From Phaeodactylum tricornutum CCAP 1055/1 (Eukaryota > Bacillariophyta > Bacillariophyceae > Surirellales > Neidiaceae), in the NCBI RefSeq assembly GCF_000150955.2, contig NC_011677.1:520078-584077 (forward strand): 64,000 nt of DNA, given 5' to 3'. Shown piece after piece: positions 1-64,000 of the stretch. Below the pieces are notes generated by a model. That model did not search any database and had not been told where the DNA came from. It was given only the letters and a program-made list of their open reading frames with translations. Numbering within the stretch: the stretch's first letter is position 1; each line of letters opens with the position of its first letter. The position numbers were made by a program, and so were the translations under genes.

Positions 1-1
1 A

Positions 2-358
2 CCACTCGTGATTGGCCTCGAACCTTGCGTTTCTGAAAAGAAAATGTCACCCATCAGCTCGGATGCAACAGTAAACTCCACAACGGCATACCGACCATAT
101 CTGTGTTCGCTCGACATGATAGGTGCGACCTCTTTATCGAATGAGTTTGTTTGTGCAGGCGCAGCAATCAAGTCCATCTACGGAACCGCCGAAGCCGCCT
201 ACCAACCAAATCTGTCAGGAGATGAACTCGTGGAAGCATGCGGAAAAGCATTTTTAAGTGCTCTGGAACGAGATTGTTTAAGTGGTTATGGCGCCGTTGT
301 ATACCTCATCACTTCCGATGGAATTGTTGCCTACGAACTCGAAGGCCGTAACGATTAA
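2..358 (+). CDS. PSMB3: 20S proteasome beta-3 subunit, C-terminal part
   Basis: The open frame enters from the left edge and ends at TAA 356-358, so the N-terminal half of the gene lies outside the window. The visible residues include the family signature PYLCSLDMIG followed by a SGYGAVVYLI-type strand and a short acidic tail. These match the C-terminal half of the proteasome beta-3 subunit, a non-catalytic member of the beta ring of the 20S core in cytosol and nucleus. The reading frame is already coding at base 2 (Pro-Leu before the first GTG), so no start codon is present here. Compared with animal PSMB3, a serine/threonine-rich insert of roughly 15 residues precedes the PYLCSLD motif. Family assignment is by motif recognition. 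Confidence 0.85.
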   Translation, partial: PLVIGLEPCVSEKKMSPISSDATVNSTTAYRPYLCSLDMIGATSLSNEFVCAGAAIKSIYGTAEAAYQPNLSGDELVEACGKAFLSALERDCLSGYGAVVYLITSDGIVAYELEGRND

Positions 359-444
359 ATTTTAAATTTGCATTAAAGAAAGAAGCTATTTATTCCCATG
401 AAACATTTGCGTGTTTGGTAGACTCGTAGAAGCCAACTGGAAAT

Positions 445-1074
445 TTACTTGAGCTTCGCCACGAGTGCGGCAAGTTTGTTTTGGTCTGCCCCCATCATTT
501 CCTCGATTTTTTCTCCATTTCGAAAGAATTGGAACGTGGGCATGGCGCGGACACCGCAGTGGGCGGCGACGTCGTCGGCTTCGTCAACATCGACTTTCAC
601 GAATTCAATATCCGGATTCTCTTCCGCTAGCTTTTCGAAAATGGGTCCAATGTACTTGCAAGGTCCTAAAATAACAAAATGGAGATTTCAGTGAGCTTGC
701 GTTACTTTCTTTGGTAACTCACGACATCAATGTTGAAAAGCCCGTGTCTATGAGATATCCGGTTTCCCGCATGCGTGACCGTTAGGTGCGAGTCAGCTCC
801 GAAAAGATTCTCCGATATTTTCGCAACAAATATCTTACCACACCTTTAGAATTTAGAAACAATGGAATTGTCAGAGACCTTTCTTTCATAAAAGGAAGAT
901 GAAAGACATATTTTGACCGCATTGAGGATTTGCGCGGCGGTGAAATCTGTCAAAGCCTCTCGCCAATAATCAGAAAACCTACCATGTAGCCGTAAAGTCG
1001 ACCACAACAAGCTTTGTCTTGGAGGTCTCCAACATAGTGTTGAAGTCGTCCATCGATTCCAGATGTTTCACCAT
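445..1074 (-). CDS. TRXh: Thioredoxin h with a 5-nt microexon
   Basis: Spliced model on the minus strand: exon 1 1074-983, microexon 843-839 (GTGTG), exon 3 665-445; 318 nt, 105 aa. Exon 1 encodes MVKHLESMDDF and the beta strand LVVVDFTAT, ending with the first two bases of a Trp codon at a GTAGG donor. Exon 3 starts with GA CCT TGC AAG (GPCK). Joined directly the frame is lost. The five bases flanked by AG and GTAAG restore it and create exactly WCGPC, the redox active site. The remainder has the normal thioredoxin fold signatures, including the cis-Pro segment RAMPTFQFF and a C-terminal helix. The length is typical of h-type cytosolic thioredoxins and no targeting extension is seen. The role is thiol-disulfide reduction of cytosolic targets. 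The upstream in-frame extension to 1269 contains no better start. Confidence 0.88.
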
Positions 1075-1656
1075 GATGATAAGTGGGTAATAATCGTGTT
1101 TTATCGTATTGTTCAACAACGGTGGAGATTTTGCTTTTGTGACCGTAGTGTGAATGGTCGAACTGCTGCGATCCCCGCCCGAGTTTTCTACGCGAGAAAG
1201 AGCCTTTTTTGGAGATAAAACTACCTGGGCTGGAATTCTCGGTTGATCGCAATCAGCCGCAAAACCCAAGGAATCGAAAGGGTTCGATGACGAGACCTGT
1301 AGTCTAGCTATTCATGTCAAGCGAATCCTGTCGTATGACAAGACCATACCGAATTTTTCTATAAATATAGAAAGATTCGTTTTGGAATCACTGACGGATT
1401 GGAGTGAAAAGTATAATCGACTTTTTCAAGATATGTCGTCGCCGACAGTCTGTCAAACGAAAACAACGATGTAATGGTTTTGGTATGCTTCTCTCAATGC
1501 AAAGGCATTCCACAACTTTCCGGTTGATGGAACTGAGACTAAAGATTATAGTAAACCGCTTTCATTTGGTTTTCTATCAAGTGGTCGAATCTGACTCGGT
1601 TACCTCTTCCAACTAGACAAAGAGAAGCACCAAAAAGAGACAATCTGGGCCTTGAC
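1075..1656. promoter_or_regulatory. Divergent intergenic region, TRXh / truncated globin
   Basis: About 580 bp separate two divergently transcribed genes. An AT-rich TATAAATATAG stretch lies near 1361. Short open frames here (for example 1404-1616) have no recognisable composition or homology and are not called genes. Confidence 0.4.
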
Positions 1657-2268
1657 ATGAGCAAGCTACAGCTGCAGCAGGCAACCCAAGAACGATGTGG
1701 AGTATCCTATGACGAGTCGTTGGAGGCCCAACGTCTCGTGCCATCAATCTTTGAGCGCATTGGGGGAGAAAAAGGATTTCGAGGATTGTCAGAAATGTTT
1801 TACAATTTCGTTTTTGATGATCGAGAGGCAACTTGGTTTCTAAATATTTTTTCAAGCAGCACACGCGCGGAAGCCATTGAAAACCAGTACTTATTTTTTG
1901 TCCAAACATTCGGTGGTCCTGATTTGTACAAACAAAAGAAAGGCAAATACACTCGTCTCGTTGGCCGACACGCAAACTACAATATTGGGCCGCAAGCTGC
2001 TGATCGGTGGGTATATCATATGAAACGGGCATTGGACCAGAATGAGCACCTATCAAGTGATGCCGAGACCAGAGAAAAGCTTCACAACTACTTTCTTTAC
2101 ATGGCGCATTATATTGTTATTGCAGGCGAGTATATGCGACCCGATCAAGTAAGTATGCCGATGCTGTCATTGCTACATCTACTTTCCACATAAATTCACA
2201 TCTTATTCCGCTTTTCTCTTTGCAAGCTGAGTGGTGGCACAAAGGTTGATACTGGCAGGGTGTGGTAG
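1657..2268 (+). CDS. Truncated (2/2) haemoglobin, group II type
   Basis: Two exons, 1657-2148 and 2227-2268, with a 78-nt GTAAGT...AG intron in phase 0; 177 aa. After about 28 residues comes the globin domain: the FERIGG start, a B-helix with the B10-type Tyr in MFYNFVF, the segment FVQTFGGPDLY typical of 2/2 globins, the proximal-His region RLVGRHANYNIG, and a Trp at the G8 position in ADRWVYHM, which is characteristic of group II truncated haemoglobins. The second exon adds only 13 residues. Known family roles are O2, NO or peroxide chemistry at haem; which applies here cannot be read from sequence. The start is the first ATG after an in-frame stop, and no targeting peptide is evident. Confidence 0.85.
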
Positions 2269-2699
2269 CTCTATACTAGCCCCATTGATCGAATTATTTT
2301 CGTGACTTTACGGCGAATACGAAAAACCAACTCGTGCCGGGTCAAAAATCTCAATAACCGCTAGGGAAGAAATGTCAACAGATAATGACGAGAACTTCTC
2401 AGTCAGCGTATGCTAAAAGGATATATTGCCAACCTTACCAGATAGCTAGAGATATCCTTGAAGACGTTGCTTTTGTATAGTATTGTGTAGGAGACCTACT
2501 ATGATTTGTTTTACTATTAACTTGTCTAACGGACTGTGAGTTTTTCTCTAGGTTTTCTGAACAGATCAATATCTCGCGTAATTTTCGTGCGGAAGTTCTT
2601 CGAACCCGAAGAAGAAACAGCACAGCCGCTTCCCAATCCTGACTGGTTGCCTAGCTGGAGACCCATTCATTTCACGGCCTACTGAGGATTGTACGCGAT
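2269..2699. other. Intergenic, no gene seen
   Basis: Between two genes on the same strand. It presumably holds the 3' end of the globin gene and the promoter of the methyltransferase gene. No convincing frame, RNA gene or repeat was seen. Confidence 0.4.
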
Positions 2700-3593
2700 A
2701 TGAAAGTCAGCGCTACTCTTTTTCTATCCTTTCTCTTTGCTGCGGTTCCCTGCACTTATACGCTGTCGATGACTTCTCCCAAAATGGCAAATTCGGAGAG
2801 TTCGAACCGTCTGAGCCGATGGGCAGAGCGAGTAAGATTTCCCACGCAATCTCCAGTCTGTTTCTTGTCCCAAACTCGTAACTAAGAAGCCTTTTCTATC
2901 ATATCTCTTCTCGGAAAGTGGGCTGACAGTCGCATTGGTTGGCACGAAGAAGGGGTACATGATTCCATTTTGCGCTACGGTGATCGACTTATTTCTACTT
3001 TGCATGACAGCGATGCATGCCCCACTCCTGCTCGTGTGTTCGTACCGCTGTGTGGCAAGACTGTGGATTTGGCATTCTTTGCCAAAGCTGATGCTGTTTC
3101 GGAGGTGGTAGGAGTCGATGGAGTACGGAAGGCGCTTGAAGAGTTTGCCCAAGAACACACAGACTTAAAACTTGCTCCGTTAGAAGACCAGACGGACGAA
3201 TACGAAAGATTGGTTGGGGAAAAGATTGCCCTATTAAAGGGCGATTTTTTTCATCTGGATGAAAAAGTAACAAATGGCAGATTCGACGCCATTTTCGATC
3301 GAGCGTCCATTGTTGCCATCGATCCCAGTTTGAGAGAGGAGTACGTGAACGTACTGAGCAGGTTGATTCAGCCCGGAGGAAGAATTTTATTGGTTGTCAT
3401 TGAACGAAAAACCGGGACAGACTTTGATATGCAAGGGCCACCTTTTTCCGTACCGGAGACAGAAGTGCGACGTTTGTATGAAAATCAGAGCTGGGTCGAG
3501 TCTGTAACACTTATTGAGGAGGAAGGCGAGAAGGGTCGGAATACTCCTGGATCTGGGATGAACTCTCTTTATTTCATCATTCAAACAAAATAG
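2700..3593 (+). CDS. TPMT-family thiol/halide methyltransferase
   Basis: Exons 2700-2831 and 2919-3593 (87-nt GTAAGA...AG intron, phase 0) give 268 aa. The join reads RWAER|WADSRIGWHEEG, the aromatic substrate/SAM entry region of the thiopurine S-methyltransferase family. The class I SAM fold follows: VFVPLCGKTVDLAFFA (motif I variant with PLCGK), VVGVD, then FDAIFDRASIVAIDP (post-I/motif II) and GGRILLVV. The family methylates thiols, or halides in algae and plants, using S-adenosylmethionine. The actual substrate here is unknown. The N-terminus is hydrophobic (residues about 5-20) and could be a signal peptide, suggesting a secretory or plastid route rather than cytosol. A later ATG (Met24) would remove it. 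Confidence 0.8.
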
Positions 3594-4074
3594 AGTTATA
3601 TTGAAATCATTTGCCACTTTCATAGTCTAATTTTCTCTGCCAATGTGGAGATTGCGAGCTGGGTTCATGCCTGATTCAAAGAACTGTAATTATTAAATGG
3701 TCATTCACTGTCAGGGATGCAAATCAAACCTATTTCAACGGTTTTGCTTCCAACTTCATTTGAAACGCTTGATGAATCCTTGGTTAATACTGAGCCTAGT
3801 GCGAAAAACTGGAACTGTTCTTATATCCTTATTTTAATACGGGATCGGATTCGCTGTTGCACTCAGGGTAAAGCTCATTCTTTCCATAGTCGCTTCGGTG
3901 ACCATTTTTTTGGATCGTGTGATATATAACCCGCACCTAAACGACGAACGCAATTCAACCCTACCCTCACCCGGACAGACACACTCAGCGAATCTGTTTA
4001 TCTTGTTGCAACGATCAAGCGACCATGGAGGGAAAACGTCTGGTAGAATTCACAATCTGAAGGCGACCAACGAC
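3594..4074. promoter_or_regulatory. Intergenic with a TCACTGTCA motif
   Basis: About 480 bp. An exact TCACTGTCA lies at 3705-3713; the same 9-mer or its complement recurs in other gene-upstream intervals of this window. No gene is seen. The downstream frame stays open up to a GTG at 3898, but its first in-frame ATG is at 4075. Confidence 0.35.
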
Positions 4075-6642
4075 ATGTCATCCATCTTTCCTTCCTGCCT
4101 CTCCTTACCGATACGGCGATTACCAAGCGTTCTCAGAAACACCACGTTCACTGCTGCTGCCAACGACAACGACGACGACAACGAGGGGCACGATTCGGGA
4201 CTGGACGAAGTGGAAGAATCGGAAGTCTGTATCTTACCAGATTTGGGAGCCTTGCGATTTTGGTCACATCCTCATCGATCACTTGACCTCACTATGGATC
4301 GACAACAGGGAGTTGTTTGGAAACGCCGTGATGTCTTTAAAAATCGCTGGCGACCTCGCTGGTTTGTGTTGCAGCCTGGCCAGGGAGTCCTGACCTACTA
4401 TCTCTTGACGGCACCCGTTTCGACCGCCATCAACTCCATTGCTCTACCCTTGATTCCTGACGTCTCATCCGCTGACAATGACCACTACAGAGGTACTCGA
4501 AATGTTGCTACTTCTGCTTCTCTACAACCAACTTTGCGCAATGGTGGAGGTTCCAATGCCCGGGATCGGGTGACTTCTTGGGATTCGGCCGTCTCCGAAA
4601 ATACGCTGGATTACGATGTAGTACCTCGCGGGACTATTTATCTACTCGGCTGTACCGTGGATGTGAATGATGCACTTAGCAGACCCCGTGATAATCTTTT
4701 CGCCTTTACGATCATTCCGCCAACTTCAATGGAGAACAAAATTCATTTGGCGGTCCGTACGGCCGAAGGACGCTCGGCTTGGATAAACAAACTCGCTAGG
4801 GTGGCGCGGGTTGGATCCCCGCCGCTCATCCGATCCATTTCCATTCCGGAGGAGCCAGATCATTCTTTCGAGCATGAAGATGACGAACACCGTCTCCTTG
4901 ACAGAGAGAATGATTTACGTGAAGTAGATTCAACTACTGATACAGTCTGGAAGAGTGTAGGAAGCCGTGAATCGCTGTATAAAGAATTGCCGGATGCGCT
5001 GGCAAACGAAATTGAGGAAAAGCTAGCACAGTTCTTGCCCATTTGCGATCAGGGACCCACCGTTGGTTGGAAGTTGATTTTTGAGCGGGATGAGGATGCC
5101 GCGTATCGAAAAGAGGATCCGAACAGTGGGCAGACTATGATCAAAAGCATCGCGTTGTTAGAGCATCCTCCGAAACAAATCTTGGATATCTTGCTTGACA
5201 TTCAACGTCGTACCAATTTCGAATCCACTTTTCGTACTGGGGAGCGCTTACGGACTCTTAATGCGCACACTTTTTTGGATTTTTACGCGTACAACGCTAT
5301 CTGGCCCACAGCAGCGCGAGAGTTTGCCATTGCGATGCACTGGCAGGTAGTAGGCCGCGATGATGAAAGGGCGATTTGCATCATAGGGTTTTCGTGCCCC
5401 GATGCAGAAAGCGTTAAACCTGTGGAGCCTCATCATGTTCGAGGCCGCTTGATTATATCGATGTATCTACTGCGGCCGGTTGGGGAAGGGCAGTGTCACT
5501 TAACACGGCTCCTGTCGTTTGATCCAATGGGTGGAATTAATAAACATTTGGCCCGAATCGTTTTGCAGCAGCAAGCGGGACTCCCTGCTGTACTCGGAAA
5601 GTTTCTGGATCGCCACAGGTCTGTTGTGCCTTTCAGACTTACCGGACGCCTAAGGGACGACGATCTAATTCGAGATGTTGTGGAGCACTTGCCCAAACCA
5701 AACTCGACGGACGCCGTTCGTGGAACGCTCGACTGTACAACCAACCATTCGCTTGTTCTTGCCGGTTCGGAGACGTCGAGAGACGGTATAAAAGTGGACA
5801 ATGATGACCATTTGCCCGTACGGGGTAGGCAGGCTGCGATTTTGATTGCTCCTCTTCTTTTGTATAAAGTATGCATTCTCATGGGGTCTTCGTGGTCGTT
5901 CCCTCTGTTTTGCCTTGGTGTATTTCTTGCTGTAAGGCAAGTCGCTATACAGCACTTGGGTAAAGTGCTCCCGCATATCCCGCTTGAGACTCAAATTGCT
6001 GGGCCCGTTACATGCCGTTTCTCCGTGAATTTGAAGGGAATTCTGCGTTTCATCGCGAACAAGAAAGAGGAACGAACAGATCTTCGAAGAGGTACTTCCG
6101 ATGTGTCCGTAGTGCATCTTGTTGTAGCGGCTATATCCCGTGCTCTGAGAAAAGAACCGTCTTTGCGGTCTAAAACTTGTACGATACCATGGCTACTGAT
6201 TGACGAACGTGTAGACCAATCACGTGAGTCTGTGAGAGTTTCCGTTTCGGAAAATGCAGACGGCGTGGTAACGCTTGAGAACGTGGACAATCTCTCCGTT
6301 CAAGAAATAGCTGATGAAGTGAAAAAATTGGATAGCTGGCGCGACGAGGCCCAAAACATTGGCGAGTGCCTCGTTCTTGCCACGCCGGACTTTGATAGTA
6401 GTAACATGGAAATTGACGTTACTTCGGGCTGCTCTGAAGTTACGGTTGTTGCTGTTATCGGTGGAGTTCATTTGGAGCGTTGCAGCCAGAAGGGACGCCG
6501 AGCAAACGATGAAAGACCCAGACCCATGCTATCACTTTCTTTAACAATATCTGCACCCTATCAAACACAAATAGTTGCTGCGCGGCGCTTCGCGGAAGAA
6601 GTACAAAAGCTACTCCAGTTTCCGGAAATGTGTGACAATTGA
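4075..6642 (+). CDS. PH-START protein with acyltransferase-like C-terminal domain
   Basis: 855 aa from ATG 4075; the frame is open further upstream to a GTG at 3898 but lacks an ATG there. Order of parts: acidic N-terminus; PH domain about 77-242 (starts VVWKRRDVFKNRWRPRWFVL, a long basic-aromatic PH strand); START/lipid-binding domain about 313-538, with FDPMGG and a VLGKFLDRH-like end; a hydrophobic segment about 587-625 probably crossing a membrane; then about 641-855, which reads like the chloramphenicol acetyltransferase/E2 fold (FSVNLKG, VVAAISRAL, VENV-like core, and a final IVAARRFAEEVQKLLQFPE helix). At the place of the E2 catalytic HxxxD the sequence has PYQTQ, so no acyltransfer activity is expected. 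A role in lipid sensing or transfer at a membrane is inferred. EDR2-like plant proteins share the PH-START order. Confidence 0.7.
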   Translation: MSSIFPSCLSLPIRRLPSVLRNTTFTAAANDNDDDNEGHDSGLDEVEESEVCILPDLGALRFWSHPHRSLDLTMDRQQGVVWKRRDVFKNRWRPRWFVLQPGQGVLTYYLLTAPVSTAINSIALPLIPDVSSADNDHYRGTRNVATSASLQPTLRNGGGSNARDRVTSWDSAVSENTLDYDVVPRGTIYLLGCTVDVNDALSRPRDNLFAFTIIPPTSMENKIHLAVRTAEGRSAWINKLARVARVGSPPLIRSISIPEEPDHSFEHEDDEHRLLDRENDLREVDSTTDTVWKSVGSRESLYKELPDALANEIEEKLAQFLPICDQGPTVGWKLIFERDEDAAYRKEDPNSGQTMIKSIALLEHPPKQILDILLDIQRRTNFESTFRTGERLRTLNAHTFLDFYAYNAIWPTAAREFAIAMHWQVVGRDDERAICIIGFSCPDAESVKPVEPHHVRGRLIISMYLLRPVGEGQCHLTRLLSFDPMGGINKHLARIVLQQQAGLPAVLGKFLDRHRSVVPFRLTGRLRDDDLIRDVVEHLPKPNSTDAVRGTLDCTTNHSLVLAGSETSRDGIKVDNDDHLPVRGRQAAILIAPLLLYKVCILMGSSWSFPLFCLGVFLAVRQVAIQHLGKVLPHIPLETQIAGPVTCRFSVNLKGILRFIANKKEERTDLRRGTSDVSVVHLVVAAISRALRKEPSLRSKTCTIPWLLIDERVDQSRESVRVSVSENADGVVTLENVDNLSVQEIADEVKKLDSWRDEAQNIGECLVLATPDFDSSNMEIDVTSGCSEVTVVAVIGGVHLERCSQKGRRANDERPRPMLSLSLTISAPYQTQIVAARRFAEEVQKLLQFPEMCDN

Positions 6643-6747
6643 AACCAGAACTTGCTTGGCTGTGAATTCCTCCCGGGAGAACCATTTACATTACTTGTAT
6701 GAATTGAGACCGCGTCTCCCTATGATCACTTTTCTTCATGCGAAGTA

Positions 6748-8052
6748 TTACACGTCGTTATTGGCCAGTATTGCCTTTATCTCTGCGTCAATGCCTAATT
6801 TCTTTCCCTCCTTTGCGTAGTCAAGGCCGCATCGCTTGAGCAAACGTAAGGCTTTCGCCGGCTGACTGCAGTGAATCGCTTTTTCGATAATTTTTGGTTT
6901 AAACTGTTGTGCTTCTTGCCCGAAACCCACCCACAGCAGATTGACCTCAGCCCATTTATCTCGCGGTAACCAGGATTCGAGCTGGACACGCGTTTGTTCA
7001 GGAGTGTTAGACTTGACCCAATTTAAAGCGTTAAAGAGACGATGCATGTGTGTGTCGACGCCTATTCCGGTCTGCCGATTCCATGCAACGTTCTCGCAAA
7101 TGTACGCCATTTTCGGGCCAACTCCAGGAAGCTCCATCATGATTGATGCTGTAGGCGGAATGTCGTTGTCGAACTTTTCTTTAAGTATTTCCACGGTTTG
7201 CTTGATGAATTTTGTTTTGTTGTTGTGAAAACCCACTTTGTTAATGTACGAATTCAACTCCGATGCGTCCATTGCAACAATACTTTCTACGTTCAAAACA
7301 TTAGCTTTCTGCATGCTCCGAATGGCTTCACCTACAGTCGCATCTTTTGTCTGGCTACTCAGCATGAGAGAAATTAAGACCTGAAACCGGAAGTCTCTGG
7401 GAGTCTGCGTACGATCGGGTAAGGCTTCACATCCCGAGTCGTCGCAGGGCGCTGTCCTATCTTTTCGCAATTCCACCACTAGCGCGTAGATGTCTTCCCA
7501 TCCAGCCGGAGGTCCATGGGAGCCCGGCTCCGGCGTGACAACTCTTTTCTTGACTGAATTTTTTACTGCTTCCACCTTTGTGATTTCTCGGTGCTCTCCT
7601 TCTGCTGTTTTCTTATTGCGCGACCGCCTCGTTTTCTTCGGTGAAGGCGTGACGACTGCTGTCGTTTCTATTTCAACGTCCACTTCTAGTTCAGTGGATC
7701 TTTTTTTCGAGAGAGGCGTTCCAGGCGCGGATACCTCTTTCTTCGCCAGCATTAGCGTTGAGGTTTGCAGTATTCGTGTGGAAACAGGCATGTTCGAAAG
7801 TGAGTGACGAGACAAGGACGACAACGATCCGTAGGTGAGAGTCAAGGGAAATTGTAAGAAAGCGGTTGCTGATGCGTGACGCGCGGGTAGTATCAAGGAG
7901 TAAAAAAAGATACTGGACACTTTGAATTTGAATGCAGCCTTGTTGGTCCAAAGGAGCATTTCACAGTGACTCACACTGTTAGTGGGATGCGTCTGTAACG
8001 TATACACTCCAGGCTGTGGTATTGACAGATCCTCCGTTTTGTCGTTCGCCAT
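6748..8052 (-). CDS. NTH1: Endonuclease III / NTH1 DNA glycosylase-lyase
   Basis: 434 aa, single exon. The N-terminal third is variable and basic (PSPKKTRRSRNKK, a likely nuclear signal), with alternative starts such as Met88 at 7791. The catalytic region has the helix-hairpin-helix LPGVGPKMA with the active Lys, and VDTHMHRL with the catalytic Asp. It would act in base excision repair of oxidised pyrimidines by excision and strand cleavage at the abasic site. The C-terminal C-x6-C-x2-C-x5-C that holds a 4Fe-4S cluster in most Nth proteins is absent: after LLWVGFGQ only two cysteines occur, 13 residues apart. Some fungal Nth homologues also lack the cluster, so the enzyme can still be active. 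The first 80 residues include a hydrophobic stretch that might target an organelle if the first ATG is used. Confidence 0.85.
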   Translation of the reverse strand: MANDKTEDLSIPQPGVYTLQTHPTNSVSHCEMLLWTNKAAFKFKVSSIFFYSLILPARHASATAFLQFPLTLTYGSLSSLSRHSLSNMPVSTRILQTSTLMLAKKEVSAPGTPLSKKRSTELEVDVEIETTAVVTPSPKKTRRSRNKKTAEGEHREITKVEAVKNSVKKRVVTPEPGSHGPPAGWEDIYALVVELRKDRTAPCDDSGCEALPDRTQTPRDFRFQVLISLMLSSQTKDATVGEAIRSMQKANVLNVESIVAMDASELNSYINKVGFHNNKTKFIKQTVEILKEKFDNDIPPTASIMMELPGVGPKMAYICENVAWNRQTGIGVDTHMHRLFNALNWVKSNTPEQTRVQLESWLPRDKWAEVNLLWVGFGQEAQQFKPKIIEKAIHCSQPAKALRLLKRCGLDYAKEGKKLGIDAEIKAILANNDV

Positions 8053-8378
8053 ATCCTCCTCCTCCCGAGCTTCGAGTGGTTCTATTCACTGTGACGTGAG
8101 ACTCGCCAGTTTCAGTCTTTTTACGCGCCTTTTCTGCGATTTTCCCTCTTTACAGTTATTTCAGAGTCAGAAGAATCCCAAGGGGGATGATGCTTCCGCT
8201 TATTCTGTCAAGTGAGTTCCGGGTTTCGGAACGCGGATGCGACGGAGAATTTTGAATGAGGCCCTTATCACAATATCGATGGGAAAAACACAAACGAGCG
8301 ATCCTCGGGAGATCGAAAGCCGAAGCGTCGACCTGGAAAAAGAACTGGTAACAAATTGATCAAGAGCACAGTTTTTCT
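8053..8378. promoter_or_regulatory. Divergent intergenic region
   Basis: 326 bp between divergent NTH1 and the lumen-protein gene. It contains TTCACTGTGACG near 8089, a partly palindromic relative of the TCACTGTCA motif. Nothing else is recognised. Confidence 0.3.
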
Positions 8379-9269
8379 ATGAAAGAATCGACAATGAAGT
8401 CAGCCTTTCTTTTATTTGTTGCATCTTTCCGTGCTCTAAATGTCCTGGCGTTTTCAACAGACGGCTGGCCGCGATTACAACGGTGTGTTGCTTTTTCCAA
8501 CTCTGTCATTCAAATTGAACGATTCTCTCAATCTCCAGAAGGAGAAACGTTCTCGATCCCCTGTAATAGCCGAGAGGTGAATGTTAAAAATGAGAAAAAA
8601 GCAATGGCAGAGAATTCAAGGCGGAAACTTTTGATTCACTTCAGCGCCATTGGATCTACGTTGGCTACGCTTCCGTCGTCTTCAGAAGCGCTATTTACGC
8701 CAAAGGATCGTAGGCAACTGGAAGTCTGTCTAGTCAACGTACTACGCGTTGTCTATTGGTCCCAGAATATTGCAATTACACTACAAAGTGCCGACGACTC
8801 TTCGGACACCAAACGTGCCAAATATCTTGAAGCCCGACTGGGTGCCAAGGCCGCTTTGACAGGCAAAGTTGGTGGTGGGGCCTCGGGAAAAGTCTACACG
8901 CTGGCAAGCTTACGGCTGCCGTCGTGTTTGGAGGATTTAGAGTATTATGCACGTCCACAATCACGACAAGTTGCGGATTTGCGGAGAGATTTTTACGAAG
9001 GGCTGGCAGCCGTCGTTGAATTTGACGGGCTTGATACTTTGACGGACCCGTCGCCACGATCGAGTCTAACCCTGGGACAGGTCAATGAGCAGAAAGTTCT
9101 TTTTGTGCAGCGCATGCTCGCCGAGCGCGTCGTACCTATTGGACAGCAGCTTGTGGCCAGCTTTCCAGCGGAATCAGTTCAACAGGCCCACGTATTCATG
9201 CAACAATACTATTCTAGTGAGCTACCGCTAGCACAGAAGAGAGATGGCGAAGAGTTAGCTACAGCATAG
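8379..9269 (+). CDS. Probable thylakoid-lumen protein of unknown function
   Basis: 296 aa, single exon. The N-terminus reads as a layered plastid-targeting region: a signal peptide (AFLLFVASFRALNVLA, cleaved before FS, the diatom Phe signature), a basic stretch, then RRKLLIHFSAIGSTLATLP with a twin-Arg start and a hydrophobic core ending SSSEA/LF, as in thylakoid transfer domains. The mature part (about 105-296) is helical and has no motif I can assign. It has the size of the small lumenal helical proteins associated with photosystem II, but this is not claimed as identity. Function unknown; location inferred. A second ATG six codons in (MKSAFLL) is an equally good start. Confidence 0.65.
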   Translation: MKESTMKSAFLLFVASFRALNVLAFSTDGWPRLQRCVAFSNSVIQIERFSQSPEGETFSIPCNSREVNVKNEKKAMAENSRRKLLIHFSAIGSTLATLPSSSEALFTPKDRRQLEVCLVNVLRVVYWSQNIAITLQSADDSSDTKRAKYLEARLGAKAALTGKVGGGASGKVYTLASLRLPSCLEDLEYYARPQSRQVADLRRDFYEGLAAVVEFDGLDTLTDPSPRSSLTLGQVNEQKVLFVQRMLAERVVPIGQQLVASFPAESVQQAHVFMQQYYSSELPLAQKRDGEELATA

Positions 9270-9385
9270 AGGGATACCTAGATTTTTGCTCACAATCAAG
9301 CTTGTTGATAGCAGCTAGAGTAAGCCATTTGTGCAACAGAATCGGACGGGGAATAGGTATGTCATATTAGATCAGCAGCGAGACG

Positions 9386-12300
9386 TTACCATATGGACCT
9401 GCCACGGTTATCTCGCTGCATAGTACTTGCCACGTTTAGAGACTGCGGTTGTTGATGCGAGTTAGCTGTAGGTCGTTGGTGAAGGAGATGCAGGTTAGCG
9501 TGAGATTGTTGCTGATTTGTCCCCCATGTCGCAAAGCTTCTTTCTTGTTCCGAAGTTTGCGGAGCTGGAAAGATGCCGTCATGATTTAAATCTTCGTGTA
9601 GCAAGTTGTGCAACACCGACGGTGATTGTGACTGGGGATCGATGCCGCCCCACAGGGAGGCTCCATCCAGCAAGGGATCACCCGTAGAAATGGATTCGAT
9701 GAATGATGAGTCTAGGTGAGCGGCTTGATTCGGTAACCCACTCCGACCGATACCCAAAGATGATGGCAACGTCGGACCAGAAAACGACGATCCGTTTGTG
9801 AAAGATTGCGAGGGCAACGGCGGTAGACAAGTTTGTTGCGAAAGATTGTTCCGAAAGGAATTACCGGTCAACGAGTCGGAAAAGAGCAACGATGGATCTA
9901 CTGGTGGATTTGTCGTGGACATTAAATGACTCCCCAAAAGACCTGTGCCATTGTTCCCAGTCGCGAATCTAGTGAAAGAATCCGCAGAACGGGAAATGCT
10001 TCCTCCCGCCATAGGATCATTCTTCATTGGGAATTGACGCTCGCTAGCTCCTGAAATTGCTGGATGCTGCATACTATTCAGGTCGGCGGAGAGCCCTGGA
10101 GGAGGAAGAAAGCACCCCGGTCCATCGTTTCCAGGTAGATGAGGGACCCCAGCTGGCGTCAAGCCCCATGGATGCGTTGCTTCCATCGCCTCCGGAACAG
10201 CCGGAACGGTTAACCCAAAGCCAGGGGGAGCGACTGGCTGTGATGAAGGAACGGGAATGGAAGTAGCACGGGCTTGCAAACTCCCAATAGTCGATACTGT
10301 TGCGTCGTCATTGTTGTAGATCTCAATGGTTGTAATCTCATTAAACGAATTGACCGTCGAGGAATCGTTTCCATTTTCTCGAACTTCCCTGTTAACCCAA
10401 GTCGATGTAGGGGCAGTAGCCATCGCCGACATGGCAGCCGGGATGGGTCCTTTATCAGGCATGCCGGAGATCTGCTTCGACAGCGATCTCGGAGGCAAGG
10501 CCTTACCCTCCAATCCACCTGACGATCTCTTGACATCCGCGGCTGTGGCTGTCTGCACCTGTCGCTTTTGTCGATTGTTCCATTCCCGATTTTTCCGACG
10601 CTGCTCTTCCCGGTGGGCGGCTTGTCGCTCGGCGGCAAGTCTTTCTTCTTCGGCTTTACGCAAAGTTGTCAAACGGTTAACTTCAGCTGCGTTAGCGGCT
10701 CGCGCATGCCGGAGCGAATCACGAGATTGGATACCACCGGAAATCTGAGACGCGGGTTGGTCCTCTATTGTTTTCGGAGATTCGTCAGGCGCAGCTGGAC
10801 TTGTATCTTGTCCAAAAATCCAAGCCACAACGTCATCCGCTGTTGCTCGGTCCATGCCTCCACAAGCGTGAACACCGTTCATAATTTGATCTCGTACAAA
10901 TCCCATACCTATTAGGGCAGAAATCATTGGATCTTCTGGTACAGATTTTGTCACAGGTTCTGTTATGTTTTTCGTGTCGATTTTCGATACCGGTAGAGTT
11001 TCAGCATAATTCTTTTGCGCTTTAGAACTCGACCTCTGGGGCGTATTGCTGGCCATGGACTCTTGTTTGCGTAGGCTGCCATCGTTGCTGGTAACTGAAC
11101 CGGCTTCTGGCTTGCGCGTTTTTGTAGCCTGCTGACGGACTTGCTCTTCAAGTTTGCTCAATTGCTTTTCTGACAGTGGCTCGATGCTGTTGCCTTGCGA
11201 CGCCACCTCACGCAAGCGATGCGCAATTTGTGCCAAACGCTCTAGATAGAGCCGTGCTTCGGTGCCCGACAAAAGTTCCTTGGTAATTTCCGGGAGCGCC
11301 ATACCATGACTTTCAATCTGTTTACTCCATGCTTGCTTACGAATAACGTCGGTTAGTTCCACAGCGGTCAAACCACCCTTTCCTTGTCGCTTCCAAGTGT
11401 GTGTATCGTTCGTTGGCACCAGCATATCGGCTCCGTGCTGAAGTATAAGTTCGACAACACGCATTGATCCGGACGCGACAGCATATTGCAGCGGTGTCCA
11501 TCCCGAATCTTGACAGCGAACGTTGATTTTTTTCTGTTTTTCATCCGAACCCTCAGAAGCACTGCCCCAGGATGACAATAATGCCTGAACCAGAGCTATA
11601 TCACCATGAAAGCAAGCCGTATGCAGTACACTACGCCCATTCCGTTGAGGTTCTGATAGCAAGTCTATCGACTTGCGTCCCAACAGAGTGGCCAGCAGCA
11701 CCCGCGCTTGTCTATTCTTGGGCAAGGTTTGCCGATTCTTGGCCAAAAGCTGTGGAGCCAAAGCCCGCCAGTGCGTTTTGGCAACTCTCTCGTCATTAAC
11801 AGAGGGAGAATTCACCAGTAGGACTTCCAACGCGTCAACATCGTTTACGTTGATTGCGCTGACTACTTTGGAGCGCCACGCGTGGAAGACCTTGTCGAGT
11901 CGTTTCGCCACCGCTTCGGCTTCCGATCGAGCTTGTGAGGCTTGTCGCGACGCAGATTGCTGTTGTGACACATACTTTGCCGACTTGCGAGCTCGCTCTT
12001 CCTGTTCCAAGGCATCTTCCATGGCAAACCGTTCCAACAAGTCCCAGTTCAAACGTTCAATACCGGAAGCTGGGTTGAATCGTTCGGGTACCGGGGGCGT
12101 TTGCTCCAGGAGTGCCGTCAATTTTCCTAGACTCGCAAACGACCACACAGGTGCTTCTTCTAGATCCGGCAAAGAGTCGTCATCATTCAAAGTCGGCGGT
12201 AACGCGGGGTAGAGCAGCTCTTCCGGCCAACCGGATGGGGGTGGTGCACACTGCGACGGGAATGCCTGAAGCACATCACCCCGAACGTGCATCGGCGGTT

Positions 12301-12901
12301 GCAGTTGATCGGTTTTCATTTGCAGTCCCATAATTTCTACAAACATGCTCATGAGCGCTTTCATTTCCTTTTCCGTGCAGGGTGCACCGTCTTTCCGTTT
12401 GTGGGGCAAATCGGCGCCACCGACCGCTGCCAAGGCGGCGAAGTCGAGGGTCGAAAGCGCCGAGTTGGAGGAGAAAACAAAGTCGGCGTGTTCCGAGTCA
12501 CCACAAATAGATCGTCTGGGACCAAAGGGAATGGCGGTACCGACGGCGGCGTTCGTGTCCGCAGCCGTCGCGTAGTTGTGGAGAATGTTCCCGCCTCCGA
12601 GGGACGACACAGCGGCAGCGAGTTCCGTCGTCAGCGACGCTGCCGTCGGTCCCTTGCCAAAGGTCATTTTAACATCCCTACCTGCGCCCGACGAGCTTCC
12701 GTCAAAGCCTCCCGTATTGGCAATGCTTTTTAAGTATTCGGCGGCTTGATCCGGTGTCATGGACTGCGGTGCGTGTGAACCGATTTTGACTTGAATCGTT
12801 TGGTTGTGCGGATGTTTGGGCTTTGGGCCTCTACTCCGGACGCTACTCCCGGCGCCGTTGCTGCTCAAAGCTACCGCCAAGGCTTCGTTCATCTCTTCCA
12901 T
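9386..12901 (-). CDS. Large ankyrin-repeat/UBA protein
   Basis: 1171 aa from ATG 12901; an in-frame GTG lies at 12934 but no earlier ATG. Visible parts: two or three ankyrin repeats around 418-500 (NGRSVLHTACFHGDIALV and SGWTPLQYAVASGSMRVVELILQHGAD); a UBA-like three-helix segment about 655-695 (DPMISALIGMGFVRDQ...DDVVAWIFG); a basic, charged coiled coil about 737-777 (RKAEEERLAAERQ); and a long Pro/Ser/Gln/Asn-rich disordered tail with PPGF/PPPGL motifs. No membrane segment or signal peptide. A scaffold that binds ubiquitin or ubiquitin-like chains and protein partners is inferred; the PPGL-rich tail could bind RNA-regulatory or cytoskeletal factors, which is speculative. Confidence 0.75.
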   Translation of the reverse strand: MEEMNEALAVALSSNGAGSSVRSRGPKPKHPHNQTIQVKIGSHAPQSMTPDQAAEYLKSIANTGGFDGSSSGAGRDVKMTFGKGPTAASLTTELAAAVSSLGGGNILHNYATAADTNAAVGTAIPFGPRRSICGDSEHADFVFSSNSALSTLDFAALAAVGGADLPHKRKDGAPCTEKEMKALMSMFVEIMGLQMKTDQLQPPMHVRGDVLQAFPSQCAPPPSGWPEELLYPALPPTLNDDDSLPDLEEAPVWSFASLGKLTALLEQTPPVPERFNPASGIERLNWDLLERFAMEDALEQEERARKSAKYVSQQQSASRQASQARSEAEAVAKRLDKVFHAWRSKVVSAINVNDVDALEVLLVNSPSVNDERVAKTHWRALAPQLLAKNRQTLPKNRQARVLLATLLGRKSIDLLSEPQRNGRSVLHTACFHGDIALVQALLSSWGSASEGSDEKQKKINVRCQDSGWTPLQYAVASGSMRVVELILQHGADMLVPTNDTHTWKRQGKGGLTAVELTDVIRKQAWSKQIESHGMALPEITKELLSGTEARLYLERLAQIAHRLREVASQGNSIEPLSEKQLSKLEEQVRQQATKTRKPEAGSVTSNDGSLRKQESMASNTPQRSSSKAQKNYAETLPVSKIDTKNITEPVTKSVPEDPMISALIGMGFVRDQIMNGVHACGGMDRATADDVVAWIFGQDTSPAAPDESPKTIEDQPASQISGGIQSRDSLRHARAANAAEVNRLTTLRKAEEERLAAERQAAHREEQRRKNREWNNRQKRQVQTATAADVKRSSGGLEGKALPPRSLSKQISGMPDKGPIPAAMSAMATAPTSTWVNREVRENGNDSSTVNSFNEITTIEIYNNDDATVSTIGSLQARATSIPVPSSQPVAPPGFGLTVPAVPEAMEATHPWGLTPAGVPHLPGNDGPGCFLPPPGLSADLNSMQHPAISGASERQFPMKNDPMAGGSISRSADSFTRFATGNNGTGLLGSHLMSTTNPPVDPSLLFSDSLTGNSFRNNLSQQTCLPPLPSQSFTNGSSFSGPTLPSSLGIGRSGLPNQAAHLDSSFIESISTGDPLLDGASLWGGIDPQSQSPSVLHNLLHEDLNHDGIFPAPQTSEQERSFATWGTNQQQSHANLHLLHQRPTANSHQQPQSLNVASTMQRDNRGRSIW

Positions 12902-13610
12902 TACTATTGAGTTTTGCACTTGAAACAGACACACGTCCTGGAAATGGATAAAAACCGGAATTTCCGGGATGATGACGTTGGAGAGCCGAAGGGTCCATCG
13001 GTCGGGGGAAATTTGTCGTGTTTTTTGGTTGCGTAGTCTCGCTCCTCTACTCTAACTAGTAGTAGTCGGGAGTTCTGGTACGCCGGCACGCCAGCTTGCG
13101 GATGCCAGACTGACGGATGGCCCACTCTAGCCGCAATTGACAGTGACACCGTTCGGAGAGAAAGATGCCTGTCAGCGCCAAGGCCAGACACCGAACAAAA
13201 TGGTCTTTAAATGTAAGTATAAGTACAATACGTCAAATATGACAATGAATATCTATAAGAGTGACACGCCAGCGTAGTTGCTTTAGCCAATTGTAAAAAG
13301 GCGATTGTACTATCGTTCATTTCAGATCAGAATGTTGGTTGTGCTCTACTGCTCGGACTGTCTGTCGTTTACAATTATTGTCGCGCCATCACTTTGGACA
13401 CGGAATCCACACGGACACGGTTTTCCACGAGAAGCCAAACGGGCTCCTCGCGAGAGCAATGTGATATCGAAAGTGTCATGAGACCTTCGCAACGTACAAC
13501 AGCCTTCGATGGGTGTTTTTGTTTTGCTTCACAGTCAGGCACTCGCGTGAACCCAGAGCCTCTCTTTAGGCAACACGTGTCCAACTTGTGTACAGTCACC
13601 GGTTCCGCAG
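12902..13610. promoter_or_regulatory. Divergent promoter region with TGACAGTGA
   Basis: 709 bp between divergent genes. An exact TGACAGTGA lies at 13138-13146. Open frames on both strands in this stretch are short, start with non-ATG codons and overlap the start of the patatin gene; they are not called. Confidence 0.35.
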
Positions 13611-16331
13611 ATGCAGCATTTGTCTCCCCCACAAGGTAGCCGAAAAAGAGCGTATCCGTCTTCGGCGTCACGTCCCGATTGGATCCAAAACTCGCCCAAG
13701 CATCGGCTAGGATTACCAACACTCGTAGCGATACTTCTCGGATGGATCAGCATCCGCAGTCACGCGTTTGTTCCACATTCTACGCGTTCCCCTGCGTTGG
13801 TCCAATCTCGTATACGTCTGGCGGATCAAATTACCGAAAAAGAACAGGATGAATCGGTCTGGAAATGGAACGCATCAGGCTCGTTCGGATCACTCCTCAT
13901 GCAGTTGCAGAAAAAGGAAGAAGCGCTTTTAGCCGTAAACGAAACTTTTTTGGAACAGGACGTTGTGGATCTCGATCCTCGGGGTGAGCATCGTGCTGAA
14001 GAAGCACGAACGGCTCCGGACCTCAAACCATTGGAGGAACAACAATCCCAAGAACAACTGGCCACCATGGATTGGGATACCGCCAAGGAACTCGACAACA
14101 CCATCACTATACTCTCTAATGGGGACCGCGCGCGTCAAGAACTCCAAACATTGCCCCTGAGCGCCTTGCAAAAGAGTCTACTCGGAGATGGTACGACCAC
14201 TTCTCCGGAACAGGCCGATAGCACCGTCATTCTACCCTTGTCACGCAAAGCTCACTACGAAGAACGCATCGGGCGCGACTTGAGGCACTTAGCTGTTTCG
14301 ATTGCCGCTTCCACGGAAACAGTTGCTGACTGGCAAACTTTTTGTGCCAATCAAGGAGGGTTGTATCCCGTATTGGAGACCATTCGTGAAGGGGCGCAGC
14401 ATGTTGCACCTTATCTTACCAACACGAAAGTGAACAACGCGACCACATCAATGGATTCCCAAGGCATTCGAAATCCTATCCGAATGGAAGAGTCTTTTCA
14501 AGCTGCCTGCAGCGCTTGTCGAGCTCTACGAGACTTGTGCGCCATCTCACCCGAGGTATCCGCCGTATTAACGGATGGGATTTTGCGAGCCAACGCGGCT
14601 TGGGAGGGCTCGTTAATGCGTGATTTCTGCACTCTTTTGCAGTACGCCAGTGATATAGATGGTCCCACACGCTTGGACGGGATGCCTCCAACTCTCTCCC
14701 GAGGACAATCGCGAAAGGAAGCCTCGGTCAACGAAGCCGCCTGGGCGGTACAGAATCGCTTCACAATTCGTCGCAAGCAACGTCGCGATACCAGACTACG
14801 GTGCAAATTATACATTACGCAATTACTCTTGGCTGTGATTGTGGCCAGCGACGATGCTGTCGCAGCCATTCGAAAGACAGATGGTTTGGCTCACGCCGTT
14901 CTGCAAAGCTCGTCCTTTGCTCGCAAGCAACAGCGTAGGCGGTGGTTGCGATATCCTGTCGAAATGGCAAAATGGCTTTGGAGACGACGCCGTAGGACAG
15001 TCACGCAGGAGTCAGCCAATTTGAGGCGTCCTTTCTTGGAAGCGGCCAATATTGCCAACGATCTCGAAGGGCAAGTACAACGTACCGCTAACCAAATTCT
15101 GGCGGCAATAGGACACAATCAATGGCGACCGAAAATTCCGGGTCAAAAGGGGCTTCGCATACTATGCTTGGATGGCGGGGGTTCGCGTGGAATGACGGCC
15201 GTCTCCGCCGTCAAGTGTATGATGGACGCGGCCGGAAATGGCAACGATGTGGCAGACTCATTCGATCTGATTTGTGGTACCTCGACTGGAGGGATTATTG
15301 CTTTTCTGATTGGTCTGCGTCGAGAATCTAGCGCCCAAGCCGTAGAGCGATACAACCAGCTTATCAAGCAAATCTTTGTCAAGCCGTTTTTGAGTACTCC
15401 GCTTATGGTTTTCACGACGGCGTCATACGACGAATCTCCATTCATGAACATCCTCAGTACGATTTTACAAGACAAGATAATGCTGGATAGTCGAGCTGAT
15501 CCAGCCGTGCCATTGGTCTGTTGCTTGACATCCAAAATGTCATCCACACCGACACACGTTGCTTTGTTTCGGAACTACAACTACGCAAAAGACGAACTCC
15601 GAGATCCCTTCACGATCAATCCGGACAAGGCTCGCGAAGACCTTGGTCTACCTTTAAGCGTCGAGCATCCGTCCGTTCAGTCCGGTAGCTATAAAAAAGA
15701 GCTTAGTTTGAAGAATGCACCAGGTGCTCGATTAGCGGCGGGCTCGCGATACCCAGGATCCTTTCGTGTCTTACAGCGGTATGCCCTTAGGGCGTCGACG
15801 GCGGCCCCGACAGTTTTCAAACCTGTCATGATGGGAGGGGAAATGTATTGCGATGGAGGCATTGTAGCCAGTAACCCTGCGGCAGTTGCTGTTCACGAAG
15901 CTCGGACACTATTTCCGGACATACCAATTGAGCTGGTTGTATCGGTTGGTACCGGAGCGTTCTTAGAGCAAAAAAGCGCACCGCGAATAGGATGGGATGG
16001 AATCATTGGTCAAATCGTTAACAGTGCGACTGATGGCGAGCAAATACATCACATCTTGGAGGATATCCTGGGGGAATCGTCAATATTGGGTCCGCGTTCA
16101 TCGGTATCGAAGACACGGTATTTTCGGTTTAACCCAGTCATCGGGATGCCTGATGAATTTCCTATCGATGTCACGGACCCCAAGAAGCTCACGAAGCTGC
16201 GACAACTCACCAAAGACTACATGAACGAACCGGAGCAATGTGCTAAGCTGCAACAGATTTCCGACCTACTGGGAGGCCGCGATCGATGGAAACAGCTGGT
16301 CATTTCAAAGCCAGGAGAGGTAAAACGTTAA
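13611..16331 (+). CDS. Patatin-like phospholipase, iPLA2-gamma type
   Basis: 906 aa, single exon. The catalytic domain lies in the C-terminal half: oxyanion-hole motif LDGGGSRG near residue 518, nucleophile elbow GTSTGG near 556, and the Asp of the Ser-Asp dyad in CDGG near 746, followed by NPA, which is diagnostic for patatin lipases. The long N-terminal region (about 100-480) is helical and may be armadillo-like, as in plant and fungal PNPLA8/iPLA2-gamma relatives. The first 50 residues contain a hydrophobic segment ending SHAFVP, resembling a signal peptide followed by a Phe-containing plastid motif; the 30 residues before it are long for a signal peptide. The enzyme would hydrolyse acyl esters of membrane glycerolipids. 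Plastid location is inferred only. Confidence 0.85.
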   Translation: MQHLSPPQGSRKRAYPSSASRPDWIQNSPKHRLGLPTLVAILLGWISIRSHAFVPHSTRSPALVQSRIRLADQITEKEQDESVWKWNASGSFGSLLMQLQKKEEALLAVNETFLEQDVVDLDPRGEHRAEEARTAPDLKPLEEQQSQEQLATMDWDTAKELDNTITILSNGDRARQELQTLPLSALQKSLLGDGTTTSPEQADSTVILPLSRKAHYEERIGRDLRHLAVSIAASTETVADWQTFCANQGGLYPVLETIREGAQHVAPYLTNTKVNNATTSMDSQGIRNPIRMEESFQAACSACRALRDLCAISPEVSAVLTDGILRANAAWEGSLMRDFCTLLQYASDIDGPTRLDGMPPTLSRGQSRKEASVNEAAWAVQNRFTIRRKQRRDTRLRCKLYITQLLLAVIVASDDAVAAIRKTDGLAHAVLQSSSFARKQQRRRWLRYPVEMAKWLWRRRRRTVTQESANLRRPFLEAANIANDLEGQVQRTANQILAAIGHNQWRPKIPGQKGLRILCLDGGGSRGMTAVSAVKCMMDAAGNGNDVADSFDLICGTSTGGIIAFLIGLRRESSAQAVERYNQLIKQIFVKPFLSTPLMVFTTASYDESPFMNILSTILQDKIMLDSRADPAVPLVCCLTSKMSSTPTHVALFRNYNYAKDELRDPFTINPDKAREDLGLPLSVEHPSVQSGSYKKELSLKNAPGARLAAGSRYPGSFRVLQRYALRASTAAPTVFKPVMMGGEMYCDGGIVASNPAAVAVHEARTLFPDIPIELVVSVGTGAFLEQKSAPRIGWDGIIGQIVNSATDGEQIHHILEDILGESSILGPRSSVSKTRYFRFNPVIGMPDEFPIDVTDPKKLTKLRQLTKDYMNEPEQCAKLQQISDLLGGRDRWKQLVISKPGEVKR

Positions 16332-16710
16332 ATGCGTTGCCTGCTAGCATTGGTAGTATACTTAGTAAAAGATCTAGTTGTTCATAGCTAGCTGATAGTG
16401 AGTATGTGTAGGTATATCCATTACTTTTCTACTTGCGATGAACCAGTTGACTGTGAACATGAGCTGTTTGTGGTGAGTTTGTAACTTAGGGTGTAGGGCT
16501 CAACAAACACGTTCTTAAAGAAGCAACTCTACTTGCAGCTAGCTTACATTAAGCCGCAGCCGAATCTTACGTATTGTCGTGGATGGTCGGTTTGTCAAGC
16601 ACGGCAACAAATTTATCGTTCCACAGCAGTGATACATCATTAGATGCTAATTCTTCTCGGACCGGTAGCCTAAAATATTAGCCTTTACCGAGCCAATAGC
16701 TCTGCCAAAC
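16332..16710. other. Intergenic, no gene seen
   Basis: About 380 bp, tandem orientation. It has GCTAGCTGATAG-like short repeats near 16380-16400 but no frame or RNA gene that I can support. Confidence 0.35.
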
Positions 16711-17223
16711 ATGACAAAAGAAACAAAATTCATTTCTTGCTCCTTGGTTTGTGTCCTGGCTGCTGCGGATGTTTCTTGCATTTCACCTTTTGCGCCTCGT
16801 CTGCCCCGTGCCGCGAACAGCGCTCCTAAAGATACGATTTCAAGATGCAAAAGATCACTAGCGAACGCGCGTACTCATGGGTTGCACGATAGGTGTAATT
16901 GGAGCCCACTGAGAATACGCGGTGGTGGTATTCCTGGGGTGGTGAAGGCCCTGTTTCTGACCGCTCTTCGCAATCCTGTTTTGGTTCTTTGTAAGTGTTG
17001 GAATTGGGTTTACTTTTGAATTATGGATGTCAGTCCGTTCGATTTCCTAACAGATCTATGGTATGTAGTGATGGCCGGATCTTCCTTGACAACAATTTAT
17101 AAGAGCAAAATCCCGCACGCACAGCACCTTCAAGGCTTTCTGAGCTTTTGCACGGCTGTTTATGTTTTCTACCTCCTAACTGTGTGGCAAAGGATGGTGC
17201 AAGCTGAGACTCGAGCCTCGTAA
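16711..17223 (+). CDS. Small two-exon membrane protein with secretory/plastid N-terminus
   Basis: Exons 16711-16990 and 17054-17223 with a 63-nt intron (GTAAGT donor, CCTAACAG acceptor, phase 1) give 149 aa. Reading through the donor gives a stop after nine codons, and this acceptor is the one that keeps the downstream hydrophobic frame. The N-terminus has a signal peptide (ISCSLVCVLAAADVSC), followed by a Ser/Arg-rich region ending LRIRGGG, a transit-peptide-like composition. The C-terminal half has two hydrophobic segments: NPVLVLYLWYVVMAGSSL spanning the splice junction, and LSFCTAVYVFYLLTVW. I do not recognise the family. A small plastid or endomembrane protein is inferred. Confidence 0.55.
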
Positions 17224-17796
17224 AAAGGAGCTGGATGGTGATTCTGTTTTTGCGTGAGTTATGTTTCCATCTTGAAATCAAATTACATCGAGACGACCTT
17301 TCGTGTCTAGGTAAAGTTGATCCATTGCCAGTAAACAAACTGACAATGAATGGATGTAGGTAGCACTGACCACCTTGCATCCTTTTAGAGTCTCTGTAGT
17401 GAAAACAGACGCGGCTCGATTATTCAGAAGTCTTGGCGAAATGAAAAGGCGTATGTCTGTGAAGAAATAACGTCTCGAAGATCCACGTATTTGGCGCCGA
17501 ATGCTAACAATTGACAATGACAATCCCTTCTACATAGCACAAAACCGTTATTTGAGCGGCAAAATCACTCCATCAAATTGACGTGTCGCATTAACACAAA
17601 TCTACTAGCTAGAGAGATTCTCGGCTCTCATTAACTACTAGAGAGTAGTAGTCAGGACGAGTCGAGTCTCAACGGAAGAAATCACTGACAGTAATGTGAT
17701 TTACACAGCCGAAATCTGACGGAAAGACCACAATATATTACACTTTCCACAAACTTTGACGACCCCGAGACTACATATCGCACATCAAGCACGACA
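17224..17796. other. Intergenic with a short perfect hairpin
   Basis: 573 bp. Near 17633-17652 the sequence ACTACTAGAGAGTAGTAGT forms a short inverted repeat, and ATCACTGACAGTAATGTGAT at 17681-17700 is an imperfect dyad containing the recurring CTGACAGT core. No gene was seen. Confidence 0.35.
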
Positions 17797-18324
17797 ATGG
17801 TCTTTTTGGAACAGGTGATTGATATGTGCTGTGCCAACTATGCTGGCGAAAAGACTGATCAGGACAAGAACGACGTCAACGAGACTAGCCAGAGTTCGGA
17901 GACGCAGCCCAAACAACTGAAATACAGCAACAAAGACATCAAATTCGATGGCATCAAGTATGCCAAGCTCCTCCCGACTATCAGGGTAGCTGTGAAAGAT
18001 CTTGGCTTTACTGAGGATAGCTGGAACAATGGCGACTGGCCCGCGTGCGAGAATAAGTGGTTCGAGGATTTGACGCAGGAAGAGCGACGAGCGGCGGAAA
18101 CTCTCGGATGGACAAAGGAGGCATGGGACAGTCAATTCAAGCAGCATGATTGGCGAGAGCTTCCGGAGAATATAAGACGAGCTGCCGTTGCTGCTGGATA
18201 TACGGAAGAAAAATGGAAGCATAATGAACGGCCGAAAAACTTGGACAAGTCGTGGAATGAACTCGAGGAAGAGGATAAGCAACATATGAATGTTCTTGGA
18301 TACACCAGGTGGGATTGGGACTGA
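17797..18324 (+). CDS. Small acidic protein with four LGWT-type repeats
   Basis: 175 aa, single exon, ATG 17797. After an N-terminal hydrophilic region the protein has four copies of a unit of about 30 residues: each begins with W/L-x-x-L-x-x-E/D-x-R-x-A and ends with LGxT-x-x-x-W (LGFTEDSWN, LGWTKEAWD, AGYTEEKWK, LGYTRWDWD). The regular Trp and Gly spacing suggests a folded repeat rather than disorder. No signal peptide and no recognised named domain. Such repeats are known to me only as uncharacterised algal or stramenopile modules, and I assign no function. The first 12 residues contain a CC pair (DMCCANYAG) that could be lipid-modified, which is speculative. Confidence 0.65.
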   Translation: MVFLEQVIDMCCANYAGEKTDQDKNDVNETSQSSETQPKQLKYSNKDIKFDGIKYAKLLPTIRVAVKDLGFTEDSWNNGDWPACENKWFEDLTQEERRAAETLGWTKEAWDSQFKQHDWRELPENIRRAAVAAGYTEEKWKHNERPKNLDKSWNELEEEDKQHMNVLGYTRWDWD

Positions 18325-19161
18325 TTTCTTGTGAGCCTAATAACAATGTCCAAGGTGTCATGCGTTTGTCGAAAACGTCTCTATTCAATGTTTAGTATCA
18401 GCAGAGATTATGGATAGCTCCTACTTGTAAGGACTATAGAAACTATTTCTGCTGTGAAATGGTAGAGCTTTTCACAGTGATGTCTTAACGAAAGTTGCTG
18501 CACAGTGAGTCGAGCAAGCATATGTACACCGGCTTTTGAGTATTGGATTCTTGTCGCCATATCGGTCTTCAGGGTGGTTATTGCGCAAATTAAAATTGAA
18601 AAATATTTGTTTAGGATATTCTATGGATCTCCAAGATTACATTTACTGGCATCAAAGATATGGGAAGAGACATCCTCACCTGACAGTGATTTGTGGCAGT
18701 AAATAAGGCGACTTCAATATAGAGAGCTAGCTGGAGAGCTCGGGCTACGATAGGGAGAACGATAATAATAGGTAGTAGTCTTACAGTTGATCAAAAAAGA
18801 TATATGCCCCAATTGGGACTCCGTATTGTCAGTCACGCATACGGGCTAGCTTTCAAACCAACAACAAAGGAAGGGGCATACACTTATGCGTCACGGTCTT
18901 TCTTTTGGGTCTTCGTCCAGGATTTTTTACAGTTTAGGTAATAGCTGTGAGTCGCTATTGAAATTTTCTGAATGGGAACGATAGACTCGGTTATTCTCCT
19001 GCTGCTAAGGATTCGAAATCCAGACTCGACTTATTGCTATCGACAGTGATATAGGAGTCAAAATTTCCTACGCGAAGCAATCCGTGTTCAAGCGGCTTCG
19101 CCACTTTGGCACAGCAGCTGAATCTTCAGAACCTGGCAGCGACCAAAAACGCAAGAGAAGC
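18325..19161. other. Long intergenic region
   Basis: About 840 bp. Contains CGACAGTGAT at 19041, one base from the recurring motif. The frame of the downstream transporter is open from a GTG at 19084. No other gene is supported. Confidence 0.35.
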
Positions 19162-20361
19162 ATGGAATCAAGAGGGAAAAAGCAACCCATGGTTGAACGC
19201 CAGGAATCGAGCCAATCGGGAGGGGTGCTGGAAATCATGGCTTTAGAGAATTCTCCAGATCTTCTGGACGACCGAAGTGGTCGTAACGAGGACAAGGATC
19301 GACGGAGTTTCATGTCACGCTTTCGGTGTATGAGTTCAATGCGCATCGTTGTTCTGGTAGTTTTGTGCTTGCAGAATTCTTTGTTCACAGTGCTAAGACG
19401 ATACAGTCAAGGAGTTCTGAAAGAGAACTACTCAAAATACGAAGTTCTTTTGGTCGGCGAAGTCATCAAGATGGCATTCTCGGCCTACATGATAAAAGGC
19501 ACTTTGGATGAGAATGTGACTTTGACCAAACGGCTTCAATTTCTGGTACAATCAAGCCGCAAAATGATTGTTCTTGCTCTCATCTATGGCGCGATGAATA
19601 TTCTTTCTTTCGTGTCACTACGAAATATTGGGGCCGGTATGTTTACTATTTTTGCGCAGTGCAAGATTTTAACAACTGCGTCATTTTCTGCTCTGATGCT
19701 GAATCGAAAATACTCGTGGACCCAGTGGCGAGCGATGATTGCTCTGATGCTTGGCGTTCTACTCTTTTCGGAGCCAATCTGGGGCAAGTCGGGTAACCTA
19801 TTGTCGACTAACGCAGGCGCCAACGTAATTGTGGGTACCGTGGCAGTGTTGATTGAAGTCATTCTCAGTGGATTTGCCTCCATCTACTTTGAAAAAGTAA
19901 TCAAAATTGATCCGCAGCAGCTGAGTATCTGGGAACGAAATTTTCAGTTGGCTCTGGGAAGCTTCCCAGTTTATCTTTGCTTCATCGCTACGGATTCGCC
20001 CGCCGAAGGCTTTGGGAGTGGTTGGTCTATCATGGCTGTCGTCGTTACGAGTCTTGGAGCTGGAGGAGGCTTGTTGGTGGCGCTGTCGATCAAGTACGGA
20101 GATTCTATTCTCAAGACGCTGGCCACGACTGGGGCAATCATTCTGTCGTCCGTTCTCGACAACCTTTTTCTGGGAGGTCCGCTGACACCTACAATGATGA
20201 TTGCTGGTCTCCAGGTTATTGTTGCTATCTGTAACTACACATTCGATAGCACACCGACAGAGATGAAATTGGTCAAACCTATTGCGACAAGGGCTCAAGG
20301 GACGGAAACCTCCGGGAAGGAGTTCGATGAAGAGCAGGCATTGATTCGCGAAGAAAAGTAA
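19162..20361 (+). CDS. Nucleotide-sugar transporter, SLC35A/UDP-galactose type
   Basis: 399 aa from ATG 19162; the frame is open upstream to GTG 19084, so an upstream exon is possible. About 60 hydrophilic residues precede roughly ten hydrophobic helices. Family marks: QNSLFTVLRRYSQ after helix 1, EVIKMAFSAYMI, the conserved AQCKILTTASFSALML (the CKI/L loop of SLC35A transporters), GFASIYFEKVIK with WERNFQLALGSFP, and GGLLVALSIKYGDSILKTLATTGAIILSS near the end. These antiport nucleotide sugar against nucleoside monophosphate across Golgi or ER membranes. The specific sugar cannot be told from sequence. The protein would supply secretory glycosyltransferases, which fits a diatom with abundant wall polysaccharide. 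Confidence 0.85.
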   Translation: MESRGKKQPMVERQESSQSGGVLEIMALENSPDLLDDRSGRNEDKDRRSFMSRFRCMSSMRIVVLVVLCLQNSLFTVLRRYSQGVLKENYSKYEVLLVGEVIKMAFSAYMIKGTLDENVTLTKRLQFLVQSSRKMIVLALIYGAMNILSFVSLRNIGAGMFTIFAQCKILTTASFSALMLNRKYSWTQWRAMIALMLGVLLFSEPIWGKSGNLLSTNAGANVIVGTVAVLIEVILSGFASIYFEKVIKIDPQQLSIWERNFQLALGSFPVYLCFIATDSPAEGFGSGWSIMAVVVTSLGAGGGLLVALSIKYGDSILKTLATTGAIILSSVLDNLFLGGPLTPTMMIAGLQVIVAICNYTFDSTPTEMKLVKPIATRAQGTETSGKEFDEEQALIREEK

Positions 20362-20633
20362 TGCGCCTCAGTGAGATTCACGTGTTGGGAAAATCGATAT
20401 TGCAACGTGCTCGTGAACGTTTCTCTTTTGCTCTACGATAGCCGTTGGTGTTGTTGGTAGATTGCATACACGGTTAGACAATTGTGGGCGAGTATCGCAA
20501 CATATTCTGTATTTATGGAGTGATATAAACTCTATGCTAGAGTCGACCGCGTACAAACCCTATTCTTATATCCAATTCACAATATCTAAAGCATCGTAAT
20601 GGATTCTGTAATGTTCTTTCTATGTAATCAGAT

Positions 20634-21700
20634 TCAGGTCACGTTGCGCGGTCGTTTCGTGCTCGACAGCTGTTCCGTGGATTCTTCGGAACGTCCGCGT
20701 TTACGAGCGATGGGTGAGACGCCAGCTTTTTCTTCGCCCGTTTCAAGCTTGGCCGAGACGGCCTCCATCGACTCCGACCGCACGCGGGATGCGGAAGGAG
20801 GGCTAATAGTCGAGGCGGATACCTCGTGTTGCGGGGTGCTTTCGTCCAGCGATCGTTTGCGCGTGCTAATGGTACCAGACTTGGGCGCGATCGCGCTTTC
20901 CTTTTTCATTTTAGATTTCTTCTTTTGGGCAGGCTTGCCATTCGCAGTGCTGGTGTTGACGACGGTATGAGAAGTAATGTTGATAGGACCATTGGTGCCC
21001 GGCCGGACGTTGGGGCGCGATGGGGGGCCTGCGCTGCGTGTGGGTGCTGCTGTTGTAGTTGCAGATTTTTGACGAGACGGCACCGTTGTCGGCGTCGATA
21101 TACTAGTAGCTGCCGTAACAACAAACCCATCGGTGTCTTCCAAACGAGTGCCGTGCTGCACAAGAACGGCAGTGGGCGACAGCTTGCGAATCATCTCTTC
21201 CACGACGGCCGCGGCACTTTTGGTTTCGCACGCTTGCTTTTGAATCGTTCGAGCCACGGCCAAAGCTAAGCGCGCATGTACGCTACCAATTCCGTAACGA
21301 CGCGTCATCGCGGATACCTAGATAGGAAAGCAGCGAAAAGGAATCGTTGTCAGTTTACCAACAATATAAAAGCAAACAGAGATGCCGCCTTGACGTTCGA
21401 AATCTTCCAACCCGATTCGAGTTCTTCCGCAATGATTTTTTCCCAATTCATCTCTCATCGTAGACTCACCTCGTGCTGCTCTACGGGCGCTGTGGCACTG
21501 CTACCTATCTCTAGATGCTGGAAAACGGCTTGTGCCGCCCGATCGAACGAATATCCGTACTCGTGCCGGAGCTCCCGCACCGCTCGCGACACGGCGTGCG
21601 TCAAAGCGGCTTGCGCCGTTTTCCAATGGGGATCAGCGGTAACGCGATGCCGTCGGCGATTCGCCGAAGTATTCGGGGTTACGGTAGGACTGCTTGTCAT
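20634..21700 (-). CDS. Two-exon basic protein of unknown function
   Basis: Exon 1 21700-21470 (77 codons, ends exactly at a GTGAGT donor, phase 0) and exon 2 21317-20634 after a CTATCTAG acceptor; 304 aa. The first 150 residues are helical and contain HWKTAQAALTHAVSRAVRELRHEYGYSFDRAAQAVF, continuing across the junction to MTRRYGIGSVHARLALAVARTI, a compact helical module. The C-terminal half is Ser/Thr/Pro/Lys-rich with KKKSKMKKE and KRGRSEE, likely disordered and nuclear. No named domain is recognised. A nuclear or chromatin-associated role is only a composition-based guess. Confidence 0.6.
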
Positions 21701-22471
21701 GTTTGGCGTGCGAAAGGGTCAGTCGTAGAAAGTAAGGCTTTCGGGTGAATATTGGCGGAGCTTGCTTTGTTTCTCCCGTTGATTCTTTCAATCAGGTCAA
21801 TGTGAACGCTGAGGGAAACGAAAATGCAACTGACAGTGAACCGATTGTTGTACAGTGGCAAGAGATTTGAATGCGTAGAAAGCCTCCCGTCGATTGTTCG
21901 GCCGAAGGCAAGCTCGTTGTATTGTGTACAAACAAAAGTGCCAAATATTACTGGTAGCTATCGACACTTGCTTTCCGGTACTTACCACGCGGTGTTTCTC
22001 TGCTTATTTGTTCGCAGCGGAACCAAGGCGGTGTGGTGTTTTGGTGTTGTGTATCTACTACGCGCGTAGGCTAGACTAGCCACGATATGGGTGATTGCTT
22101 CACAAACGGAATTCTGTTGGCACTCAGTACTGTTTCTACTGGAGTCTACATAGAAAGGTCTCGAATGGCATTCGGACGGAATTTGCGAAAAGGCACAAAC
22201 GGTATGTACGTTTGACCGCTGCGGAAGACGGACAGATCCTCTAACCCAATGACGTCTTTTCTCATCGAATTTCGTTGCTGTTCCAAAACCCTTAATCCAT
22301 CGTGACCCGGAATAGGGAGAGTTCGTTCGTTTACAGTCTGTGAACGGCGTGCGCCCCCGCGAGAAAACAGAGTCGGGACATCTTCCGTTTGTTTTGACAC
22401 ACAAGGGTCGTCTGGGTAGAGCCTCGGTGCATCAACTGTTCCCGCGCAAGTCGTTTCTCCTCTCTTTCCCA
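21701..22471. promoter_or_regulatory. Divergent promoter region with TGACAGTGA
   Basis: About 770 bp between divergent genes. An exact TGACAGTGA lies at 21831-21839. The right part (22340-22471) stays in frame with the dehydrogenase and is basic and Ser-rich; see that entry for a possible targeting exon. Confidence 0.4.
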
Positions 22472-24064
22472 ATGGCGACGGAAGCAATGGCCTCCGGCAG
22501 CACGAACGGAACTTCCGTCCCGAAAGTGGACAATTTCATCCACGGAGTCTTTCTGGCACCATCCACGCAACAATATCTGGAAGTCACCAACCCCGCCAAC
22601 GATCACACGATTGGTCTCGTCGGCGTGTCCGAGATCGACGACGTGCAAGCCGCCGTCCAAGCGGCACAGGATGCCTTTCCCGAATGGTCCGGCTGGACTA
22701 CGAAAGCCCGTGCCGCTGTCATGCTCAAATTCCACGCACTCGTACAGGAACACGCGGAAGAACTCGCGCGTTTGATCGTCGCCGAAAACGGCAAAAATCT
22801 GACGGAAGCACTGGCGGATGTTGCCAAGGGGAACGAAACGGTGGAGTACTCGTGCAGTTTGCCCCAGCTTGCACAAGGGAAAACGCTGTCGGTGAGCAGT
22901 GGCGGTGTGAGTTGCCAAGATCGTCGCGTTCCACTCGGAGTCGTGGCTTCGATTGTACCATTCAACTTTCCCTTTATGGTACCCATGTGGACCATTCCCA
23001 TCGCTCTCGTCATGGGTAATACTATGGTACTCAAACCCAGCGAAAAAGTTCCGCTGACGATGCACCGAGTTGCCTCGCTTTTGCAACAAGCCGGCCTTCC
23101 CGACGGAGTCTTCAACATGGTGCAAGGCACGCAAGCCGCCGTCCAAGCCTTGATTGCGCACGAACACGTCAAGGCTGTTACTTTTGTCGGTTCGTCGCAC
23201 GTGGCACAATTGGTGGCGACGTCCTGTCGGGGACTGCACAAGCGTTGTACCGCACTAGGCGGGGCCAAGAATCATTTAGTCGCCTTGCCCGATTGTGACG
23301 TGGAAAGTGCCGCCCGCGATATTTGCGTCAGCTTTGCAGGCTGCGCCGGACAGCGGTGCATGGCGGCATCCGTTTTGTTGTTGGTGGGAACGGCACAAGA
23401 GACGCTGCTCAATATGGTAGTGCAAAATGCAGCAAGTTTAGCGCCAGGTAGTGAGCCTGGACAGGTGGGACCGGTGATTGACGTGGTTTCGTACGACAAG
23501 ATTTTGCGGTACATTGCACAGGCGGAACAGGATGGTGCCAAAGTTTTGTTGGACGGAAGGGGATGGAAACGCAAGGAAGGTTGTTGGATTGGGCCGACTG
23601 TGTTGCTGCACTCGAGCCCGACCGATACAACCATGACGGAGGAAGTTTTTGGACCAGTCCTCTCCGTCTACGTCTGTAGTTCTTGGGAAGAGGCCATTGC
23701 GATTGAAAAAGCTAACGAGTTTGGCAATGCTGCATCGATCTACACGACGAATGGGGCGAATGCGGAATGGTTCCTGTCGCGCTTCCAAGCCGGCATGTTG
23801 GGCACCAACATTGGGATTCCGGTCCCCCGGGAACCCTTTTCGTTTGGTGGCTTGTACGGAACCAAAAGCAAATACGGCGACATGGACATAACGGGAGATG
23901 GCGGAATGGAATTCTTTTCCAATCGAATCAAAATTACAAGTAAGTGGCCTCTCAAGCGCACGGCCGACACAATGCTCAACGGCGTCGGTCCCAGCAATGG
24001 GACAGTCGCGAGCGGAACGGCAAAAAAGACTGTGGATCAAGCCAACTTTGCGGGCAGTATGTAA
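22472..24064 (+). CDS. MMSDH: Methylmalonate-semialdehyde dehydrogenase (CoA-acylating)
   Basis: 530 aa from ATG 22472. ALDH superfamily: SIVPFNFPFMVPMWTIPIAL (cofactor region), KPSEKVPLTM, VTFVGSS, the Glu-less GGAKNHLV in place of the usual catalytic-Glu segment, and the catalytic Cys near 296 in GCAGQRCMA. EEVFGPVLSV and NIGIPVPREPFSFGG are characteristic of the ALDH6/MmsA subfamily, which converts methylmalonate or malonate semialdehyde to propionyl- or acetyl-CoA in valine, thymine and beta-alanine catabolism, usually in mitochondria. The frame is open upstream to GTG 22340; residues there (GRLGRASVHQLFPRKSF) look like a mitochondrial presequence, so the true start may be in a 5' exon that I cannot locate. 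Confidence 0.88.
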   Translation: MATEAMASGSTNGTSVPKVDNFIHGVFLAPSTQQYLEVTNPANDHTIGLVGVSEIDDVQAAVQAAQDAFPEWSGWTTKARAAVMLKFHALVQEHAEELARLIVAENGKNLTEALADVAKGNETVEYSCSLPQLAQGKTLSVSSGGVSCQDRRVPLGVVASIVPFNFPFMVPMWTIPIALVMGNTMVLKPSEKVPLTMHRVASLLQQAGLPDGVFNMVQGTQAAVQALIAHEHVKAVTFVGSSHVAQLVATSCRGLHKRCTALGGAKNHLVALPDCDVESAARDICVSFAGCAGQRCMAASVLLLVGTAQETLLNMVVQNAASLAPGSEPGQVGPVIDVVSYDKILRYIAQAEQDGAKVLLDGRGWKRKEGCWIGPTVLLHSSPTDTTMTEEVFGPVLSVYVCSSWEEAIAIEKANEFGNAASIYTTNGANAEWFLSRFQAGMLGTNIGIPVPREPFSFGGLYGTKSKYGDMDITGDGGMEFFSNRIKITSKWPLKRTADTMLNGVGPSNGTVASGTAKKTVDQANFAGSM

Positions 24065-24354
24065 TTTAAGCTTGCGACAGCATTAGTCATAAAGTATATC
24101 TGACAAGCTACTGGCTGTTGCGGGAATTTGCACACACACAGTTAATATAAGCGTAAAATGACGGATAGAGATGCTAAACTCAAGCGTAAATGCCCGTCGC
24201 ATGAGAAAAAAGGCAGAGCTCTAGCGGTCAGTTTTTCTGAGGATGGTGTTACCTGTAAGATCTCTTTGTTTAGGACGCTTTTGGAAGGTTGAATAAGACG
24301 CCTGCAATGTGCGGAGTAAGCTGGACATAGGCAATGACAAAAACGATGCCACAA

Positions 24355-24942
24355 TTACACAGTCTTAGCCTTGGTGGATCCATTCGTAATCAATTTTGGA
24401 CCGGTAGCGCCACGTATCCAGTCAAGAAAGACGAAACTCCTACGAAAGACAACAGAACAGGGTCAAAAAGTGACCATGGTTTGGGTTATCAACAAAGCCG
24501 CGTGACAGACAGAGCGGCACGTACATGATGAGCTTCCAAAATTCGACCACGACAGATTGTGGACGAACATCGTCTTCACTAAAGCTTTCGTCCAGATCAG
24601 GAAGGTCGAATAAGCGTCCATGCTGTGAGTCGTGAAAATCAATGTCAAGTCCAGTCGCGGATGATTCCTCTTCTGTCACATCGTCAATGTCTTGCTTCAT
24701 GTGTTCTTCAATATGATCATCGCGCGCGAGGAAAATGTGGGTTAGACAGTTTACTGATCATGTCGGCTACACACGAACGGACCACGCGTCAACTCACCGG
24801 GCATACGCTCCGGGTCGGAGAAAACCACACCCCGTTCGGTAGCTCTGGGTTCCATCTCGGCTTTGGGCAGACAGCAAGTGAAGAGCTTCCGAAAAGGTGT
24901 TCTCCTCACTGGATTGATCTCAATAGGATCATTGGAAGCCAT
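24355..24942 (-). CDS. Small three-exon gene, unknown
   Basis: Model: exon 1 24942-24798, exon 2 24705-24525, exon 3 24439-24355; 411 nt, 136 aa. Donors are GTGAGT and GTACGT; acceptors are GAAG and CGTAG; a CTAAC lies about 35 nt before the second exon. Frames connect in phases 1 and 2, and the total is divisible by three. Exon 2 could instead begin at 24753, giving a 44-nt intron in the same frame. The protein starts MASNDPIEINPVRRTPFRK, has a central acidic region (DIDDVTEEESSATGLDIDF) and a short hydrophobic patch VVVEFWKLIMSFVFLDW near the C-terminus. I do not recognise it. The composition (acidic middle, hydrophobic end) suggests a small membrane-associated protein. Confidence 0.4.
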
Positions 24943-25442
24943 GTTTTCAGATATGAGGAAAATGTATGCAAGAAATCAAGAGATTGTCAGCAAAGGCGAG
25001 GGTTGGTAGTAGCTGGCGAAGACTAGGAAGTCAAAAGGTGTGAAGCCGTACTCCAATCTCCGTAGTCGATCACTGTCGGCCGCGGAGAGTATACGATAGG
25101 GCGGAACGATTTGGCAAATGCGGAATCTGTCGATAGATATCTTCGTATTCGAATTTGGTACCGGGTGAACAATATTCGAATGTACCGAACGGAACTTCGA
25201 CGTCACAACGGTTAAATATACCGATTCCGTAACCGTCGGTCACCCATTTTGCAATGATCGACGTCTTTGACGTGACTCCGTAGATCTTGAAACTTCAAAC
25301 TCGCAAACCCTTGAAAATCTGGCTTCTATTTTTTCATTTGCGCCACGTTACGGGAAAATTGAGTACGGAGAGTGAAGCCTTTCTCGATTCACAATTTTAA
25401 GTCTCCCGATAGATTCCAAACCAAGTCTTGCAGAAAAGTAAG
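24943..25442. promoter_or_regulatory. Divergent intergenic region
   Basis: 500 bp. Contains TCACTGTCG at 25070, one mismatch from the recurring motif. A frame on the minus strand (25206-24976) lacks an ATG and is left as leader sequence. Confidence 0.3.
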
Positions 25443-26417
25443 ATGCGGAAAATTTACCTAATTGCTTCAGTGCTAGCGACATTTTCACATGGCTTTCAGA
25501 TCGTACCGTCACGGAGTCTTCATTCGCCGCTTTCGTATCGAAGAACAGAACGCCACTTTTTCAACTTCGGCCAAAAGCCGCAACCAAAGCAAGCCGAGCC
25601 GGAGCCGTCAAAAATTACTACTCCGGAGGAGGAGCCCGACGCCGTTGAAAAACTCTTTACCTTCTTTTTCGGGAAACCCGAAGAGGAACCCTTCGGTTTG
25701 AAGCGGTTCGGTAGGGAACGGTTTCCAGAGCAGTACCCGGCTACGGTGGACGACTTTGACGTGGCGTCGGTCGAAGCGGACGATAAGGAAATGGCCGCAC
25801 TACGCCCTTTGTTGAAAAACACCAATTTAGAGGAACGCGCTGTCTATTTGACATACAGCGCAAACAATAATGGATGGAGTGCGGAAGCATTCCACAACGC
25901 AGTGGATCGAAAAGGAGGAGCGCTTGTTGTCTGTACCACCACCTCGGGACAAGTTTGTGGAGGGTATAATCCCAAAGGATGGGTAGGTTACGGCGAAGCT
26001 CGTGGTTCAATTGCAGCATTTTTATTTGTCCGTAACAAGGACGGAACTTTCACCAAACTAAGGAAAGTTGGTGGGGCTGGGCTGGCACAAATGTAAGCCG
26101 AGAAAAAGGTATATCATATTTGGTTCAACCTGGTCCATGTTTCTCATCCTCCGTCCTCTACCTATATTGTCAGCGACAATCCAGAATCGGGACCTTCCTT
26201 TGGTGTCGATTCTCTGGTTATTCCACTCAATCGAGATAACAAAAAATTGGCACGAAGCAAGCTGGGTTCATATTACGAGCGGTTCGAAGATGGAACCAAC
26301 TCGCTGTTTGTTAGTCAAGCGGCAGTGCAACTACGTGATTTGAAAGTCTACCACGGCGTATACAAAGATGGAGAATTCATTCCTTTTTCCGATGCTGAAC
26401 CGTTCGCGCTATCCTAG
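25443..26417 (+). CDS. TLDc-domain protein with secretory/plastid N-terminus
   Basis: Exons 25443-26092 and 26174-26417 (81-nt GTAAGC...TGTCAG intron, phase 2); 297 aa. The N-terminus MRKIYLIASVLATFSHG/FQ is a signal peptide with the Phe-type plastid signature. A Pro/Glu-rich linker (EPEPSKITTPEEEPD) follows. From about 130 the TLDc fold can be read: SANNNGWSAEAFHNAVDRKGGALVVCTT, GQVCGGYNPKGW, SIAAFLFV, then across the junction NPESGPSFGVDSLVI and KLGSYYERF. TLDc proteins (OXR1/TLDC2/KCTD-like in animals) act in oxidative-stress resistance, and several bind and release V-ATPase V1. A plastid or secretory TLDc protein is unusual; the function here is unknown. Confidence 0.75.
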
Positions 26418-26574
26418 AGAGCAACCCCTGAAAGGGTCGGGCGTCGTTGCTGCAATTTGCTTTTAAATTGACTATGAATATCATGCGACTATCTGGCCTC
26501 GAAGACGCCATTGACAGTATATTCTAGTGTTCTGCTCGAGTTAATCGGATTTACAATCGGCTAGAAACAAAGAC

Positions 26575-27073
26575 TTACAACTCAATCGTCTCCTCTTCTT
26601 TGGTTCGTACTTCCGGCTCCTGTAGATTAGCTTCTGACTTTAATTCCTCGGATGCTTCGTTCGTCACGGGCTGTTGGAATTCCTCTAAATTTGGATTTGC
26701 GGTATCGGTAGGTGCCATGGGTTGTGATGTCACCTTAGGCGGGACCGACCTTACGTAGACGGCAAAGCCAATCAAAAGAAATAAAAGAAGTCCACCGATA
26801 GAAGGGAGAACTCGTTGACAAAACTGGCATGTTGCAGCAAGAGACAACAAAAAGCAAACTCTTAGATGGAGATGCTGAATCAATCAAGCATCGGCCTCCG
26901 GACTGTCTAGCAACTACTAACTAGCTAGCTTCAAGATCTGAACGGTTTCAGAGTAGTTCACTCACCTCACGAGCTTCTTGCTGGCTTTTCAGCCGAGCCT
27001 TTCGCTCCTCCTTCGATTCTTTTCGGTACTGCTGACCCCCAGTCTTTGAAGTAGTAGTCTTGGATTTGGGCAT
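26575..27073 (-). CDS. Small two-exon membrane protein
   Basis: Exon 1 27073-26966 (36 codons) joined to exon 2 26874-26575 through a GTGAGT...TTCAG intron of 91 nt in phase 0; 135 aa. The N-terminus MPKSKTTTSKTGGQQYRKES is basic and followed by a charged helix KEERKARLKSQQEARE. Two hydrophobic stretches follow (CFLLSLAATCQFC and IGGLLLFLLIGFAVYV), then an acidic, Pro/Thr-rich tail. The arrangement of a basic helix before a membrane hairpin is like small ER or mitochondrial membrane proteins, but no family is recognised. The exon 1 frame and splice sites together make it more than a chance frame. Confidence 0.55.
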
Positions 27074-27465
27074 TGCGCTGATTCCACGGCAAGAAGTGTT
27101 GGTTTGCTATCACTAGAAATACTGTCACGATGATGCAACTTTAGAATACATACTCTTTGCTGCATCAATGAACATCATGGATTAACGACGTTGTGGCCTC
27201 TCGCAACGATCTTGAGTGTAAACAAACGTTTCTCGAGGATGATCAAAACCCGCTATGATTGACAACGAATACTTAAACAAAACATAAACAGCATATGTCT
27301 GCTTTGTCAGAGAAGACATTTCTGCAGATGAATTTTCCGATTTCAATTTATGTACTTCCAAGGACTCTCTCACTGTATAACAGGATACCATGTTGGATAG
27401 TGACACGTAGAATACTTGCACAAACAAGTAGCAGTAGTTTTTTGCAGCTGCTGCATACCGGCGAT
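27074..27465. repeat. 3' flank of duplicated segment, copy A
   Basis: From about 27280 rightward the sequence resembles 37805-37988 with roughly 80-90% identity by eye, falling off to the left. It is the diverged 3' side of the segmental duplication. No gene was seen between 27074 and 27280. Confidence 0.5.
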
Positions 27466-28725
27466 TCACTCGGCCTTTCTTTGATGCTCGTTGACTGCTG
27501 AATAATCATGGTCGAGACGAGTTAAGAGCATTGACACAGCTTTTCTCCTCAAGCTCCCACGCAGAGCAACTGCGCCAGGTTGCTCAGCACCATCTTTACC
27601 CGAATACAAACGCACCGACCACCCGGCGACTGGCACGTCCGCGGAGGAGTCTGGGGTTGGATTCGTATCCAAGCTTCTCACTTCCGACTCCTGCCAGTCC
27701 CAAAGTGCCGTGTCCCATGGACCTCGCGCCCGTATCCTTGTCAGTAGCTCTACCTTATTTCGTCGCCCGTACCGGAGATTTTCATTAAATCTGGCTAGTG
27801 CTGTTCGATGGAAGATGATTTGCGGCTCTTCCACAGCGTTTGGTTTGTATGATTCCGATAGTAAAGCTTCGTTGGGCTCCTTTAGCCGATCCATGGGTGA
27901 TAAGAAATACTTGTCATCTGGATGCATGGTCAGAGACGACTGAATCGCAGACCAAGCATTTTGGGTCAGGAAGCAATTCCCATCCCACGGAAGAATGTAC
28001 TGGGCATTTGTGTGTCGCCGACCATATTCTAGCATGGCGTTCCTGACGCCGTTTACATTGATGACGTACAGAATCTTTTCGTGCTTCTTCTCCTCTTCAG
28101 CAAATCTTCCTCTGTGCGCTAATGTCCTGCTTCTGTTTGGTTCGGTAGCATTAAGAGTCGGGATTTTTGAGAGTTGGCCATAGACTTGTATGTTGAAGGG
28201 TATTATAGTGTAGGTTTCGTTGGCCTTGCGAAGTCGGCATAGCAGTTGCTCTCGAACCTTCGGATCTACAATACGATTCACAAACCAATGGCGTGTTGTG
28301 TTTGGAAATGCTTTTTCATGAGCTAAAGTAAACTCTAGATTGTCAAGAGTTTGTCGTGGGCTGTGCCGAGGTGGCAACGCATTCCCAATGGCACGCAGTA
28401 AGATCATGGAAGAAGGCTGAGCAGGAAGATACATCGACTGAGCGGGTCCTTCTACTACTGTTTCTGTTTTGACCCGATAAGTTGAGGAAAGAGTGTCATC
28501 CGAAACCTCAGAACTGGAGACCATGCTCGCATTGGCTCGACTTGATGGCAAGAATACTGCCGAAATGAAATTTACTGGATCGGAGAAGTGAGTCAAGATT
28601 GACGAAACAATTGATATCGCTGAAAGCGCCGTTGAGAAGAGAAGGATTATCAACAAGTGGATTCGGAATTTCCCCGAAGTGCTTGCCTTCGAGCGCTCTT
28701 TTCTGCTTATTTGTGATACATCCAT
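27466..28725 (-). CDS. Membrane-anchored glycan-related protein, copy A
   Basis: 419 aa, ATG 28725. A basic N-terminus (ISRKERSKASTSGKFRI) and one hydrophobic helix (HLLIILLFSTALSAISIVSSIL) give a type II anchor. The lumenal part has many N-x-S/T sites and a conserved core: RAIGNALPPRH, AFPNTTRHWFVNRI, NETYTIIPFN, ILYVINVNGVRNAMLEYGR, ILPWDGNCFLTQNAW, EEPQIIFHRTALARFNENLRYG. The same core is the N-terminal part of the adjacent 829-residue lyase-like protein. GT-A-like features (a D-G pair in PWDGNC) are suggestive only; no named domain is certain. The stop TGA at 27466 is TGG in copy B, so this copy is 26 residues shorter. Confidence 0.65.
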   Translation of the reverse strand: MDVSQISRKERSKASTSGKFRIHLLIILLFSTALSAISIVSSILTHFSDPVNFISAVFLPSSRANASMVSSSEVSDDTLSSTYRVKTETVVEGPAQSMYLPAQPSSMILLRAIGNALPPRHSPRQTLDNLEFTLAHEKAFPNTTRHWFVNRIVDPKVREQLLCRLRKANETYTIIPFNIQVYGQLSKIPTLNATEPNRSRTLAHRGRFAEEEKKHEKILYVINVNGVRNAMLEYGRRHTNAQYILPWDGNCFLTQNAWSAIQSSLTMHPDDKYFLSPMDRLKEPNEALLSESYKPNAVEEPQIIFHRTALARFNENLRYGRRNKVELLTRIRARGPWDTALWDWQESEVRSLDTNPTPDSSADVPVAGWSVRLYSGKDGAEQPGAVALRGSLRRKAVSMLLTRLDHDYSAVNEHQRKAE

Positions 28726-28872
28726 TTTTCCTTTGCATTAATGACGTAGTTAAAGTCAACAAACGAGAAAGCGCATTATGTTGGTCTAGCAGTGAGGATA
28801 CACTCGATCTATTTGTCTTCACTAACAAGTAATTTGCTTTATTCATAACCAATATGGACGTCTACATTTGGT

Positions 28873-29018
28873 CAATGCGAAAGCTATATCATGCTAAATA
28901 TATACATATCCAACGTAAGGCTAATTAAAAGGTGGTGGTGCCAGTTAGTCCTTCCATTCGACAAAGTTTCCAACGGCGAAGTTTCAAACCTCGTCCGAAG
29001 CATAAATCTCACCTGTTT
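28873..29018 (+). repeat. Dispersed repeat unit R1
   Basis: Begins CAATGCGAAAGCTATAT; contains GGTGGTGGT, TTCGACAAA and CTCGTCCGAAG segments shared with R2, R3 and R4. Its end is cut short by the start of R2. Confidence 0.6.
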
Positions 29019-29029
29019 CACAGTAAGAA

Positions 29030-29200
29030 CAATGCGAAAGCAGTATTATATTATATATATATCACCAACGGAATGCTACTTACAAGCTGGTGGTAACCTT
29101 CCGTAAACCATATTTTCAAACGGCGACTCGTCCGGAGGATAAATCTCACCTGTTTCAACTAACAGTAATGTGCTTCAGTCCTGCTATGCTTCTGTGGACG
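29030..29200 (+). repeat. Dispersed repeat unit R2
   Basis: Begins CAATGCGAAAGC, then ACCAACGGAATGCTACTTAC, GGTGGTAACC and CGTCCGGAGGATAAATCTC. Lies directly upstream of the lyase-like gene. Confidence 0.6.
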
Positions 29201-29361
29201 AAGTCAAAATTGTTTTGGGCAAAATATCTCTCCCGAACATTCAAAACACTTCCCTTGATGCACCTTGGTTATTGCAGCCTCTGAAAGAAAAAGTTTCCAT
29301 CTTTCCTACAACGGTTCCCGTTGACCACAATTTTTCTTGAAAGAACAAACTCTATTTGCAC

Positions 29362-31851
29362 ATGAAAATGAGAAGAGCCGAAAGCGTTGCTTCAGCAGCT
29401 AAACTGATTGCTTTGGTTGTATTGATTCTTACAACTGCCAATATGCTGGCATTGCGGTCATTTTTCTGCTTGCCTATGCCTGGCGATGGTTATGATGAGT
29501 ACCCAGGGAGGCCTGTTGAAGCTTCCGGCAAAGAAGGCGCTAAAAAACAAAATATTGATGTATCCATCGAGGGCATAGATCCCTTTTACACGAGTGATGA
29601 AACACTGGAATCGATAACAAGAAGCAAGCAAGCCAGCGGACAAACAACTTCCTCTTTATCAAACGGATCGTACACTCGGTCTATGGTCGTTGTACGGGCC
29701 ATCGGGAATCCTCTTTCCTCGACCAACTCATCGAACAAACCACTACGGATTCTCGAATATATTCTTGAAAATGAGCCTGCCTTTCCCAATACAACCCGTC
29801 ATTGGTTTTTGAATCGAATTACTGATGCACAGGTCGAGAAGGCAATCGTGCAACGCTTAAAGTCTTCTAATGAAACGTACACCATCATCCCCTTTTCGCT
29901 TCGCGAATACGACAACGTTTTGTATTCTTTCGACAGTAAGGATACAATTCATTCGAAGCACTATATCAAACGCTCGGCGGAAGAAAAGGCTGCGACGCTT
30001 GTTGAAGAAACTGTGCAACAAAGCAAAATACGATATGTTGCCAACATCAACGGCGCGAGAAATGCCATGCTACGCTACGGCAAAAAGAACAGCGCTGCGG
30101 AATACATTCTTCCATGGGACGGACACTGTTTTCTCACGCGGGAAGCTTGGGATGCAATCCAGTTTTCTATGCAAAAGTATCCGGAAGCAAAATACTTTAC
30201 TTCACCCATTCGTTTACACGAAGGATCTATCGATGCCAATGTCACAGAAGAGCCACAAATTGCATTTCATCGTACAGCCCTGGCACAATACAACGAATAT
30301 CTTCGGTTCGGCCGCCGCGACAAAGCAGAGTTATTGACCCGGATTGGTGTCAAAGGACAATGGGACGAGGGCATTCCCTGGGAAGACTGGGAACTTGACT
30401 TCGTAGAACGTGAGCAAGCAGCCGATTCCGTTAGCGGTGTTCCAGATGCGGGTTGGGCTGCTTGTGTGCATTCTGGAATTGAAAATGGCGGCAAACTAGG
30501 AACAAAAATACTAAAACTGAACCGACGCGGTCATAACCTATCTGCTCAGTTGGTTAGGTTGGATATCCGAGCGTCACAGGAGCTTCATGGGCTCTCATCT
30601 TCAACACTGTTGTACTACAAGGAGAGCCAACTGGCAGAGGAGAGGGAGCTTTGGAAAGCAGGCAAGCGATTGCCCCTTGTGAAAGAGCTTTTGGAATTGG
30701 CAAATAAAGCATTGTCGTTCGGACCATGGTCAGTAATGGACAAGCGCGGTTTCGGTTGCGGCGTTTCCGGTGACTGTCACGATTACTTCCATGTGGCGCC
30801 ATATCAATGGCCTACGTTGAACAGTACAGGATATACGGACTACTCGAAACCATTTGTTCTACGAGATGGTGAGCGTGCGCCTGGAACCGTCGCATTTAGT
30901 GAAGGGAGCGAAAAATATGATCGGACAAAATTGCTGGCAATGAAGTTTAACACTACTGTCTTGGCCTTGGCGTACTCGGTAACTGGAAACATTACGTATG
31001 CCCGCCGGGCAGCGGAGAACCTCAGACATTGGTTCATCTACAATGAGACAAGAATGAATGCAAACATCAACTTTGCACAGATTAAATGGGACGTAGAAAA
31101 ACGAGAAATGTTTGGGTCTCCGTGTGGCTTAATCGAAATGAAGGATCTATATTTCTTTTTGGATGGGGTGAAACTCATTGAGAAGTCTGGCGCGCTATCT
31201 GAATCTGAGATTGATCAGCTACGCAATTGGTTTGCAAACTATCTTCAGTGGTTGCTTTCCAGTGAACAGGGTAGGTGGCAGATTTCTGCCAACAACAATC
31301 ACGGTCTGTTTTACGATGTTCAAGTTGCGCCACTTGCTCTGTATGCTGGTAATCTACCTCTGGCAATTTCGCGAATGCAACGGTCGATTTCGCGCATTCG
31401 ACGACAGATGAATGCCACCACGGGAGCCCTACCACACGAATTGAGACGGCCAATATGCGAACACTACCAGGCATTTACGCTCCAGGGATGGATCACAATG
31501 GCAAGAATGGCGGAAAAGATCGGTTTGAACTACTGGAAACGATTTGCAGATTCAGATGCCCCAAACAAAGAGACGGCCCTTTGTCGAGCAGTGCGCTATG
31601 CAAACCCGTATCTAAGTCGTCGCGCCGTATGTCCCGGCAATATTGACGGTATCGACGCGCGGCGCTGGCAACCAATACTTTTGGACGCACTGCACCACTG
31701 TCCTATGCTAGACTACAAATCGACGTCCGGACAAAACAACGTCCTGATCCCCCCTGAACTGATAGATCCGCCTTTGAATCACTACGAGATTACTGGATTG
31801 TTCAATATGTCGGACGGGATAGGACCTTTCTGGAACTTGGGACTGTACTAG
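29362..31851 (+). CDS. Anchored fusion of unknown glycan domain and alginate-lyase-like domain
   Basis: 829 aa from ATG 29362; the frame upstream has only a TTG. N-terminal type II anchor (AAKLIALVVLILTTANMLAL). Residues about 110-390 are homologous to the neighbouring 419/445-residue proteins (RAIGNPLSS, AFPNTTRHWFLNRI, YVANINGARNAMLRYG, ILPWDGHCFLTREAW). From about 430 an alginate-lyase family (PF05426-like) alpha/alpha barrel follows: WSVMDKRG, YFHVAPYQWPTLN, the conserved NNNHGLFYDVQVAPLALY carrying the Asn-His and Tyr typically used for beta-elimination of uronate polymers, and LPHELRRPICEHYQAF. Expected secretory-pathway or wall location. A substrate such as a glucuronomannan wall polymer is inferred from diatom biology, not from sequence. 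Confidence 0.75.
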   Translation: MKMRRAESVASAAKLIALVVLILTTANMLALRSFFCLPMPGDGYDEYPGRPVEASGKEGAKKQNIDVSIEGIDPFYTSDETLESITRSKQASGQTTSSLSNGSYTRSMVVVRAIGNPLSSTNSSNKPLRILEYILENEPAFPNTTRHWFLNRITDAQVEKAIVQRLKSSNETYTIIPFSLREYDNVLYSFDSKDTIHSKHYIKRSAEEKAATLVEETVQQSKIRYVANINGARNAMLRYGKKNSAAEYILPWDGHCFLTREAWDAIQFSMQKYPEAKYFTSPIRLHEGSIDANVTEEPQIAFHRTALAQYNEYLRFGRRDKAELLTRIGVKGQWDEGIPWEDWELDFVEREQAADSVSGVPDAGWAACVHSGIENGGKLGTKILKLNRRGHNLSAQLVRLDIRASQELHGLSSSTLLYYKESQLAEERELWKAGKRLPLVKELLELANKALSFGPWSVMDKRGFGCGVSGDCHDYFHVAPYQWPTLNSTGYTDYSKPFVLRDGERAPGTVAFSEGSEKYDRTKLLAMKFNTTVLALAYSVTGNITYARRAAENLRHWFIYNETRMNANINFAQIKWDVEKREMFGSPCGLIEMKDLYFFLDGVKLIEKSGALSESEIDQLRNWFANYLQWLLSSEQGRWQISANNNHGLFYDVQVAPLALYAGNLPLAISRMQRSISRIRRQMNATTGALPHELRRPICEHYQAFTLQGWITMARMAEKIGLNYWKRFADSDAPNKETALCRAVRYANPYLSRRAVCPGNIDGIDARRWQPILLDALHHCPMLDYKSTSGQNNVLIPPELIDPPLNHYEITGLFNMSDGIGPFWNLGLY

Positions 31852-32230
31852 TAGTTTTATCCTCTTGTGCCTCAGTAGCTATTACAGTCAGGGGAATTAC
31901 TTGTAAGTTGCCTGCAAACCTGCAAATGTTTGGATTGTTCAAATTCCTTTTGGGATTATTGTCAATGCGACTGTGAGCAATGCTTGGGATAGCTTTCAAG
32001 CGTCCTTCAGCGACAGTGAGTAACAATGCGAAAGCGATATATATATCTCACCAACGGAATGCTACTTACAATTTGGTGGTAACCAGGTAGTTCTTCTGTT
32101 CGACATATTTTCCAATGGCGAAGTCTCAGGCGTCGTCCGGAGGATATATCTCGTCTGTTCCAACCAACAAGCTTCACAGTCAGCACTCCTATTTCTCTGG
32201 GGCTTGCTTCAATATGAGTTTGTTTTTGAG
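31852..32230. other. 3' region with repeat unit R3
   Basis: Downstream of the lyase-like gene. Holds R3 and then runs into the left terminus of MULE-B. No gene. Confidence 0.45.
32024..32200 (+). repeat. Dispersed repeat unit R3
   Basis: Begins CAATGCGAAAGCGATATA, with ACCAACGGAATGCTACTTAC, GGTGGTAACC, TTCGACATATTTTCC and CGTCCGGAGGATATATCTC in the same order as R2. With R2 it forms direct repeats around the lyase-like gene. Confidence 0.6.
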
Positions 32231-32341
32231 CAAGTTTGCTTTTTGGGATGAGCAGGGGTGAAAATTACGCTATTTGGGGAATAACACACCTATTTTAAGC
32301 ATTTTTATTCTCGCGGGAAATTCTTTTCACTCAAGTAAAAT
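32231..32341 (+). repeat. MULE-B left terminal inverted repeat
   Basis: Inner edge carries TTATTCTCGCGGGAAATTC, matched in inverted orientation near 37693-37716. The outer edge is approximate. Confidence 0.6.
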
Positions 32342-32760
32342 ATTTACAGCTAGTAAAGAACAATCTCTTTTACTATATTTAGCCATTTGGATTCAAGTAG
32401 TAGTTCCATCCATGAAATTTTTTATTCTCCACCCAGCAGCATACTCTTTCCTTGTAGAATGCACGACCAGAAGAACAACACTGGTCTGAGGTATTGGGCA
32501 TTGGCGACGAAAAGGAGAAAGTGCAGAAAGCAACGCAAGGCGTAAGTGGGATTAGCACAAATGCATACTGTCGTAAAATGGGGTTGGCTCCTCGCAAGCC
32601 GCCGAAGAGATTTCGGAATACAAAGAACCCCACAAGCCGTTCTTCTCAGGCAAAGCTGCGGTTGAGCAAGTTCTCGGTCTTGCAATGTGGCATTCTTATT
32701 GCTCGCGCCCGCTGGCATTTACGCGTCGCCGTAAATTGGCAAAGCTGAAGCAATTGCTCA

Positions 32761-32826
32761 TTGCACGTTTGCTTAGGCCCACTCGGACACATATTGCACG
32801 TTTGCTTAGGCCCATTCGGACACATC
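32761..32826 (+). repeat. 33-bp tandem duplication
   Basis: Two head-to-tail copies (32761-32793, 32794-32826) of a unit starting TTGCACGTTTGCTTAGGCCC, differing at two positions. In the open frame at 32685-32873 each copy encodes IARLLRPxRTH. Confidence 0.85.
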
Positions 32827-32946
32827 TATATGCCGTCGTCCAATGCCGGTCCCTTGGAAGTGGCCATCAGTGAAGACAAGATACACGCTCTTTTGGCAGA
32901 GCAACTACAGTAAAAAATGTCTCGGCAATTTTAAGACGCCAATTGT

Positions 32947-33967
32947 GTGCAGGAACAGCTCTTGTCCAACGGAGTTTACGTCCTTGACGCTCGTAAAGAA
33001 TGGTGCGCTGACGGTGTCATGTTTGGTGACTATGCAAACGAAGGGGGTTACCCGAGCCGTGAACAAGGCTTGCGCAGCAACCCCAGTTGCCTTTACGCTG
33101 AATCGGAATACTCAGATGGCGAATTTTAAAGTCAGAACAGCTGCAATGTATAGAAATCTGCTTTCCCGTCGTTCCGGCACTAAACAGACCCGTAACAATT
33201 GTGTAGCTGACAACACAAGTGACAAGTTGAAAGATGATTTCAATGTGCTATTGACAACCGTCTTTGTCAGTGGCCTGTTGGAGGAGACTTAGGTCCTGAT
33301 CATCCTGGATTCAATGATATGCATTGCTGATGCACTGTTTACACACAGTTGCAGCCTGGTACACCAGTGGATGAGGCCTTGAATATTACCAAGTTGGAAA
33401 AGTGGTCCAAAGCCATGAAATTTTGTGACTTTGAGACTGCCAACTCCATTTGAGATAGTTTAATGGACAACGTTGAAGTTATTATCAACAGTTGCCTACA
33501 GGAATGTTGATTGGTGGAAAATTTGGGCTACCATCAAAAACAATGATAAGAATTGTCTTTTTGCTTGTTGTGGTGGTTCTAACTTATCCAACAAAGAAGT
33601 TGCAATTGTGACTTCCTTGGTTGAGGAGCAGAATCAGGCAAAGGGCAAGCGCAATTTTGCAACTACCAGCAAAATTAGAGACAAGCTGGAAGCTTGCTTT
33701 TCTGTCAAAGTAGACCATTTTTCACAAGAATGGCAAGTTGTGTTGGATCACTACATCTTTTCACCTCTGGCAGGTGGAGATTGTGGATTTGACAAGGACA
33801 CAATTGTCTACATTCAAAAGCAACTGGCATTGCAGCTAGTGCACAAGACAAATAGAGACTACAATGCAGCAGATGAAGGTTGCAATGGGCTCAGAGACAA
33901 CTTCTTAATTCTAATTGATGATCTATCCATGTATGGTCCATTATTGTTGGTGAATGCTATGTTGTAG
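32947..33967 (+). pseudogene. Second coding remnant in MULE-B
   Basis: Several overlapping frames in two phases, no single intact one. 32947-33129 reads LLSNGVYVLDARKEWCADGV, MFGDYANEGG and LRSNPSCLYAESEYSDGEF; continued in the other frame this gives KVRTAAMYRNLL. The order of D-Y-A-N, an N-P-S-C-like turn and a KVR-A strand faintly resembles a SET domain, which I hold as a weak guess. 33473-33967 is a 164-codon frame without an ATG until near its end, containing KRNFATTSKIRDKLEACF and LVHKTNRDYNAADEGCNGLRD. Its position opposite the transposase, inside the element, suggests either an element-encoded second protein or captured host sequence. Confidence 0.35.
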
Positions 33968-35069
33968 TAGACTGGCAGTCACAGAGGATCCCTGTGCAGC
34001 ACAAACAGGAACATGGAAATGGTTTTTTGGAGGACAGCAAAAATCACAGACAATGTTCTATTGTCAGCAATGGACAACTTTGCAATCTAGCTCTGAATAA
34101 GTATCAATGTCAGGGGGCAACCTAGAGTTGCTAGCAGTGGCTGAATTGAAAGGAAAACTAAAGGAGGCCACCTTGCCTTGTCAATGGTCAAGTATCTCCT
34201 GGCTTCTGAAGACAGCACAAGGTGATCAAGACTTGTCTGGCTTCTAACAAAGAGATAAAAACTAACAAATATGGTTTTCACACAATTGTTGTTAAGATTT
34301 ATAAACTCTAAACTAAAGAGCTAATCTGTTCACTTTCCATTTGGCCCCACAAGCTGCCAAGCGCCATTGTGGTCTGTTTCACTATTCTCCATGGTGTTAT
34401 ACACGGCACCATGGGCACATTCATCATAGTTGCCATGCTCCTTAGCATGGCAACAATCAAGTCCCAAAACAGTCACATCATGTTTCTGAATACTCAGCTG
34501 GGATTGTGCCTGTCCAAAACCATCCGTGTCGGGATTTGTGGCCAAACACACAAGATTAGTTTTGACAGGCTTGCCTTGGGTGCCATGACCCAACTAGTGC
34601 GCGCCATTGCGCAAACCGGTACTCAAAACTGTCATTCCAGTTGACATGCCTGTTAGTGCATGCAAGGCAGAGCTGATTGAAATACTTTCTCCTGCATTTG
34701 TGACATGTCCGGCTATCACTGCAGCTTGCGGGACCAAACTACTGTCTTGGTCAGTTATATTGACACCAGCTCCATATTCCAGCAACGTTTGCAGACAATC
34801 CAAAAATCTCTCATAGATTTTGCGCCTTATTCAATTGTGGTCAACAAATAATAAATAAGGAGATCATTAACAACAAAGCTGTACAAACAACCTTGATTTT
34901 ACTCTGTTATTTTGCTCACATTTGAGCCTCCAACTTTGCGTATTTCATAGTCCTCTTTCTATGATTCCAATAGCATACCTCAGTGCTGGGTTTGGGGCAA
35001 GTATGTTGTGTATGTCCTGTTAGTCCACATTTTTGACATAGCTTTGGTCTATCCAGTCTAGATTTGTAT

Positions 35070-37680
35070 TGTTTTTTTGGACATCCCTCTTCTAACTCTG
35101 TGTTCCGGTGGTAGAATCTCTTCTGCTTTCAGTTGTCCCATTAGCAAAAGAAATGGAATTAAGGAGCTACCTCTACATCTGGCCATATGTAGTACAATGG
35201 AACCCAGAGTTGTACCATGCTTTGTCATTTGGTTGAAGTTTGGAATGGATTATAAGTGCCAAACCATGGCTGCAGGGTTTTCCAAATTCATTGTTGTATT
35301 TGCATGGACAATAAATTTGGAATGTTTCTGCATTGACTTTGACATCCAATGAGGATCCTGCAGTGCTGTTGTTTAAATGCCCAATCTAGGCTTTCCACAG
35401 ACTAACTTCATAACAAGTAATCAAAACATTCCATCTCAGGCCAGCTTCCATGCACAAAGTGAAATACTCTTTTGCAAATGTAGGCAATAGAGAACCCTGT
35501 TTAATCCATTTCTCAGCCAGCTCACTACGCTTCTGATTTTTGCAAATTGCCCACCTAGACAGACCAATAAGTACATTGAGGATTGGCTGGTGTCAAAGAT
35601 CCTCAACCATCCTTTTCATCTACTCCGCTGCATTGTTTTACTGCTTTCTATACCCTGGTATTCCAGCTTCCAGGAACAAATCAGCAGCAAATTGTTCCGT
35701 CCGTTTGTCACACCAAACTGCATCTTCTGCCTCCAATAGCTCAAGTTTTTGCAGTGCTTTTTTGTATACATCCTTTGTCCAACATTTGGCTAGAGCAAAG
35801 ACAACAGAAACAAGAGCATCTGGAACCTTTTGCTTCACGCCATGGTCTTGGAAAAATGCCGTACACACCCAATCTGGCCCCCATTTTACATACAATTGAT
35901 TGGAAGGCATGGCTTTGAATTCCTCTATCAAATTCAGCCACTACTGCTTTAGCCCCTTCAAAGTCATTTTCTAACTGCTGTCCAACCATGTCCGGTTTCT
36001 TTCATTCTCAACATTGCAGATAGCATATGTTACAGTATGCCTCCTTGCGACACATGTCTCATGGACATGATTCACCTAGCATGGATGTCGCAAGTGTGAA
36101 TCAAAACTATGCACGTGGAGTTAAGGAGGTGCACACAGAAATATTGTCAGCCTTATTTTGTGGCCACGTGGACTCACAATAAACATAGCATTTGTACAAT
36201 TGCTATGTTTTTGGAGGCGCATGTGTTTAGTCCTTACTTGTCAGTTTATAAGACCAAGGTACAGTGAAATTTGATCGGAACATCGGAGACACAATTGCAG
36301 GAACAAAAGGGGTACCACAAACCACATGGTGGGATTGAACAAGATCCTATACTCACCATAGGTATTGTGCAAGGAACTTATAGTTCCAAAAGTATATATA
36401 CATGTGAAAGAAAGGTTGCCTATTGAGATTATGGCAGCTGTGGAAGATCGAAGATTTGATGGCATTTTGTGGGATTGTTCACTGGACTGCACATCAGATT
36501 GACTATTTTGTAGAAGGTAATCACCCACTCTTTGTTTTATAAGTTCATTGATCCAAATTGTATTCTACGCATAGGTCCTTGTATCCGCTGTCTAACCCGT
36601 GGGGAGCATTGTCAACAAGTTGAGTTTTACAGTCCCTAAGTCTCTTAGGTGTATTGCAGGTTGTTTGTCTCAACACCCACCTTTGTTTACCACTCACTGT
36701 CCTAATAGCAATCTATCCTATGGTTGTGCTTTGGTAGTACTCCATAACAGCATATGCCAGTAGAACAAGTTGGTTCTTTCTGTCATGAGTAACAGTCAAC
36801 AACACAAGGTGCTTGAAATCAGGTGACGTTGTGAAGGTGACATTGTCAAGGTGCCATTGCTTGTAGTAACATGTATTGACCCATATTCCAAGCCTGTTTT
36901 GGAAACAAAAATGAGGCATAGCTTTGTCAAAACTGTGGCCATTCGGAAAGCCATGCACTATGTTGCGTCTCAAGTATAAAGATACCATCTGGATCGGTTT
37001 TTTGGAGGTGTTCAAAGTAGGAAGTCAGCAAGAAATGTTGCCCAATGTGTACTTTTACACCATCTTGGCGCTTTGATGTAACAACATTGTAGGCCTGAAT
37101 CACTTTCAGTTGTATTCCACCAGCTTTACGTACTATGTCCCGGACTTGCTGTGCGGCGCCCATGGGCTTTTTTTGTTTGGAATATGCGCAACAAGAGCGG
37201 GAGAAACACTTGCTAGAAGCAAACATTTGTATTGTTGCTTCCTTGCACATTCATTGTCATTTCAGGTATGTCCACTAAGAAAGGAATTGATTATCCATTC
37301 ACCTGTGAAGCATGTATCCTGGCTCTTTATGGGCGTGACATAAATATGGCACTGGCACACTGACTTGGTACCTCTCCACCTGGTTGCAGGTGCGGAAAAG
37401 CAGGTTGCTCCAAAGCACATATTGTCTTTGTTTTCTAAAACCCTGTATTTCTTATTAAGTGCATAGTTGTGACAAACCAGGCACCATGAAAAGCATTGAA
37501 TGATGGAAAGATCTCTTTAATGGCTAGCTTCTTAGTAGTTGTGTTTCTTACTATTGTTGGTTGGAAAAACAGTAATAATTTACATAGGTGAATGCCATCT
37601 CCCAGGTCCTCACCGTTGGAGCAACTGACTGTAAAGAGATGACCACATGAAAACAATCATTGTGATCTAACATAGGACAT
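35070..37680 (-). pseudogene. Degenerate MULE transposase of MULE-B
   Basis: Read on the minus strand across several frames. An N-terminal part (37250-36927) includes QVRDIVRKAGG and DGIFILET. The core near 36900-36713 reads FTTSPDFKHLVLLTVTHDRK then NQLVLLAYAVME, which matches the MULE core where the catalytic-domain strand is followed by NQxxPxAFAVVE. A downstream helical part lies at 35931-35638. A SWIM zinc finger near 35310-35260 reads YCPCKYNNEFGKPCSHGLAL (C-x-C...C-x-H). Frameshifts and stops separate these pieces, so no functional protein is expected. Further frames to 34330 may be the C-terminal tail. Confidence 0.6.
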
Positions 37681-37682
37681 AC

Positions 37683-37797
37683 CATTTTACTTAAAAAGCA
37701 TTTCCCGCGAGAATAGAAACACTTATGACAGGTGTGATGTTTTTCCAAATAACGTAATTTTCATGCGTGTTCATCCCAAATAGCGAATTTTTTATAA
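37683..37797 (-). repeat. MULE-B right terminal inverted repeat
   Basis: Inverted match to 32231-32341, about 75-80% by eye. It abuts the left edge of duplication copy B. Confidence 0.6.
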
Positions 37798-37910
37798 AAT
37801 AATTGCATGAACAGCATTTTGTCTGATTTGTCAACAAAGACATTCCTGCTTATGATTTTCTGATTTCAATTTTTGTACTTCCAAGGACTGTCTTACTGCC
37901 TAACAGGATA

Positions 37911-39248
37911 CTATGTTGGATGGTGACACGTAGAATACTTGCACAAACAAGTAGCAGTAGTTGGTTGCAGCTGCTGCATACCGGCGATCCACTCGGCCTT
38001 TCTTTGATGCTCGTTGACTGCTGAATAATCATGGTCGAGACGAGTTAAGAGCATTGACACAGCTTTTCTCCTCAAGCTCCCACGCAGAGCAACTGCGCCA
38101 GGTTGCTCAGCACCATCTTTACCCGAATACAAACGCACCGACCACCCGGCGACTGGCACGTCCGCGGAGGAGTCTGGGGTTGGCTTCATATCCAAGCTTG
38201 TCACTTCCGACTCCTGCCAGTCCCAAAGTGCCGTGTCCCATGGACCTCGCGCCCGTATCCTTGTCAGGAGCTCTACCTTATCTCGTCGCCCGTACCGGAG
38301 ATTTTCATTAAATCTGGCTAGTGCTGTTCGATGGAAGATGATTTGCGGCTCTTCCACAGCGTTTGGTTTGTATGATTCCGATAGTAAAGCTTCGTTGGGC
38401 TCCTTTAGCCGATCCATGGGTGATAAGAAATACTTGTCATCTGGATGCATGGTCAGAGACGACTGAATCGCAGACCAAGCATTTTGGGTCAGGAAGCAAT
38501 TCCCATCCCACGGAAGAATGTACTGGGCATTTGTGTGTCGCCGACCATATTCTAGCATGGCGTTCCTGACGCCGTTTACATTGATGACGTACAGAATCTT
38601 TTCGTGCTTCTTCTCCTCTTCAGCAAATCTTCCTCTGTGCGCTAATGTCCTGCTTCTGTTTGGTTCGGTAGCATTAAGAGTCGGGATTTTTGAGAGTTGG
38701 CCATAGACTTGTATGTTGAAGGGTATTATAGTGTAGGTTTCGTTGGCCTTGCGAAGTCGGCATAGCAGTTGCTCTCGAACCTTCGGATCTACAATACGAT
38801 TCACAAACCAATGGCGTGTTGTGTTTGGAAATGCTTTTTCATGAGCTAAAGTAAACTCTAGATTGTCAAGAGTTTGTCGTGGGCTGTGCCGAGGTGGCAA
38901 CGCATTCCCAATGGCACGCAGTAAGATCATGGAAGAAGGCTGAGCAGGAAGATACATCGACTGAGCGGGTCCTTCTACTACTGTTTCTGTTTTGACCCGA
39001 TAAGTTGAGGAAAGAGTGTCATCCGAAACCTCAGAACTGGAGACCATGCTCGCATTGGCTCGACTTGATGGCAAGAATACTGCCGAAATGAAATTTACTG
39101 GATCGGAGAAGTGAGTCAAGATTGACGAAACAATTGATATCGCTGAAAGCGCCGTTGAGAAGAGAAGGATTATCAACAAGTGGATTCGGAATTTCCCCGA
39201 AGTGCTTGCCTTCGAGCGCTCTTTTCTGCTTATTTGTGATACATCCAT
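37911..39248 (-). CDS. Membrane-anchored glycan-related protein, copy B
   Basis: 445 aa, near-identical to the gene at 27466-28725. Protein differences from copy A are confined to the C-terminal third (Asn to Asp in RYGRRDK, Arg to Thr, Thr-Asn to Met-Lys near LDMKPTP) plus the C-terminal extension WIAGMQQLQPTTATCLCKYS, which exists because the copy A stop codon TGA is TGG here. Type II anchor, N-glycosylation sites and conserved core are as in copy A. The first roughly 1.2 kb from the start, and the upstream 285 bp, look identical between copies. Function is unknown; a wall- or secretory-glycan role is inferred from the fusion partner of its paralogue. Confidence 0.65.
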   Translation of the reverse strand: MDVSQISRKERSKASTSGKFRIHLLIILLFSTALSAISIVSSILTHFSDPVNFISAVFLPSSRANASMVSSSEVSDDTLSSTYRVKTETVVEGPAQSMYLPAQPSSMILLRAIGNALPPRHSPRQTLDNLEFTLAHEKAFPNTTRHWFVNRIVDPKVREQLLCRLRKANETYTIIPFNIQVYGQLSKIPTLNATEPNRSRTLAHRGRFAEEEKKHEKILYVINVNGVRNAMLEYGRRHTNAQYILPWDGNCFLTQNAWSAIQSSLTMHPDDKYFLSPMDRLKEPNEALLSESYKPNAVEEPQIIFHRTALARFNENLRYGRRDKVELLTRIRARGPWDTALWDWQESEVTSLDMKPTPDSSADVPVAGWSVRLYSGKDGAEQPGAVALRGSLRRKAVSMLLTRLDHDYSAVNEHQRKAEWIAGMQQLQPTTATCLCKYSTCHHPT

Positions 39249-39395
39249 TTTTCCTTTGCATTAATGACGTAGTTAAAGTCAACAAACGAGAAAGCGCATT
39301 ATGTTGGTCTAGCAGTGAGGATACACTCGATCTATTTGTCTTCACTAACAAGTAATTTGCTTTATTCATAACCAATATGGACGTCTACATTTGGT

Positions 39396-39575
39396 CAATG
39401 CGAAAGCTATATCATGCTAAATATATACATATCCAACGTAAGGCTAATTAAAAGGTGGTGGTGCCAGTTAGTCCTTCCATTCGACAAAGTTTCCAACGGC
39501 GAAGTTTCAAACCTCGTCCGAAGCATAAATCTCCCCTGTTCCAACTAAGCAGCTTCTCAGTATATTTATTTTTCT
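39396..39575 (+). repeat. Dispersed repeat unit R4
   Basis: Identical to R1 over its length, then continues CCTGTTCCAACTAAGCAGC, which resembles R3 where R1 is interrupted. R4 is thus the less truncated version of R1. Confidence 0.6.
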
Positions 39576-39782
39576 AGCGATATAATCGTTTACAAATACG
39601 ACGTCCTCCGCGCACGCCGAGGAAACCTGTGTCACAGCGTCAAACGCTAAAGAATGACTGTTTCAAAGATACTGGCTCTATTGACGGTGAATGGAAGGAA
39701 AAACTCTGTAGAGTTTCATTGCCTCTGCGAAGATTCAATTTCATGTTGGAGACGTAGTCATCCTTTTATTGAAAGCAGGTAG

Positions 39783-40598
39783 TTAACTTAGGTATCTTGG
39801 GCGTTTTGTGTAATGATACATTAATTGATCATGGGAAAATCGATACTCACGACCAACTCGGACGCAATCTCGGAGGGCTATCCATGCTAAAATCATTTCA
39901 TCATTGCCCTCCATCGTATTGTGAAGCTGACCACAAAGTTGGTCCAAATCGCTATATTTGAGTGCATGGATCATTGCCTCTCGAGCAATCTCTTGCTCCT
40001 GTGGAGATAGCAAACAAGGGACCATTTTCGGTGGTGGCAATTGAAATGGAATTCGACTCTTCGAGTGAAAGACAACCACGGCCCGAAACGACATCCAAGT
40101 GCCGTAAATGGGATGTACAGCCAAGTGAGTGTGCGGATCTAAGTAGGCAAATCCGCTAACACTAGCGATTCGCTGCATGGACACCAGCTTCTCAATTTCG
40201 TGGGTGGAGGCCCAGTGAAGCTCAAATCGATCCCTGTTTGCATTACCACCCTCGAGGGACAAGAAGTAGCTCTTGACAATAGCCGTGATTGTATCTTTAC
40301 AAAAGGTATCCAGCGGGTGCTTGCGCTGCTCAGCCGACAGCTGCTGGCCAATGGTGGAACGAGTGCTCCACCAGCGTTTGAAATACGGCCACATGTTCTT
40401 GGTATTTCCAATTAGAAAAGCGCCCGATATGTCTTTTTCGTCCAAAATTGATAGCCCATTTGCTTGCTGCTGAAGCCATTCATTGTACCAGCGTGGGTGG
40501 AAGGGATGGCAGATATCGAAGCCATTTCGATGTAAATTCTCGGCTAGTCTGTGAAAAGAGGTTTGAGCGAGGGCCGCTACGTCTTCCTCGTCGGGCAT
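39783..40598 (-). CDS. MMACHC/CblC-like cobalamin-processing protein
   Basis: 271 aa, ATG 40598. Resembles human MMACHC over most of its length: FDICHPFHPRWYNEWL (cf. the PFKVGWYNE region), LDEKDISGAFLIGNTKNMWPYF, an EIEKLVSMQRIASVSGFAYL helix, HPIYGTWMSFRAVVVF (cf. FGGWFAIRGVVL), LPPPKMVPCLLSP, and a C-terminal EYRFSHDQLMYHY matching the RYSEEQKAYF segment. MMACHC removes upper-axial ligands of cobalamin with glutathione or flavin help, feeding methionine synthase and methylmalonyl-CoA mutase. Diatoms commonly use vitamin B12, so the role is plausible. A GTGAGT occurs near the end (about 39850), but reading through it keeps family similarity, so no intron is proposed. Confidence 0.75.
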   Translation of the reverse strand: MPDEEDVAALAQTSFHRLAENLHRNGFDICHPFHPRWYNEWLQQQANGLSILDEKDISGAFLIGNTKNMWPYFKRWWSTRSTIGQQLSAEQRKHPLDTFCKDTITAIVKSYFLSLEGGNANRDRFELHWASTHEIEKLVSMQRIASVSGFAYLDPHTHLAVHPIYGTWMSFRAVVVFHSKSRIPFQLPPPKMVPCLLSPQEQEIAREAMIHALKYSDLDQLCGQLHNTMEGNDEMILAWIALRDCVRVGREYRFSHDQLMYHYTKRPRYLS

Positions 40599-41213
40599 GC
40601 CGTGAAAATTAGATATGCTTCACCTTCTGACACTGGATTGATATCCAACAAGAAGCAATGGTTGGCATCCCGTACGATACATTTGTTGTCTCACAGGCAA
40701 CGATCGACTGACTCTGATCTTGCTGCGACTAATTCTTCGCATATATCATATATAACGACAGTGGCAGTAGAAATGAAGAAATAAGGCAGAACATTATAAT
40801 GGACACGAATGCGACAGTTAATTTCTTCTGGAATCGAGTTTCTCACGAGGAAGTTTTCCGGTTTTTTTTTTAACTGTAAATGAAAATTGCTATCATAGTC
40901 ACTATTTGTTGATAGTGATAGTTTATTGAATAGCGCGCGCGGCAAACGGAAAGGGTGACCGCCAAACCAATAGCAAAACCAAAGTGACACAATGAGCCAC
41001 TGGACTTTGTAGGGTTCCTATTTTGATCTTATCGACCTCCACATTTTCACCTAATCGAAATGCCAATTGCCTATGCAATGGATGTGTGAGTAGAGGTTGC
41101 ATACGGTATACCCGTTTTCTTCCTTTAATACCCGTCTGATTCAATCAAAAAGTCCTATCCAAAACTGACCCCAAAGATTCATAGCTACGACCCAGACTCC
41201 CCAGTAGATATAG
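40599..41213. other. Intergenic, no gene seen
   Basis: About 615 bp, AT-rich, with a run of T near 40861-40872 and the imperfect dyad GTTGATAGTGATAG near 40908. No frame or RNA gene is supported. Confidence 0.35.
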
Positions 41214-41222
41214 TAAAATAAT

Positions 41223-41360
41223 GAGGAAATTCACTAAAGGGGATGGAAAAAGGTGAAAACTCCCTTAAAGGGGACAGAACGTGTTCACTCTAAGTAGCAT
41301 CATTTGGCGCTCAAACATTGTTATGTATTCAAACTATTTAAACTAAACAACAAAATTTTA
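41223..41360 (+). repeat. MITE left inverted repeat
   Basis: Contains an ATG-led frame MALKHCYVFKLFKLNNKILT near 41304-41363. The same peptide is encoded on the opposite strand by the other arm. Confidence 0.8.
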
Positions 41361-41691
41361 ACCTTGATGCCGACGTTTCCCGCCACGATGTTTATTGCAT
41401 GGTCTCCGATGAGAGTGAGATATGCGATCGTACTCGTCTTCGTCGTTGGTAAAAAGTGCCACCCACCGCTTGGGATGCTGAACAATCAACGTACCTCGCA
41501 TTCGGACGACGGCGCGATTGCTGGAGATCGAACGACGTTGTGGCGGTCGTCGAAGACTCGGAGGGGTCGACGATCCCTTCCAAAATTCGATGGGGATCGT
41601 ACAAATAAAACGTAACCTCGGCATTGACGTGTGCCAGTGAATGCTTGTCATGTTGGGGCTGCTTTCTCATCCAACACGCAGATTTCCTCGT

Positions 41692-41829
41692 TAAAATTTT
41701 GTTGTTTAGTTTAAATAGTTTGAATACATAACAATGTTTGAGCGCCAAATGATGCTACTTAGAGTGAACACGTTCTGTCCCCTTTAAGGGAGTTTTCACC
41801 TTTTTCCATCCCCTTTAGTGAATTTCCTC
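41692..41829 (-). repeat. MITE right inverted repeat
   Basis: Inverted copy of the left arm, ending GTGAATTTCCTC immediately before the 9-bp duplication. Confidence 0.8.
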
Positions 41830-41838
41830 TAAAATAAT

Positions 41839-42177
41839 CTTGCAGCTTTTCTAAACGTAGTAATTTGGTTGGTTTGGTTCAAAGGGGACTGAAAAGTGAA
41901 GCCTGGGACTCGAAGATACCGTTTCCGGGTGCTGACAGTCACCGTTGGCTGCACTTCAAGAGGTGTCCACGAGTACAATTTCCGTTGTTGATCGTCCGTA
42001 GCTTCGGTGGCAACTTCGAACCCGATCCAGCATCGTGGCCCGAAGGAGTGATCAGTTAGAAGATTGGCGCCAAACAAAACATCACAAAAGAAAGACGCCT
42101 AACAGTACAGTTCAAGGTGATCCAAGTGTGGTTGGAATCCTATTGCGGCGCTACGTTACGTTTGGTGACTGAAACCG
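41839..42177. other. Intergenic, upstream of the Lon-domain gene
   Basis: About 340 bp; presumably the promoter and leader of the following gene. Nothing specific is recognised. Confidence 0.3.
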
Positions 42178-43725
42178 ATGATCCCGACCACGAGTAGGCA
42201 AGCTTTTGTTGTCGTCGCTATTACCTTTGCCGCGCTGGTTATCGGTGCTCGAGCCGCTTTTTTTTCTGCGCAGCCATCCTTACCATCCACATGCCCAAGA
42301 CCAAGTCAAACAAGCGCACGATCTGTATTTCAACACAAACGCACCAGCCAAGGTCGAGCGACTAGAATTCCAACAACCCGATTCCACAAACAACAGATCT
42401 CGTGCTCCCCAACTGCGCTGTGCGTTTGTAGCGTACACGGACAACGCCGGGATGTGACAATTCCTCTTCTCGATCTGATCATCGCCGAGACGGATGAGGA
42501 TAGTTACTTGTCGGAAGAGGACGAACTGACTGAATCCATGGTCCAGCCCCTGCCATCGACACACTTACCCGATGAACTAACAACTCTCAACGTCTACGGG
42601 ATGCAGCTGAGCCGTCCTGTACACAAACGCATTATCCAAGATGCCTTGGAACGGGGCGAAAGGAACGGAGTGGGCGAGTTGAATGGGATGGAAAAGGTGT
42701 TTGGGCACGTCGCGTACAAACCCAACGCCAATAGCTTGATCGGAGCCATCGGTTGCACGGCCGAGATACTGATGCAAGCAAACACTGGAGACCTAGACGG
42801 GGATGATGATAATATTGTGGATCCGGAAGAAGACAGTATACCTCAGACGGTTCTTTGTCGAGGATCGTATCGGTTCATTGTTAAAGAACTCGTCCAGACG
42901 ATTCCGTTTCCGGTCGCAATTGTCGATGAGCTTTGTGATGAAGAAACTGGTAATTTGACGACCAACGCAACAATCGTGTCAGCCGTAGAGGAGGACGAGG
43001 AAGACGACGACGAAGAGGATATGATTGACGACCACGCCACGCCCGCTGAATTGGAAAAACGCTGCATGGTTGCCATGAAAGACTACGTGGATCAGCAGCT
43101 GGATGTCTTGATACGAGACATGACTCCTCTCGAGCAATCCATTCTGGAAGACACGGATAACCGCGTCAACTTAACGGCTCAGCGCCATGCTGCTGAAGAA
43201 GCTGCAGCCGTGTACAGCGTTTTTGAGCAGTATCTGGTTGATTTATGCCCAGGACCAACCGAGCGGTACTTTGCAGTTGCGTTTCTGGCCGCAGAAATGG
43301 CTAACATGGAGAATGATGTCCGGCGGACCATATTACGACTTACAAACGGTATCGATCGACTACGATACGTAACCCACGCATTAGAAGAAGTCGTAGGTAT
43401 GGCGCGGGCACGTAGGATGGCGCACGCTATCACTGATCCGGTAAATGACGACCGAGAGAGTACCGATGAGAATTCCTTGATGAATTTGAAGGTTGGGACA
43501 CCGGCCTTGCCACCTTGGGCCAAGTCAATTCGGCAAGGGATGCGGGTTGAATACTACTGGAACGAAGTAGAGGGTTGGTGCGAAGGAACCGTGATGGAGG
43601 AGCCCATCCAGATCGTGGACGAAATTATCATGACGGTGCGTTTTAGTGACGGGGAAACACACAGGTTGCCGTTCACTGCAGACGAGAAAGTACGATGGCG
43701 ACCACCGCAACAATCGTCTGAGTAG
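42178..43725 (+). CDS. Plastid-type Lon substrate-binding-domain protein
   Basis: 515 aa. Signal peptide FVVVAITFAALVIGARA/AFF with the Phe motif, then a Ser/Thr/Arg-rich transit-like region to about 90. Residues about 95-290 resemble the N-terminal substrate-binding (PUA-like) domain of Lon proteases: LLDLIIAE, VFGHVAYKPN, GAIGCTAEILMQAN, VLCRGSYRFIVKELVQ, PFPVAIVDELCDE, with an acidic insertion (DGDDDNIVDPEEDS). A helical region follows (about 300-430), and the end (GMRVEYYWNEVEGWCEGTV...VRFSDGETHRLPF) is like a small Tudor/SH3 barrel. There is no AAA+ or Lon protease domain. Plant plastids have stand-alone Lon-domain proteins of unknown role. Substrate recognition or adaptor work is inferred. 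Confidence 0.7.
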   Translation: MIPTTSRQAFVVVAITFAALVIGARAAFFSAQPSLPSTCPRPSQTSARSVFQHKRTSQGRATRIPTTRFHKQQISCSPTALCVCSVHGQRRDVTIPLLDLIIAETDEDSYLSEEDELTESMVQPLPSTHLPDELTTLNVYGMQLSRPVHKRIIQDALERGERNGVGELNGMEKVFGHVAYKPNANSLIGAIGCTAEILMQANTGDLDGDDDNIVDPEEDSIPQTVLCRGSYRFIVKELVQTIPFPVAIVDELCDEETGNLTTNATIVSAVEEDEEDDDEEDMIDDHATPAELEKRCMVAMKDYVDQQLDVLIRDMTPLEQSILEDTDNRVNLTAQRHAAEEAAAVYSVFEQYLVDLCPGPTERYFAVAFLAAEMANMENDVRRTILRLTNGIDRLRYVTHALEEVVGMARARRMAHAITDPVNDDRESTDENSLMNLKVGTPALPPWAKSIRQGMRVEYYWNEVEGWCEGTVMEEPIQIVDEIIMTVRFSDGETHRLPFTADEKVRWRPPQQSSE

Positions 43726-44359
43726 CCTGAAAAATTTGTAGCCATCTGTGCAACAAATTCATTAGAAGAGATAGCAAAGCTTCGAATGACAGCCTATTTT
43801 TTGTAGGGCCGTGTTGGTCGCAAAGCCATTCCAACCGAGTTGCGAAATCCCGATTGTGATCGTTTCACAATGCATTTTGTCTTGAACAATTCGCAGGGCA
43901 TTACCCCACTTTAAAGTCATTCATTTAAACAACACGGATTTCGTATTTTAGCTTCGTTGGTTTTTGTCTTCGAGTTTGCCATTTGAATGCCGCGATGGGC
44001 CTTTTTTTCCTGCGTGGGAATGTCGTGCCAGAGACTGCGGACCTTCTACAATCGGTTACTGTCTCCGTCTCGACTACGTAAGATTCACTTTGATTCTTGG
44101 AAGAGATGCGTTGTGGTCACAAAAAATGTCGGGACCGGGATGTCATGCAATGCAAACAAAGAGTAACGAACGCATGAATGCCATCAGAGCAATCTTGACA
44201 CTTCGTTTCTTACAATGAAATAGAATAGGTGCTCTAGTGTACTTAGACGTTGTACATTGTCGCATTTTAGACCAAGACCTGCTTTCCTTTCTAACTATAA
44301 AGTGCTCCAATACTTTGGTCTTCGTCAATCGACCAAAATAATCTGCATGCAATGCAACT
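43726..44359. other. Convergent 3' intergenic region
   Basis: About 630 bp between convergent gene ends. Short frames here are not supported. Confidence 0.35.
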
Positions 44360-46939
44360 TTACTGCAAAAGGATAGTCTGGATGGATCGCGGAGGAATAG
44401 AAGCTGTGACGATAACCTTATCTTGATCTTGAATAGCAAAATTGGCCGATTCTTTGGCTTCGTTGAGAATCACTACCGTCTTAGGCACTTCCCCGTTTGG
44501 CGTTAAGAAAGCTCCCATTTGTAGAAAGGGCCAACCTGTGGTCATGCACACCTCATTTTCGTTGCCGTCATCGTCCGAGAAGAAGGTAGACGAGGCTTCG
44601 CCTGTTGTCTCGTCCACTTTCCACCTGGCTGCTTTCGATGAACAGCTACCCAAGGTGACGGGAGCCCCACCTCGGGGACCATAAGCTCCGCCGTCATTGC
44701 CCAATTGGTGGATGATCAAACAGGGTCGATCGAGTTTGGGATGATTCGTCAAAACAATTTGGAAGAATCTTTGATCGCCTTCCTTCTCCGCGATTGGAAC
44801 AATATCGTAGATTCCCACTTGTCCCGGTTTGCAATCCGTCAAACTCATCGTGCCCAGCGAGGGGTCGGATTTACGGGCAAAACAGGACTTGGTTGGATTC
44901 CCAAGCCAGTCGTGCCCTTGTACCTGAATATGTCGCTTCGAATCGGCGTTCCAGGTAAAGTGCTGTCGGGTGGACCCTTCACACGGCCAGGCCGTAATCT
45001 CCATACCGTGCCGAGCCAAATCGTTCTCCCCGCCGCCGACCACCACTTGCCCGGATGGCCGGAATATCCGGACGCCAGGTTGCGCGTTGGCCGTGACGAG
45101 CCCGGGCACCGCTACCGATCCCGGTCGAACGTAGCGCGAGATGTGTCCCATGTAGTAGTAAATTGGCTGAACGGCAACGCCAACGTCTAGAAACTTGGCG
45201 GGAAAACCAAGAGCGTTGAGTTCTTCCCGAGTCCTACCGTCTCCGATATTCACCTTGCCCATAGGCCCGTCGGTTTCAAAGTCGGGCAGAGGTGGTGTAT
45301 GGGGATCTGCGTTCAAAGCGCGGTGGGGGACGGCCAGAAGGGACGACTCACACAAGTTCCCTAGATGATTAGGTCCGCCGATACTGTCGAGGAGTAGATT
45401 CCATTCCACCCAACCATGACTACCAGCCGCCAGGTCGGCCAGTATCGTGTGGGCGTAGCGCTCCGCCCGCGCCCAGTAAATGTTAATGTCGCCACCGGCG
45501 TAGCCAGTGGTTGGGCAGTGGCACGCTTCGGAATTGAAGAGAATGTGGTTTGATTGGATCCCGTAGGTTTGCATGTCCTCTTGAAACTGGTGTAGATTGG
45601 CGTTACCCAGAGCACCGTCGAGGAGACGGTCCATACCTCCAGCGTACCAGTGGTAGGCGGTCCCGTCCACATAACGGGACGCATTGCTCGACGCGTTGAG
45701 CATTTTCTGCCCCCAAATATTGATGTGATCCTTGTTGTGATCAAACATGAATATCTTCAGATCGGGATGATCTCGTTCAAGTTGTGGACCCAAATGGTTG
45801 GTGAGAAAATCGTGCTGGGTGGTCGGTGTGTAGGCACACGCTTCCCATGGTGCGGCGAATTCCGGTTCGTTCTGTACCGTCACGCCCCAGAGCGGCAATC
45901 CCAAGTCTCGGTAGGCAGTGACAAATTTGGAGAAATAGAGGGCCCAGGAAGCGGCGTAGCGGGATTGGGAACCGACGCCCTCGCGCAGACAGGTGGGTTC
46001 GGCGCTGTAGGTCATTTTTGCGGCGTGCGTGGCGTTCTTGGCGTCCTCCCATGTCGGTTTTTTCATCCAAGCCGGCGGTGACCAGGGACTAGCGTAGAGT
46101 CGCAAATTTCCTTCGTAGGCGTCCTCACTCGGCCAGCCTTGACGCAAGATTGACGTGGCGCGCAAGGCCATATCCACCATACCCACTTCGACGTCGTGGT
46201 GGACACCAACGTCAAAGTGGTCGAGGGGGAAATCGTCCTCGACATCGTCAAAGGTGTAGCTTTTGACGGAGAAATCACACGAATTGATGTGGACCCGTCC
46301 CAATGCGTATCCCAGTCCTTGCGCCCCGAACAACAGTTCCATGACGGCCTGCTTGCCCTGTTCGGAAAGGCGTTGATAATTCCGCCCGGAGGCTTCGGTA
46401 AAGGCGCCACCGAATCCTAGGATGGGCGTCTGGTGTGTGGGAAATGCAACCGCGGAAAAGTTGACACGTAGTATTGCGTCGGGAGAGCCGTAGGCGTCCA
46501 AGGGCAAAACCGGCGGACGCCCACGCTGGTTGGTAAACAATGTAGTGTGCCGGGATGCCGGGAAACATGGCTGATCGGACCACTGCCGCGACGGTTCCTT
46601 GAGGGAAGTTTGAATCATGCGTACGGAAGTAGACGTGTCGTCGTAAAACTGACAAAGCGGACGGTACCGGATGGAACGGTCCGTGGAGGAGGCGGCCGTG
46701 GGATCCTGTGAATCGGGCACTCCGACGGGGACGCTAGAGTCGAGGTCTTCCGGAACGCGGGTCCATCCCAAAGTGGTTCCCAGGAGGACACCAACCGTCA
46801 CCAATGCACAGACCAAATTTCGTCCCCGGGGAGACGGATCCGTTGTGCGAGACGGGGAAATCATGGAAGTGGAAGTCTCCCGCAAGGGTTCGGTCTCGCC
46901 GGCCGCAATTTCGGTGTATCCACGACGTCCATTCATCAT
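44360..46939 (-). CDS. GH30-family glucosylceramidase-like enzyme
   Basis: 859 aa from ATG 46939 (a second ATG follows directly; the frame begins at a TTG). A cytoplasmic tail, then one hydrophobic helix (LVCALVTVGVLLGTTLGW) form a type II anchor. The catalytic TIM barrel starts GFGGAFTEASGRNYQ and runs through LYASPWSPPAWMK; the acid/base Glu lies near 358 in VQNEPEF and the nucleophile Glu near 471 in FNSEACH, both standard for family 30. GSHGWVEWNLLLD and PIYYYMGHISRYVRPGS follow, as in lysosomal beta-glucocerebrosidase. The C-terminal 150 residues (QGHDWLGNPTKSCF, LVLTNHPKLDRPC) resemble a ricin-type beta-trefoil. The substrate is probably a beta-glucosyl lipid or glycan in the secretory or lysosomal pathway. 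Confidence 0.85.
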   Translation of the reverse strand: MMNGRRGYTEIAAGETEPLRETSTSMISPSRTTDPSPRGRNLVCALVTVGVLLGTTLGWTRVPEDLDSSVPVGVPDSQDPTAASSTDRSIRYRPLCQFYDDTSTSVRMIQTSLKEPSRQWSDQPCFPASRHTTLFTNQRGRPPVLPLDAYGSPDAILRVNFSAVAFPTHQTPILGFGGAFTEASGRNYQRLSEQGKQAVMELLFGAQGLGYALGRVHINSCDFSVKSYTFDDVEDDFPLDHFDVGVHHDVEVGMVDMALRATSILRQGWPSEDAYEGNLRLYASPWSPPAWMKKPTWEDAKNATHAAKMTYSAEPTCLREGVGSQSRYAASWALYFSKFVTAYRDLGLPLWGVTVQNEPEFAAPWEACAYTPTTQHDFLTNHLGPQLERDHPDLKIFMFDHNKDHINIWGQKMLNASSNASRYVDGTAYHWYAGGMDRLLDGALGNANLHQFQEDMQTYGIQSNHILFNSEACHCPTTGYAGGDINIYWARAERYAHTILADLAAGSHGWVEWNLLLDSIGGPNHLGNLCESSLLAVPHRALNADPHTPPLPDFETDGPMGKVNIGDGRTREELNALGFPAKFLDVGVAVQPIYYYMGHISRYVRPGSVAVPGLVTANAQPGVRIFRPSGQVVVGGGENDLARHGMEITAWPCEGSTRQHFTWNADSKRHIQVQGHDWLGNPTKSCFARKSDPSLGTMSLTDCKPGQVGIYDIVPIAEKEGDQRFFQIVLTNHPKLDRPCLIIHQLGNDGGAYGPRGGAPVTLGSCSSKAARWKVDETTGEASSTFFSDDDGNENEVCMTTGWPFLQMGAFLTPNGEVPKTVVILNEAKESANFAIQDQDKVIVTASIPPRSIQTILLQ

Positions 46940-47556
46940 CGTCACCAAGCTCTCTACCTAGCTAGGTAGGTAGCTGTAGATGAAAGTGAGCGACTATGAG
47001 CGTGTTCGCTCGTGTCTTGTGTATGTTTTCACACAACGGTACACGAATCAATAAAGGGAACGCTTGAAATAGTCGATCACTGTCAATCACTGTCAATCTT
47101 TCCATTCATTGACAGGGTGAGGGACGAGGCCCAAAGGTCAGGTCGGCTCGGCTCGTTGCTTCGTTCCCGTCCATCGATCCTAGCGGAGACGGCTTGGGCG
47201 TGATCCAGATCTCTTGACGACAACTTCGGACAGATTGCATCCAATGATTTCTTTGACACCCAGAGAACACGAATCAAGCCGCGAACCAATTACCGTTCAA
47301 TCGTACGTTGAAGTGTCGCAAAGGACGGCCTTTGCGACGAATCCAACAAGAACAGCTAGAAAACCGGTAGACTTACATTTAGGATAACAACCCCGGATGA
47401 GCGCTTGACATAGGGGTTTTCTCCTTTCGTGACCAGTCGACAGAGATAGAATTGTGTGTGAGATCTCGACTTGTCTGTGAAACAACCTTGTGCGACAGCG
47501 TTCTCGTTTGGAACGTTCCCGTCGAAAAACAGAGACGCTGTGTTCTCTTCCAGGAA
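46940..47556. promoter_or_regulatory. Divergent promoter region with tandem TCACTGTCA
   Basis: About 620 bp. Two exact TCACTGTCA copies at 47077-47085 and 47087-47095 form a 10-bp tandem repeat; a CATTGACAG follows at 47107. CTAGCTAGGTAGGTAGC near 46961 is a local simple repeat. Confidence 0.45.
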
Positions 47557-48324
47557 ATGACACCCAGATTGCCTTCTGTCTTGCTCCTTTCTTACCTCAC
47601 CTTCTTAGTCGCCGCCACAGCGTTCAGCTTTTCCACTTGCCGCGCCGATCGCACTAGAAACGACCAAGCTAGGCACGTCATCGACACCATGTCCATCACC
47701 GCATCCAAAGCGGCGTCTCGATTGTTCGTTGGCAAGCTACAGCCAGAAAGCACGGCGCTTCTGCTTTGTGATATGCAGGAACGGTTCCGTCCCTTGATAC
47801 ACAACATGGAAACCGTAGTCAACACCTGTCGCTACATGACTTCCGTCGGAAAAGCTCTCAACGTACCGGTTCTCGCGACACAGCAGTATACCAAAGTCTT
47901 TGGTGAGACCGTTCCCGACTGTTTCGCCGACCCGCAAGACCTGCAAACAATACCTAACTTCGACAAAAAGAAATTTAGCATGTTGACGGAAGACGTCGAC
48001 AGGGTCTTGGACGAGTGGAAAAAAGACACGTACATTATTATGGGTATTGAAGCACACGTATGCGTCCAGCAGACTTGTCTAGATTTATTGGAACGTGGAG
48101 CGAACGTGCATGTGATTGCCGACGCCGTCAGTTCGCAGCAGGCCTACGATCGGGAAATTGCTCTGCAACGCCTCCAAGCGGCGGGATGCTTTTTGACGAC
48201 GGCCCAATCGGCCGCCTTTATGCTCCTGCAGTCGGCGGATCATTCAAATTTCAAGGCCGTCAGCAAACTGACGGTGGAGCATATGAAGCTGCCGAACGAA
48301 TTCAATCTTGCGCTTACGAAGTAG
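47557..48324 (+). CDS. Isochorismatase-family hydrolase
   Basis: 255 aa from ATG 47557; an earlier non-ATG opening at 47452 is ignored because this ATG begins a signal peptide (LPSVLLLSYLTFLVAATA/FSF, Phe-type). The cysteine-hydrolase domain has the three family catalytic positions: Asp in LLLCDMQERF, a Lys in NFDKKKFSM, and Cys in GIEAHVCVQQT. LERGANVHVIADAVSSQ is the conserved strand before the final helices. It resembles ISOC1/ISOC2-type proteins of eukaryotes whose substrates are mostly unknown. The N-terminus suggests plastid or secretory delivery; if translation instead began at Met45 (MSITASK), the product would be cytosolic or mitochondrial. Confidence 0.8.
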   Translation: MTPRLPSVLLLSYLTFLVAATAFSFSTCRADRTRNDQARHVIDTMSITASKAASRLFVGKLQPESTALLLCDMQERFRPLIHNMETVVNTCRYMTSVGKALNVPVLATQQYTKVFGETVPDCFADPQDLQTIPNFDKKKFSMLTEDVDRVLDEWKKDTYIIMGIEAHVCVQQTCLDLLERGANVHVIADAVSSQQAYDREIALQRLQAAGCFLTTAQSAAFMLLQSADHSNFKAVSKLTVEHMKLPNEFNLALTK

Positions 48325-48399
48325 CGCTAAAGCTTGCGCACTACCTATGCACTTACACAATCAACGAATAGCTCTAGCTACTTACAAAGCATCATTTTC

Positions 48400-49404
48400 T
48401 TAAGTGTTTCCCTTCTTTTGCATGGCTTGAATAACTAATGAAAATTCATCTAGCCGACCCGTGGGCACTAGTTCTAGGATTGGGTATTCGATAACCGTCA
48501 TACCTTGAAGAGCCGCGGACAAAGTTGATGCCTTGTCCAACTGTACATATTTTGGCTGGTTGGATGGAGATGGAATCCTTTTGAGCAAAATGACATAGCC
48601 GTCCAGACTCTCCTTTTGGGGGAGGGGCAAAACCTTCAAAATTGCGTCAAGAGTAGTAGTCTCGGCAGCAACTAGCGAAATTCTCTGAGGAGCTGTCCGT
48701 AATGTCTTGACCTCGGAAGAATCCGTACAAGTATTCTCCTGATGCTGGACTACATCGCCGTGAATGCACCATTCTATGAACCAATGCAAGACCTCCTTTT
48801 TGCAATAGGACTTATTGTCCTTGTGGCGTTGCATTCCATGGGGCATAAACATGATACTGGTTCCCCGACGCTGCGCCTGTCTTTGGAAGCTGCGCCATTT
48901 GGGATGTACGTGTTGTACAGCATGGCCGGAAAACCCCATCGTATTTTTTTCGGCGCGTATCGGCATCGATGACGCAAATGCGGGAGTTGTGGCGGCTGCT
49001 CTCAATATCGGATGCTCTTCTACGGCGTGGTTCGCTTCGTCGATAGCACTCGTGCGCAGACGCTTATTGTGCGCGTGTGGCTGTCCGTGACCCTGACCGC
49101 AGGGTGCCGCTCCGGATTGCTCCAAAAGCCGTTTGCCCGCTTCGACCGTGTTCAGTACATCTTCCAAGAAATGGAAGTCGCTGTTCATGACATTATCGTT
49201 CATACGAGAAACTGTCAAAAAGGCAGTCCGGTCTCGCTTGCCATTGCACCCAGTCCTGCTCTTGTGGGCTCGGCAGCATGTCAACGAACATGAGCGGAAG
49301 GAACAACGCGGGCATTGATAGAGAAAAGGGCTTTGCTGGCATTCTTGGCATTTCTGCACGATCAAAGTGTCGACGTCTTTTAGAGCTTCATTCTTCATCG
49401 TCAT
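48400..49404 (-). CDS. ZNHIT6: Box C/D snoRNP assembly factor, zf-HIT protein
   Basis: 334 aa, ATG 49404. The N-terminal HIT-type zinc finger has eight ligand positions: CQECQQSPFLYQCPRCSFRSCSLTCCRAHK, followed by TGCNGKRDRTAFL and FHFLEDV, the sequence after the finger in BCD1/ZNHIT6. The middle region is variable. The C-terminal part has a conserved GTSIMFMPHGMQRHKDNKSY segment and EWCIHGDVV, as in the BCD1 C-terminal domain. The protein helps assemble box C/D snoRNPs with the R2TP complex, in the nucleus. No targeting signal other than basic residues. Confidence 0.8.
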   Translation of the reverse strand: MTMKNEALKDVDTLIVQKCQECQQSPFLYQCPRCSFRSCSLTCCRAHKSRTGCNGKRDRTAFLTVSRMNDNVMNSDFHFLEDVLNTVEAGKRLLEQSGAAPCGQGHGQPHAHNKRLRTSAIDEANHAVEEHPILRAAATTPAFASSMPIRAEKNTMGFSGHAVQHVHPKWRSFQRQAQRRGTSIMFMPHGMQRHKDNKSYCKKEVLHWFIEWCIHGDVVQHQENTCTDSSEVKTLRTAPQRISLVAAETTTLDAILKVLPLPQKESLDGYVILLKRIPSPSNQPKYVQLDKASTLSAALQGMTVIEYPILELVPTGRLDEFSLVIQAMQKKGNT

Positions 49405-50087
49405 GCAGCCTAGCTAGGATGGGTAGAGCAAGTTTTGGTAGGGACAGCGAAATCAACTCCTGTTTTGGTTCTTTTCGTCTCCATTGTCGAATTTCGTTGG
49501 TTTTTCACTCGTTTTGACAAACGCGTTTTTTCTCGGTGAAGTACAGACACCTATTTACGGGTATGGTAAAAGTGTTGTATGTGAGTGTGAGTACCGTATA
49601 GATTCAAAGATGTCTCGGAACATCGATTCGTATGCCCATTCTGAGGTACTACACATGCCGGACTTGAGGATCAGAAAGTAGGAGTGTCGCAAACGTGAAC
49701 ACAATCATAAAGATATGCTAGACACTTTTGCTGTACCCCATTGCCCGAAAGGCTTCACTGGTTTTTTGGCAATGTCTGAGAACCTGGTAGAACAGTCGCG
49801 TAGCATCAATGGCTAGGCTTGCATATGGGGCAAGTCCATTGGATGTCCTTCATCTACGAGATCTTGAGGTTCACTGGTCGCAAAAGAGGCACACTCGCTA
49901 CCGGTAGATCTTTGTACTTCTCTTATCCGCCCGAGTACAGGCTCCGTCCAATTCGGATGCATCCTCTTATGCACATAAATCAGAATCAGCCGCCGGCATT
50001 CCACATCTCGCGTCGCAAAGTTAATTGCCATCGTTGACGACACTCCGATTGTACCCGAGAGCGAGCTTCACACTCAGAAGCTGGACT
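49405..50087. other. Divergent intergenic region
   Basis: About 680 bp. A minus-strand frame at 49813-50031 (72 codons from an ATG) overlaps the start region of the next gene; without homology it is not called. Confidence 0.3.
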
Positions 50088-51119
50088 ATGACGATCCCAA
50101 TTGAAGCAGTGCTCATGCGCAAGCTCTCCATGAATTATGTCACTGCACGCAACTTGGCAGCCGATGGGCGGATTGTCCTAGGCATGAATAAGAACGAACG
50201 GTGGACTCCCAAACTGATGGAGACATGTCTATCCCTGTTTGAGTCCACGCTTGGGAAACACCACCGTCAACAAAGCACAATATTCGAGTTGATGAAAACT
50301 CCCAAAGGCAATTCCGTGGACGAAAAGATATCACACGATTCTCAATCAGTGAGAATGAGTAAGCTATCTACAGATGAGTGTGCCCCCTGCACACCGCAAT
50401 TAAGCGAACAAGGCAGAGCGAAGTACACGGACCTCTCGTTTTCGTCTGACACCACTCACGAAACATCCTCTTCATCGTCGTCCGAGGAAGAAGAGAGTCG
50501 CTCCGTCGATTCGGCTTTGCAAAGCCTTCTTGCTCATCAAAAACGCCATGGCAGAGAACCGAGGAGCCAAGCCATTACCTGTCGAGAATCTCCGGCAGTA
50601 ATTTTCGAAGATGAAGTCGATGACGACGAAAAAGCTGTTGCTAGCCCCGTGATCAAAGTACAGCAATGCGTTAACAGAAAAAGCTATTACGCAGTGCGCG
50701 ACGATAGTCTGAGGAAGATTGCTGGTATCACTGCAAAGATAGTACTCAGTCAGACGTCCTCGTGGTCAACGAAAAAGCTGGTGAACGCTCAACATTTTGG
50801 GCCAGCAAGTCTTGTCTACCATGTCCCAAGAGCTTTAAGCTGTAGTAGCAATAGTAGCACAGAAAGCGGCACCGAAACGGAACGAAACGAGGAAGTGGCA
50901 ACTGGAGGAGCATTCGCAGCGATGAGGTATCCGAGACGAAAAGTTCGAAAATTCAGGCTTGTAGATCTGCTGCGTATGCTGCTCAACTTGGTTCGTGGTA
51001 AGAACCGAAGCGTTTCAAACCATTATTGCCAACGAAGGCCTGATTCCTCCGGCAGAACGGCACAACAGCAAATCAAAATTTCGCAGTCTGTGTTTGAAGT
51101 GGAGCGTGTAGTTGTCTAG
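50088..51119 (+). CDS. Unknown protein with conserved N-terminal helix
   Basis: 343 aa from ATG 50088; the longer frame starts at a TTG. The first 70 residues (IEAVLMRKLSMNYVTARNLA, then GRIVLGMNKNERWTPKLMET) look like a folded helical module with a Trp and an N-E-R-W motif. The rest is Ser/Glu-rich and likely disordered, with acidic runs (TSSSSSSEEEESRS, FEDEVDDDEKA), basic patches (YPRRKVRKFRLVDLL) and no membrane segment. Not recognised. Composition fits a nuclear or regulatory protein, which is inference only. Confidence 0.5.
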   Translation: MTIPIEAVLMRKLSMNYVTARNLAADGRIVLGMNKNERWTPKLMETCLSLFESTLGKHHRQQSTIFELMKTPKGNSVDEKISHDSQSVRMSKLSTDECAPCTPQLSEQGRAKYTDLSFSSDTTHETSSSSSSEEEESRSVDSALQSLLAHQKRHGREPRSQAITCRESPAVIFEDEVDDDEKAVASPVIKVQQCVNRKSYYAVRDDSLRKIAGITAKIVLSQTSSWSTKKLVNAQHFGPASLVYHVPRALSCSSNSSTESGTETERNEEVATGGAFAAMRYPRRKVRKFRLVDLLRMLLNLVRGKNRSVSNHYCQRRPDSSGRTAQQQIKISQSVFEVERVVV

Positions 51120-51637
51120 GCTGCAAGGATCAATATGCCATTCCGCCCTCTTCTATTTTTGACAGCTATGGACTTCCATGAAATTACGAAATGTTCGGCA
51201 TCTCTCGGTCAATCTTGCTTCGGGTTTATCTGCCAATATCTGTGTCCATCCACCTGGTACCAATGATTGATGAAATTGAAAAACTGAAACGTCTGATTGC
51301 TATGGAAGATACCTAGACAATTGTATTTTTTCTTATCAATTTAAATATAGTTACACTCATAGTTAGATCCTCGTGGGGGGGGGGGGGGGGGGGGGGGGTT
51401 AGATCTGACAGTCGGGACGAATTTCATGAGAGATAACAGTGATTGCCGTGAACCCGTTAATGTACTGTAATGTAGACGAGAGTTCTTCCAACTCATTCCC
51501 CTCATAGGGTTGTGAGCCCAAGAACGGCGGAACTCGTGGGGCCTTTTTTCATCCCGAGCCACTTTGGCGGAAACAGCAGGAAAAAGCTACCCAAGAACCG
51601 GTTACATCAAAAAGGAAAGCGTGTGCTTGCCAGAAAT
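51120..51637. other. Intergenic with a G24 homopolymer
   Basis: Includes an uninterrupted run of 24 G at 51375-51398 between AGTTAGATC and TTAGATC. The XPB frame is open from GTG 51512 but lacks an ATG before 51638. Confidence 0.5.
51375..51398 (+). repeat. G24 homopolymer
   Basis: 24 consecutive G, about 240 bp before the XPB start codon. The length may vary between cells, or through sequencing error. Confidence 0.85.
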
Positions 51638-53977
51638 ATGAGCGACGGGAACGATGACCATACTCCTGATGAGTACAGTAGCGCCCGCAAGCTCGTGTTG
51701 CGCGCTGCCAAGCGCGAACAAGCTCTCAGTGCGGGAAACCAGAAAGACTCGACATCGCTGTTAAGCGGTGGAGTCGGGGCCGACTATTCCAATCTCCCAC
51801 TGAAGCCTGACCATATGTCGCGGCCCTGCTGGACTTGTCCAGACGGCAATATTTATCTCGAGGCCTTTCACGATTTATACGTCAGTGCGTACGATTTTCT
51901 CGTCGCCATTGCCGAACCAGTGGCGCGCCCCGAATTTTTGCACCAATACAAGTTAACACCGTACAGCTTGTACGCCGCTGTCGCTACCAACATTGAAACC
52001 AACGCAATTGTGTCCGTTCTTGAACGCCTGTCGAAAAACAAGCTCCCATCCCAGGTCATCAAGTTTATTCGGGAGTGTACACAGAAGTACGGCAAGGCCA
52101 AATTGGTCCTTAAGCACAATCGTTTTTATGTCGAATCGGAGTTTCCGGCCGTTTTACGCGAACTGCTACGCGATCCTACGATCGCGCAAGCACGCATTGT
52201 GGAAGATGTGGTGGATGCATCTGCCTTGGATGCGGACGGATTTGTCACGCAATCAAAGGCACAGGAAATGAAAGAGAATCTCCATATGTTGAGGGAACCA
52301 GACGACGATAGTGAAGAAGACGAAGAAGGACTGTCAACCGGGGCAGGCGGCCAACCTACCAAACCCAGCAATGTCGTCGTCAGTTTTCAAATTAAACCCG
52401 AATCTGTTGAAGTTGTGAAACGCCAAGCCATTGAACTAGATTATCCATTAATGGAAGAGTACGATTTCCGCAACGACACTATGAATCCGAACGTACCCCG
52501 CATGGATTTAAAGCCTCACACGCGTATTCGTCGCTACCAGGAAAGGTCCCTGGCTAAAATGTTCGGCAATGGGCGAGCTCGATCCGGAATCATCGTTTTG
52601 CCGTGTGGTGCCGGGAAGACCTTGACGGGCGTAACAGCGGCGCAAACGATTAAAAAGTCAGTCGTGTGTCTTTGTACCAACGCGGTGTCAGTGCTGCAGT
52701 GGAAATACCAATTTCAATTGTGGACTTCCATTCCGGACGAACATATTGCTGTCTTTACTTCTGATCACAAAGACAAACTTGTTGACCCATGCGTACTCGT
52801 AACGACATATACGATGATCAGCTACTCCGGTAAGCGTTCAGCGCAATCGCAAGAAATTATGGACCAAATCACGTCGCGTGAATGGGGTTTGTTGCTAATG
52901 GACGAAGTCCACGTCGTACCGGCCAAAATGTTTCGTCGCGTTGTGGGATCTGTCAAAGCGCATTGTCGATTGGGACTCACAGCCACATTGGTCCGCGAAG
53001 ACGACTTGATTTCCGATCTCAACTTTCTGATTGGTCCGAAACTATATGAGGCAAATTGGATGGATCTGACTGCTCAAGGATATCTGGCGAACGTTCAGTG
53101 TGTGGAAGTGTGGTGTCCCATGACAGGCCCGTTTATGAAAGAGTACCTGATGGCTTCAAACTCACGTTTGAAGCAATTGCTATACGTGATGAATCCGAGC
53201 AAGTTACGGGCAGTCGACTTTTTAGTCCGATTTCACGAAGCTCGAGGCGACAAGATTATCGTCTTTTCCGATTTGGTGTACAGTCTGAAGTTGTACGCAG
53301 AAATGCTAAAAAAGCCGTTGATATATGGCGAAACGCCGGAGCGTGAGCGACAGGCTATTCTAGGGACCTTCCGAGCGTCCGATGCAGTCCGGACTATTTG
53401 TATATCCAAAGTTGGTGATACTAGTATTGATCTACCTGAGGCCAATGTGATTATCCAAGTGTCGTCTCACTTTGGTTCTAGGCGACAAGAAGCTCAGCGT
53501 CTCGGACGCATTTTGCGTCCCAAGTCGTATACACAACAGGACGGCAGCAATAGGTCCACCTTCAACGCATTCTTCTACACCCTGGTTAGCAGCGATACCC
53601 AGGAAATGTTTTATTCAGCCAAACGACAACAGTATTTGATTGATCAGGGATATACATTCAAGATTGTCACAAACCTATGTGAGAAGGCTGACGCCGAGGC
53701 CATTGCAAACGGTTGCACTTTTGCGACGCCAGAAGACGATCGTAAATTGTTACGAACGGTTTTGACGAGCGAGACGGATTTAGAGAAAGAACAGCGCGCT
53801 GAAGACACCGCAATTCGGAAGAATAACACTGACGGTGCTGCCTTGGCTGATGCGGCTTCTAAAAAGACGACGAGTATGGCCCAGCTTAGTGGTGGGACTG
53901 GACTGCGTTACAAAGAGTTTTCTTCGTCAGGGCTACCGAAGCGGCATCCGTTGTTCCGGAAGAGACAACGTCTCTAG
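51638..53977 (+). CDS. XPB: TFIIH helicase subunit XPB/ERCC3
   Basis: 779 aa from ATG 51638. Colinear with XPB: the N-terminal damage-recognition region beginning LKPDHMSRPCWTCPDGNIYL, IAEPVARPEFLHQYKLTPYSLYAA, then EEYDFRNDTMNPN, and the Walker A PCGAGKT near 321, DEVH near 421, the RED motif in TATLVREDD, the thumb region IANVQC-like (LANVQCVEVWCPMT), FIYG-like LIYGETPERER, KVGDTSIDLPEA and QEAQRLGRILRPK. A C-terminal HPLFRKR ends the protein. It opens DNA at promoters and lesions for transcription initiation and nucleotide-excision repair. The frame is open 126 bp upstream to a GTG, with an AG at a possible acceptor (CTCATAG), so an extra 5' exon is possible. Confidence 0.93.
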   Translation: MSDGNDDHTPDEYSSARKLVLRAAKREQALSAGNQKDSTSLLSGGVGADYSNLPLKPDHMSRPCWTCPDGNIYLEAFHDLYVSAYDFLVAIAEPVARPEFLHQYKLTPYSLYAAVATNIETNAIVSVLERLSKNKLPSQVIKFIRECTQKYGKAKLVLKHNRFYVESEFPAVLRELLRDPTIAQARIVEDVVDASALDADGFVTQSKAQEMKENLHMLREPDDDSEEDEEGLSTGAGGQPTKPSNVVVSFQIKPESVEVVKRQAIELDYPLMEEYDFRNDTMNPNVPRMDLKPHTRIRRYQERSLAKMFGNGRARSGIIVLPCGAGKTLTGVTAAQTIKKSVVCLCTNAVSVLQWKYQFQLWTSIPDEHIAVFTSDHKDKLVDPCVLVTTYTMISYSGKRSAQSQEIMDQITSREWGLLLMDEVHVVPAKMFRRVVGSVKAHCRLGLTATLVREDDLISDLNFLIGPKLYEANWMDLTAQGYLANVQCVEVWCPMTGPFMKEYLMASNSRLKQLLYVMNPSKLRAVDFLVRFHEARGDKIIVFSDLVYSLKLYAEMLKKPLIYGETPERERQAILGTFRASDAVRTICISKVGDTSIDLPEANVIIQVSSHFGSRRQEAQRLGRILRPKSYTQQDGSNRSTFNAFFYTLVSSDTQEMFYSAKRQQYLIDQGYTFKIVTNLCEKADAEAIANGCTFATPEDDRKLLRTVLTSETDLEKEQRAEDTAIRKNNTDGAALADAASKKTTSMAQLSGGTGLRYKEFSSSGLPKRHPLFRKRQRL

Positions 53978-54089
53978 TAGATTGTCCATGTCTTGAATCG
54001 TTTTTGCTTCTTTGGGACAGCTATAGCTTAAGCTTTTGTAATCACTAATGTCACTTCTTCTGCTATATGTTACTTTTATTGACTTACAG

Positions 54090-57000
54090 TTAAATGCAAC
54101 TAAATTCTGATGGTGATCCATCGTTGCTCTCAGCCTCAAACTGATCTATGGGGGAGGACAGCCTCCCCGAATTCCCTGGATTTTTTTCCAGGAAGGAGCT
54201 GAGGATGTAAAGAGTATTGGGCAGATTCCAAGCTACTTCCCCATGTGCTGTCGTTTGTTTCCGAACTGATCGAATGTATGTTTTTGCAGTCTTCGCCCAA
54301 ATGGAAAGAGCCATCCCGCAGCTTTTCGTACGGAAAGGTGTCAACCCGTGGTCTCGACGGTACTGGCGCATCGCGCTTGCCAATGCATCAGCACTCCTGT
54401 GGTGGGCCTTCACAAGCTGATCTCCACGATGTATACCAAAGTCTCCCAAGTAGGCAACTTGCCATGGTCTCAAAATATTAGCAAGGGATTCTGGTTCACT
54501 GGGATAATTCAAGCTTTGCAACCCTTTGCTACAAGTGCAAGCCATTCCTAACCGTGGCAAGAAGAATTCAATTAATTCATCGTTCCCCGAGAAGACCGAT
54601 TTGGAGCAATTACAGGTGGCATTCCCCTCGTTCACAGTAGATGCATGGTCCAAGTTTGTATGTGTGGAAAACGGCTGTAAAGAAAGGTTGCACAATTCCT
54701 TTTCCTCAGGCTCAATGTCTCGCGAATCATCTGTCGAACAAGCCCCTGAAATCTCGGACGGCAGCATGTCGAGAAGCTCCGCAGCGTACATCTTAAAGTC
54801 GCTTTGACTCCAAAGCGAGGGCTCCATTGGTCGATTTGGTAAGGCCTCAGACAATTGGCCCATACTTTGTCGCATAACCAGCCGCTTCTTCCTGTAGACT
54901 TCTTTAATCTTTGCGGCTTGAGTCGACGAAGTGTCACGGCTTTTTGCCGCACCTGGAGAGATTGAAGACAAGTCTTTTTTCGCATTGACTTTCCTGATTT
55001 TATCTCTAATTCTCGTTCGGCTCTCAATGTTTCCGACACGACTTGTGCACGAAGTCATTGAGGATATTGTGCTTTCGCCGACGGAGACAGCGTCATCAAA
55101 CGCTTCTTGCTTGCCCTTGAATCGAGCCTTATTGCCCACAACCATGAGACTGTGATCGATACTATGTCGGCTCTTGCGAATGGCTTTTGACGGTATTGAT
55201 CCATCACATGTAGCACTTTTGAGGTACGCGAGATCCAAACTCTTACACACTGCACTGCCTAAGTCGCTCTCCAAAATGTCAGTTGGTTGACCAAAGTTTT
55301 CACTTTGATCGTTCAGCAACGCTTCTCCTGAAGTCGATCCCTCCTTCAATTTGAAAGAATGCTTTTCGGAGTATGATGTTGTCGTACCTGGTAAGGATAG
55401 AAGTAATGTCGACGTTGTTTTGGCAAGATCAAATATTTGGTCTTGCGCATTCTGTGCGGGATCGTTTGCTTCAATCGCTTTGTCCCAGAAAGAAGGTGCG
55501 CTCGATACCAGGTTGGGGGACAAAATAGAGCCAACTTCATTGTGGAACTGCATGTTCTGGTCATCAGTCACTGTAATCGCTCTAGATACTATTGGATCCG
55601 AGGAGCCATTTCCTTGACGGCATTCCAATTTTAAAATCGAAGCTTTGCCAGTGCTGGAGAGCGGAGTAGAGATATTGTTGCAAGAGCGATGCGACTGCGT
55701 CGATGCTGGATAAGTGAGCGTTTCTGTATCATTGCCTTTCGGATCTAATCTCGTGTGTTCAAGATTTGCACAAGGTAGGACTGCGCTGCCTGCCTTTGTT
55801 TGACTGAATATCACGCTGTTTTCTGGAGACAAAAACTGAGTGCAAGGTCTCTCGTTACTGACCGTTTTCCATCCCTGTAAGACGTTGGCAAAGGCCTTTT
55901 CACCCTTCACCGGTGTTGCTGAACAATAAACTGCTTCAGCATTTGGACAAGGATACGTCGAAATGCCCGGTGTTGTAGAGGGCACGATGGTCTCAAGAGG
56001 GAGCAAAAACGGCGTCGAACGAGGAGATACGCGGGCGTCCTCGATGCAGACTTCATTTTCTGAAGTTTCGATTTTACAAGGCGATGTAAACGATGGGTCG
56101 CGACGCACGGCACTCTTGGGCAGGAGTAAGTTCTTCCCTCGCCAGATGTCATAAGCCCATTCGAACGGGTCTGATGATTTTTTGGATACAGTTGTAGGTG
56201 CCTGGGATATACTTTCTTCGGGGAGATCTGATGAAACACTCACAGTCAGCAATGGTGCCCTGGCTGTCGCTTTCAATCTCGGTGAGGCTATGGGCTCATC
56301 GGGAGAAGCCACCCTTTTAGGCTTCTTGTCCAAGTCAAAGGTATGGAAGGATGCTATCATTGATTCCGTCTGCAAGACATTTCGTGCTGGCGGTTCATTT
56401 TGCGATGGAGTCAAACAGTGAAATGTTTCACTGGCGCTGTTCACTGTAGGTAGAACAGGCTCGACAAGTGCAACTGAGAACTCCTTTGCTAGGACTGGCG
56501 CCTCGTAAAGGTCAAGCAATGTACCAGTCGTCGGTGTTGCTCTCGAGGGAATCGACGAAGATTTGTTCGGCTCTGCATCCCTTTGTACCTCTTCCCCATT
56601 GGACGGTTCATACGACGTGAGCATCGGGTGATGGTCGTCATCATCATGATCATCAAACTGGGGCACTATCACAATTTTCTTAGGTATTGATTCCGGATAC
56701 GAATACGGGCCAGTCGCAGGTCTTTTTGGACTGCTGTCTGGTTCTTGAATGACGAGAGCCTGTTCTTGTGTTAGCGAAGCGTGCATCGCCTGTCTGGGAG
56801 TGGTCATCTTCCCGGATGGTGTAGTGGCTTCGACAGGCGGCGGAATTGCTGTTACAATATTCTCGTCTTTTGGCGACAAAGGCAAGACCAATGACCCATG
56901 AGCTGCTTCAGCCAGCTTTTCTTGGGTGTTGGTATTGCTACAATATGGTTTCTTATGGTTTTCCGATACAGAGCGTGGCGGCGAGCTCGTTTCTCTCGTT

Positions 57001-57818
57001 GACTGGTCTGATATAGTGGATGGTGATGGTGGCGTGGGAAGTGAAGGACGAAGTGGAGATGCATTAATCGAACTTCCCATGTAGAAATCAAAGCGCTGCT
57101 CATGGGGGCTTGGAAAATCACGGGAGGAGAACAGTTGACGTTGCGAATTCAAGCCTTGCTCCGGGTTGTCGGTACCGGAAAAACTCGAATTTTGCCTTGA
57201 TTTGGAAGCGGCTGTTCCTAATAGGTGATGCTCCGGAGAGAGTACGTGGTGAGCGTATCGCTTTTTCCACGTATTCATTCCGTAACTTGATTCGCTGCGA
57301 CGTCGAGCACGGCGATGATACCGAGGCGACCCATTATCGAAAGCAAGGGTGGAAGGACTTGTGTTGGGTCTAGAAGTACCGTAGTTTAGAGCCTGGAGTG
57401 CTGGTGTAGAAGTTGCGAGAGGATTTTGTATCGCATTGCCAGAATGCTGTTGCATTAAACACTTCTTCCAGATTTTATCGCGCGGCGATTCGGTTGTGGA
57501 CACACTTTGACGATGGTCGGCGCTGTTGGTTGTCATGCGGACACTTTCTGTCTCATGGCGCCGTTCATTGTCTAGCGAATCATTCTCTCCCTCGACTGTC
57601 ATTCCATTCGCATTCTGTAACATAGTCCTCTGTTCCTCATTCGCTTGCATACACATGGCTTCCAGCTCACCGTCCGAAAAGTACACAGGATCAGTGTCCA
57701 GAACTGTGAAGGAATCGTTCATTGATGGGAGCGACATTGAGTCTGCTGCATCAGGCGACGTTCCGCGGATGCTAGCCGCCGTTGCAGCCACATGAGAAAA
57801 GCTCCAACGCCCAAGCAT
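54090..57818 (-). CDS. 1242-residue largely disordered protein
   Basis: Single exon, ATG 57818. Most of the length is Ser/Thr/Pro-rich and predicted disordered by composition, with SP/TP sites such as SPRDK and PSPHEQR. Distinct conserved-looking pieces: an N-terminal DSFTVLDTDPVYFSDGELEAM; a basic region near 950-1010 (RIRDKIRKVNAKKDLSS and YRKKRLVMRQSMGQL); and the C-terminal approximately 150 residues with CNCSKS...FFLPRLGMACTCSK, ILRPWQVAYLGDFGIHRGDQLVKAHHRSADALASAMRQY and SCGMALSIWAKTAKTYIRSVRKQ. The C-terminal part has the density of a real fold with four cysteines. I cannot name it. The context (next to XPB) gives no clue. Confidence 0.6.
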   Translation of the reverse strand: MLGRWSFSHVAATAASIRGTSPDAADSMSLPSMNDSFTVLDTDPVYFSDGELEAMCMQANEEQRTMLQNANGMTVEGENDSLDNERRHETESVRMTTNSADHRQSVSTTESPRDKIWKKCLMQQHSGNAIQNPLATSTPALQALNYGTSRPNTSPSTLAFDNGSPRYHRRARRRSESSYGMNTWKKRYAHHVLSPEHHLLGTAASKSRQNSSFSGTDNPEQGLNSQRQLFSSRDFPSPHEQRFDFYMGSSINASPLRPSLPTPPSPSTISDQSTRETSSPPRSVSENHKKPYCSNTNTQEKLAEAAHGSLVLPLSPKDENIVTAIPPPVEATTPSGKMTTPRQAMHASLTQEQALVIQEPDSSPKRPATGPYSYPESIPKKIVIVPQFDDHDDDDHHPMLTSYEPSNGEEVQRDAEPNKSSSIPSRATPTTGTLLDLYEAPVLAKEFSVALVEPVLPTVNSASETFHCLTPSQNEPPARNVLQTESMIASFHTFDLDKKPKRVASPDEPIASPRLKATARAPLLTVSVSSDLPEESISQAPTTVSKKSSDPFEWAYDIWRGKNLLLPKSAVRRDPSFTSPCKIETSENEVCIEDARVSPRSTPFLLPLETIVPSTTPGISTYPCPNAEAVYCSATPVKGEKAFANVLQGWKTVSNERPCTQFLSPENSVIFSQTKAGSAVLPCANLEHTRLDPKGNDTETLTYPASTQSHRSCNNISTPLSSTGKASILKLECRQGNGSSDPIVSRAITVTDDQNMQFHNEVGSILSPNLVSSAPSFWDKAIEANDPAQNAQDQIFDLAKTTSTLLLSLPGTTTSYSEKHSFKLKEGSTSGEALLNDQSENFGQPTDILESDLGSAVCKSLDLAYLKSATCDGSIPSKAIRKSRHSIDHSLMVVGNKARFKGKQEAFDDAVSVGESTISSMTSCTSRVGNIESRTRIRDKIRKVNAKKDLSSISPGAAKSRDTSSTQAAKIKEVYRKKRLVMRQSMGQLSEALPNRPMEPSLWSQSDFKMYAAELLDMLPSEISGACSTDDSRDIEPEEKELCNLSLQPFSTHTNLDHASTVNEGNATCNCSKSVFSGNDELIEFFLPRLGMACTCSKGLQSLNYPSEPESLANILRPWQVAYLGDFGIHRGDQLVKAHHRSADALASAMRQYRRDHGLTPFRTKSCGMALSIWAKTAKTYIRSVRKQTTAHGEVAWNLPNTLYILSSFLEKNPGNSGRLSSPIDQFEAESNDGSPSEFSCI

Positions 57819-58310
57819 AGTAAATCGGCGGGAGTCTTCCAGATGGTAATTTTAAAGTCGCAGACAGTTGACCTACGGCGCGGCTCTCTTGGCGCCTCCC
57901 GAGTAGAGAATATACCAGCTCCGTCTCGTCGAAATGCGATTCCGATAGGTAGCGGAATGCCAGTGTATTCACTCCACTAAAGGACACGAGCGTCGTTATT
58001 GCCTGTGAGTACTGTAGAGCGTCTATACCTGAAGGATCGGTACGTATACAATTTGTGTAGACGGTCTCGAAAAGGATTGTTCAGAATGATTAACAGTAAG
58101 CAACAACGCAAGTTTTACCGGGAAAAAGTGAGCGTTGTGACAAACGTCTGTTGCCCCGAACAACGGATTATGCTAGCTATCTTATCTTTGTCTCGCTAAG
58201 TCGATTTATAGAATCATATATCTATGTATGTTTAATTTTGAATATCATCTACGTTGGCGTAATTTTTACATAGACCGTCTTTCAAACCCGGAATCAAAAT
58301 CACGTGCTAG
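57819..58310. other. Intergenic to MULE-A left end
   Basis: About 490 bp, AT-rich toward the right. No gene is supported; the open frame 57999-58199 has no features. Confidence 0.3.
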
Positions 58311-58447
58311 GGGGGAACATTGTATGGCCAGAAATCATAAGAATCAAATCCTTTCATGGGACTCCTAAAACGTCGTTGAGGAAACGTTCTTTTACCCGTT
58401 TCTTTCTCAAGTCTGTTCACTGCCGAGCAGGCACAGCCGTTGCACAA
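58311..58447 (+). repeat. MULE-A left terminal inverted repeat
   Basis: 137 bp, starts GGGGGAACATTGTATGGCC and ends GCCGTTGCACAA. Confidence 0.93.
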
Positions 58448-58554
58448 TAGGCCGTGTGCTAGCTGTGCACTGCTTAATGTAGCATTGTGAATCATTGCTG
58501 AGACCAAAAATAGAATTGCTGCAGCTTTGGCTTTTCCTTTCTAATAAGACAATA

Positions 58555-61451
58555 ATGGATGGTATTCTAAAGGACGTACTAGACCAATGCATTGCAGACA
58601 AGAAAAGGTGGAATACAGTCAGCATTCCTTTTCCAACGCAAAACGGAGAAGTAAATTTATGTGACTACATTGGTTTTGATTGCAGGCTCCTTGGGGAGTG
58701 TTTCGTCTTTCCAGATCAATACAACTCAAGTTCAAAAGAAACCAGAGCTAGGTTGGCTAAAGCTCTAAAGATTGCTGCAGCTGAGGGTAAATTTCCCCTT
58801 GTTGAGCGAGGATAGGATGAAAAGAAGAAACAAATCCGTTTTGAGTGCTTTCGAAGCCAATCACACAGTGAGAGAACATATCAGAAAAGACAAAGGACAA
58901 GCTTCCCCGGAGAAGACGCGAAGGCGCGTAGTACTTCCTCTAAGCGGCCGGACAAAGGGAAAGAATGCCCATTTCACTTTTATCTCTACTGGGTTCAAGA
59001 GGAGAGGCATTGGTGTCTTTTTGGTGGCGCAAGGGGGAACTGTAACTCTCACTCTCATCATTTACCAATGGAGCCTCATGAGGTAAAAAAGAGTATTGCC
59101 TACATCAATGGCCACAAAGTCCAAATTGCGCTGGATGCAGCCAAGAGCAGTGCACCACCTAGTGTTATTGGAAAAATGCTCCAGTTACAAACTGGCAACA
59201 TCTTGTCGGACTCTTCTTTGCAACACATAAGGATACGGTTGGGAAAAGAGCAAGAAACAGTGTTGCTCAAGGATGAAGAATTCATGACGCAGGCAGACAA
59301 GCTTTTGTCCTATCTTGAGAACACTCCCGAGATCAGCTTTTGTGCTATATACGATGACCCAGATTCACCTCTCTTCACAGTTTACAAGCAGAGAGCAAAA
59401 AAAGACCGCAGGTGTCTACACACAAGTATTAGAGTTAACTCCGGGGTATCTGCTGAAACGGGAATTCTTGACAACGCTACACTAGATGCAATGGATCCCA
59501 ATGGAGAACTTGATGACTATGTTGACCGCACACGTTGCGCATTCAAGCTCCTTGGCTCACAAAAAATGCTGTTAGGAGTTGCCTGGACAAATAATGAGAG
59601 CAGAAATGTATTCTCTCGTTTTTCGGAGATAATGGTAGCAGATGTGACGGAAGGCACAAACAACGCCAAGCGACCGCTATTTCTATTCTCTGGGAAGACG
59701 TCAAACCAAAACACTTTCACAACACTGTGGGCTTTTTTACCACAGCAGGCTTGTTGGGCCTTCCATTGCGTGTGGACTCGATGCATACCGCAACTACTCC
59801 CAAAGCAAGGAATTCAACAAATGCGCCTGACAATAACAGATGGAGATCCAAAAGAGTACGGGACCTTTGTAGATGCAATACCAACTTTCTACCCTCTTTG
59901 CGAACACAAGCTTTGTCACTGGCATCTACTGTATTGCAGTAATCTCATGAAGGTGCAGACTGGAAAATGTGGAGTTAAAGCTGCTATTCTATTCCGTGTA
60001 GTTGTTCTTTGGATTGAGAGCTGGATGACCAAAATTGAGACACAAGAGGAATACAAACTTTCTAAAAGGCTCTTGGCTGATTGGCTTGCAACCCCCGAAG
60101 CTATTGATGTCACATTGGGTGGTATGGGGCAAACTATTGTATCGCAAATTAATGCGTACATGACACTGTCGCTTTTTCCTCACGAACAGCGCTGGGCTAG
60201 ATATCGCTATTTATACACACGAGCATTCAACACATCTGCAAGCTCGTATGCCGAGGCAGAAAATAGTGCTTTAAAACGACGGGGCGACGGGGTCAGGCCA
60301 AGCTTTTCTGTACCAAAAGCAACTCAGGTTATAAACAAAGGGACACAAATTAGGTCAAAGAAGAGGCATCAAAAAGCTGTTTACAATTTAAATGCTGCCA
60401 AGACAAGAAAGCCTGCCTACTACGCAAACATTGGGGATTTAGTGGATTACATTCAAGATTCTCTTTCCAAAGATTTTGAAGCAGCTGCTTCATTTGTGCT
60501 CTTCCGTCCAAATGCAGACCAGTTTTGGGTCAAGCAAGCCACTCGCAAAAGCAAAAACACGGACATTCCGAAAATCAACGACAGTAGCTATTACAAGTAC
60601 ATGATTCCGCAGTTTGAACGCACACAAATTGTGGAGCTTGTTAATATTGATGGTACATTCTATTTGGTGTGTAGCTGCGGAAATTTCAGCGACAAGCTTC
60701 CCCATGTGCCCATCTTTACAAGGTTCTTGGTCAATCACCCACGTCAACCGATGTCTCTGTACGCTGGACAAAGCACTGGGATGTGTATTTGCACCGAAGT
60801 GGCCACAGTGACCTGTCAAAGCACTTGGAAGACCTGTACAAACAGGAGCAACCAGGTCCAGTATTTGTTGATAGTGGTCAGTGGGTGATCGGAAAAGGTG
60901 AAAAAGGGTCATATTTTTTCGAAACTTCGCTTCCGTACAAGCCCCCTGTCATACGAGATTTTAATCGATGGGCAGTGTCTTCGCAAACGACTGGAGCTGA
61001 TTTGAGTGGGACCAAAAATACCACAAATATGTATTTTTCGAGTGGAATGGTGCAAGAATCAACAAGCCTGTCCAGAGAGCATGCATTCCAGGATTCATTG
61101 CATGAAAATTCCACAAATTCGCAAAATTCGGATTGTTTTGATGATACAGAGGCAGTGACAACGGAAAGTGTATCTTCTACGAAAAGAATGTTTGGCTCAA
61201 GTGCTTTTGTGCACAATTTCCATTTCTACCAGGAAATGTCCAAGCTGGCAGGATTTGATATGGAAGCTGCTGAGTCGATGAATAAAGCTATGCAAGAAGC
61301 ATTGGAAAAGGTACAAGCCAATGTTGCAAAAAGGGCTGGGAAGATGGATTACACTATAGGACCAGCCATTACAAAGGACTGTGTAGGTCTAAGATTGAAG
61401 CCAAGCTACAGTCCAAAGAAGAGGAGGAAACCAAACTTACAAAGGAAATGA
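58555..61451 (+). pseudogene. MULE-A transposase, broken by one stop and one frameshift
   Basis: One phase is coding from ATG 58555 to about 60700 apart from an in-frame TAG at 58813-58815. Order of parts: N-terminal region (MDGILKDVLDQC); after the stop a FAR1-type DNA-binding region with IRFECFRSQSHSERTY and the zinc-binding series CPFHFYLYW...HWCLF...CNSHSHH (58830-59070); the MULE/DDE core with VADVTEGTNNAKRPLF, LTITDGDPKEYG and CEHKLCHWHLLY; an alpha-helical part; and a SWIM finger starting CSCGNFSDK near 60673. There the frame shifts at a CCCC run (60699-60702): the next phase continues PCAHLYKVLG, completing C-x-C...C-x-H, and runs to TGA 61449-61451 with a hydrophilic C-terminus. An alternative is that the single-base difference is a sequencing error. 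Confidence 0.8.
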
Positions 61452-61652
61452 AATAATTTTACTTACAACTACTGATTTACATTAAACAATACAGGCGTTC
61501 TTCAATAGTCTGTAAGCCGTGATCATACCACCGACAAAACTCCCCGCACAATATATCCGCCAGGCCAAGGCAACTTGCCAATACACTATTACAGCCATGC
61601 CGTCCACACCACCAAATCTCTACTGGAACATGTGTCGGAACCAAGGGAACAA

Positions 61653-62398
61653 CTATACAAAGCCTTGCCTCCGTGGCCATTGGTTGAAGGGAAACCATTC
61701 TTGTGTACAATTCCAAGCGTAGCCTTGGGTATTGTCCAACAAGCATCGCACCGGTAGATTGTCGCTTTTCTGTATTTTTTTGTTGATACACGCCAGCAAA
61801 ACCTGTGTGTCCTTAACCGTGTTTGGTATACTTGCGTCGTCGGTTTGATTGACCGACGGAATTCGATTCGTTGCCAAGGCTCGGGCCAAGACAAAGTCGG
61901 CGTCCAATGAGTATTGCGCATTGATCTTGGTTGGTGCGTACACCATGGCGGCGCGGCAAGCGTGTGGAGCCATCCCGTGTAACGCGTCGCAGAAAAATTC
62001 TTCAATCAGACTGCGTTTCTCCGTCGGCACGTGAAAGTTGACCACGGTAACGTTGGAGTCCGTCACGGCTTGGTAACGTTGACGTACCACATGACTGTAC
62101 TGGAACAGTGAGAAATTGCTTTAAACACTTGTTCCACTTCTTTGGCGTGGGCATTGGGTACCTGAGTGGGGTGCAAATTCTGCAGAGCATCCAACCGCAA
62201 GGCCGTACTCAACGATCGAATGGACGGTTGACGACTTCGGTGATATGGAAAGGGCCAAGGATAATGGAAAATATTGACTGCAATTACAGACTCCGGGGCC
62301 CGCGCTTGCCTTTCGGCACGAAAGACCAAGCGGCACACTACAGGACCGTACGTTGTCAACACAAAGTAAACAGAGGCGATCACAAGATACAAACACAT
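61653..62398 (-). pseudogene. Host-like gene fragment captured in MULE-A, with intron
   Basis: Reading minus: exon 1 62398-62162, GT-AG intron 62161-62100 (62 nt, donor GTACCC, acceptor TTCCAG), exon 2 62099-61653; phase 0; 227 codons from an ATG. Exon 1 has a membrane helix (MCLYLVIASVYFVLTTYGPVVC) then RAPESVIAVNIFHYPWPF; exon 2 reads VRQRYQAVTDSNVTVVNFHV, FFCDALHGMAPHACRAAMVY and DADFVLARALATNRIP. GC and style resemble the flanking host genes more than the transposase. The upstream phase is open into the terminal repeat, so the original N-terminus is missing. It resembles Pack-MULE capture of genomic DNA. It could still be expressed. Confidence 0.6.
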
Positions 62399-62470
62399 CA
62401 ATCCTTGCACCAAAACTTCATCGTACGAAAAGTAAGCAACACCAGCATGTACTTGATCATGATAAATGCT

Positions 62471-62607
62471 TTGTGCAACGGCTGTGCCTGCTCGGCAGTG
62501 AACAGACTTGAGAAAGAAACGGGTAAAAGAACGTTTCCTCAACGACGTTTTAGGAGTCCCATGAAAGGATTTGATTCTTATGATTTCTGGCCGTACAATG
62601 TTCCCCC
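62471..62607 (-). repeat. MULE-A right terminal inverted repeat
   Basis: Inverted copy of 58311-58447, outer end ACAATGTTCCCCC. Confidence 0.93.
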
Positions 62608-62820
62608 TCGGGCTCGGCGACACATGACTTGCAAAGAAGACTCACGTTGTGATCGATTCCTTCGTGGGAACTTGCTGTCAGCAACTTTCGTCTGTCGAAT
62701 TTCCACGACCGTAACGACAATGAAGCCACTTGCTGCTAACTGTAAGCGTCACCATTCTGAGACAGAGATTTTTGCTTTCCCGCATAGTCCTAGCCTAAAC
62801 GAGAAATCACGCACATAACT

Positions 62821-63429
62821 ATGTCCACTTCTTCTTTTCCGGATGCTACAGACGCATTTGCAGCGCCGTCTTCAACCGTGGACCACAAAATTCGGTCGGA
62901 TTTGGATACTGTCTCCGAGAAGATGGATTTCTGCGTCAGTTTACTGCGTCCAGGAGGCGGCAGCCCGGATCCTTCCGTCCGTGCCGACGAAACGCTGTTG
63001 CAGCTTATTGGCTTTCTAGAAGCCTGTACGCCTCGCATGGTGGAATTGGTCGAAGCCGCCGCGCAGGGAGCCTTAGACGAAGCCACTCTGATGCAATGTC
63101 TAGAAGTCAACGACCGGCTGACGAAACTCATGGCGGACATTGATACAGCCTTATTGATAGAATCTCCAGCCACTACGACCGTGGCTGCGGCACCAACGAG
63201 TGAACCGACCATCGATCTGGACGACTTGCTCCTGCACGACAGTACTCAAGAGGCACTTCAATTATCAGTACCGACGGCGGGGCTCAAATCAACGGGCGAA
63301 GATGATCCGTTTGCCGCGTTTGACAAGACACCTAAACCAGCATCATCATCCACCGCCCCAGTCTTGGCGCCGTCTAATGACGAATTCGACGACTTCTTCA
63401 CGGAACGCACTCACAGTCAACAAAAGTAG
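62821..63429 (+). CDS. GAT-domain (GGA/TOM1-like) adaptor protein
   Basis: 202 aa. A three-helix GAT domain spans about 20-110: KIRSDLDTVSEKMDFCVSLL, DETLLQLIGFLEACTPRMVELVEAA, LMQCLEVNDRLTKLMADIDTAL, the last being the strongly conserved NDxL helix. The rest is an acidic disordered tail with clathrin- or adaptor-binding-type motifs (DLDDLLLHD, DDPFAAFD, DEFDDFF). There is no VHS domain or gamma-ear, so it is shorter than animal GGA or TOM1 proteins. GAT domains bind ubiquitin and ARF or ESCRT partners in endosomal sorting. The start ATG directly follows the interval bounded by MULE-A. Confidence 0.75.
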   Translation: MSTSSFPDATDAFAAPSSTVDHKIRSDLDTVSEKMDFCVSLLRPGGGSPDPSVRADETLLQLIGFLEACTPRMVELVEAAAQGALDEATLMQCLEVNDRLTKLMADIDTALLIESPATTTVAAAPTSEPTIDLDDLLLHDSTQEALQLSVPTAGLKSTGEDDPFAAFDKTPKPASSSTAPVLAPSNDEFDDFFTERTHSQQK

Positions 63430-64000
63430 GATACCAAAAATTGTATACACTTCATGGAGTTGATTTGACTAGTTGATATTCCATACTTTGTTAAAAACAG
63501 TTATTCAAAGTTTAGAATGATCTAGCAAGATTCTGGGTTTCTGTCTTACGCATTAGTACATAAAATTTGGATGCGTTGTTGGCTATAACACTTGTAAGAT
63601 TTGGTTACTTCATCGTCCCAAGGTTTTGCGGTAGAAATCGTATCCGAGTGAGCCAACACACAATGCTATTGCACGTTCGTGTGTTCAATGCTTCATAAGA
63701 AGCAGTGAACCCACTGACCATTTCAAATACATAGGCCCCAAAGAACATGGACATGACTTTGGAAGGTGTCGACAAAGTATTGACCGCAGTGGTTTCTACC
63801 AATTGAGACCGCCTGTCTGAATTCATATTCAATAAAGACAATGGATACTTTGTCTGAAAATCGTGCTTCTGACTATTGGTTTTTCTATACTGTACAAAGG
63901 AGAGTAATGGCACTTCTTGGTGCTCTAGGGAAACAAGTGCTCAACCGCTCAGTGTGATACCGTGCTGTCAAATCGCGTACACTTGCTGTTTAAAAAGCAG
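63430..64000. other. Right-edge region, no gene assigned
   Basis: A minus-strand frame 63826-63605 (73 codons from an ATG) exists but has no recognisable features. It might be the 3' exon of a gene beyond the window. Nothing else is seen. Confidence 0.3.

Follow-up and report, generated by a model that had tools for sequence, protein, structure and literature searches.

A thioredoxin gene of the diatom Phaeodactylum tricornutum very likely consists of three exons, of which the middle one is the five nucleotides GTGTG and carries the codon of a catalytic cysteine. The gene is predicted on the minus strand, at complement(join(445..665, 839..843, 983..1074)), in the first 1.1 kb of the window, by which we mean the whole stretch of 64,000 nucleotides analysed (contig 9, 520078-584077); the genome searched alongside it comprises 27,450,724 bases in 88 contigs. 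We contend, with a probability of roughly 0.87 judged from the sequence, that this is an ordinary thioredoxin whose mRNA would normally contain all three exons, the microexon being constitutive and situated between two short introns that are removed sequentially.

The coding part of exon 1 (983..1074) runs from MVKHLE to DFTAT and closes with the TG of a tryptophan codon, its 3' end reading ACATG at 983 and being followed by GTAGG. Intron 1 (844..982, 139 nt) has the ends GTAGGT...CTAAAG, and intron 2 (666..838, 173 nt) the ends GTAAGA...TTTTAG, both assigned by sequence match alone. Between them the microexon (839..843, read from 843 to 839) would supply the last base of the tryptophan codon, the cysteine codon TGT and the first base of a glycine codon; its flanks are canonical, with AG at 845-844 before it and GTAAGA after. 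Exon 3 (445..665) starts with GACCTTGC at 665, directly after TTTTAG, and comprises the GA of the glycine codon followed by PCKYIG and the remainder of the protein to VAKLK and the stop. When spliced, the exons of 92, 5 and 221 nt form 318 nt in frame, encoding 105 amino acids with no internal stop, and this product contains TATWCGPCKYIG with the active site WCGPC. A search for a targeting extension, confined to the same open frame 5' of 1074, found no in-frame ATG. The preliminary description had placed the exon boundaries in the same positions and had proposed that GTGTG, between AG and GTAAG, gives an in-frame thioredoxin with WCGPC, and both agree with our reconstruction, as does its statement that a direct join of exon 1 to exon 3 loses the frame; in our reconstruction this join meets a stop after 50 amino acids. 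The tryptic peptide LVVVDFTATWCGPCK of the predicted product covers parts of all three exons.

A proteasome subunit gene, the end of which is present on the plus strand (window 2-355; Pfam Proteasome, 3e-10), converges on the thioredoxin gene tail to tail; its stop was placed by eye at 356-358, approximately 86 bp from the thioredoxin stop. Head to head with it is a truncated (bacterial-like) globin gene (1555-2193, plus strand; PF01152, 3.6e-27), whose open frame, again by eye, leads into what looks like a GTAAGTATG donor near 2150. Further along the plus strand there are a thiopurine methyltransferase-like gene (2886-3593; PF05724, 4.9e-42) and, after it, an ORF that carries PH and START domains (3838-6642).

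The case for the microexon depends chiefly on an enumeration of the GT/GC-AG splicings that begin at the ATG at 1074 and finish at the stop at 445, no intron being shorter than 40 nt and no middle exon longer than 150 nt. A single GT/GC-AG intron is rejected as an alternative, since CxxC occurs in none of the 30 full-length one-intron ORFs (and WCGPC likewise in 0/30). Two introns yield 2,471 full-length ORFs, of which seven contain CxxC and one contains WCGPC, and that one is the model with the GTGTG microexon. Inclusion of GTGTG is the sole enumerated canonical route to WCGPC, and among these splicings the microexon is needed for the conserved frame and protein.

How readily such an arrangement might arise by chance was gauged with dinucleotide-preserving shuffles of the 317-nt gap between exons 1 and 3, the five terminal bases on each side being left out. 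The core AG-GTGYG-GT (Y being T or C) appeared in 48 of 100,000 shuffles, in 37 of 100,000 when neither intron was allowed below 40 nt, and in 1 of 100,000 with a GTRAG donor. Restoration of the frame was rejected as evidence, since at least one open, frame-restoring microexon of up to 51 nt was found in 346 of 400 shuffles; the real gap has two. The claim that only GTGTG could rescue the gene is upheld for WCGPC, for which it is unique among the enumerated splicings, and fails for the frame, the rescue of which is unspecific; the specificity comes from the coding of WCGPC and not from the frame. In a genome-wide search of both strands that skips very common words, AGGTGYGGTRAG was listed five times, once of these here, while its backward-read control was listed 19 times.

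The gene product is most likely an ordinary cytosolic eukaryotic thioredoxin of the Trx1/Trx h-like kind, its localisation being a prediction. Residues 8-102 of the 105 match Pfam Thioredoxin (PF00085) at 2.4e-29, and residues 2-103 match the PDB entry 2ypm, named LAFCA thioredoxin, at 1.7e-36; this is the top match, LECA thioredoxin and others are the runners-up, and reconstructed ancestral and animal thioredoxins lead among the best 60 of 300 matches. For the product of the skipped form, Pfam gives no match at an E-value of 0.001. With cytosolic eukaryotic thioredoxins (Trx1/Trx h) the predicted protein shares its length of 105 amino acids, WCGPC and the PF00085 domain; unlike theirs, the active-site codons of the diatom gene would be divided among three exons. 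Thioredoxins are listed in the P. tricornutum proteome as B7FP57 (2), B7G0C9 (5), B7G0P5 ('thioredoxin f', 3) and B7G7L6 ('thioredoxin h', 3), where we take the figures to be peptide counts (PMC5070409).

A search of the genome with the thioredoxin protein gave at least 20 matches, from which eight loci (L001-L008) were built and examined, two of them (L001 and L006) being the gene's own exons. The other 12 matches fall outside the eight-locus set, and one of these (C18:155639-155755) belongs to the L008 gene as its first exon. In five paralogous loci (L002, L003, L004, L007 and L008) a single uninterrupted frame contains W-C-x-x-C, and L005 has no [WF]CxxC. The idea that the microexon is shared with paralogues was rejected, and the genome offers no precedent for a split motif, because none of the five W-C-x-x-C loci has an intron there; among the loci examined, the predicted division of the active site is particular to the gene at 445-1074. 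L008 (G000:C18:155639-156070) is a paralogous thioredoxin gene with a 138-nt intron located 3' of WCGPC and not within it, and its product has, by eye, a hydrophobic, signal-like N-terminal extension. The search for relatives gave two matches only, both to viral contigs, at 45% and 32%.

With regard to the splice signals, we compared the two candidate introns with reference introns from elsewhere in the genome. Eight split genes were tried and six were clear, five of the Ras family and one thioredoxin paralogue, while L030 and L034 were dropped because no solution stood out. Since the search for these six introns demanded GT and AG at their ends, information comes from the adjacent bases only; the introns are 79 to 138 nt long, with the donors GTAAGT (four), GTAAGA (one) and GTATGA (one), and with acceptors that are CAG or TAG in 6/6. 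Ras-family matches on two contigs, at C45:19358-19919 and C53:19360-19921 (L028, L029, L039 and L040), have near-identical positions and identical scores, and C45 and C53 are perhaps allelic or duplicate contigs.

The lengths of the introns proposed here, 139 and 173 nt, are near the mean of 142 bp published for Phatr3 introns (PMC5859163). The ends of intron 2 (GTAAGA...TTTTAG) resemble the six reference introns; the AAAG acceptor of intron 1 differs from all six, and this counts against the predicted three-exon structure. A weak donor in intron 1 was considered and rejected, since it has 6/9 matches to the general consensus, equal to the donor of intron 2. Pyrimidines make up 70% of the sequence before the acceptor in both introns. 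As pattern matches only, intron 1 has a branch-like CTGAC approximately 28 nt before its 3' end, and the last 60 nt of intron 2 contain no CTRAY, the looser CTCAC being found approximately 27 nt before the end; the missing CTRAY also counts against the three-exon prediction.

In proposing how such a gene is spliced, we suppose that GTGTG is included constitutively and that each short intron is recognised separately, by intron definition. The acceptor and donor on either side of the microexon are five nucleotides apart and presumably could not be occupied together, so the two introns would leave one after the other. Intron 2 probably goes first, having the ends (GTAAGA/TTTTAG) that look like those of the genome's other introns; its removal would join GTGTG to exon 3, after which intron 1, whose AAAG acceptor is less usual, would be removed. 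This order would prevent skipping, since the loss of intron 2 deletes the competing acceptor that skipping needs. A recursive splice site has the form AG-GT, and the microexon resembles one in starting with GT: were intron 1 removed first, the new junction would again contain a GT. Unlike a recursive site, however, this junction (ATG-GTGTGG) has 4/9 matches to the donor consensus, where intron 2 has 6/9, and splicing from it would put the gene out of frame. Failure at either step would give a truncated product that lacks the active site, predicted at 31 amino acids if intron 1 is retained, at 77 if intron 2 is retained, where the motif reads WCGK, and at 50 if the microexon is skipped, none of them with WCGPC; the preliminary description was correct that skipping would shift the frame and remove the N-terminal catalytic cysteine.

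The order of removal is proposed by analogy with plants, in which the introns beside microexons are apparently removed consecutively (PMC8831610). According to the same survey, 16 of 69 constitutive microexons had downstream-first reads without upstream-first ones and four the reverse, while the remaining 49 had reads of all kinds, 32 of them mainly downstream-first, such that the downstream intron goes first only or mostly in 48/69 (PMC8831610).

The preliminary description went beyond structure in treating inclusion of the microexon as an all-or-none switch on redox activity. The corresponding hypothesis, that inclusion of GTGTG varies with light, nutrients or redox state and thereby turns the active protein on or off, we regard as improbable. 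It is true that skipping and the retention of either intron all give products without WCGPC, and that intron retention is reported in 2,924 and exon skipping in 2,444 of 12,177 P. tricornutum gene models (PMC5859163), with shifts reported under nitrogen starvation (PMC5859163). However, an exon that shifts the frame within an active site is expected to yield a dead product whenever it is mis-spliced, so that loss of activity on skipping is no proof of control, and the switch is not supported. Nor does the splicing survey bear on this exon in either direction: it used Bowtie mapping and annotated genes having at least two exons, with 50 bp as the shortest intron considered (PMC5859163), and given that mapping and its reliance on annotated multi-exon genes it may not resolve an exon of 5 nt, so it is neutral on GTGTG. 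Slightly less probable again is a more elaborate proposal, in which stress detains or skips the exon with the catalytic cysteine, producing a fast and reversible loss of newly made, active main cytosolic thioredoxin and perhaps a stable 77-residue product reading WCGK.

The remaining explanations dispense with the microexon or with its active site. A gene split within its most conserved motif can resemble one in decay, and the AAAG acceptor is unusual beside the six reference introns, so the locus might be a pseudogene copy or contain an assembly error at the active site; yet the rest of the 105-codon frame is intact and thioredoxin-like over residues 2-103 (1.7e-36 against the PDB), and the five nucleotides required have an AG before them and a GTAAG after them, an arrangement whose core arose in 48 of 100,000 shuffles, which makes decay or error very unlikely. 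We give the least credence of all to another choice of splice sites that produces a protein without WCGPC, for instance through a 35-nt internal exon at 878-844 or a one-intron form. In its favour, 14 two-intron solutions retain both DFTAT and IGPIF and 13 of these lack WCGPC, but such forms would lose the catalytic cysteine pair or insert unrelated residues into the active site, although the rest of the enzyme is conserved. Constitutive inclusion of GTGTG in an ordinary thioredoxin is the reading we retain.

The 5-nt exon is most likely a further case, as predicted here, of a known class of microexon, in a striking location. Among small plant microexons (15 nt or less) there are 1-nt exons in APC11 and VPS55, and rice Os08t0562700 has a 5-nt exon validated by RT-PCR (PMC8831610); 2,398 small microexons were found in that survey, most of them previously unannotated (PMC8831610), and the word 'thioredoxin' has no occurrence in its main text. 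Like these, the diatom exon would be coding, very short and frame-changing, would lie between two introns, and would be both necessary for an intact protein and easily missed in annotation; unlike them, it belongs to a diatom, lies inside a catalytic motif and is known here from sequence alone. The literature searched, whose coverage leaves out most subscription journals, yielded no report of a diatom microexon. The remark in the preliminary description that exons so small are rare in compact algal genomes is plausible, as is its view that gene finders usually miss them, the latter by analogy with plants (PMC8831610).

As for its origin, the microexon may have been created when one intron was inserted five nucleotides from another. 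Sahrawy et al. 1996 are said to have described plant Trx h genes with an intron at the active-site tryptophan codon, perhaps the same place as intron 1 of the diatom gene; in contrast to those plant genes, a second intron 5 nt further on would be extra in the diatom. If the Trx h intron does lie there, intron 1 may be old, with intron 2 gained later at a distance of 5 nt. In the Trx-1 genes of Taenia and Echinococcus the two introns fall outside the active site, at residues 13-14 and 65-66 (PMC4452251).

Introns in P. tricornutum number on average 0.7 per gene (PMC5859163), and the predicted GTGTG exon, from a diatom whose introns are few and short, provides a clean, checkable example of a very small exon. 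It would show how an intron-poor genome can encode catalytic residues in an exon that is too short for recognition alone, and a gene model that omitted these five nucleotides would depict a broken redox protein.
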